In this document: positions 1 to 39,266 of the stretch, one piece after another
How positions within the stretch are numbered: the first letter of the stretch is position 1
Layout: every line of letters begins with the position of its first letter
Assembly: GCA_001275005.1 (NCBI GenBank)
Contig: JWZX01002728.1
Location: forward strand, 1-39,266
DNA from: Chrysochromulina tobinii
Taxonomy: Eukaryota > Haptophyta > Prymnesiales > Chrysochromulinaceae
Length of the DNA: 39,266 nucleotides
Direction of reading: 5' to 3'
Made by a program: the position numbers and the translations under genes
Notes under the pieces: model-generated
What the model saw: only the letters and a program-made list of their open reading frames with translations
The model's database searches: none
Told to the model about the DNA's origin: nothing

Positions 1-2484
1 GCCGCGCAGCAAGCTGTAGTGATCCGGCGCGCACGTGAGGCGCAGGTAAGCGTCGACCCAGTCGGGCGCCGCGGCGAACGCGGCCTCGTGCTCCGCCAGC
101 GCCTTCTGCAGGCGCTGCACCTCGACGAGGATAGGCAGCAGGTCGCCGTCGATCGAGTGCATGATCAGCTGAGACATGAGCCATGTCTTGCCCGCCGCCG
201 GGCCTGCAGTGAGCAGCGTGCATGGGCTCGCACTCGCGTGCAGGCCTTGCAGCAACACACACAGCGAGCGTGCGTCGCGCACCGCGAGCGGCTTGCCGTC
301 CGCATCGTGCCCCTCCACGCCGATGGGCACGCACTGCGTGAGCGTGTTGAGCCGGTAGCCGGAGAGGGCGTCGGGGATGAACTCGTGCTGCGCGCGTAGA
401 CAGTTAAGGTGCCACGCGCGCATGGCCGCGACCCCGGCGGCAGCGGCGGGCATCGGCGGCAGCGCGACCTTCGAGCCGGTGGCAGCCTCGGCAGCGAGCA
501 TGAGCACGGATTGCACCACGCCGACGATGCGCGCGACGTAGTCACGGTAGAGGGTGGGCACCGTGTCCTTGTCGCCCTTGCCGGTGAAGGTGGCGCGCTC
601 GATGCTGGTAACCACCTCGGCGACGCGCGTCTCGAGCTGGCCGGCGGGCGCGACGCCCGGCTCGGTGGGCTGGCCGTTGCGCAGTACGAGCACCTTGGAC
701 GGAAGCGCGTCGAGCGCCTCCCGCACGCGCGGCACCGCGCCCAGCCGCGCGAGCAGCTCGTAGCTCACGGCGTTCTCAAAGACGCACCAGCCGCGCTCGT
801 CATATGGGCGCTCATTGTACAGCGTGTCGACGCCGTCGCACAGCACGGGCCACGGCCCCGCGCGCTTGGCGTCGAGCGCCATCTCGTGAGATGCGAAGCG
901 CACGACGGGCGGGTTGCGCGTAAGCTCGAACGCGACGATGGTCCCGAAGCTGCCGAGCGTCGCGCGGACGGCAGCCTCGCCTGTCGTGGGCTTCAGCCCG
1001 AAGAGGCACAATGCACCATCGAACGCCTTCGGCCGGGGCGGAATCTCGCGCGACTGCAGCACGGTGGTGCCAACGGCGGAGGCGTACACGTCGGCCATAA
1101 CCTTGATCGCGCGACCAAAGGCGGCCCTCTCGTCGGGCGTGCGCTCCCGGTCGGGCAGGTTCTGGAAGAGCGAGGCGTAGTCCCAGAAGACGCCCTCGAT
1201 GTGCGGGTGCTCCTCGAGAGCGGCGAGCACCATGTCCAGGCGCGCGCCGTCCGGGTCGCACTCGCCGGGCGACAGCCAGCCGTGGGTGAGCGCGCCAACG
1301 CCGCGGGTGCCACGCCGGAGCAGCGCGACGGCCTCCTCCGCCGAGAGGAAGGGCGACTTTTCCGCCGGTGCGAGGAGCAGCGCCTCGAGCTCCTGCCGCC
1401 GCTTCAGCCGCCGCCCGTTTGGCTGCCGCAGCAGCCGCCGCAGCCGCCGCAGCCACGAGACACGCAGCAGCTTGATGTCGCCGGCGCGGAGCACGTCAGC
1501 GAGCCGGTCGTCGAGTCCCGAGAGGACGCGAATCATCTCCTCGGAAGGAGCGCCAATGGTCACGGTGGGCCGCGCAGCGTCGCCGTAGTCAACGTCGATG
1601 TCGTCGAGGTTGGTGTCGTCCACGTCGTCCAAAGCATTGGGCTGCGTCGAGCCAACGGACGGTTCCTCCTTACTTGCGGCGCAGCCGCCGCCTCGAACAC
1701 GCATCATCCCCGTAAGTCGCTCCCTTCCCAGCTTCGCCACCGCCGTTGCTGCCTGAGCCGCTTGCGCCGCCACTGCATTGGCGTCGTCGATATCGTCGAG
1801 GTTGGTGTCGTCGTGGGTGTCGTCGAAGTTGGGAAGCTTGTCGAAATCGTTGACTTCGAAAGTGCCCGTCTTCATCCGCTCCCTCGAGATGGTAACCGCC
1901 GCTCCCGTACCAAATGCAGCTGAGCCCAGCCAGCTTCCTTTGCTCTGGGGATGCGGCGGGGGGCTCGGACGGTCGGCAGCCTTGGAGATGAGCTTGGTGC
2001 ACAAGATGATGAAGATAAGCACGGCGGAGAATACCACGAAAAGCCAGAGGCGAGGATTAATGAGGAACCAATTCAGAACTACGAGGATGGAGAGCGCGCC
2101 GTCCTTGTCGCGGTTGAACGCATTGAAGGCCACGAGTTCCTCGATGAATCGAATGGCCGGGTCGATGAAATACCACACGGTGGCACGCGGCTTCGCCCAG
2201 TGGCTTTGCTTCATGCCATCGAGAGAGCAGTTGTGAGAGGTAAGCCCCATCGCAGCCTCACGCGTCCACTGAGTGCCATGGGCTATGAAATCGGCGGTGA
2301 AAGCGCCGCTGCTTACCGTGGCTGCTGCCGCAGCAAGCGACGAGTTGTCGCGCTGCGGGGATGAAAAACGGGCCTGAGTGGCATTATCGCCAGCCAAGCT
2401 GACCATTGGGGTCGAAACCCTGCCAACGAGCCGATCGAGTCGAGTGGAGACCGTCAAGAGCGCGAGGAGAAAGCTGTACGCCAT
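1..2484 (-). CDS. Membrane-anchored receptor-like STAND NTPase, N-terminal part (runs off left edge)
   Basis: An uninterrupted minus-strand frame runs from ATG at 2484 (in-frame stop just upstream, at 2493-2495) past base 1, giving at least 828 residues and no intron. In order: a hydrophobic leader (MAYSFLLALL...), a ~115-residue outer segment with sequons NAT, NSS and NCS, one or two membrane passes at about residues 129-165, an acidic repeat linker (DDTNLDDID occurs twice), then a conserved domain at about 385-560. That domain carries VFWDYASLFQ near residue 431 and, further on, DERGWCVFENAVSYELL, a pattern like the HET/TIR-like signalling domains expanded in protists. A Walker A loop, GPAAGKTW, lies at about residues 762-768 and is followed by LLPILVEVQ, as in STAND/NACHT NTPases. 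Walker B and any sensor repeats lie outside the window. The architecture resembles an innate-immune or allorecognition receptor; that role is inference. Confidence 0.8.
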   Translation of the reverse strand, partial: MAYSFLLALLTVSTRLDRLVGRVSTPMVSLAGDNATQARFSSPQRDNSSLAAAAATVSSGAFTADFIAHGTQWTREAAMGLTSHNCSLDGMKQSHWAKPRATVWYFIDPAIRFIEELVAFNAFNRDKDGALSILVVLNWFLINPRLWLFVVFSAVLIFIILCTKLISKAADRPSPPPHPQSKGSWLGSAAFGTGAAVTISRERMKTGTFEVNDFDKLPNFDDTHDDTNLDDIDDANAVAAQAAQAATAVAKLGRERLTGMMRVRGGGCAASKEEPSVGSTQPNALDDVDDTNLDDIDVDYGDAARPTVTIGAPSEEMIRVLSGLDDRLADVLRAGDIKLLRVSWLRRLRRLLRQPNGRRLKRRQELEALLLAPAEKSPFLSAEEAVALLRRGTRGVGALTHGWLSPGECDPDGARLDMVLAALEEHPHIEGVFWDYASLFQNLPDRERTPDERAAFGRAIKVMADVYASAVGTTVLQSREIPPRPKAFDGALCLFGLKPTTGEAAVRATLGSFGTIVAFELTRNPPVVRFASHEMALDAKRAGPWPVLCDGVDTLYNERPYDERGWCVFENAVSYELLARLGAVPRVREALDALPSKVLVLRNGQPTEPGVAPAGQLETRVAEVVTSIERATFTGKGDKDTVPTLYRDYVARIVGVVQSVLMLAAEAATGSKVALPPMPAAAAGVAAMRAWHLNCLRAQHEFIPDALSGYRLNTLTQCVPIGVEGHDADGKPLAVRDARSLCVLLQGLHASASPCTLLTAGPAAGKTWLMSQLIMHSIDGDLLPILVEVQRLQKALAEHEAAFAAAPDWVDAYLRLTCAPDHYSLLRG

Positions 2485-2926
2485 TCTCCCTATTCACACC
2501 TCTACGTTTTCCCCCTTCACAAAATGAGAAAAGGAGGGCCGGGAGCGACGAGCGTGCCGAGTCAGAGGAAACATCTCGTCTTATGTTAAGCTGACAGCAC
2601 GAATCACGAAATCAACATCTCGCGCCGTCTCGCACCTCTTCTCAAATCAAGTGTCCGTCTCACACGCGCAAGTCTCCGCCGCAGCGTCCCGCGCCGTCCA
2701 CAGCGACCGTCCACAGCTGTATCTAGACGAGCAACCTTCCTGTCAAGAACTCCGTCTGGTCCGCACTCCGGCCTCGCGCCGTGTGGCGTCGATCTCGCTC
2801 TATCTCCTCATCCCCATCGAAAGTCGTCATCTCGTCGCGATCTCATCTCGTCGCGATCCGCTCGCGTTCTTCTCTTCATCCGCCCCAAATATGGCAAGCT
2901 CAGAGTCCGCCCCAAATATGGCAAGC
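2485..2926. other. Intergenic region between two minus-strand genes
   Basis: No credible gene is seen in these 442 bp. It should hold the 3' UTR of the TTC12-like gene and the promoter of the receptor-like gene. At 2881-2935 a 27-bp unit containing CGCCCCAAATATGGCAAGCT is tandemly duplicated, ending across the TTC12 stop codon. Confidence 0.6.
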
Positions 2927-5900
2927 TCAGAGTCCGCGCACCTTGCCCTTCATCGCGCGCGCGAGGATCTCGATGCCGTGGTTGTCGCGGATCGCCTCGA
3001 GCAGATGAGCATTCTTGGCGAGTCGGCCGAGGGCGATCGCGGCGTTCTTCTGCGGGCCGTCCTTGCCATTGTGCGCGATGGCAAGGAGTGGCGGCACGAT
3101 CGGGAGCACCGCGAGCACCGCGAGACACTTGTCATTCTTGGCGCACTCGGCGAGGCACAGGGCGGCGTTGCCCTGCATCCCGGTATCCGAGCGCTGCAGC
3201 AGCTTGACCAGGGCTGGCAGCCCGCCGTGGTCGCACAATGCGAGGGCGCCGCGCTCGTGCGCCGCACACGCAGTCAGGATACGCAGCGCCGAGCCCACCT
3301 GGCATGCAGGAGGCCTTCAGAGGTCAATAGAGGTCCATCAGAGGTCATCAGAGGTCATCAGGAGTCCATCAGAGGTCCATCCCAGGCTGCCCGAATCCCT
3401 CCGAGATCGCCATCTCCGAGATCGCCATCTCCGAGATCGCCATCTCCGAGATCGCCATCTCCGAGATCGCCATCTCCGAGATCGCCATCTCCGAGATCGC
3501 CATCTCCGAGTCACTCCGGGCGCGTGGGTCGGTGCGTACCATCTCTTCCGCTGCCGCCGCCGCACTCTCCGCCTGCTCCTCCTCCTCCTCCGCCGCGTCC
3601 GCCGCCCCAGGCGCAATCTCGACGATCCGAGGTGCGTTCGAGATCGCCTCGTGCGACACGCCCTCCTCGACGAGCGCCTTGACGAGTGCGACGAGCACCG
3701 GGGAGCCAAGCAGCCGCTCGACGACCGTTGGAAGGCGCGCCGCGCACCTGTGTGGGGAAGCGACGGCGCCGTGGTGAGCACATGCATGCTCGGACGGGGC
3801 TCAGCCGTTGGAAGGCGCGCCGCGCACTTGGCGAGGATTCCCGCCGCGCGCCGCGCGAGCACCGGCGGCGAGCCGCCCGCGACGGCGCCCGGCGCCGTCG
3901 TGAGCGCCGTCTCGAGCCGCGGGATGAGCGCATCGGCCATCTCCTCGGTGGCGATGAAGCCAATGGCGTCCGCACTCAGCGAGCAGTTGTGCAGGGCCGC
4001 GAGCGCGTTCGGGAGCAAGATTTGCTCCGAGTGCGCCGCGTCGTGCTGGGCACCCCCCTTGGGGAGTGAGCTCACGCATTTGAGGAGCCCGTGGAGGGCG
4101 GGGCCGTCGATGATCAGAGTGCGAAACTTGGAGTGGGCCGACAGGTTGCCCAGCGCCGTCGCCGCCTGGGAGCGCATGCAATGAGAGTGGTCATCAGTGG
4201 ACCTCGAGGGTCATTAGGGAGGGTCATCAGTGGGCCGACAGGCTGCCCAGTGCCGTCGCATGCAAGGAGAGTGGTCATCAGGCTGCCCAGTGCCGTCGCC
4301 GCCTCCTCTGGTGAAGGTGACACACAGCGGCACTCAGCGGCCATCAGAGGCACTCGGCGACTATCAGTGGCACTCAGCGGCCATCGGCGTCATGATAAGC
4401 GTCGTCAGCGTCATCATGAGCGGCCATCAGCGTCATGACGAGCGTCATCAGCGTCATGATGAGCGGCCATCAGCGTCACTCCAGATGCATCTCCGCGCAC
4501 CTGCTCAGCCAGCGAGACCGATTTCGAAGTGACGTGTGTGCCCAGCGCCGCACACAACGGCTTCGCGAACGGGAGCAACTCAAGTTTCGTCCGCGCGCTA
4601 CCGGTACACAGGGCGGCAATGAGCCCGACGGCGGCGACGACGGCCTCGGCCGCGGCCGCCTTGTCAGCTCCCGAGGCCGAGATGGCGGTGGGTGGCGCGC
4701 CGGCGCCGTTTGGTTTGGCAGCAGCCGCGGCGGCAGCGGCAGCGGCGCCGGGGGGCGTCATGATGGCGAGAAGTCTCTCATAGGTGCCTTCACCTGATGA
4801 GGGAGGCAATCAGGGGAGGTGATCAGGGGAGGTGATCAGGGGAGGTGATCAGGGGAGGTGATCAGGGGAGGTGATCAGGGGAGGTGATCAGGGGAGGTGA
4901 TCAGGGGAGGTGATCAGGGGAGGTGATCAAGAGGTTCACCTGCAGCAAGCCGTCGCGTCTCCGTCGCCACGGTCTCGTGTGAACAGTTGAATGCGAGCAG
5001 CTTCAGCTGAGGTGCGAGCGCTAAGAGAGACGCCGGTGGAGGTGCCGCCGCCGCCGCCGCTCCCGCGCCTGCCGCCGCGCCCGCCGCCGCGCCCGCCGCC
5101 GCGGGCACGCTCACCACAGCGCTCACAAGCCTGCGGAGCTCGCGAAGGATTTGGGTGGTGCCTCCACAGACATGTACCTAATTAGGGAGAGGAGGGCGCC
5201 GTGGTGAGCACTTGCATGCCGAGAGGATTTGGGTGGTGCCTCCACAGACATGTACCTCGAGCTGATTGCGCCGCTCGAGGGAGCAGACGACCAGGAGCTG
5301 TGCGAGCTGGCCACCCCAGTGATAGAGCTCCGCGCTCGCCTCGGCGCGCCCGAGACGGCGCAGGTCCTGATGAGGGACGCAATCGATGCTCATCAGTCGC
5401 AGTGGTGATCCGTGGCCATCATCAGTCGTCATCAGTCGCCATCATCAGTCGCCGTCATCAGTCGACGTCATCAGTCGTCATCGGGGAAGCACTCACCTCC
5501 CGTCATCAGCCGTCATCAGTCGTCATCAGGGGAGATCTCACCTCCCGACCCGTCGCGCTCGCCTTCGCCTTCGCCCCCACCGTCCCCTTCCCCGCCACAT
5601 TCTCCTTCCCCTCCTCCACGGCCGCCGCCGCAGCCTCGTTGAGCTTGAGCGCGCGTTGGCACGTGCGCGCGAGCAGATCGAGAATGCGCTTGATCCCGCC
5701 CGCGTGACGGATGCACACACGGGCCGCAGAGGACTCGCGTGCGAGCGTACCTGATGAGGGACGCAATCAAGGGTGCCATCAGAGCCAATCCGAGCGCAAT
5801 CATGGCGCAATCATGGCGCAATCATGGCGCAATCATGGCGCAATCATGGCGCAATCGGAGCGCAATCAGAGCGCCATCAGAGGCCATCAGGCGTACTCAG

Positions 5901-7917
5901 GGAAGCGAGCGCCTTGGCGGCCGCGGCTTCGCTCTTCGTGCGAGCGACCGCCACGTTGGCAGCGCGCACTCGAGGATCTGTAACCGTCGCTGGGCCCCCT
6001 GCCTCGCCGCCGAGCAGCCGCGCTGTCGTGGGCGCCTCGCTGCCGGCCGCGGGGCCCGCGGGCTCAGCGGTGGCGGCGGCGGCGGCGGCGGCGGCGCCAG
6101 TTGCGGATTCCGCAACCGCGAGCTCCTGGTCAGCATAGTTGATGAGCACTTCGAGGGAGGACGCACCTGATGAGGGAGGCAATCAAAGCATATGAGAGGC
6201 CATGAGAGGCCATTAGGTTGATGAGCACGTCGAGGGAGGCAATCAAGGCGATGAGAGGCCATCAGGTTGATGAGGGAGGACGTTATCGAGCCTTCACATT
6301 CGGGTATTCACATTCACAGGGTGGACGTACTCGAGTCCGCGTTCGTATGGATCTGATCGAGCAGCTCGCGCACGCGACTGCGCAGCGCTTGGTGCTCGTC
6401 CGCTGCGAGCTTCGCATCCTCGCCCTTGCTCGCGCTACCCTTGCCCTCGATGGCGGCCTCCGCCTTGGCCGCTGCCAAATCCAGCTTCAGGATCGACTGC
6501 TGCCGCTTGATCTCCGCCTTCTCCGCCTCGGGCGCCATCGCGAGCGCGGTCGCCAAGTCCTCGGCCGCCTCAACGTACCTGCCGCGCTCTCCAGTTGGGC
6601 CATTAAATCGCTCTCCAGTTGGGCCATTCAAATCGCTCTCCATGGCACTCAACTCGATCGCACTCAACTGGATGGCACTCGATGGCACTGGATGGCACTG
6701 GATGGCACTGGATGGCACTGGATGGCACTGGATGGCAGTCGATGGCAGTCGATGGCAGTCGATGGCACTCGATGGCACTCGATGGCACTCGATGGCAGTC
6801 GATGGCACTCGATGGCAGTCCATCGCACTCCATGGCACTCCGTGGCACTGCATCGCACTCCATCGCAGTTGATGGGCGGCGCGACGCACCTGCCGAGCTC
6901 CGCCTGCGCGGCAGCGCGGCGCACGTATGCCTTGAGGACGGGCGGCGGCGGCGGGCGCTGCTTGATGTCGTTATCGAGGAACGTTGCGATCTCGATCACG
7001 CGAGAGCTGATGAGGGAGGCAATCCGCTCAGCACTCAGTACGGCACATCATCTTCGCAATCAATGCCCATACACGCAATCAATGCCCATCATCGCAATCA
7101 ACGCCCTTCTAACGCGCACCAGTCGTCGAGCGCCGAGAGCAAGGTTGCGTACCACGCACTCACTCGCAATCTCACTCGCAATCTCACTCGCAATCTCACT
7201 CGCAATCTCAACGCACCAGTCGTCGAGCGCCGAAAGGAAGTTGCGCAGCTTCAGGTGCGCCGCGGCGCGGTTGGCGAGCGACGTCTTGTCGCCCTTGAAG
7301 TGCTCAACAGCGCGCGAGTAGCCGGAGAGGGCCTCCGAGTACTGCCCCGCCTTGAACGCCAGGTTCGCCGCCTCGCGCTCCTTGGCACACGCGGCGATCG
7401 CACCTTTGCGCTGCTCGGTGCGCTGCTCGATGTCCTTGGCCATCGCGTCAAAGGCGCCCTGATCCTGCACGGCGGCCGGGTTGTCGGGATCGCCGAAGAG
7501 CTCCTCGTCCGGATCTTCCTCGAACAGGTCCCATCCCTTGTAGTAGTCCGAGAACGCGCGCGACCGGTTCGACTCACGGAACTCGAGCCACTTCTCACGG
7601 CGCGCCTTGCGCAGGTAGTAGCTCTCCTTGAGCTCCTGGAGCTTCTCGCGGTTGGCCTCCTTGGCCTCGTCGAGGCGCTTACGCTCGTCCACCTTCTTCT
7701 GGATCTTGGCCTGCTCCTCTGCCCGCTTCGCCGCCCGCTTCGCCTCCTTGGCCGCCGTCTCCTTGCGGATCTTCTCCTCCTTCTCGGCCGCCACCTTGTC
7801 GAGCTGGTCGATGTCGATGCTGCCGTCGGTCAGACCCTTGATCGTCTTGTTGATGTCCTCCACCTTGGACAGGAAATCGCTGAAGTCCTCTTCGTCGTAG
7901 TCGTTGCTACCGGGCAT
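2927..7917 (-). CDS. TTC12-like TPR/armadillo protein, dynein axonemal assembly factor homologue
   Basis: Eleven exons: 7917-7217, 7006-6890, 6578-6331, 6166-5897, 5750-5542, 5366-5256, 5177-4940, 4793-4501, 4165-3828, 3747-3540, 3298-2927. They sum to 3105 nt and encode 1034 residues in one frame. The N-terminus (NDYDEEDFSDFLSKVEDI) matches the start typical of TTC12. A Lys/Glu-rich coiled coil follows, then TPRs (ANLAFKAGQYSEALSGYSRA; NRAAAHLKL) whose conserved ALDDC is made by splicing exon 1 to exon 2. Armadillo-like repeats fill the C-terminus (QAATALGNLSAHSKF, GNAALCLAECAKN, KNAAIALGRLAK). Vertebrate TTC12 (about 700 residues) works in the cytoplasm in preassembly of ciliary dynein arms, so this organism probably has motile cilia. 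The protein is longer than usual because of Ala-rich inserts in exons 4, 7 and 8. Nearly every intron carries its own tandem repeat. Confidence 0.85.
3401..3510. repeat. 15-bp minisatellite in TTC12 intron 10
   Basis: About seven head-to-tail copies of GATCGCCATCTCCGA (plus strand), almost without variation, within the intron 3539-3299. The intron starts GTACGCACC and ends GCATGCCAG. Confidence 0.9.
3748..3827 (-). mobile_element. Introner-like intron, family A (TTC12 intron 9)
   Basis: An 80-bp GT-AG intron. Its first 23 bases (3827-3805) repeat the first 23 bases of the following exon (3747-3725). Its last 42 bases (3748-3789) match the ends of the introns at 5178-5255 and 11363-11440, starting GCATGC and containing GTGCTCACCACGGCGCC. 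Removing it keeps the phase, giving ILAKCAARLPTVVERLL. Confidence 0.85.
4818..4930. repeat. 13-bp minisatellite in TTC12 intron 7
   Basis: Nearly nine copies of GGTGATCAGGGGA (plus strand) in the intron 4939-4794. In the sense orientation the unit reads TGATCACCTCCCC, a close relative of the shared intron 3' end TGATTGCCTCCCTCATCAG, which also terminates this intron. Confidence 0.9.
5178..5255 (-). mobile_element. Introner-like intron, family A (TTC12 intron 6)
   Basis: A 78-bp GT-AG intron. Its first 32 bases (5255-5224) are identical to the start of the following exon (5177-5146), or 34 bases if the flanking AG is counted. The 42-bp 3' block lies at 5178-5219 and contains GCATGCAAGTGCTCACCACG. 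Only 4 bases (5220-5223) separate the duplication from the block. Confidence 0.88.
5794..5851. repeat. 11-bp minisatellite in TTC12 intron 4
   Basis: Five perfect copies of GCGCAATCATG (plus strand) in the intron 5896-5751, followed by degraded copies. The intron ends with the shared CCTCATCAG acceptor segment. Confidence 0.88.
6671..6869. repeat. 10-bp minisatellite in TTC12 intron 2
   Basis: About 18-20 copies of GATGGCACTS (plus strand), with a few GATGGCAGTC and CATCGCACTC variants, filling most of the 311-bp intron 6889-6579. At the intron's 3' end, a unit containing CTCCAGTTGGGCCATT is present twice (6588-6631). Confidence 0.9.
7162..7209. repeat. 12-bp minisatellite in TTC12 intron 1
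   Basis: Four copies of CACTCGCAATCT (plus strand) directly beside the donor of intron 7216-7007. Beyond them, 7114-7139 repeats the last bases of exon 1 with its donor (7211-7237). Confidence 0.88.
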
Positions 7918-8178
7918 CGCGGCTCTTCTTTTGTGCACGGAGGGCCGTTGTCAATGTAGCGAAGAGCTTCACACGGGCCTTGGTTGGGGAAACTTCGCCG
8001 CTGTAACCGTCGCGACACAAACGCCTACTCTGGACGGTCTCTCAGCGTTCGGTTGCACCGCCGACGGGCGCAGTGTGGCGCCGCGTCGCTGTGAACTGCG
8101 AGTTGTGTTTATTCATAATGAACAGTGTTCGTCGCCCCCTGTGTGGCGGTCTCCTTCAAGGGGCAAGCGGGACCGACC
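7918..8178. promoter_or_regulatory. Divergent promoter region, TTC12-like / F-box genes
   Basis: The two start codons face away from each other 261 bp apart, so both promoters and 5' UTRs must lie here. No TATA box or other recognisable element stands out. Confidence 0.5.
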
Positions 8179-9255
8179 ATGGCGACGCCTCTCGGCAAGC
8201 GCCCGCTCGAGCTCGATGGCTCGACGGGCTCCTCGAGCGACCAGCCCGTGCGCAAGGCGGCGCGCACCATCGACGTCGAAGACCGAATGGCTGTGCTGCA
8301 CGACATCCGTGACTCGCTGCGGTCGCTTGCGAGCAGCGGGCCGCTCACCAAGGCGCACGCGGACGTACTGGGCGCCATCGGCGTTCAGGTTTCCCTGCTG
8401 CGTGACGCCTTCACACGGGAGCAGGAGCGCATCCGCAACCGGCCCGTCTCCGAGGCGATGCTCGTCCGGACGGCGGACGTGCATGCCGACGGATCGTCGG
8501 TCTGGCACGAGGTGATTTTGCCGCCCGAAATGTTTGACCGCATCATCGGCTACCTGACGCCCAAGGAGATGGGGCGAGTCGTCTGCTTCAGCCGAGCATG
8601 GAAAGCGGCCGTCGACGCCAACGCGCACGCGCGCATCCGCGAGCTCGGCCTCGAATTAGAGCACCGGCAGAGGCTCACGATGCGCTTGCTGAGTACCCTT
8701 GAGGAGCAGATGAAGCGTGCGCCTTCTCTGCTGGCGGCTCCGCGTGGCGCCGGGCTGCAGACCTTATATGACAGCTTCGTGGATTTTGAGCCATGCGTCC
8801 TCCGTCGTCACCTCGACCAAATCGTGCCTCTGATCCCCGACCACCCTCGTGCTTGGCAAGTGCTCAAGTATTCGCGCCCGAGTGCCGAGTGGCTCGCACA
8901 GCACGTCGACTTGCTCGTCTCCGAGGTGGTGGCGCCCAAAAATGAGGATGATGATGATGATGTATGGCAAGAGCTAGCGGCTGACGCGGCCATTGGACTC
9001 TTCATTGAGCTCCCGCAGGCCATGATCGAGGCGAACGTCGCCCGGGTTCTCTCAGTACTCGACAGGCAGACGCCCCAAGATGCGCTCGAGATCAGCACTT
9101 ATCTCATCGTGCACGCCCTCAAGGACCTCTCGCCCGCGGTGCTCGCGCGCCTTCCTGGGCTGCGCGAGCGGCTCCAGCCGTTACTCGCGAGGACAGAACA
9201 CGGCATCGGAGAAATGGCTTCCGAGATCCTTTATCTCGCCAAGGCCATGATGTAA
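8179..9255 (+). CDS. F-box protein
   Basis: A single exon of 358 residues. ATG 8179 sits in a good eukaryotic context (ACCATGG); an upstream in-frame ATG at 8125 has none. An F-box-like segment at about residues 115-150 (ILPPEMFDRIIGYLTPKEMGRVVCFSRAWKAAVD) has the spacing of the Skp1-binding F-box. The C-terminal half (RHLDQIVPLIPDHPRAWQVL... to ILYLAKAMM) is helical and repeat-like, resembling HEAT/armadillo substrate receptors, with an acidic run, EDDDDDVW, near residue 258. It is probably a substrate adaptor of an SCF ubiquitin ligase; the target is unknown. Confidence 0.72.
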   Translation: MATPLGKRPLELDGSTGSSSDQPVRKAARTIDVEDRMAVLHDIRDSLRSLASSGPLTKAHADVLGAIGVQVSLLRDAFTREQERIRNRPVSEAMLVRTADVHADGSSVWHEVILPPEMFDRIIGYLTPKEMGRVVCFSRAWKAAVDANAHARIRELGLELEHRQRLTMRLLSTLEEQMKRAPSLLAAPRGAGLQTLYDSFVDFEPCVLRRHLDQIVPLIPDHPRAWQVLKYSRPSAEWLAQHVDLLVSEVVAPKNEDDDDDVWQELAADAAIGLFIELPQAMIEANVARVLSVLDRQTPQDALEISTYLIVHALKDLSPAVLARLPGLRERLQPLLARTEHGIGEMASEILYLAKAMM

Positions 9256-9339
9256 TTCATTTTTTCACACACACTTCCATAAAAGAAGGCCAGGATGTAA
9301 AGACAGTGTGGATCCAAGGAATGCGCCCAACATGGCGCC

Positions 9340-10651
9340 ATGTTAGGCATGATGGGCTTCATGCTCGTGGTTCCCCATTGGCCTGCGTTGCCTGCGCACC
9401 TCGGTATCGCGCGAATTTTGCGTGGCGCAGAGCCGCAGCTGTGCATGCCGGCACACCTCTACGAGCCGTACACTCGCGCGGACGATCAGTACCTGTGGGC
9501 GCACCGAAACGAGCCAGTCGAGGTTTTGGCGGAGGCGCTCGGCCGCGGGCCCAGATCGTGCGTGGCTCGACTGAAACGGCTGCGAGACCCGAGCACTGAG
9601 GGTCACCGCCGCCTCTTTGGAGTCTGCGAGGAGGCGCTCAGCGACGCCAAGGAGACCGCGCTCCGGCCCGCGCGCGACGTGATCCAAAGGATCCTTCACG
9701 ATCCGGCACTGTCCGTGAGCGACTTTGTAGTGGGGTACCGGGACCGGTTCGAGACGGCGACGCTCGAGTGCCCCTTTGACGCGCCCAACGAGTCCATCCG
9801 CGGAAGGGAGCGCTCGATGGTCGCGGCGTTGCCAGAGCACCGTATTGAGTACTTTGTGTATCGGGGCCAGCTGATTTGGCACAAGGGCCAACGGTTGGAT
9901 GACGTCTTCGGCAGCCGCGGCGGCGCGCGTCTCAAGGACGTGATCGCCCAGCACGGCGCGTGGGAGCAAGTGCGCAAGCGCCGGCTGCGCTCCGCACGCA
10001 TGCATGCTCTGGCTGCCCTAGGAGGCTCCACTGCCAAATTAGGAAGCTTCGTTGAGAGTCTCGGGCAGGTGCGGCGCTGTGATGGGCACCGCTGGGCACT
10101 GATTGCGTCCGATGGCCTCTGCTTGACCTCCTCTGATTGACCTCCTCTGATTGCTCCAAATTTGGTAACAGGTGCTCCGTGGCGCGCTCAGTGTGGCACT
10201 GTGCGTGGAGGGGGCACTCGGCCCCCAGATGTTCGGAGCGGACGGTGGGACGTTAGGGAAATCCGGGCCTCGGATGCTCGGTGCGGACAGCGCGGACGGT
10301 GTTGGGGCGGGCGCTGTGGCTGGCGCTGCCAACACCGCCGGCGAGACGAACCCGACTGGCTCTGCGGACTTTGGTGTGGAAGAGGAGGGCGAGGCGGCGG
10401 TGATTGAGCTGGTGGCGACGCTGCCCGATCAGCACGCGACACTACGCGAAGAGCTGCTGCTTGCGTTCCGTGCGCACCTTAGTCGGCGGCGGGCTGCTGG
10501 ATCGCCTTCGAGTACTCCTCATTTGGCAGGTGGGCCTCGTCCGACTGATGCAACGGGCCTCGAACTGCGCGCGGCGGATGCGGGGGCGTTGCCGGCGGCG
10601 CGGCAACGCAGGAGCGAGAGAGATGTTCGAGTAGGTGTTGTCCGTCCATGA
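9340..10651 (+). CDS. MJ1316/DUF504-domain protein (RNA cyclic-end recognition domain)
   Basis: Two exons, 9340-10068 and 10172-10651, give 402 residues. ATG 9340 is the first in its frame after a stop at 9298. Residues about 45-80 (YLWAHRNEPVEVLAEALGRGPRSCVARLKRL) look like a helix-turn-helix. Residues about 108-190 fit the MJ1316 (DUF504) domain: PARDVIQRILHDPALSVSDFVVGYRDRF, then the signature LPEHRIEYFVYRGQLIWHKGQRLDDVFGS. In other eukaryotes this domain occurs with 2',3'-cyclic phosphate RNA-processing proteins and is thought to read RNA ends. The intron (10069-10171) is GT-AG, phase 0, and the next exon starts with GT. The last 100 residues are low complexity and less certain. It lies 84 bp after the F-box gene on the same strand. 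Confidence 0.72.
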
Positions 10652-10756
10652 TGTTCTAGCTCTAGAGGACTTGCATGCATTTGGTTCATGTTCGTGTCGG
10701 TTCGAAATCCACAACGCAAGTGCAACACGCAAGGAGTATAAACTTTCCGGATACGA

Positions 10757-12207
10757 ATGAACGCCGGGCCTGCACGTCGAGCCCGCCGCCCCTATGCAGC
10801 CACCACGACCACCGGTGCAACGGCCTTCGAGGCTGCCGCCAACACGACGTCGAGGAGCGATGACGATGATGACGATGCGCACGAGCGTGCGCACACCCGC
10901 TCGCTCTCTCGTGCTCTCCATGCGGCGGCTACACGTGACGAGGAGCGGATTGCCGAGTTGCTCGCCACACACGCTTGCCAGCACGTCTACATCGACGTCG
11001 GGAGCAATATCGGCGTGCAGCTACGCAAGCTCTTCGAGCCCGCCAAGTACCCAAAGGCCGCATCGACGCACGGCGTGTACGAGCGGTACTTTGGTCCGGT
11101 TGGCGATGCGCGCTGCGCCGTGTGCGCGATCGGCATCGAGCCAAATCCTCACCATCGGCCGAAGTTGACGAATCTGCAGCGGCGCTACCGCGCGGCCGGT
11201 GTGGGTGCGCTTGTGCTCTATGCCGCCGCGAGCGACGTCGACAGCGTGGCGCAGCTCGCGCTTGGTCATGCCGATCGGAAGGACCGGTGGGAGGACTTGG
11301 GTGCGTCGGCGAGCGAGGCATGGGCTGGGCTACGGCGCGTGGGGAATGCCAAGTCACTCACGGTGCCCGTGCGTGCGCTCGATCTCGGCCTCCACCTTGC
11401 ATGCAAGTGCTCATCACAGCGCTGCTCCCTCTCTCCACAGGTGCCCGTGCGTGCGCTCGATCTCGGCCGGGTGATCCACACGATCCATCGGCTGCTCCGA
11501 GATCGTGAGCTCGCGCGAGATTTCGAGCTCGGCCGCGAGCAGCTGCCGCCATTCGTGCAAGTTCGCGCTGGCCTGCCGGCGCTCGCCACGGCGCCACGTG
11601 CGCGCCGCACCGGCCGCATGGTGATGAAGCTCGATGTGGAGGGCCTCGAATTCGCGATCCTTCCCAGCCTTGTCCGCTCGCAGGCGCTGTGCGTGCTCGA
11701 CGCGGTGCGGATCGAGTGGCACACGCGCTTTTGGGACCGCAGGTGGCGAATAGACCTATGATTGACCTCTGATTGACCTCTGATTGACCTCTGATTGGCC
11801 TCTGATTGGCCTCTGATTGGCCTCTGATTGACCTCTGATTGACCTCTGATTGACCTCTGATTGAACTCTAATTGACCTCTGATTGACCTCTGATTGATCT
11901 CGGATTGACCTCTGATTTACCTCTGATTGACCTCTGATTGACCTCTGATCGCTTTGGGGACCGCAGGGTGGCCATGACCGCGGCGGCGGCTCGGAACTTG
12001 AGCTTGACTGACGAGGTGGGCGCCCACGCGATGGAGAGGCTCACAGAGACGATCCGGGGCAGCGTGCGCGCGATGCTACCGGCGAGCGACTGCCGCACGG
12101 TGCTGCTCGAGGCGGACGACGAGTCGTACATGCATGACCGCCAGCCGTGGCCCGTGGCGCCCATCTGCAACCGCACCGGTGGGCGAACCGAATGGGTTGG
12201 GGGATAG
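10757..12207 (+). CDS. FkbM-like SAM-dependent methyltransferase
   Basis: Three exons (10757-11362, 11441-11742, 11967-12207) give 382 residues. HVYIDVGSNIGVQLRKLF near residue 75 is the SAM-binding motif I, and GIEPNP follows. MVMKLDVEGLEFAILPSLV and DAVRIEWHTRFW match the KxDVEGxE segment of FkbM / Methyltransf_21 proteins, which often O-methylate sugars or other small molecules; the substrate here is unknown. The N-terminus is Ala/Thr rich with an acidic DDDDDD run. Intron 1 is the family A introner. Intron 2 (11743-11966) is filled with an 11-bp repeat and carries a second copy of the exon 2 end. A TATA-like GTATAAAC lies about 20 bases before the ATG. Confidence 0.78.
11363..11440 (+). 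mobile_element. Introner-like intron, family A (methyltransferase intron 1)
   Basis: A 78-bp GT-AG intron. Bases 11363-11390 are repeated exactly at 11441-11468, the start of the next exon. The 42-bp 3' block at 11399-11440 starts GCATGCAAGTGCTCATCACA and ends CTCTCCACAG. It lies in an unrelated gene on the opposite strand from the other two copies. Its length is a multiple of three and it has no in-frame stop, so retention would add 26 residues. Confidence 0.85.
11757..11947. repeat. 11-bp minisatellite in methyltransferase intron 2
   Basis: About 17 copies of GATTGACCTCT, with GGCCTCT and GATCTCG variants. The unit resembles the TGATTGCCTC core of other introns. At both borders the sequence CGCTTTTGGGACCGCAGG or a near copy occurs (11726-11743 and 11950-11967). 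Confidence 0.92.
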
Positions 12208-13099
12208 AGGGGCATCACATATCTGCAACCGGCCAACCGCACCGGTGGGCGAACCGTATGGGTGGGAGGGATAGCGGATAGGGGAGCATCACATCTAAAA
12301 GCACCTTTGGGCGAACCGTACGTGTGGGCCCACACGCGCTGCCGCGTAGACCGTAGTGGTAGTCGAAAGGTTTCAGAGTCTCTTCAGACCGAATGTGAAA
12401 GCGCCGTTCACCGCCCGCGCGGCCTCCGGACCCGGGCCCTCGCCTAACTCCACACATGCGAGCGCTCACCGGATCGGGCGCCCACCTAACCGTCCAATAA
12501 CCATATAACCAACCCGGATCGGGCTTCCGGCATCCGGCGCTTATCCGGCGCCGTCGGCTTGGGGTTGGGCCCGAATTTTATGTTGTCGATCTCAGTTGAA
12601 GAACTCAGTTGTGAGTTGAGAGACGAGAGAGCGGTGAGAGCTGTGGCCGGCGAGAGAGAGAAGAGCGCGATCCTTCGACGTTCTCGAGAAGAGAGTGTTT
12701 CCGATGACGTTAAATCGTTAAGTTATTCGACGGACCGACGGACACGGAGTCTCTGATACAGAGACACACATACACACTCTATCACCCCACTCATCACCAT
12801 AATGCACGATTCATTAAGATTGATGATTCTACTGTCATCAATCTTCATTCCATCTTCAGTTGTATCTCCCGCCCACGACCGTTCCGTCATCATTGGCCCA
12901 TCATGTTGAACTCAGTTGTATCTTCCGCCCACACGACCGTTCCGTCGTCGTGGGCCCATCATGTTAGACATCACGGGCGGCTTGCATCTCAGTTGTTGTA
13001 TCTCAGTTGTATTCACTGTTATGCTCCCGGCCGCTTACTCAGCCGCGAAAGAACGTGCATCAGCCCTGCGCCCGTGCTACGCCCGTGCCCTCGAATTCT
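12208..13099. other. Convergent intergenic region with tandem duplications
   Basis: I see no gene. A unit of about 65 bp containing CACCGGTGGGCGAACCG is repeated at roughly 12172 and 12240, with a partial third copy near 12310; the first copy spans the methyltransferase stop codon. A second tandem duplication of about 55 bp (containing CTCAGTTGTATCT) lies at about 12857-12968. Confidence 0.6.
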
Positions 13100-15277
13100 T
13101 CACTTCGCATTGTCACCGAATGCGAGGCCCTCTAGCCAGACACGGGCTGGAGACGGGTCGTCACCCATCGGAGGCTGCACTGACTGCCAGGGCTCACCGA
13201 CGACCTCTTTTGGCATGATGAGTGCATTGGCGGCGGGGTCGAGCGACGACTCAGAGAGTATCTGGAAACTGGCCATGGACACGCCACACGACTGTGGGCA
13301 TGCCGTACTGACTAAGCCACCGCTGGAGAACGAATATGAGCAGTAGCCGCTCGCCGCAAGGGCGCCGCAGTTAGAGAACCTGTTGGTTGGGCAGCTATGG
13401 CAGGTGTACCGGCAGTTATGGCTCACCCAGCTATTAGAGCCACAGTAGCCGACAGAGTTCCAGAACCAGCAGTGGCCGTTGGGCTGGTCGTTGGAGAGCG
13501 AGCTGCACAGCGAAGGTGGAGGTGGCGGCGGCGGAGAATGGCGGGGCGGCGGAGGCGGGGGAGACGGCGGAGGCGGGGGCTTGGGCGGCGGTGGAGAGAT
13601 TTCATCAGGGCTAGGGTACGCCCAGATCTGCTCCTGGATGCCACCATCGCAGCCGCAGCAGTACTGATTGCTTATGTATTGTTTGCAAGTCTCATTGTGG
13701 GTCCCATGCGTGCGGTAGAAGTCGCAGTCGGCCCAACTGCGACCGTCGTTCCACTCGGTGCCGTCATCGTTGGCCTTGTCGACGCATTGCCCGACCCCCG
13801 TAAGAACGCTTGCAGTGCATGAGTACTGAGCGCGCGCACAGGGGAAACAAGACGCTTGAGCACGCGAGCACAAGGATGCATGCGCGCGTCAGGGGGATTG
13901 AGCTCTCGCCTGCTCAGCTAGCTGGTCAGCATCGAGCTGCGTCATCCCTACACGATTGCCGAGGTGGTACTTGTGATATTCGGCCGGATTGCTCGTGTAC
14001 AGGCTGAATGCGGCGTCCTTGGGGTTGATTGTGTCACTCCCATCAATGGAGAATGCAGAGGCGCTGTAGTGCATGAGGGATAGCATGTCGTAGGGACGGG
14101 CAACGTCGTCCTCCGCCTGCACATGAAAGTTGTTTTCCTTTCCCGCAATGATCTTCGCGAAATTGACCGTCACGTAAGTGTCTCGGTCTGGGCGTGACTG
14201 TTCGTGCGTCTGCCCAAGTGCGTGGAGGAGCTCATGCATGGAAGTGCCGAGAGAGTCGCAGCCGGGCGATTGAAGATTCAGTGCCTGGGATGTCCAGTGA
14301 GTCAGCTCGCCCACGTAGGACCAGCAGCCTGTATCAAGAGACTGGATATAAATGGCAGGGCTGACGAGGCACTCCCCCGCGGATTTGTAGCCAACATCTA
14401 TGAGCATTCCATGAGGCAGCAGCGTAAGCTCAGACTGAGTCCACAGGCAAATGAAGGAGGCCATCCTTCTCATGGGAGGCAATCCCTTTAGGCGTCCTTC
14501 ACACTTCAGCAAATTATCGGAGGCCATCCTTCTCGAGAGGGCGCATGGACAAGGTGCTACGCGCGAGAGTGCAAGTGGCTGCGTGTGCATACCTTGCCAC
14601 TCGATGCATGGCAACACCTTCTCGAACATCTCGACAGAGCGAGCGATAACCTGGCGCACAGCAAGCTTGGCTTCGGCCGCAAAGCAATAGTTGACCTTCT
14701 TGTTTGTCCACGGCTTTCCGGCACCGGCGGTGTAGAGGCTCGTCGCACCGAGCACCCGAGGCCCTCCGCTGAATTCTGGTTCGGTGAGCTCCATGTCACC
14801 CTCGGTCGACGTCTTCTCGGTTTCGGACTCATGACCTGCGGCGCCGCCTTCCTCGAGGTCCTTTCCAGTAGTGCCACCCTCTCCAGCTGCCTCATCGGCG
14901 TCCGAGGCGGTGAACTCCAGCCCAGCTGCTGCGGCCGCAGCGGGCCCGAGAAGGGTACCGACCTCGGTCGCGAGGAGCAGCTTGTGCTCACCTGGCATTC
15001 TTCCGTTCGCCACGTGTGCATCGATTGCCTCTTGCGCCACTTTGAGGGTGAGGGACTTGTGTGCAAAGTGATTCTTCAGAGTGTACGCCATGCTGAGCAT
15101 GCGCTCATCATGCGTCCGTTTCGGGTAGTCCTCGTGCGTCCTGAGTTCCAGATTATCTTTGCCTGAGTCCTTGCTGCGGAGCTCCTCCAGCGCGGGCTCC
15201 AACGCAGGCTCCAACGGCGGTGGGGCGGCGCTGGAGAGTGCAAAAAGGAGCGCAAGCAGCAACATCACCTTGCGCAT
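13100..15277 (-). CDS. Secreted astacin-type zinc metalloprotease with ShKT-like and proline-rich regions
   Basis: Three exons (15277-14593, 14397-13910, 13825-13100) give 632 residues. The chosen ATG opens a clear signal peptide (MRKVMLLLALLFALSSA). A propeptide and an acidic linker follow. The catalytic domain has the astacin zinc signature HELLHALGQTHEQ near residue 283 and the Met-turn SLMHYS near 338. Splicing exon 2 to exon 3 yields DADQLAEQYSC, the usual end of an astacin domain. A Cys-rich block (CVDKANDDGTEW...CCGCDGG), a hydroxyproline-protein-like stretch (SPPPPKPPPPPSPPPPPP) and an ShKT-like domain (HCWFWNSVGYC...NCRYTCHSC) follow. It probably cleaves extracellular or cell-wall protein. 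Intron 2 uses a GC donor. The intron 1 acceptor (ATAG at 14399) was chosen because it alone keeps the frame. Confidence 0.82.
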
Positions 15278-15762
15278 GTTCAGAACGTACTTTCTGCGAG
15301 CGCGGTGGTCGCGTTTAGGGATCGCAGGAAGCGGTTCGCGTGCGGTTCGACATTGACTAGGCAACTTCCAAGTTTGGTTCGCTCTCCTTGATAACAAAAA
15401 TGGATCGGGAACGGAAATCACCATCTGCATGCATGCCCATGCATGCCCGCCTCCTCACATCCTATCCGTGAATCGTGTGAGGCGCTTTTGTATTTAGAAC
15501 CATAAAAGTATCACCAAATTCCCCCGCACTAAATCCTCGAACCAAGCCCCGAATCGTTAACAGCCCTTCCAACTGCTCTCCAACTGCGAGTCCTTCCACT
15601 CTACAGCTGTACACGTCGTCGACTGGCAGAGCACGTCGAGAGTGTGCATTACAGCTGCTTATCATGCTGTGTATTCATTGTTAAATGTAACAGTCCACGA
15701 TCAGTGTACGTCTACGGACTACGCGTATACGGAATACGGCTGTTTAATATGTTCAGCAATAG
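15278..15762. other. Intergenic region between astacin and JmjC genes
   Basis: No gene is seen in 485 bp. It should contain the astacin promoter and the 3' end of the JmjC gene. The base composition is more AT-rich than the flanking exons. A small GCATGC cluster (CATGCATGCCCATGCATGCC) lies near 15427-15446. Confidence 0.5.
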
Positions 15763-18371
15763 TTAGTCCACGGCCCTACTCACGACCCCGAGCCCAAAGA
15801 GCGATCGCGCCGCGCACGCGCGCAGCAGGTCGTCACGTGCCGCCAGCTCGGAGAGAGCGAACCTGATGAGGGAGGCAATCGGCAGGCAATCAGAACCGAT
15901 GCAGGTCGTCACGTGGGCGGCAATCAGCAGGCAATCAGCAGGCGATGCAGAACCTGTGTCCGACTGGGAGGGCGGCAAAGGCGTTCAGAGGATCGAACAA
16001 GCCCGCCGGCGCATGCATGTACGTGAGCGTGCCCGGCCCACCCGGCATTGGCACCGACTGTGCGATTCTTCGAAGGTCCGTCGGCGGCCACTCGGGTTCG
16101 GGTTCGATGAGCTCGAGAGGGACGAGCTTGATGAGGGTGGTGGCGGCGCTGAGGGAGACGGCACGAGGGTCGCCTGATGCAATCAGGGTCACTCCAGCGA
16201 CCAGCAGTGAGATTGCAGTGAGATTGCAGTGAGATTGCAGTGAGATTGTAGTGAGATTGCTAATGCAATCAGGGGCACTCCAGTGACCAGCAGTGAGAGT
16301 CGGTGATGGCACGAGGTCATCAGTGGTCATCAGTGGTCATCAGCGCGGTCATCAGTGGTCATCAGTGGTCATCAGCGCGGTCATCAGTGGTCATCAGTGG
16401 TCATCAGCAGTGAGAGTCGGTGATGGCACGAGGGGCGCGCTCAGAGTGGTCATCAGTGGCCATCAGTGGCCATCCGTTGTCATCAGTGCTCCTCCGTTGT
16501 CATCCGTTGCCATCAGACGTCAATCAGCAGGCAATCACGTACCTCCGCCGCTCCTCGCGACCAGCTGCGCAAAAGCCGCCTCGCTCTGGGAGAAGGCGTG
16601 CCTCTGCTTGTGCCGCTGCTGCCGCATACGGCGATGCAGCTCCGCCTTCGCCACCCCCTGCTGTGAAGACACTTGAGCGCGAATGCGCGCCCAAAGCATT
16701 TCAAATCGCTGACGCCAGACGCCCAAAGCGGCGCCGTGGTGAGCGCCAAATTTGGTCATGGAGCCGTCGTGGTGAGCACCCATTGTCGTGGTCGATGGTA
16801 TTGTCGTGGCGGCATGGGCGTTGGTATTGGCGTCGGCGGCGGTCGATATTCCGATCGCCGCCAACGACGGCGCGGGCGACACGGACGGCGCGGGCGACAC
16901 GGGCGGCGCGGGTGGCATCACAGCCAGCGCTGGCGGCGCGGGCGGCGCGGGCAGCACAGACGGCATCGGCATCGGGCCGAAGGGCAGCGCCTGACGAAAC
17001 TGGCGCTCGCCAAAGCATGCGGCCCGCACCTGATGAGGGGTGCAATCAGAGGTCATCAGCGAGGCCATCAGAGAGGCCATCAGAGCGCTTGCCAATGCAT
17101 GCGGCCCCGCTCCGCTCAACACAACGTGGCATGATCCGCACCGCATTGAGTGCTGTGGTACTCAGCGATAGGTCGGCTGTCGGAATGGCAATGGTCAGAT
17201 GCAGCGAAGCGCCCGACACAGCGCCCGGCACGGCGCTCGAAACGTTGCCGCTCGCTCCGCCACCGATCGCATCGCCACTGATTGCCTCTGATTGCCCTGT
17301 GCTGATTGCTACTGATTGCCCTGTGCTGATTGCCTCTGATTGCCCTGTGCTGATTGCCTCTGATTGCCCTGTGCTGATTGCTACTGATTGCCCTGTGCTG
17401 ATTGCCTCTGATTGCCCTGTGCTGATTGCCTCTGATTGCCCTGTGCTGATTGCCTCTGATTGCCCTGTGCTGATTGCCGTTGAGTGCCCAGTGTGAGCGA
17501 CGTGGACGACCCCGCGTGGAATGTAGAGCACATCCCCCGGCCGCAGCAGCACGTCCAGCTCTGGAGGCCCGAGGCTCTCCAGCGTCAGCCGCGAGGTCCC
17601 GTCCGGTAGCCGACGGCCATCCTTGCCCGCTTGCTCGTCGGCAAAGGGGCGGCGCTGCGAGAGCGGATGGACGGTCGGCCACACTAGCCAGTGCTTCGTA
17701 CCGTGCAGCTGGACGATGAAGACGTCGTGGTCGTCGCTGTGGGGCGGCACCGTCTGGCTGCCGGGCGGCGTCAGGTAAACGTTCCCGTACGCGTAGCGGA
17801 AGTCCCGAGCCAAGCGCGCGCAGAGCTCGTGCACCCTCGGCCACAGCTTGTCGACGCGGTTGATGATGAGAGAGGCACCGCTGGCATAGGCAAGGTGGGG
17901 CGTGGCATACTCGGTCACGTGCTTCAGGTCTTGGAAGATGAGCAGCTCGGCCGAAGTTCCCGGCAGCGACGCGCGCACGAGCAACTCGTCCATCTCGTCC
18001 AGCGTGAGCGGCGCGTCATCCAGAGGGCGGGCCCTGGCCGTGCGCTGGAGCAGCACCGACTGCCGGTCAAAGTGCTCCGACAGGAAGCGCTCGGGCGTCA
18101 GTGCAGCGCCGAGCAGCTCAGCGAGCGCCTCGAACCTCGATGCGAGCGGCCGTCCCGCGACGTCGGGGACCGCGCCATTGCTTTCTCTCGATTCCATGCT
18201 GCAGGTGGCGGCGAGCGTCACGCCCGTCGGGGCGCTGAGCTGCACGCGCGCCGAGCAGCGCGATGCGGCCTGTACTTCCCAAGCCGCGGGCGAGAACACG
18301 AGCGTCGGGAGAACAAAGTTGACGAGGCGTGAACGAGACGCAACCGGACTTCCAGGAAGCACGGCAGACAT
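15763..18371 (-). CDS. JmjC ribosomal oxygenase (RIOX / NO66 / MINA type)
   Basis: Four exons (18371-17142, 17029-16543, 16173-15954, 15862-15763) give 678 residues. JmjC core: GNVYLTPPGSQTVPPHSDDHDVF supplies the HxD iron ligands, VQLHGTKHWLVWPTV follows, then VLYIPRGVVHVAH with the distal His and SLHLTIAIPT. After it come LRQALP-like FRQALPFGPM and a C-terminal winged-helix region ending FALSELAARDDLLRACAARSLFGLGVV, as in the ribosomal-protein histidyl hydroxylases. These 2OG/Fe(II) enzymes act in the nucleolus, nucleus or organelles. Between GVVH and SLH an open 24-bp repeat encodes AISTGQSE about seven times; it may be translated or spliced. The start is uncertain (18371 chosen; 18461 and 18197 possible). 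It shares a promoter with the small gene at 18485. Confidence 0.83.
15863..17141 (-). other. JmjC introns sharing the CATCAG acceptor segment
   Basis: Introns 17141-17030, 16542-16174 and 15953-15863. The first ends GATTGCACCCCTCATCAG, the second GATTGCATCAG and the third GATTGCCTCCCTCATCAG (all in sense orientation). The second is filled with ATGACCACTG-type and GATTGCAGTGA-type repeats, including a duplicated segment with GAGAGTCGGTGATGGCACGA at about 16294 and 16411. Confidence 0.75.
17273..17490. repeat. 24-bp minisatellite inside the JmjC gene
   Basis: About eight copies of a 24-bp unit with core TGATTGCCCTGTGC (plus strand). In the sense frame each unit is exactly eight codons (AISTGQSE) with no stop. 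Its motif GGCAATCAG is the reverse complement of the TGATTGCC core of the gene's other introns. Confidence 0.9.
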
Positions 18372-18484
18372 TGAAGACCACCCGCACCACATTGAGTTGT
18401 TACAAGAATTTAGAGTTACGTCAATCAAATGACGTGTGGCGCTCGCGAGTTTTGCCGTCATCGCATTTCTCGCCGACGCGAGGC
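18372..18484. promoter_or_regulatory. Divergent promoter region, JmjC / small unknown gene
   Basis: Only 113 bp separate the chosen opposite-strand starts, so regulatory sequence must be shared or overlap the 5' UTRs. No known element was recognised. Confidence 0.4.
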
Positions 18485-18844
18485 ATGGAATACATGACCG
18501 TCAACATCGACTACAAGCATTCGAATTTCAACAATCAGTGCAAGGGCGCCCCGAATCCCTACACTCGGTGGAACAATGAGATGTTTGGCGCGGCACGGCT
18601 CAATCCTTCGCAAACAGCCGTGCGGCGAGCGGTCATAGGGGAACCGCCGCCGCTTGCGGCCGCATCGATGAAGGTTCCCGGCGGCATCGCACTCAGGGGC
18701 TCGTGGCCGACCGCGAGCGCATCGTTCGTACCGTCCGTGGGCTGGACGAACGATGAAAACGCCGCGCCAGCGTTCACTCCGCACAAGAAGCAGAACTTCC
18801 AGTGGCAACACAAGCACTTCGTTCGCCCCCAATCGCAATGGTGA
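18485..18844 (+). CDS. Small conserved-looking protein of unknown function
   Basis: 119 residues from ATG 18485; an upstream in-frame ATG at 18329 would overlap the JmjC gene's 5' end. It starts MEYMTVNIDYKHSNFNNQ and is rich in Asn, Trp, Phe and Pro, with no signal peptide, membrane segment or coiled coil. The spaced aromatic motifs (YTRWNNEMFG, VGWTNDENAAPAF, NFQWQHKHF) recall small filament- or microtubule-bound ciliary proteins, but I cannot assign a family. Codon usage matches the neighbouring genes, which supports it being real. Confidence 0.55.
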   Translation: MEYMTVNIDYKHSNFNNQCKGAPNPYTRWNNEMFGAARLNPSQTAVRRAVIGEPPPLAAASMKVPGGIALRGSWPTASASFVPSVGWTNDENAAPAFTPHKKQNFQWQHKHFVRPQSQW

Positions 18845-19342
18845 GACACGTGCCTGTCCTCGGCGGACCAAGCTTTGGAGTCGTAGAAGTGCAACTGTAA
18901 AGCGTGCGGCTCAAAGGTGAACGTGGAGTAGTGCGTGCCACGTATCGTAGAATAGAGTAGAGAGTCGAGTAGAGTGAGTGAGAGAGAGCGGAGCCGGGGC
19001 GTCGGGAGTCGCGAGGACGCGACGCGCCCGCCGAGCCGCCGTTTGGCGTGTGGCGCGCAATAGTCAACGCAAAATACTGTACCGCGACGCCCAATGACCG
19101 TCTTAGGCGACGAGAATCGAATGCCTACCGCCGTACGTCACGGCTCACGCGTATATTCGACAGACCTATCTCCAATTTTTGTGGTACGCGATACAGTAAG
19201 ACTGCGCTGAGCCCGCGGGACCGCTGTGAGCTGTACATGTAACCTGTATCTCAGCTCAAACACGCTACGCGGCTACAATAGTTCGGCGAACTTTGCGGTT
19301 TCAGAGTTTGCTTTCACGGCGCACACTTTCGTGCCGAGAGAC
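18845..19342. other. Intergenic region before the LRR gene
   Basis: No gene is seen. A purine-rich stretch with TAGAGTAGAGAGTCGAGTAG near 18953 lies shortly after the small gene. The promoter of the LRR/EF-hand gene should be here. Confidence 0.5.
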
Positions 19343-20749
19343 ATGCAAACGTCCGCAACGCCCATGGCGGCCCTCTTCACCGATGACGAGGCTGCGGCGG
19401 CAATCCAGTCGCGGATACGAGGCAGGCACGCGCGCGCCCAGACGAGCCACAGGGCGGCGCAGCGGGCATCCGCGCGCATCGACGACGAGCCATCGATCCC
19501 CTTCACGGCAGATCTCGCCAAGCAGCTTGCCGAGGCTGGCGGCGTCGGCGCGAGCGCGAATGGGATGCACGTCGTGTGCCCTCGGCTGGTCGCAACGGGC
19601 CATAAGCTGGCAGGCTCGCTTAGGACGGCGCTCCGTGGGTTGCCGCACCTCACGGCGGTCGACCTCTCCGACAACCGCCTCACCTCGCTCGCCGGCCTTG
19701 AGGCACTGCCGTTGCTAAACTCGCTCGTGTGCCGCAACAACCGTCTGATGGGCGTGCTCGACTACCGCGCACCGGCGCTCGGCTCGCGCCTGAGCTCCGC
19801 CGACCTACGCGACAATGCCATCGCGGGCGCCGTCAGCCTGCCGCCCGACGCCGACGGCCACGCCGTCGGCATCGAGGTACATACACAACTCGAGACGCTG
19901 CTCCTCGACGGTAACCGGCTGCGCTCCCTGCGCGGTGTGGGCGCCGCGCGCCGGCTTCGCACGTTCTCGGCCGCGCGCAACAGCATCCAGGACACGAGCG
20001 GCCTCGGCCCTCTCACACATCTCCGAGCGCTCGACCTGAGTGCTAACCAGCTCCACGCGTGCAACGAGCTCACGGAGCTGTGTACGCTCCGGACGCTCGC
20101 GCTGCATGGGAACCGGCTCGCGGCCCTACCGGACCTGACGGGCCTGATCGAGCTGCACTCGCTCACGCTCGCCTCCAATCAGCTCCTCTCACTCCCGGCC
20201 CTCGCAGAGGCCCTCACGGCCAACACGCTCAAGGCCTCGATGGATACCGATGGCGACGGGTTCATCGACGCGACCGAGCTCTTGGCATGGAAGGCAAAGG
20301 CGCCGGCGGCGCGCGCGCTGCGCTCGCTCACGGTCGCTAACAACCCCTTCCTCGACCGCCTTCTCGACGCGCGCCTCAGGATCATTCATGCCATCCCGAC
20401 CCTTGCGATCCTTGACGAAATTGACGTAACGCCCGAGGAGACGGTTGCCTGCAAGGGCCTCCACGGCGACGACGCGGCGCAGCTGCTTGCGATCCGACAA
20501 AGACTCTTTCCTGACGTGAACCATATGAACAGTCATAACTTCGAGAACCACCCGAAGCTCATGTTCAGCTACGCCCGCCAGCACTCTGAGCTTTGGCCCA
20601 GGTCGCATGACCTCATCCCGCCGCTCCAGGGCTTCAGCCACGCCGCCGAGCTCTCCGCCGAAAGGATACGCAAGGACACGTACGGGGAGGAGCTGCAACG
20701 GTCGCCTAAGCCTCCGCGCCGCACGGCGGAGCGCTTCGCGGAGCGCTGA
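19343..20749 (+). CDS. IQ / leucine-rich-repeat / EF-hand protein
   Basis: A single exon of 468 residues from ATG 19343 (MQTSATPMAALF); an upstream ATG at 19226 is possible but its leader looks non-coding. An IQ calmodulin-binding motif (AAAAIQSRIRGRHAR) lies at about residues 15-30. LRRs run from about 90 to 290 (LTAVDLSDNRLTSLAGLEALPLLNSL, LRALDLSANQLHACNEL, LRTLALHGNRLAALPDL). A canonical EF-hand loop (DTDGDGFIDATE) near residue 302 interrupts the LRR array before its capping segment (FLDRLLDARLRIIHAIPTLAILDEIDVTPEE). LRR proteins with this cap are common in axonemes, which fits the TTC12 neighbour. Calcium-dependent binding is likely; the partner is unknown. Confidence 0.78.
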   Translation: MQTSATPMAALFTDDEAAAAIQSRIRGRHARAQTSHRAAQRASARIDDEPSIPFTADLAKQLAEAGGVGASANGMHVVCPRLVATGHKLAGSLRTALRGLPHLTAVDLSDNRLTSLAGLEALPLLNSLVCRNNRLMGVLDYRAPALGSRLSSADLRDNAIAGAVSLPPDADGHAVGIEVHTQLETLLLDGNRLRSLRGVGAARRLRTFSAARNSIQDTSGLGPLTHLRALDLSANQLHACNELTELCTLRTLALHGNRLAALPDLTGLIELHSLTLASNQLLSLPALAEALTANTLKASMDTDGDGFIDATELLAWKAKAPAARALRSLTVANNPFLDRLLDARLRIIHAIPTLAILDEIDVTPEETVACKGLHGDDAAQLLAIRQRLFPDVNHMNSHNFENHPKLMFSYARQHSELWPRSHDLIPPLQGFSHAAELSAERIRKDTYGEELQRSPKPPRRTAERFAER

Positions 20750-21471
20750 GGCACACCGAGTGTGTATCATCGACGCGCGCGCGGCTGCCCATCCAGTCCG
20801 GGCGGGAGATCTATGGGAGATCATTGTGCCGCAGCGAGCCCTGGCTCACGCGTGCCCTGCCGTGCGAGTGAGACGTGCACCGCGTGGCCCTAACCCGTGA
20901 CCGGCGTCGCCGTCGGGTCGACGCGGGCGGTGCGGTGTGCGAGTGCACCCCCATTTCAGAGACTCGTCCATGGAGTCGACAGTGCGTCTATTTGGTCTCT
21001 TTAATCGTTGGTAAGGTGAAGGTTATAGGTTTTATTTTTGTGAATCAAAACTTGACGTAATATGCGAACCCGGACGTGCGTTCCCAATGACTCCGCGTCC
21101 GGGGCACACCTCGAACTCAGAACAAGACGGAACTTCAAGACTTAAGCTGTTAAAAGTAACGAACGGCGCGGGCCTCCCACGAGTACCGCAACCCGGGCGC
21201 CAATCGCCATGCGCACACCACGCGCGATGGCCGCGTCGTGCGCGCCGACGCTATACCTATAGCGAATCCGCGCGAACGACTCGCGCACGTCCGCATCGCC
21301 GGCGCCAAATCGAACTCAATAGTAACTCGATAGCAACATCATCTCTGTGACTCTGACTCCCTAGGCGCTAGGTCGGTCGCTTGGTCGGTCTCCCCGAGCG
21401 CTGATGTCTCGGGATGTCTCGGGCGCCGTCCGCCCGTCGGTACTGTACACGGTGCCGCTCGAGGGTGCCCC
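20750..21471. other. Convergent intergenic region
   Basis: 722 bp with no credible gene; it holds the 3' ends of two converging genes. The stretch 20985-21065 is markedly AT-rich compared with its surroundings. A short GGTCGGTCGCTTGGTCGGTC repeat occurs at about 21371-21390. Confidence 0.5.
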
Positions 21472-22314
21472 TTAGGCGCCTTGGCCGAGCCTCTTAATCG
21501 AGTCGGCCATCGCCCTCTCCACCGCCTTCAGGCGCAGGTGCGCATTTGGCGCCATCAGCGCCGCGCCACGTACGTCGTACGCGGCGGCCGCCTTTCCGAC
21601 GGAAGGTCCAGCTGGCTGTAGCAGCCCGGCGACCCAGAGGGCGCGCGCCGAGGGCTGCTCGGCGTCGGGCATCGTGCCAAGGTTCGCGAGCACGCGCTCG
21701 AGCTCCTCGGGCGAAATCTGGCGAGATCCGATCCGGCGCACGAGGCCGAGCCACACGTCCACAGTCTCCTTGAGCGCCTTCGCGCGCTCGATGACCGAAG
21801 GCTCGGCCGGCTCGCGATCTAGGACGTCTATCCAGCGCGCGCGCGCGGGCCGCCCGAACCACGGGTTCCCAAAGTGCGGCATCACCTCCACGACCTCGAC
21901 CAGCCGTCGGGCCGAGATGACCACGTCCGCTGTGCCCTCTGGATGCACTGGCGAGACTGGGACCGGCGTGACGGACTCGAGCTCAATTGACACACCGTGG
22001 CTGTGCGGTCGCTCGCCCTGCCGGCCAAGCACGACGATCGGTGAGCTCGCGCTGCCAGACTGGAGCAGCTCGACGAGCTCAGGCGGCGCAGTCATAATGA
22101 GCTTCTGTCCCGGTACCATACTCTCGAGGACGACCAGCCGGCAGGAGGAGATGCCCCGTTTCACGTCGGCGATGCGCCGCTGCAGCAGATTGAAGTCCAT
22201 GCCGGGATCCGTCATGAATGCCACGTATCGCGGTCGAGCCGTCAGTGCCACGAGGGCGGCGAAGCGCAAGCTCGCCAGCATTTCCCGTCCGATTCGCGAG
22301 GGAAGATTCGTCAT
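21472..22314 (-). CDS. LON substrate-binding-domain-like protein
   Basis: A single exon of 280 residues. The segment SCRLVVLESMVPGQKLIMTAPPELVELLQSG, then SPIVVLGRQGERPHSHGVSIELESVTP and ADVVISARRLVEVVEV, follows the order of beta strands in the LON N-terminal (PUA-like) domain, which binds unfolded substrates in Lon proteases and occurs alone in many algae. No AAA+ or protease domain follows. The remaining C-terminal ~110 residues are helical with a coiled-coil tendency (AHLRLKAVERAMADSIKRLG). Function is unknown. Confidence 0.6.
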   Translation of the reverse strand: MTNLPSRIGREMLASLRFAALVALTARPRYVAFMTDPGMDFNLLQRRIADVKRGISSCRLVVLESMVPGQKLIMTAPPELVELLQSGSASSPIVVLGRQGERPHSHGVSIELESVTPVPVSPVHPEGTADVVISARRLVEVVEVMPHFGNPWFGRPARARWIDVLDREPAEPSVIERAKALKETVDVWLGLVRRIGSRQISPEELERVLANLGTMPDAEQPSARALWVAGLLQPAGPSVGKAAAAYDVRGAALMAPNAHLRLKAVERAMADSIKRLGQGA

Positions 22315-22630
22315 CTCAATCCCACGAAGCCGCTATAAACTTGGGGCGTGAGGCTTCTGACTGCTAAGGACCGGACGAGTGAGGGAGAGCTCTGAATAGA
22401 GCCGTATTTCCACAACACTAGAATAATACGACCTCTCTAGTATGCGCACATAGAATCATACGAATGGTTCCATGTATGATTCTTCCACATCGCACATGTG
22501 CGTGAACTGCTAAGGTAAAGGTATATTGTGGGGGCGCGCCGCCGTCCAGCCGCCCCATGTTCTAGCATGCTATTGTGCGACTCACTCGCGCGCGTAGGCC
22601 CATAGGGGCGCTCCTCCGAAGCCACACCGC
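22315..22630. other. Intergenic region with an inverted repeat
   Basis: No gene is seen. An imperfect inverted repeat (AGAATCATACGAATGG facing CCATGTATGATTCTTCC) lies at about 22451-22485 and could form a hairpin upstream of the LON-like gene. Confidence 0.5.
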
Positions 22631-23377
22631 TCATTTGCGCTGCGACAGAGCCTGGATCACCAGGGCGTCGTCCCTCACGTTCGCCGAGTCGCCCACGAGG
22701 GCAATGGCCTCCACGTAGTCGCCGAGGATTTGCGAATGGTACTGGGGGAATTCCCGGATGAGTTTCTCCTGTATTCTGTAGCTGAAGACTTCGGCCGCTG
22801 TCTTCAGCCCAATATTCTTCTTCTGCTCCGCCGCCCATTGAAGGCAGAGGAGGACGAAGGAGATGGTGCCGAGTGGCGGCTCCATCCAGTTCCACGACCA
22901 CGCGCCGACCTCGAGCCACGTGTCCGTGTCACCGTGCTCCGGAGGCTCCGCGGTGACGAAGTATTCGTTGAATGCGGACGAGGCCTGGAGGCTGAACACG
23001 AGCGGGATCGAGCCCCAGCCAACGGCTTGCGCACCGAAGATCATCACTTTGCCCGACGCGTGCACCCTGCCCAGGCCCGCCTCCGCCAAGGTGCTGATTT
23101 TGAGGAGCGTTGCGGTGGTATCCGCGTGCGAAACTCCATCCACGTACATGATCTCGCGCCGCATCATCTCACGCTTCGCATCGACGTTGCCGCTCTTCGC
23201 CATCTTGAACAGGTCGGTGTTTTCGAGCTCCGAGACGTGAGTCACCCTGTTCTTCAACATATCGGCTTCGACCACAATAGCCATCGTCCGGACGGCCATT
23301 GGGCATCGATTCAGCAGTGAGGCATCAAGCCGGCGCGGCGCGGCGCGGTAGAGAACACGGGCCGCTGACGACATCAT
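22631..23377 (-). CDS. Two-TM membrane protein of unknown function, intronless paralogue
   Basis: 248 residues, single exon. The N-terminus (MMSSAARVLYRAAPRRLDASLLNRC) is basic and Ser/Arg rich like a mitochondrial presequence. Two hydrophobic segments lie at about residues 112-140 and 168-190. Between them is the strongly conserved FNEYFVTAEPPEHGDTDTWLEVGAWSWNWMEPPLGTIS. The gene at 24954-25977 is a clear paralogue with the same order: RREIM, then YFVTAEPP, then LEVGAWSW, WMEPPLGTISF, and a C-terminal DYVEAIALV helix. I recognise no named family. A mitochondrial inner-membrane location is inferred from the leader. Confidence 0.75.
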   Translation of the reverse strand: MMSSAARVLYRAAPRRLDASLLNRCPMAVRTMAIVVEADMLKNRVTHVSELENTDLFKMAKSGNVDAKREMMRREIMYVDGVSHADTTATLLKISTLAEAGLGRVHASGKVMIFGAQAVGWGSIPLVFSLQASSAFNEYFVTAEPPEHGDTDTWLEVGAWSWNWMEPPLGTISFVLLCLQWAAEQKKNIGLKTAAEVFSYRIQEKLIREFPQYHSQILGDYVEAIALVGDSANVRDDALVIQALSQRK

Positions 23378-23779
23378 TCCGAATTTAGTCTCTTTTCACA
23401 CTATCTTCCCCGTTTTCCCCACAGTGGAGTCGGCCCGGCGGGGCCGACTCTCGCTCGGCGTGGAAGCCCCCATTCACAATGAGAAAGGAGGGGCTGGACA
23501 TTTTTATAGGCTCTTTCCGTACCGCCGAAGGCCCTCTTCATAGTTCATCAATTGTAGTTCATACAGATACACTTCAGTGAGTGAGTGAGTGAGTGAGTGA
23601 GTGAGTGAGACACAGTCACTCACTCACTCACTCACTCACTCACTCACTCACTCACTCACTCACTCTAGTATCTTCCACTGTCTGTACCCATATGTGCCGA
23701 TTTCCCTACTTTGGCGAACGAATTCCATGTCATCCCTTGATGTCATCAGACACAACAGTCGGCGTCGCCCGTTTGCCGT
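23378..23779. other. Intergenic region with a tetranucleotide hairpin
   Basis: 402 bp between the stop of the four-TM gene and the start of the two-TM gene. It holds a (GTGA)n/(CACT)n inverted microsatellite (listed separately) and, at about 23431-23454, a perfect 10-bp-stem palindrome, GAGTCGGCCC with GGGCCGACTC. Confidence 0.65.
23577..23664. repeat. Inverted tetranucleotide microsatellite (GTGA)8 ... (CACT)12
   Basis: Bases 23577-23609 are (GTGA)n and 23617-23664 are (CACT)n, exact reverse complements separated by about 7 bases. The pair can fold into a perfect hairpin with a stem of more than 30 bp. Confidence 0.95.
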
Positions 23780-24388
23780 TCAGGTGCCACTCGCCTTCAT
23801 CTGCTTCTCTTGCTCCGCGCCCACGACAACCGCCATCATGAAGCAAAACATGGCGCAAACCCCACAGCAGATGAACACCGGGATGAGACATAAGGACGCG
23901 ATAATGTACAGCTTCGATTGGTTGTACAAGACAGCGTCGCAGTGCGTCTCGTCGGTGCTGAACACCCAGATGCAGCCGATGATGAACCATACGAATAGGA
24001 TGGTGTTGAGCGGCGCACCAAGGCAGGTGAGGTAGCCCTGCATCGGTAACCGCACGCGGTCGGGAACGCAGCAGATCAAGGGGAGGGTCGCCAACGGCAA
24101 TAATGTGTTGACCGCTGAGATAGTGCCCCCCCACCAGAGCCACAACGGTAAGGGAGATCCGCAATGCGCGTGGTCTCCGTCGTTGGTGTAGTATATGGTC
24201 AGGTTCACGATCGCGGGGAGCAGACCGAGGACGAGGCCCACGAAGAGAAGAGTCAAGATGACCTGTGTGGAAGGGCCCTGCCGCACCTCCTCCTGACCGT
24301 TGAGAGGCGTATGCTCGTTCGCAGGCTTGAGGCTCTCGGTTGAAATCTCCTCCACCAGCTCCCCCGTCGCCGCGGAGTCAGCCAGCAT
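23780..24388 (-). CDS. Four-TM membrane protein (TMEM272-like)
   Basis: 202 residues, single exon. A polar N-terminal tail (ELVEEISTESLKPANEHTPLNGQ) is followed by four hydrophobic helices at about 42-66, 80-105, 119-142 and 160-188 (VILTLLFVGLVLGLLPAIVNL; LWLWWGGTISAVNTLL; LNTILFVWFIIGCIWVF; LYIIASLCLIPVFICCGVC). The segment WFIIGCIWVFS...CDAVLYNQSKLYIIAS resembles the third and fourth helices of TMEM272-type proteins; that match is by eye. It sits between two paralogous membrane-protein genes on the same strand. Function is unknown. Confidence 0.65.
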   Translation of the reverse strand: MLADSAATGELVEEISTESLKPANEHTPLNGQEEVRQGPSTQVILTLLFVGLVLGLLPAIVNLTIYYTNDGDHAHCGSPLPLWLWWGGTISAVNTLLPLATLPLICCVPDRVRLPMQGYLTCLGAPLNTILFVWFIIGCIWVFSTDETHCDAVLYNQSKLYIIASLCLIPVFICCGVCAMFCFMMAVVVGAEQEKQMKASGT

Positions 24389-24953
24389 CGGGTCGATAAT
24401 TCCCCACCCTTTTCTGGGAGATGCAACCCTTTTAAGGAACCGCGTGCGTCGTGTGTGAGAATGAGAATGAGCGGGCTGATGTGAGCGAGCTCAACTCTTC
24501 TCTGCTGCCGTGCAAAGACCTTGTAAAACAGACCTCACCCGGAGGCGCCTCAGCAGAACTTTCAAAGATATGAGGGCGGCGCGGCGCAGCCACCCGCCGC
24601 GAACACAGCCGCGCGATGCATCCACCCCTGGGGAGACCCCGCCCGCCGTCGCGCGGAGTCACCACATTTGCACACCAGGGGGTCCCTTCATCAGACATCA
24701 CTGTCGGCGGTAGCTTGTTTTGAAACATGAAAGAGGAACGGAAGGGATAAAAGTGTCACCGTCTAGCGTCGCTTATCACCGTCATGTCGTCGATGTTGAT
24801 GCGTTCTGAACGTTGTACGTTGAGTGAACGTGTTGCGCAAGTGTGCGCGGGGGTTCCTGTCGTCGGTGGCACACAGGCACACTGACACGACACAGCGTAC
24901 ACAAGGGCATCTGCTCTTCATTTAGTCGACTAGGCAGCCACCGATGGCACGAG
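24389..24953. other. Intergenic region
   Basis: 565 bp with no credible gene: the promoter of the four-TM gene and the 3' end of the intron-bearing paralogue. I see no notable repeat. Confidence 0.5.
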
Positions 24954-25977
24954 CTATCGCTTCTGCAGCAGCTTGAGGATCTCCGCGTGCTCTCGCTCGA
25001 GCTCCTCAGTGTCGTTGACCATCGCGATGCAACTCACGTACTGACGGAGCGCGGGGCCGTCGAAGCGTGCAAAGGCCGCCTGACGAGCGATCCGACGCAT
25101 CAGTCGTAATCAGACGTAATCCGACGTAATCAGACGCAATCAGTCGAAGCGTGCAAAGGCCGCCTGACGAGCGATCCGACGCAATCAGTCGTAATCCGAC
25201 GTAATCCGACGCAATCCGACGCAATCCGACGCGATCAAGACGCAATCCGCGCACCTGGCGCGCGATCATCGCAATCTGCTTCTCCTGCATCTGCTCCACC
25301 ATTGAGAGCCCTCCGATACTCATCCGCTGATCGCGCGCGAACTGGATGCACAGGAGGAAGAAGGAGATGGTGCCGAGCGGCGGCTCCATCCAGCTCCACG
25401 ACCACGCGCCGACCTCGAGCCACGTGTCCGCCTCACCCACATCGGGAGGCTCGGCGGTCACAAAGTAGTCGTTGAAGATCGATGCCGTTGTGTAGTGGAA
25501 TACGAGCGGGAGCGACGTCCAGCCCGCCACGAGCGCCGTGTAGATCGACAGCTGGTACGGCGCCTTCATGAGCATCTGGTTCTCCACGCACGCCTTCGCG
25601 ATGCCAAGCAGCTGTCCAGGCTCGCAACGCGCGCAGTTAGTGCACGTCCTGCGCGCGCGATAGAAAAGGAGGCAAGGAGGCTGACGGCTGATGGGACTCA
25701 CGATGGGTGTCGTCTCGGAGTATGCGATCCGATCGATCCTCATGATTTCGCGACGCAGCCGCTCACGCGAGGCATCGAGGTGCTCTCCTCGCTCGGAGAG
25801 GATGACGAGTTGGTCACCCGTCAAGTCGCTCACGTGGCGCGGCATTAGCTTTGCATCCTCGATCGACGGCAACGGCTTCACCCGGCGGCTGACTGGAGTG
25901 GCTGCCGTGCTCATGGTGGTCGCGCACCGTAGCGCATGTAGCGGTAGCGATCTCATGCAGCGGAGGCGTGCGAACAT
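24954..25977 (-). CDS. Two-TM membrane protein of unknown function, intron-bearing paralogue
   Basis: Three exons (25977-25702, 25611-25255, 25079-24954) give 252 residues. The leader MFARLRCMRSLPLHALRCATT is presequence-like. It aligns along its length with the 248-residue gene at 22631: RREIMRID, TTPILLGIAKA, NDYFVTAEPPDVGEADTWLEVGAWSWSWMEPPLGTISFFLL, and the C-terminal YVSCIAMVNDTEELEREHAEILKLLQKR. Intron 1 (25701-25612) is conventional, with GTGAGT donor and a CACTAAC branch-like site. Intron 2 (25254-25080) is full of GGATTGCGTC-type units and holds a second copy of the exon 3 start at 25145-25183. The paralogue lacks both introns. Confidence 0.75.
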
Positions 25978-26126
25978 TTTGTGCGATTCGGCGTGCGTGC
26001 GTGCGCGCGTGCACGCGTGGCTTGCGTGCGTGCGTCGGGTGGACGGTGCCCTGTTCGACTGCCGATCGCCAGCGATCGCGGGGGGATACTAATCAACGTT
26101 CATCAAAATGGCCTAATCAGGAACAT

Positions 26127-28604
26127 CTAATTAGTTTGCAGCGCGCGGCGCGCCAACCACGGCGGCGGACCCCGCCAGCTCTCAGCACTGAACTGTAGCC
26201 GAAGCGCGGCCTGGCGCTCCTCTTCGCCCATCGCCTCCCAGGCGGGCGTCTGCGCCCAGCCGTGCTCGTCGTCATTGTTCCAGCCGCTCTCGCCCGTGAA
26301 GCCGAGCTGCCGCGCATAGCCGCGCTCCACGTCGCTTAGGAAGCGCCACTCGCGGTTGAAGACCTTGCGGCGCAGATTCTCCTTGCGCTCGCGCTGCAGC
26401 CGCGCCGAGGGCAACGACGGCACCTTGGGCGGCGTCGTGAGCGCCTTCGTCGCGCCGGGACGACGCCATGCTGCCGGGTCCGTGGGCGCCGTCGTGAGCG
26501 CATTGGTCGTCGGCGGATGCGCTCGCGGCAGGGCGACCGAGGGCGGTGGGGCGGCGGCGGCCGATGCGGGCGGCGGGACGGGCGGCGCGGCGGAGGGCGC
26601 GGCGGAGGGCGCTGTGGTGGGCGCGGTTCTTGGCGCTGTGGCGGGCGCGGCGGAGGGCGCGGCTGCTAAGGAAACGCCCTTCGGCGGTCTGGGGTGTATC
26701 TCGGAGGTATCTCGCGCCGGGTTGCCCGGTTTGGGAGGGTTGCCCAATTTGGGAGGTTGCTTCAAATGGACGATCCTGGAGCTCATCGCGCCTCCGTTGC
26801 TGCTGCCATCAGGACTGCCAGCCTCGCCGGCAGCCGCGTTGCACCCCTCGCACGCCGCGCCGTGAGCAGCCCCCCCAGCAGCAGCAGCAGCGGACCCGCT
26901 CTCGCCCGCGTCGCTCGTGCCGACCCCAAGGCCTCGTAACCACTGGGCACACGGCTCCGCCCAAAACGGTTTGAGACCAAACCCATGGTCTCCGAAGTCA
27001 CGGCGTAGGTAGTGCACTCGCGTGCCTGCCGCGCGCGCCGCGGCCACGTAGGGGTCTGTGTCGGACTCGGGCGGGCATACCTGCATGCAATGAGGGAGGC
27101 CATCAGCATGCAATGAGGGAGGCCATCAGCATGCAATGAGGGAGGCCATCAGCATGCAATGAGGGAGGCACTCAGTGGGGTGGCACTCAGCGTGCAATGA
27201 GGGAGGCACTCAGCGGGGTGGCACTCAGCATGCAATGAGGGAGGCACTCAGTGGGGTGGCACTCAGCATGCAATGAGGGAGGGCACTCCGCATGCAATGA
27301 GGGTCTGTACCTCATCTGCTGTCGAGGCGACGACGAAGAGAGGCGGCGGCGCGACGAACGCGTCTCCAGCGACGAGTCTCTCCTTGCCCACCACGAGTGA
27401 CCGCACCTGCATGCAATGAGGGAGGCCATCAGCATGCAATGACGGAGGGCCATCAGCATGCAATGAGGGAGGCCATCAGCATGCAATGAGGGAGGCCATA
27501 AGCATGCGATGAGGGAGGCCATCAGCATGCAATGAGGGAGGGCCATCAGCATGCAATGAGGGAGGCCATCAGCATGCAATGAGGGAGGCACTCAGTGGGG
27601 TGGCACTCAGCATGCAATGAGGGAGGCCATCAGCATGCAATGAGGGAGGCACTCAGCATGCGATGAGGGAGGCCATCAGCATGCGATGAGGGAGGCCATC
27701 AGCATGCGATGAGGAGGCAATCAGCATGCAATGAGGGAGGCAATCAGCATGCAATGAGGGACCGCACCTGCTCTGAGTGTACGTCCGCACGCCAAAAGCC
27801 GCATGTGTCCTCGGTGAGCCAGCCGTCGGGGCAAGTGCATGGATAGATCAGCCCCAAGCCATCGGGTGTGCCCTCGCTGTCGGGTGCGGCGATGGACACG
27901 GCGCTTGCGTCGCCGCCATGGCCGCCGCTGCTGCCTCTCTGTAGACTCACACCGCTGGCTGCTGCGGCGGCGCCCGAGGCGCACACGTAGCCTCCCGCCG
28001 AGAAGCCGAACGCCACCACCGGCCCGCCGTTCGCGTGCCTGCGCGCCGCGCGCACGGCGCCGACGAAATCCGCATGCATCTGCGCCAGATCGTGCGAGGG
28101 CAGCAGCCGGTAGCGGAGGACAAAGGCGGGAACGCCGAGGGCCTCGGCGACCCAGCGCGCAATCGGCGCGCCCTCGCGCGGGTGCAGGAACTCCAGGTTG
28201 CCGCCGGGGCACACGATCGCCGCGCCCTTGCCCGCGGGCGTGCCGGCGGGTGGCAGGTACGGCAGCAGCGCGGGCGCGCCGTCGACAAAGAGGGGATCCT
28301 CTGCAAGCGGCGGGAAAGGACGCGCCTTGCCGCGCTCGTCGCTAAGCACGATCCAATCGGGCATCTCGGGCCACTTCTTGCGCTTCGCGAGAAAGCGCGG
28401 CTGCTCTGGCGTGGCCATCGGCATGCCGTCAAGATCGATCATGGGCGACTCGATGGCATTCTTGCCTGGAAGGCTCTTCTTGCGCGGTTTGGGCACCGCG
28501 CCCTTGGATGAGGCCCGCGGCGCACGAACCGGCGCAAACGCCGGCGGCGCCACGTGCAAGAGGTCGATAAGCCCGGCTAGCGCATCGAGCGAGTCTTCTC
28601 TCAT
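26127..28604 (-). CDS. Alpha/beta hydrolase with a long C-terminal extension
   Basis: Three exons (28604-27768, 27406-27311, 27080-26127) give 628 residues. AIVCPGGNLEFLHPREGAPIARWVAEALGVPAFVLRYRL is the oxyanion-hole region; VVAFGFSAGGYVCASG holds the nucleophile Ser (GxSxG); VVASTADEVCPPESDTDPYV is assembled across two splice junctions and supplies the acid; and RRDFGDHGFGL holds the catalytic His. This is the plan of BD-FAE/esterase-lipase carboxylesterases. After residue ~360 come an Ala/Pro-rich linker and a charged C-terminal module (RKENLRRKVFNREWRFLSDVERGYARQLGF...GWNNDDEHGWAQTPAWEAM) that I do not recognise. Both introns are packed with a 23-bp repeat. It diverges from the PSMD6 gene. 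Confidence 0.78.
27081..27767. repeat. 23-bp GCATGC minisatellite in two consecutive hydrolase introns
   Basis: Introns 27310-27081 and 27767-27407 both consist mainly of units containing GCATGCAATGAGGGAGGC (plus strand) followed by CATCA, or by ACTCAGTGGGGTGGCACTCA in longer variants. More than 20 units are present in total. Both introns end GCATGCAG in sense orientation. Confidence 0.92.
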
Positions 28605-28779
28605 AAACGGCCTCTTCGCAAGAGTTTCGTCAAGACAAGTCAGTTCAAGTTCGAGTCAACTCACGGCTGGTCTAGTCAGTCATGTCCATCCACGGCTCCT
28701 ATCTTGCAGCCGCTGTGAACGGAGAAGGCCGCCAACGCGAGCGACTATCGGCGCTCTGTCGCAGAGGCGCCTGACGCAA
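28605..28779. promoter_or_regulatory. Divergent promoter region, hydrolase / PSMD6
   Basis: 175 bp between two opposite starts. It contains a TCAAG/TCAAC-rich stretch (CAAGTCAGTTCAAGTTCGAG near 28637) but no element I can name. Confidence 0.45.
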
Positions 28780-30332
28780 ATGAGCTCTGCCGCGGCGCCG
28801 AGCACGGCGGCGAAGGACAGTGGGCCGCCTGACGAGTACATCTCGATCGCGCAAATCCGATACACCGCCGCGCACGGCAAGCCGGCGGAGGCCGCGAAGG
28901 CCAAGGAGCAGCTGCTGGCGCTGATCAAGAAGCGCGAGATGGGCCCGCTGTACTCGGCTGTGTGCGAGCAGCTGGGCACGCTGCCGGACGCCGCACTCGC
29001 CGCCTCATTCGCCGCCGCGAACGCAGCCGAGCTCGCGCGCCTCGACGAGGCCATCGTGCGCTGCGACAAGGACGAGGGCGAGTCCGAGGTCCGCGAGGCC
29101 TACCTGGCCAAGTCAGAGTACCTGGTGCGCATCGGCGAGAACGAGAAGGCGCACGCGGCCATCGAGGCGACGTACACCAAGACGGTCGCCATCGGGCTGC
29201 GGCTCGACCTGCTGCTCTGCAAGCTGCGCGTCGCGTTCTTCTTTGACAACCTGAAGCTCGTCAAGGCGACTGTCGACCGGGCCAAGGCGTTGCTCGAGAC
29301 GGGCGGCGACTGGGAGCGGCGCAACCGGCTCAAGGTGTACGAGGCCGTCTTCCTCTTGTCCATCCGCGACCTCAAGAAGAGCTCCGCGCTCCTGCTCGAC
29401 TCGATCGCCACGTTCACGGCGACGGAGCTGCTGCCGTACAACACCTTCGTCTTGTACGCGGTCGCGACGTCGCTGGTGGCGCTGCCGCGATCGGAGCTGA
29501 GGCCCAAGATCATTGACTCGCCCGAGGTGCTGCAGGTCATCGGCGAGATCCCGCACATCGCCGGCCTCGTCAACGGCCTCTACGGCTGCTCGTACCGCAT
29601 GCTCTTCGCGTCGCTCGTCGAGGTCATCGATATGCTCCTGGCGGACCGGTAGCGCTGCACTCCTCGCTCTCCCCCGCTCTCCCCCGCTCTCCCCGCTCCC
29701 GCGCTTTCGGGAGCCCCGCGCCGACAACCAAATCCGCGCTTGCGAGCAGACTCACTTGTAGCGTGGCCGATACCGGCGCCAGAGCACACGCGCGCCCTCG
29801 GAGGCGGCATCGGCTCGGGCTGGCTTCGCCAACTGCGCGAGGCCTCCGCCGCCTCTGACGCTACAAAAGTCGCCCGTAGCGTGCCCTTGCTCCTCTGCGT
29901 CGTGCCACTGACTGCGTCGCTCCTCCGACAGGTACTTTGCGGCGCACGCGCGCTACTACTGGCGCGAGGTACGCGTGCTCGCCCAGAAGTGTCCCTACTG
30001 CCTCCCTACTTGCCTCCCTAATTGCCTCCCGAATTGCCTCTCCCTATTGCATGCAGGTACGCGTGCTTGCGTACACGCAGTTCCTCGAGAGCTACCGCGC
30101 AGTCTCGCTGCAGTCCATGGCCGCCTCTTTCGGCGTCTCTTCTGCCTTTCTTGACGCTGAGCTCGCCGCGTTCATCTCGGGCGGACGCCTCTCGTGCTCC
30201 ATCGATAAGGTCGCCGGCATCGTCTCGTCCACGCGGCCAGACACGAAGAACGCGCAGTACCAGGCCACCATCAAGCAGGGCGATCTCCTCCTCAATCGTG
30301 TGCAGCGACTCAGTCGCGTCGTCAACATGTGA
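28780..30332 (+). CDS. PSMD6: 26S proteasome non-ATPase regulatory subunit 6 (Rpn7)
   Basis: Three exons (28780-29648, a 37-nt microexon 29932-29968, and 30057-30332) give 393 residues, against 389 in human. It begins [15 protein letters not shown]; the N-terminal helical repeats include [27 protein letters not shown]. The PCI domain is strongly conserved: [66 protein letters not shown], and the end [23 protein letters not shown]. It is a lid subunit of the 19S regulatory particle. Intron 2 (29969-30056) starts with 14 bases nearly repeated at the next exon start (GTACGCGTGCTCGC versus GTACGCGTGCTTGC) and is made of TTGCCTCCCTAA units. Confidence 0.95.
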
Positions 30333-31360
30333 GATTCGTCAACATGTGAGACGCCAATCGCTCAGGCACATGGCGGCCAGTGCGAGGGCGATGGCGGCGC
30401 GCGCTCTCGTGCCCTACTGACCGAGGACACGGGCGGGGCCACACGGCTCGCGCGGTCGCGCGCGCGGCGGCGGAGGACAAAAATATACCACGCGCTTGAC
30501 GGCCTGAACGGCTCGAGGCCGAGCATTCCAGGCCGAGCATTCCAGGCCTGGGGCCGGGCGCGCAGAATGTACAACTACCGAGAACTCCCAAACGAGATCA
30601 TAAAAGGAGTTGTAGTAGGAGTCAGAGGTGATTTTTTCGGTTGCGTTTACCCACATGTATCGACAGCTGCGACCTGCGTGTCTCGCAGTCGCACGACGGA
30701 CGGGGGGGCGGGGGGGCGTCCGCATCCGATGCCCCGCGCGGCCCGCCACGCGCCACCGCGCGCGCCCTCCCGTCCGGCCCGTGCAGAACCGGCGCACGCC
30801 GGCGCCCCGGCCGCCCCATACGCGCACCCTCATACGGCAACGAGACCCGATCCGTAGCGCGTAGCATGCGGTCGCGGCACGCGGGTCGGGCTCACACCAG
30901 ACCTCGCGTCCACGCGCAGGACTCGCCCCTCTCCGCCCCGAGCGTCGACATGCCTGACTCTCGAACACAGGTCACGAGCGCAACATACAGCGAAAGGGGC
31001 GCACACCACGCGCGGGGCATGCTACATGGTACTCGACGTCCTCACACGCACACAACGGATTGGCAGAAAGTTAACGGCCCTCCACGCGGGGCTCGATAGA
31101 ACAGCAGGGGTTATAGTTCCATAATAGGCAAGTCCGGAGGGCCACCTTCGTCGAGAAGGCCACCCGCCCACCACCCGCCATCTTGCAGTGCGGTGTGAAC
31201 GCCAGCTGTGAACGCCATCTTGCGGTGCACGCGCCGCCCGAGCGCCACCAGGCGGTGTCCCTCATAGGGCGAGGCGTCGCGTCGTTGTGAGCGCTCGGCC
31301 GTCATGAGACCTCGCTCGCGCACTCGCTGCCGACAGGGGCAGGAGCTGGGGCGGCATCGT
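30333..31360. other. Convergent intergenic region, about 1 kb
   Basis: No credible gene. A 17-bp tandem duplication (GTCAACATGTGAGATTC) straddles the PSMD6 stop. GAGCATTCCAGGCC occurs twice near 30520-30547. The region around 30690-30880 is very GC-rich and open in several frames, but without any protein-like pattern. Confidence 0.5.
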
Positions 31361-33616
31361 TCACGCGTTCACCGCGGACAGGGGCTGCAGCTTGGGCGGT
31401 CCGCCGGGCTGGCCGCCGTAGAGCAGCTTGTCGACGTGGGCAGAGGCTTCTGAGGTGGTCGGGATTCCCGCGGCCGCATTCCGCGCCTCGGCAGCTGTGA
31501 ACTCCGAATGGTATGAAAGCGGTTTCGCGTCCGAGAGCACGTTCATGTTGAGCGCTGGGATGGGCGCGCCCCCAAAGGCAGGCGCCGTGGCGGGCGCCTT
31601 GGCGGCGGCGGCGGCGGCGGCGGGCGGCGGCTTGGCGGGCGGCGGTTTGTGAGTCGTACTTGAGGCGGCGGCGGCGGTGGAGAGGGCTGTCGAGCCCGGC
31701 GGCGCGCCGAGAAGCAGCTGCTTCTGCTCCGCGGGGGTGAGCGTCCGAGGCTGACCATTTTCACGCTCAAAGTACGGGTTCGCCTCGTCGTCCTCCTCGT
31801 CGCCGTAGTCGTCCTCCTCGCCCTCGTCCTCGTCCTCACCCTCGAGATCCCATCCCATCTGACGGAGCCTCTCGCGCGCCGCTGCTACCGCCGCCTGCAG
31901 GTGCTCCGGCACCTCCTTGCCCGCGGCCATCATCGCGGCCGCTTGCTCGATGGCGAGCATCCTCTCCTCGTCCTCGTCCTCGTCCTCGTCGCCATGCTCC
32001 GCCGCCTCGTGCGCCGCAGCCGCCGCCGCCTCCTCCCTCTCCGCCTTCGCATCCGCATCCCTCTGCGCGACGACAAGGCTCATGTCCAGCCTGCCCACGA
32101 TCGCCGGGCGCGTCACGATCGCCTGCGGCACCTTGGCGGGCAGATTGTTCTCACCGCCGAGCATGGGCGTCACGTCGCCAGGACGGGCCGACGAGGGCAG
32201 TTCCCGCTCGAGCTCCGCCGTGAGCGCCGCGTGCTCGGCCTGCGCCTGTGCCTCGGCCGCCTCCTCCATCTCCTTGGCGTGCGCCTGGTACGCCTTCACC
32301 TCGTCGCGCAGCCGCTTCTCGCGCTCGGCCAGTTTCGTCAACTCCGAGCACAGCAGAGCGTTCTCCTCCTCGAGCATCGTGCCTCGCCGCTTGAGCCCCG
32401 CATTCTCGCGCACGGCGCGGGAAAGCTCCGAGCGCGTGCGCTCGAGCTCGGGCAGCATGTCGGCCGGCTGCACGCCCGCGACGAGCGCGGCCTCGTACTC
32501 CTTGCGCACGCGCTCGAGGAGCCGCCCGAAAGGAACGTCGCGCTCGATGATGCGGCCGAAGAGCGCGCGGCATAGCTCAAGACGGCGCGACGCGACATGC
32601 GCACTACCCGTCTCCTCCTCCGCCTCGCCCTCCTGCAGCGCCTGCAGCTGCTCCGTCCAGCTCACCTCAAGCTGCAGAGCCTCCGATCGGAAGCTTTCGG
32701 CGCTCGCGCGACTGCTGCCGCCGCCGACCCGAGCGCCCACCGCAGCGCTCGCATCGCCCACGACGGCGCCCGACGCAGCGCCGCTAGGCAATCGTTTGGC
32801 GCCCATCGCGGCGCCGTGGTGAGCGCCCATGGCGGCGCTGCTCGCGCCAAACGAACCGATCGAGCCCATCGAGGCCGCCATCGCGCTGGTCGCGCTGCCG
32901 AGGCCGCAACCGGAGGGCGCGAGCATCCCGGTCGACGAGCAGCGCGACAAGCTGCGCCCGAGCCCGCCGTCGGCCCCAAAAGTGGTTACGCCGCCGGCGC
33001 CAAAACTGCCGCCGACGGGTGGGGCTCCGGGCGTGACCATCTGCGTCCTGGTAGGCAGCAGGCCGGACGAGGTGCGGAGCAGGCCCTTGTTCTGGCCGGC
33101 CCGGGCCGCTTGCATCAGGAGCGGATCGGTCGCCGATGAGTTCAGCGGGCGCACCGCTGCCATCCCCGCCGCCCACGAGGGCTTGGCCGCAATGACCGTG
33201 GCGCCGGCCTTGGATCCGACGCCGCCCGCGCCGCCGCCGTAGATGCTGGCCATGGTGGGGGCACTCGCCACGTTCGTGTCCGCCGAAGCCAGCGTCGAGC
33301 TCAAGCCCATCGATGGCGGCGTGCGTGCTGCGAGCTTAACGGCCGCCTGCTGCTGCGCACTGCCAGGCCGCCGCGGGGCGCGCACCACGGCCGCCTGCGC
33401 GGCGCCCGCGCCGCCGAGCGGGTTCGGCGCGCGCTTGGCTGGCGCGGCCCCGGCGAGGTCTTTGGGCCCGCCCCCCTGGGAACCTCGGCTCGGCAGCCGC
33501 TGCTGCGAGGCCGAGCCCTTGAGCGGACGCAGCGCTTGAGAGTTCGCCGTCGCGTCGTTGCCCGCCGCGCCGCCGCTGGCATCGCGCGGATCGGGCAATT
33601 GGAGCAGCCAGTCCAT
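31361..33616 (-). CDS. Large coiled-coil protein, possibly TSNAXIP1-like
   Basis: Single exon of 751 residues from ATG 33616 (MDWLLQLPDPRD); the frame stays open to 33871 upstream but that stretch overlaps the divergent gene. Residues 1-315 are low complexity (Ala, Gly, Ser). A coiled coil spans about 316-475. Inside it LCRALFGRIIERDVPFGRLLERVRKEYEAAL resembles the N-terminal domain of TSNAXIP1-type proteins (short helix, then a loop, then LxxIKxEYD); this is a by-eye match. An acidic segment (GDEDEDEDEE; GEDEDEGEEDDYGDEEDDE) and an Ala/Pro-rich tail follow. A cytoskeletal or ciliary scaffold role is plausible but unproven. Confidence 0.68.
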   Translation of the reverse strand: MDWLLQLPDPRDASGGAAGNDATANSQALRPLKGSASQQRLPSRGSQGGGPKDLAGAAPAKRAPNPLGGAGAAQAAVVRAPRRPGSAQQQAAVKLAARTPPSMGLSSTLASADTNVASAPTMASIYGGGAGGVGSKAGATVIAAKPSWAAGMAAVRPLNSSATDPLLMQAARAGQNKGLLRTSSGLLPTRTQMVTPGAPPVGGSFGAGGVTTFGADGGLGRSLSRCSSTGMLAPSGCGLGSATSAMAASMGSIGSFGASSAAMGAHHGAAMGAKRLPSGAASGAVVGDASAAVGARVGGGSSRASAESFRSEALQLEVSWTEQLQALQEGEAEEETGSAHVASRRLELCRALFGRIIERDVPFGRLLERVRKEYEAALVAGVQPADMLPELERTRSELSRAVRENAGLKRRGTMLEEENALLCSELTKLAEREKRLRDEVKAYQAHAKEMEEAAEAQAQAEHAALTAELERELPSSARPGDVTPMLGGENNLPAKVPQAIVTRPAIVGRLDMSLVVAQRDADAKAEREEAAAAAAHEAAEHGDEDEDEDEERMLAIEQAAAMMAAGKEVPEHLQAAVAAARERLRQMGWDLEGEDEDEGEEDDYGDEEDDEANPYFERENGQPRTLTPAEQKQLLLGAPPGSTALSTAAAASSTTHKPPPAKPPPAAAAAAAKAPATAPAFGGAPIPALNMNVLSDAKPLSYHSEFTAAEARNAAAGIPTTSEASAHVDKLLYGGQPGGPPKLQPLSAVNA

Positions 33617-33856
33617 TGCGAACGAGTGGACGCTTCGGCAACAACGGCCGGGAGCCGGGATGCGGCGTGGGCACGGCGAGTCTGTGCAGAGGGCAGTTTG
33701 CGATTGCGCTGGCGAACCTGCCGCGACAAAGTATTCGATCGTGAATATCCCCCTAATTGGATCGAAAGGCTGAATCGATGTGCGCAAAGATGAAAACATG
33801 TCAAACTCGACGCAAGCTCGGCCTTCGAGATTTTCCCCTCGATCGTCGCGAACTTC
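33617..33856. promoter_or_regulatory. Divergent promoter region, coiled-coil / PhyH-like genes
   Basis: 240 bp between opposite starts; the 33735-33800 part is AT-rich for this genome. No known element was recognised. Confidence 0.4.
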
Positions 33857-35455
33857 ATGGCGCCGGCGCAAAGGGCTCTCTCCCTCCTGTGCCTGCTCGC
33901 GTCCCAGACGTGTGCGCTGAATCTACCCGCGGCAGCCACCGCCGCGGGTACCTCGCCGCGAGCCCTGCCGCGCCTAGTGCGGCCCAATGCGCGCGCTCCG
34001 CCTCCGTCCGCGATGTGCGACACAACCTCGGAGAAGGCCGCCGAGCGCGAGGAGACGCTCGAATACTTCAAGACGCTCGGAGGCTTCTCGTTCGGGAGTC
34101 TCGGGCTGTTCGTCGCGCTCACCGCTGGCGCGGGCATGGAGGACGTGCAGGCAGGCAACCTGGTGCTCGTCGCGCTGTGCGTGTACGGCGCTTATCTGCT
34201 CTTTTTCGACGGCGGCGTGACGCAGAAGGCGCTCGAGAACCAGGCGATCCGTCAGCTGGCGGAGGAGGAGGGCGAGATCATGGAGGAGGCGCCACGCGCG
34301 AACGTGGGCATCTACACGGCGCAGGCCGCCACCGCCGACCCCGCTGCCACCGTCAACACCCTGGCGTCCGACGGCTTCGTGCGTGTCGATCAGGTTATCT
34401 CTCCAGCGACGGCGAGCGCGCTGCTCGCGTTCGTGAACGCGGAGCTGGAGCGCAAGCAGCAGGCGCTTGCGGCGGCCGACCTCACCGCTGAGGGCTCCTT
34501 TGGCGACGTCCTCATGCGCGAGAATCGTTATGACCTGCTGCTGGACATGGACCCCCCGGTGCGCGGACCCTCGGGCCTCTGATGGCCTCTGATGACGTCT
34601 GATGGCCTCTGAGTGCCGCTCTGATGGCCTCTGAGGGCCTGGCTGTATCTTGGCTTCTGAGTGCCACCCTCCGCAGGTGCGTGCGGCGCTCGAGGAGGCC
34701 CTCTCACCACTTCGCGCCGTATTGGGCGGATCGGTCGGCGAGGACGCGGAGCTCTTCGAGCTTGCCGCGCTCGTCTCGGATCCGCGCGCCCCTCGGCAAC
34801 CGGTGCATCCGGATACGCCCTTCAAGGCAGGCGACGGCGCGGCCATCGTCACAACCTTTGTCGCCCTGCAGGACGTGGACGAGACCATGGGGCCGACAGG
34901 CTTCATCCCTCAAACACACACGTCGGAGGCTCATGCGCGCTTCAACACCAAAGACGATGGCGGCCGAGAGCGAGTCGCTCTGCTGCGTGAACGGCCTAAT
35001 CATGTGGGGATTCTCTCCATCGGCGGCGCCAACCTGATCGACTCGCGCCTCTTCCACTGTATGCTGATTGCCTCCCTTATTGCATGCTGATTGCCTCCTT
35101 GATTGTGCGATCGACTCGCGCCTCTTCCACTGTATGCGCCGATGGCCTGCCGCGATGGCCTGCCTCTAAGCGCATCGAGTGTTGCCTCGTTAATTTCCCC
35201 TTGATTGCATCCCTCTCATCACTTGATTGCATCCCTCTCATCACTTGATTGCATCCCTCCACAGGCGGCGGAGCCAACAACAGCGGACGGCGCCGCGTGC
35301 TATTCTACTTCTCCTTCCGCCGTCGTGGCAAGGTCACTCCATCGGGTTCGCTCTTGTACAAGCTGCGCCGCGCCGGCTACGCTCTCGACAACACCGATCA
35401 GTGGCTCGTCGGCGCCAGCGCGACGCAGGGTCAGAGCGCCGCCGTGGTCACGTGA
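33857..35455 (+). CDS. PhyH-like 2OG-Fe(II) oxygenase with signal/transit-like leader and membrane segment
   Basis: Three exons (33857-34558, 34677-35058, 35265-35455) give 424 residues. The N-terminus is a signal-peptide-like hydrophobic stretch (ALSLLCLLASQTCA) followed by a basic, Pro/Ala-rich stretch (SPRALPRLVRPNARAPPP), consistent with a bipartite plastid leader. A hydrophobic region at about residues 75-120 may span a membrane. The oxygenase part has DGFVRVDQVISPATASALL, then PVHPDTPF (HxD ligands), VTTFVALQDVDETMGPTGFIPQTHT, and DSRLFHCGGANNSGRRRVLFYFSF, where the distal His is followed by a junction made by splicing. This is the phytanoyl-CoA dioxygenase-like fold. Substrate is unknown. 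Intron 2 contains a second copy of the exon 2 end. Confidence 0.78.
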
Positions 35456-35724
35456 CCACAGAGCACAGACCCCCCCACTTGCGAACTCCGGCGACCGTAC
35501 GAAAGCGTACTCCATTTAGTGGGCTAGCCGGTGGCGAGAGTGTGTGCGTGCGCCGCGAGAATTTCGCAATTGTGGCGGTTTCATGTGCTCACTACGGCGT
35601 ACAAACTTGCCATCTCGACGACGTCGGACGAATTGGGTCGGCGTCGCCCGCCCCGGGAGAGGACAGTGAGAGTGGGACGATTCTCTACGTACCAGTCTAC
35701 CCGCTTCAGCACGGCATCGGAGCG

Positions 35725-36885
35725 ATGCCGATCGTGAGCTTCCGCAGCAAGCCTGCGGAGTCCCCACCGGAAGAGTACCCGTCGGCGCCTCGGGTGAAGG
35801 CGCAGACGAGCAATGAGGACATTGCAGCCGCCAAGATTGCCGCGGTCGCGCGCGGCAAGAAGGCACGCTTCGAGGAGGCGGAGAAGCACTATGCTGCGCA
35901 AAAGATTCAGGCGATCCAGCGCAAGCACAGTGGGTGGTCTGAGCCGACGCGCGCCGACTCAGGGAAGCAAAGGTATAGGAATGGCACCAGGTCGCCAGCG
36001 ATGAGACGGCAGCTCAGCAGGAAGGTGTCCTTTGGCTCGATCAAGTTTGACCCCCTTTTGCGTGAGCGCTCGTGGACCGACGACCTGCAGGACGCCATTG
36101 CCCGCTGCGCTGCGACGCTGCCTTGTTGGGCGCCGCCCTCAGCCCTTCCGATGGCGGGCTCGGAGGACGCGAGCAGTTACGTCTCGGGCAGCTCGAGATC
36201 GCCGGCGAGTAGCTTCAGGCCAGGCAGCTCGGCGCCGTCGACCGCGCCCCCGAAGAGCAGCATGAAATCGCCCGCCAGCAGCTTCAGATCGAGCCTGCGA
36301 TCGCCGGCCGTTTCAGACCGTAACCGCTCAAGTCCGCATGGCGCGTCGGTCGTTGTCGCGCCGACCGACGCCGACGGCGCCGCTCCCGCCACTTTGCCTG
36401 CCGCCGCCGCCGCCGCCGGGCCCGCGGCCGCGGCCACCATCGCACCCGCCGCCGGCGCACCCTCCGCCGAACCCGACGAGGACGACGACGAGGAGCACGA
36501 CGTACCGGTGGTCGCCTCTCGACTGACCGACACACCGGTGGAGCCAGCGTACTCGGGCGGCACCTCGAACAAACAGCTGCTCTCCGACGCGCTGTTCACG
36601 AAGGTCAAGACTCTCTTTGATAAGATGGACATAGACTGCAACGGCGTGATCACAAAGGAGGAGGCCCGCCAATTCTGGGGCACCAACTTCGCCAAGGTGA
36701 ACGCGCAGGCGATGTTCAACGAGGTCGACGTGGACGGGAACACGACGATCACCTTCGCCGAATGGGTGGGCTTTTGGGAGAATGTGATCTCGTCGAATTA
36801 CGAGGAGGACGACCTGCTCGACGAGATCGAGGAGATCATCCATGGGGGCAGCTGGGTCGATTTCGATGACAACCGGACCACGTGA
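35725..36885 (+). CDS. IQ and EF-hand calcium-binding protein
   Basis: Single exon of 386 residues from ATG 35725 (MPIVSFRSKPAE). IQ-like helices occur early (EDIAAAKIAAVARGKKARFEEAEKHYAAQKIQAIQRKH). The middle is Ser/Arg- then Ala-rich with an acidic DEDDDEEHD run. An EF-hand pair lies near the C-terminus: DIDCNGVITKEEARQFW and DVDGNTTITFAEWVGFW, followed by a conserved-looking acidic tail, SNYEEDDLLDEIEEIIHGGSWVDFDD. The first loop has D, D, N, V, T, E at liganding positions and looks functional. A fragment of this EF-hand region has been copied to 38938-39055 behind the next gene. Confidence 0.75.
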   Translation: MPIVSFRSKPAESPPEEYPSAPRVKAQTSNEDIAAAKIAAVARGKKARFEEAEKHYAAQKIQAIQRKHSGWSEPTRADSGKQRYRNGTRSPAMRRQLSRKVSFGSIKFDPLLRERSWTDDLQDAIARCAATLPCWAPPSALPMAGSEDASSYVSGSSRSPASSFRPGSSAPSTAPPKSSMKSPASSFRSSLRSPAVSDRNRSSPHGASVVVAPTDADGAAPATLPAAAAAAGPAAAATIAPAAGAPSAEPDEDDDEEHDVPVVASRLTDTPVEPAYSGGTSNKQLLSDALFTKVKTLFDKMDIDCNGVITKEEARQFWGTNFAKVNAQAMFNEVDVDGNTTITFAEWVGFWENVISSNYEEDDLLDEIEEIIHGGSWVDFDDNRTT

Positions 36886-37439
36886 AGACGCTCGAGTGGA
36901 GCTCGAGTGGAGCTCGAGTGGAGCTCGAGTGGAGCTCGAGTGGAGCTCGAGTGGAGCTCGAGTGGAGCTCGAGTGGAGCTCGAGTGGAGCTCGAGTGGAG
37001 CTCGAGTGGAGCTCGAGTGGAGCTCGAGTGGAGCTCGAGTGGAGCTCGAGTGGAGCTCGAGTGGAGCTCGACCACTTGGGCCACTCGCTCGACCTGCAGC
37101 AGCTTTGGGTGCTCCCAAATTTGGGAGGTCCCACACCCGCATACTTAGCACACTATGCATGCGCATGTATCTCCAGCTTGTGGGCTGTCGGCCGTCATGT
37201 GGTTGCCGTGATGTTAGTTCTCCATGTGCTCCCATCATCATGCGTGCCGTGTTAATGTGCCGTGTGTGGCCTCGCCCCGCTCCCGCGTGCTGGTCCCAGG
37301 GCGCCCCGCGGGTCGGTCAAACCGATCCCTACCCTAATCCGGTTGTACTCTCTATGTACGTTCCGCTGCCGCGGCGACCGTCACGCGCGCGGGGGGATTT
37401 GAAAACGGCTTCACCGACCAACGGAGCGTCACCTCAAAA
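36886..37439. other. Intergenic region with an 11-bp array
   Basis: The array at 36891-37070 starts within 10 bases of the stop codon and is probably in the 3' UTR. The rest shows no gene; CTCCCAAATTTGGGAG at 37111-37126 is a perfect 16-bp palindrome. Confidence 0.6.
36891..37070. repeat. 11-bp minisatellite, about 16 copies
   Basis: Perfect head-to-tail copies of GAGCTCGAGTG. Each unit contains overlapping palindromes GAGCTC and CTCGAG. The array is open in all three plus-strand frames. Confidence 0.95.
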
Positions 37440-38939
37440 ATGACTCTTTACATAGTACCGAGCACTTCTCTCTCGCGCGCTCGGATATCTGAAGAATGGA
37501 CATCGACATCGGCACCTTCGCATCTCATGACGGCGGCGCTCACGCTCACGCTGGCCTGGTACATCGCCTATTTTCACCTAAACAAGCTCGGTGTGGTGGT
37601 CGGCGCGGGCGCTGCTGTCGCAAAGGCAGACAAGGATGTGGTGGCCGCGGTGACAATAACGAGCAACATGGCCGTGCCAAGCATTGCCGAGCACGCCTTC
37701 CTCGATGCCGCCAAAAACTACGAGTTTGAGCACGTCAAGTCACTCGTCAAGTCGAATCGCCGGCTTATCAATGTTCAGCCCGGAGGTCGTTGGAGTGCAC
37801 TCCATCAAGCTGCGGCCGCCGGCGATGGATCCATGATCAATTGGCTGATCGCCAAAGGGGCGAGACTGGATCTTGTGACCCGCGACGGGAAAAAGCCGAT
37901 CGACGTCGCGAAGCCATCCGTCGTGGACATCTTGAAGCAGCACGCGTTCCTCAATGCCGCCAAAAACTACGAGTTTGAGCACGTCAAGTCACTCGTCAAG
38001 TCGAATCGCCGGCTGATCAATGTTCAGCCCGGAGGTCGTTGGAGTGCACTCCATCACGCTGCGGCCGCCGGCGATGGATCCATGATCAATTGGCTGATCG
38101 CCAGAGGGGCGAACCTGCATAGTCAGACTCGCGACGGGAAAAAGCCGATCGACGTCGCGATGCCATCCGTCGTGGGCATCTTGCAGGCTGAAATGGTGGC
38201 CAAACAGGCGCAGGGACAAGCAGGTCAGGCAAAGGCTCTAGCAGTTGTCTTTCCCCTGTCGAGGAGTGGGCGTCGCGTGTTCATGGCGAAGAGACCTAAT
38301 GGTCAATACATGACGTTCGGTGGAAAACGTGATCTTGGGGGTGAGCTTTGGTACGACGGCCAGGGGGCTGCCGAACATGCTGACTACCTGATGAGGCAAA
38401 CTGCCTCTCGTGAGTTCCGCGATGAAGGGGGCGACGTTCCGGGTGGCGTTCTGGATCTCACTGGCTGGACGGAAAGAATGGTCGAGGATCATCACGGCTC
38501 GACGACCTACTTCATCGGGCGAGCCCCGAAGGGCACGACCTGGAAGGATACTCAGAAGAATAAGGAGACCACCGGAGGGGTGTGGCTGTCACTCGATGAT
38601 TTGAAAGCTCTACATGCTGCAGGGCAGCTGAGGTTTGGCCATCATGTGTTGAACATCGCCAAGCAGGTAATGACCTGCGGCCCGCCCATCATTCCGCCGC
38701 CCATCATTCCGGCTGGTGCTGCCGGCTTCGGCGCTGGTGCTGCCGGCTTCGGCGCTGGTGCTGCCGGCTTCGGCGCTGGTGCTGCCGGCTTCGGCGCTGT
38801 TGCCGCCGGCTTCGGCGCTGGTGCCGCCGGCTTCGGCGCTGGTGCCGCCGGCCCGCCCATGCCGCCGCCGCCCATCATTCCGCCGCCCATGGCTCCACCG
38901 GCCTTCATTCCGATGTCCCTACCATACTACCTACTATAG
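37440..38939 (+). CDS. Membrane-anchored ankyrin-repeat / Nudix fusion protein
   Basis: Single exon of 499 residues; ATG 37440 was chosen, with 37527 an alternative. A hydrophobic segment (LTLTLAWYIAYFHLNKLGVVVGAG) lies near residues 33-56. Two near-identical 83-residue ankyrin units follow (AAKNYEFEHVKSLVKSNRRLINV; WSALHQAAAAGDGSMINWLIA; TRDGKKPIDVA). A Nudix-like domain then spans about 262-400: VVFPLSRSGRRVFMAKRPNGQYMTFGGKRDLGGELW, with REFRDEGGDV matching the REUxEExGU half of the Nudix box. The usual Glu-spaced G(x5)E half is only approximate, so activity is uncertain. A seven-residue AGFGAGA repeat and Pro/Ile/Met tail end the protein. Its stop codon lies at the edge of a copied fragment of the neighbouring EF-hand gene. 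Confidence 0.75.
   Translation: MTLYIVPSTSLSRARISEEWTSTSAPSHLMTAALTLTLAWYIAYFHLNKLGVVVGAGAAVAKADKDVVAAVTITSNMAVPSIAEHAFLDAAKNYEFEHVKSLVKSNRRLINVQPGGRWSALHQAAAAGDGSMINWLIAKGARLDLVTRDGKKPIDVAKPSVVDILKQHAFLNAAKNYEFEHVKSLVKSNRRLINVQPGGRWSALHHAAAAGDGSMINWLIARGANLHSQTRDGKKPIDVAMPSVVGILQAEMVAKQAQGQAGQAKALAVVFPLSRSGRRVFMAKRPNGQYMTFGGKRDLGGELWYDGQGAAEHADYLMRQTASREFRDEGGDVPGGVLDLTGWTERMVEDHHGSTTYFIGRAPKGTTWKDTQKNKETTGGVWLSLDDLKALHAAGQLRFGHHVLNIAKQVMTCGPPIIPPPIIPAGAAGFGAGAAGFGAGAAGFGAGAAGFGAVAAGFGAGAAGFGAGAAGPPMPPPPIIPPPMAPPAFIPMSLPYYLL
37692..38189 (+). repeat. 249-bp tandem duplication within the ankyrin region
   Basis: Copies begin at 37692 and 37941, 249 bp (83 codons) apart, and differ at few positions, mostly in the last third. 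This indicates a recent in-frame duplication. Confidence 0.93.
38712..38850 (+). repeat. 21-bp coding repeat (AGFGAGA)
   Basis: Nearly seven copies of a 21-bp unit containing GCCGGCTTCGGCGCTGGTGC encode an Ala/Gly/Phe-rich linker near the C-terminus. Confidence 0.92.
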
Positions 38940-39055
38940 ACTGCAACGGCGTGATCACAAAGGAGGAGGCTCGTCAATTTTGGGGCACCAACTTCGCCAA
39001 GGTGAACGCGCAGGCGATGTTCAACGAGGTCGATGTGGACGGGAACAAGCTTTCC
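38938..39055 (+). pseudogene. Duplicated EF-hand gene fragment
   Basis: About 115 bp nearly identical to about 36629-36743 of the EF-hand gene, from ATAGACTGCAACGGCGTGAT to GACGTGGACGGGAACA, with a handful of substitutions. It has no start of its own and diverges after GGGAACA. The TAG stop of the ankyrin-Nudix gene is formed at its left boundary. Confidence 0.9.
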
Positions 39056-39060
39056 CGACG

Positions 39061-39266
39061 GCCGTGACGTGTTGCATGCCAGGTTGAAACCAAGCGCGTC
39101 GCTTTCCGACAAATGAATGAATGCGGGTCGTTAGTAAAGCCTACACACGTTACTGATGCGTGTACCTCCGGCCCAAGCATGTACGAGGTCGGTACAATAC
39201 TCGTTTGACCGGTCCCAAACGCCCACAGCGGACCCTCACGGCGGGCGCGCGGCCCTCTCTCAAGGG
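39061..39266. other. Right edge, no gene seen
   Basis: The last 200 bases show no coding pattern or repeat that I can support. Confidence 0.5.

Follow-up and report, generated by a model that had tools for sequence, protein, structure and literature searches.

A genome-wide family of predicted introners with long exon-derived repeats in two mirror arrangements in Chrysochromulina tobinii

The window, that is, the whole stretch of 39,266 nucleotides analysed here (contig C1571 of assembly G000, 63.7% GC), carries three short candidate introns on its two strands, one of them in an FkbM-methyltransferase-like gene whose Pfam match to the FkbM methyltransferases lies slightly below the cut-off. 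All three are predicted to belong to an arrangement that we call class A, in which a repeat of exon sequence gives the GT (or GC) donor, the element gives the AG, and the exonic copy of the repeat lies 3′ of that AG. Their parts are as follows.

5178..5255, minus strand: putative introner-created intron of class A, 78 bp, GT..TTAG; it holds a stop in the frame that excision leaves open
5224..5255, minus strand: intronic copy of a 32-bp exact repeat, giving the GT donor
5146..5177, minus strand: exonic copy of the 32-bp exact repeat
5178..5219, minus strand: 42-bp family block with core GTGCTCACCACGGCGCC, running from GCATGC to TTAG, by sequence match and genome-wide counts
3748..3827, minus strand: putative class A introner-created intron, 80 bp; excision alone preserves the frame, and it is missing from relatives P0038-P0043
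3805..3827, minus strand: intronic copy of a 23-bp exact repeat
3725..3747, minus strand: exonic copy of the 23-bp exact repeat
3748..3789, minus strand: 42-bp family block, by sequence match
11363..11440, plus strand: putative class A introner-created intron, 78 bp, in the FkbM-methyltransferase-like gene; missing from relatives P0002 and P0003
11363..11390, plus strand: intronic copy of a 28-bp exact repeat
11441..11468, plus strand: exonic copy of the 28-bp exact repeat
11399..11440, plus strand: 42-bp family block with variant core GTGCTCATCACAGCGCT, by sequence match

A preliminary description of this DNA had given the three introns as 78, 80 and 78 bp long, each beginning with an exact copy (32, 23 and 28 bp) of the next exon and each ending in a related 42-bp block, and our re-examination bears out the coordinates, the lengths, the repeats and the blocks (5178-5219, 3748-3789 and 11399-11440). 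In all three cases the repeat is an exact copy of the sequence directly 3′ of the acceptor; that of 5178-5255 measures 34 bp if the preceding AG is included, and that of 11363-11440 measures 29 bp with the preceding G. Within the block 5178..5219, GTGCTCAC is a plausible branch-point region, going by the branch-point consensus. A distance of 1.4 kb separates the two minus-strand introns, which may be parts of a single gene. The reading frame is preserved only if the 80 nt of 3748-3827 are excised; the 78 nt of 11363-11440 are frame-neutral and stop-free, so that this segment could also be read through.

The preliminary description had also proposed a genome-wide search with the block, and this search, carried out on the whole assembly (53.15 Mb in 2,253 contigs), returned 2,312 sites for the 24-mer GCATGCAAGTGCTCACCACGGCGC at up to 3 mismatches, as compared with 0 for the reversed control. 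With up to 2 mismatches allowed, the 17-mer core matched 3,374 sites and its reversed counterpart 66; a 25-mer variant containing GCATGCAT matched 637 at up to 1 mismatch (control 0), and a longer 5′ form, TGACCTGCCTTGCATGC, matched 348 at up to 2 mismatches (control 1). The 42-bp block thus represents a genome-wide family of introners, the segments that bear it being predicted as introns. As a side observation on the same assembly, contig C2186 (locus L039) contains a 488-aa rbcL reading frame of form I, presumably the red-type, haptophyte form; together with a homologue from Prymnesium polylepis, it points to a haptophyte of the Prymnesiales as the likely source.

We have also checked whether the direct repeats between intron start and next exon recur beyond the window, using loci that were either first-listed matches or picked by hand from listings of at most 100 places each, and hence a sample that is not random. 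From 223 distinct copies with flanks, 132 single copies with exactly one core per 245-base frame were kept and 91, mostly tandem arrays, were dropped; the control consisted of downstream flanks swapped between copies (n=396). This restriction was made because 115 of 223 swapped sequences had passed the repeat test owing to the presence of tandem arrays, and the test was therefore rerun on the 132 of 223 single-core copies. A direct repeat score of at least 12 was then reached by 105/132 copies and by 3/396 controls. The corresponding figures were 118/132 and 30/396 at a score of at least 9, 72/132 and 0/396 at 16 or more, and 49/132 and 0/396 at 20 or more; an earlier count with another repeat definition had found scores of at least 9 at 94/136 core sites and 11/405 controls. 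The swapped-flank controls rule out chance as the source of the repeats. Across the 132 single copies the block is found at unrelated sites with unrelated repeats and flanks, and in one count a GT stood at the start of the repeat in 47 of 65 copies. Beyond the window the repeats are often imperfect and often arranged the other way round. Tandem arrays with an intron-sized unit of about 62-82 bp, each unit comprising repeat plus element, were seen in contigs C1589, C2180, C2193, C846 and C930 of the same assembly and also at loci L066 and L026. For the reversed repeat at locus L136, an explanation as a chance core-like stretch of exon was abandoned; it resembles a tandem unit and was excluded from the count.

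This reversed arrangement, class B, is the mirror image of class A: the element gives the donor, and the acceptor comes from an upstream-exon copy that ends at the AG. The 105 repeat-bearing copies comprise 50 of class A, 18 of class B, 9 with the junction within the repeat and 28 unclassified, the last being copies without a GT/GC..AG pair at the repeat, several of them with a repeat broken up by substitutions or indels. Under a looser rule that includes tandem units, 94 long-form copies fell into 21 class A, 44 class B and 29 undecided. Repeats in class A span 11-41 bp (median 24) in introns with a median length of 78, and those in class B span 12-35 bp (median 16.5) in introns with a median of 77. 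In 68 of the 77 classified copies one edge of the repeat falls no more than 3 nt from the splice junction, a figure that leans high since the GT/GC..AG pair closest to the repeat edge was the one picked in the class assignment. The earlier proposal that the target supplies the donor and the element the acceptor thus holds for the window and for class A; in class B it is the target that supplies the acceptor.

The reading frame supports removal of the family segments by splicing, as predicted from sequence. With the coding phase called from stop codons and third-position GC rather than from annotated genes, the phases upstream and downstream agree after excision in 56 of the 77 classified copies, and among those with a clear phase the frame is kept upon excision in 50 of 61. 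Of the 41 clear-phase copies with a length not divisible by 3, 34 are in frame if excised and 2 if retained.

Comparison with related genes, also proposed in the preliminary description, revealed that the intron is missing in close relatives at both 11363 and 3748. At 11363, the search yielded 35 homologues, of which 15 were aligned: the intron is present and read through in P0001 (11 member sequences), and missing in P0002 (39 members, 98% identical), in P0003 (1 member) and in the 12 other aligned homologues. P0001-P0003 all extend into the next intron, and are thus of unspliced origin. For the 3748 site (17 homologues found, 15 aligned), P0038-P0043 are continuous with no insert (6 clusters, 30 members, 91-94% identical), as are the more distant P0045, P0049 and P0052. 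The insert is present in P0036, P0037, P0044, P0046, P0047 and P0048; P0044 begins within it and P0046-P0048 enter it in a different frame. A class B gene at locus L116, with two sites and 5 homologues, behaves similarly, since P0053 (32 members, 93%) runs uninterrupted across both sites, P0054 (13 members) begins within the first intron and has no second, P0056 (19 members) begins within the second, P0055 is uninterrupted at both, and P0057 is uninterrupted at the first and ends before the second. The DNA itself shows an empty site where the end of contig L170, aligned to contig C608, is short of 75 bp: in C608 a 50-bp element is flanked by two 25-bp copies (one mismatch), of which L170 has a single one, and another copy of the same block family nearby is present in both. 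At the 11363, 3748 and L170/C608 sites, the intron-free relatives carry the repeated stretch once. Introns have therefore been gained recently at five sites, namely 11363, 3748, the two in L116 and the one in L170/C608.

The contig L170 itself comes from a viral collection, its last bases, about 4180-4554, matching this alga and containing one empty introner site. In a search of the genome with its bases 2500-4554, matches were confined, repeats aside, to the last ~375, and it is probably a chimaeric assembly. Spread by viruses was considered and set aside, L170 being one block-bearing contig and read as a chimaera; two further viral scans came back empty.

A fixed second end is lacking in the element, whose inner junction, where measurable and on small numbers, lies at short microhomology. 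Among 34 non-tandem class B copies, the break falls within the known core in 12 and beyond it in 21, and 1 is coreless. At 9 of the 12 measurable junctions, target and continuing element agree over 3 nt or as far as can be measured, compared with 11.8% in simulated random joins; 6 of the 12 reach 3 nt, and 3 of the 12 hit a measurable end of just 1-2 nt. Class A provides 39 copies whose inner piece measures 3-29 nt; 6 of them fit the long-form consensus and 33 do not, and 5 of these 6 measurable copies share at least 3 nt with the target, against 4.9% in simulated random joins. The microhomology is thus based on 12/34 class B and 6/39 class A copies. Some of the non-fitting pieces may have another source. 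At L098 (C1018), which has two blocks, the 27 nt 5′ of one block are identical to the 27 nt 5′ of the L099 block (C677), where they constitute the exon-derived repeat, and the outer flanks of L098 and L099 differ; L085 and L028 likewise have 10 nt in common 5′ of the block, a likeness that may be due to chance. New copies can therefore carry relics of an earlier site, and such relics may be the source of the 33 non-fitting class A inner pieces.

Repeat length and retained element length compensate for each other, being anticorrelated in class A (r=-0.75) and in class B (r=-0.62). Intron length accordingly has an SD of 6.7 in class A as compared with 12.1 when permuted (0 of 20,000 permutations as low), of 7.2 compared with 10.6 in class B (108 of 20,000 as low), and of 7.1 compared with 11.4 in the 34-copy class B set (0 of 20,000 as low). 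The simplest reading is that selection acts on how far apart the splice signals lie. There appear to be longer introns that share the 3′ half, L037 being an example, and the upper limit of length is thus outside this reading. A strict length-preserving swap of introner ends, suggested by the compensation, was rejected, since the introns differ in length by tens of bases and the inner junctions shift with the microhomology.

A second intron 3′ end, TGATTGCCTCCCTCATCAGGT, occurs at 2,914 genomic sites at up to 2 mismatches, as against a control of 0. In this second, largely different family a class-A repeat score of at least 12 was obtained for 29/57 copies and 2/171 controls, tandem arrays included. 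Short words such as TGATTGCC are common to both families, which may be mosaics of one stock. Examples of the second family in the window, and candidate introns there with other bodies, are listed below.

4793-4813, 5750-5770, 6166-6186 and 7009-7026, minus strand: second-family 3′ ends, TGATTGCCTCCCTCATCAG, recognised by sequence
11743-11966, plus strand: candidate intron with another body, an 11-bp exact exon-derived repeat and TGATTGACCTC tandem repeats, from the repeat search
16316-16432, plus strand: candidate intron with another body and a 29-bp exact exon-derived repeat, from the repeat search
29969-30056, plus strand: candidate intron with another body and a 13-bp exact exon-derived repeat, from the repeat search

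Presumed introns made of short tandem repeats were also noted at 3390-3520, 4800-4930, 6650-6870 and 11760-11950, the tandem words in presumed introns of the window being GATCGCCATCTCC, GATCAGGGGAGGT, GATGGCACT and TGATTGACCTC.

Starting from features that are observed directly, namely the family, its repeats, both classes, the keeping of the frame and the presence or absence among relatives, and from a microhomology seen on small numbers, we infer a copying step, its template and its enzymes, together with the actual splicing of the transcripts. The reading towards which we lean, by a modest measure, is microhomology-guided copying of an introner into a gene, with one exact splice-end junction and a duplication of exon. 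Part of an existing introner would be copied into a break or stalled fork in the gene, the template being introner DNA or intron RNA. One junction would be exact at a splice end, joining the introner AG to a target GT in class A or a target AG to the introner GT in class B, and the other would lie inside the introner at short microhomology. Rejoining of the target upstream of the departure point would duplicate 11-41 bp of exon, and this duplicated piece would become half of the new intron and provide the missing splice site. The exact junction could derive from the ends of intron RNA, from shared CAG|GT words or from selection for an unchanged coding sequence. Since the compensation between repeat and element length is not predicted by copying alone, selection on splice-signal spacing must be added. 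We would suggest, more tentatively, a broader version in which intron multiplication is a host-level process independent of the family, any intron RNA or DNA possibly serving as a patch in microhomology-guided repair; the exact splice end of the patch would join the gene, the duplicated exon would complete it, and several intron families would spread together in two mirror forms with no transposase. This strikes us as possible, though short of probable.

Each of fixed-end transposition, simple retroposition and plain reverse splicing is at odds with one of the features observed; microhomology-guided copying would explain most of them. Insertion with target-site duplication, as originally proposed, stands in so far as these are introners with a duplicated target; in the sense of a transposase it fits poorly, given the mirror class and the lack of a fixed second end. 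Mobilization of a DNA transposon or MITE-type introner by a transposase would explain the multiple copies, the target duplication and the one co-opted splice site, as in several families described in the main text of PMC9860276, but we consider it very improbable: the repeats vary from 11 to 41 bp in place of a fixed short duplication, one end is unfixed, and in 5 copies examined for terminal inverted repeats of at least 8 nt, none were found at the element ends, and one 8-nt inverted pair sat in the two exon-derived repeats. Such inverted repeats are also missing from some published introner families. Plain reverse splicing would insert a whole intron with no target duplication, and long repeats are present in 105/132 single copies. 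In retroposition, a nick in the target would prime reverse transcription of excised intron RNA, and the products would have duplications of variable length, with the 3′ end exact and the 5′ end ragged. Class A anatomy fits this exactly, the variable duplications are those of a SINE-like retroelement, and the genome has reverse transcriptase domains (26 RVT_1 matches, 22 above cut-off); an exact 3′ end with a ragged 5′ end is, however, not seen in all copies, class B having an exact 5′ and a ragged 3′ end, a pattern that priming at the RNA 3′ end would not give, and we regard retroposition as improbable.

A rather less improbable, though still unlikely, explanation is that staggered double-strand breaks were filled in and a loose introner fragment ligated between the ends, only splice-competent products surviving. 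Variable exon repeats and both mirror classes are predicted by it, end joining fits the microhomology, and new Daphnia introns have repeats of a like kind, of 4-12 bp, according to the article text of PMC4202315. Such breaks should often leave the junction within the repeat, as is seen in only 9 of the 77 classified copies, and the 68 of 77 in which an edge of the repeat comes to within 3 nt of that junction speak against it too, although the class assignment favours edges. The present introns share with the Daphnia type a repeat of adjacent exon at the opposite intron end, but their repeats exceed the Daphnia length. The idea that nothing was inserted, the segments being minisatellite-like repeats in exons or old introns decorated by tandem duplication, draws on the tandem arrays of intron-sized units in this genome and has hardly any probability in our view, since the same block stands at unrelated sites with unrelated repeats, the frame is kept upon excision and lost upon retention, and relatives lack the entire unit. 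The in-exon minisatellite is ruled out by the frame test.

The origin of new spliceosomal introns is a long-standing question, and the gains described here are numerous, recent and still missing in close relatives. Each copy is a record of its own insertion, with an empty site, a repeat length and an inner junction. The two mirror classes, together with the class-A pattern in the second family, discriminate between transposase, retroposition and repair models better than short fixed duplications do, and the half-exon, half-element structure means that a piece of exon becomes intron sequence in one step.

For comparison with known systems we rely on article texts without supplements. In the open-licence literature so delimited, we found no account of introner duplications as long, variable and two-way as these. 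The main text of the C. tobin genome paper (PMC4580454) gives on average one intron per gene and uses a word beginning with ‘intron’ once. The preliminary description had called the duplications unusually long, and rightly so, as they measure 11-41 bp here against 3-9 bp in the previously characterised introner families of the main text of PMC9860276. Like the Daphnia introns, whose exon repeats are read as staggered breaks in the text of PMC4202315, the present ones are recent, polymorphic gains; the Daphnia introns are mostly of unknown source according to that text, whereas here the repeats are longer and belong to one multi-copy family. The Amoebophrya repeated introns, as described in the text of PMC7789003, also have direct repeats at their borders, but these are direct repeats of 3-5 nt and inverted repeats of 8-20 nt with non-canonical splice sites, in contrast to the long direct repeats, the GT that opens the repeat in 47 of 65 copies by one count, and the absence of inverted repeats in 5 tested copies here. 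Fungal introner-like elements, attributed to reverse splicing in the main text of PMC9860276, resemble the present family in that similar introns spread between genes without terminal inverted repeats; they are described there as having no target duplications, which are the main feature here. A 2025 survey of 213 introns across intron classes (PMC11782384) takes border repeats as insertion traces, as we do, with repeats of 4-30 bp (mean 11.4) near the borders; unlike that survey, the present work concerns a single family, with two mirror classes and with sites that stand empty in relatives. Closest in kind to class B are the introners that the main text of PMC9860276 reports from a Chrysochromulina metagenome genome, with their own 5′ splice site, a co-opted 3′ site, 4-bp duplications and no terminal inverted repeats; the present family may already be listed in the supplement of that paper, the comparison resting on its main text. 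Taken together, the present family resembles the introners surveyed in the main text of Gozashti et al. 2022 (PMC9860276) in that short introns of similar sequence occur by the thousand at unrelated sites and in carrying one splice site while the other comes from the duplicated target, and differs from them in having two mirror classes within one family, its lack of a fixed second end and the microhomology at its inner junction.
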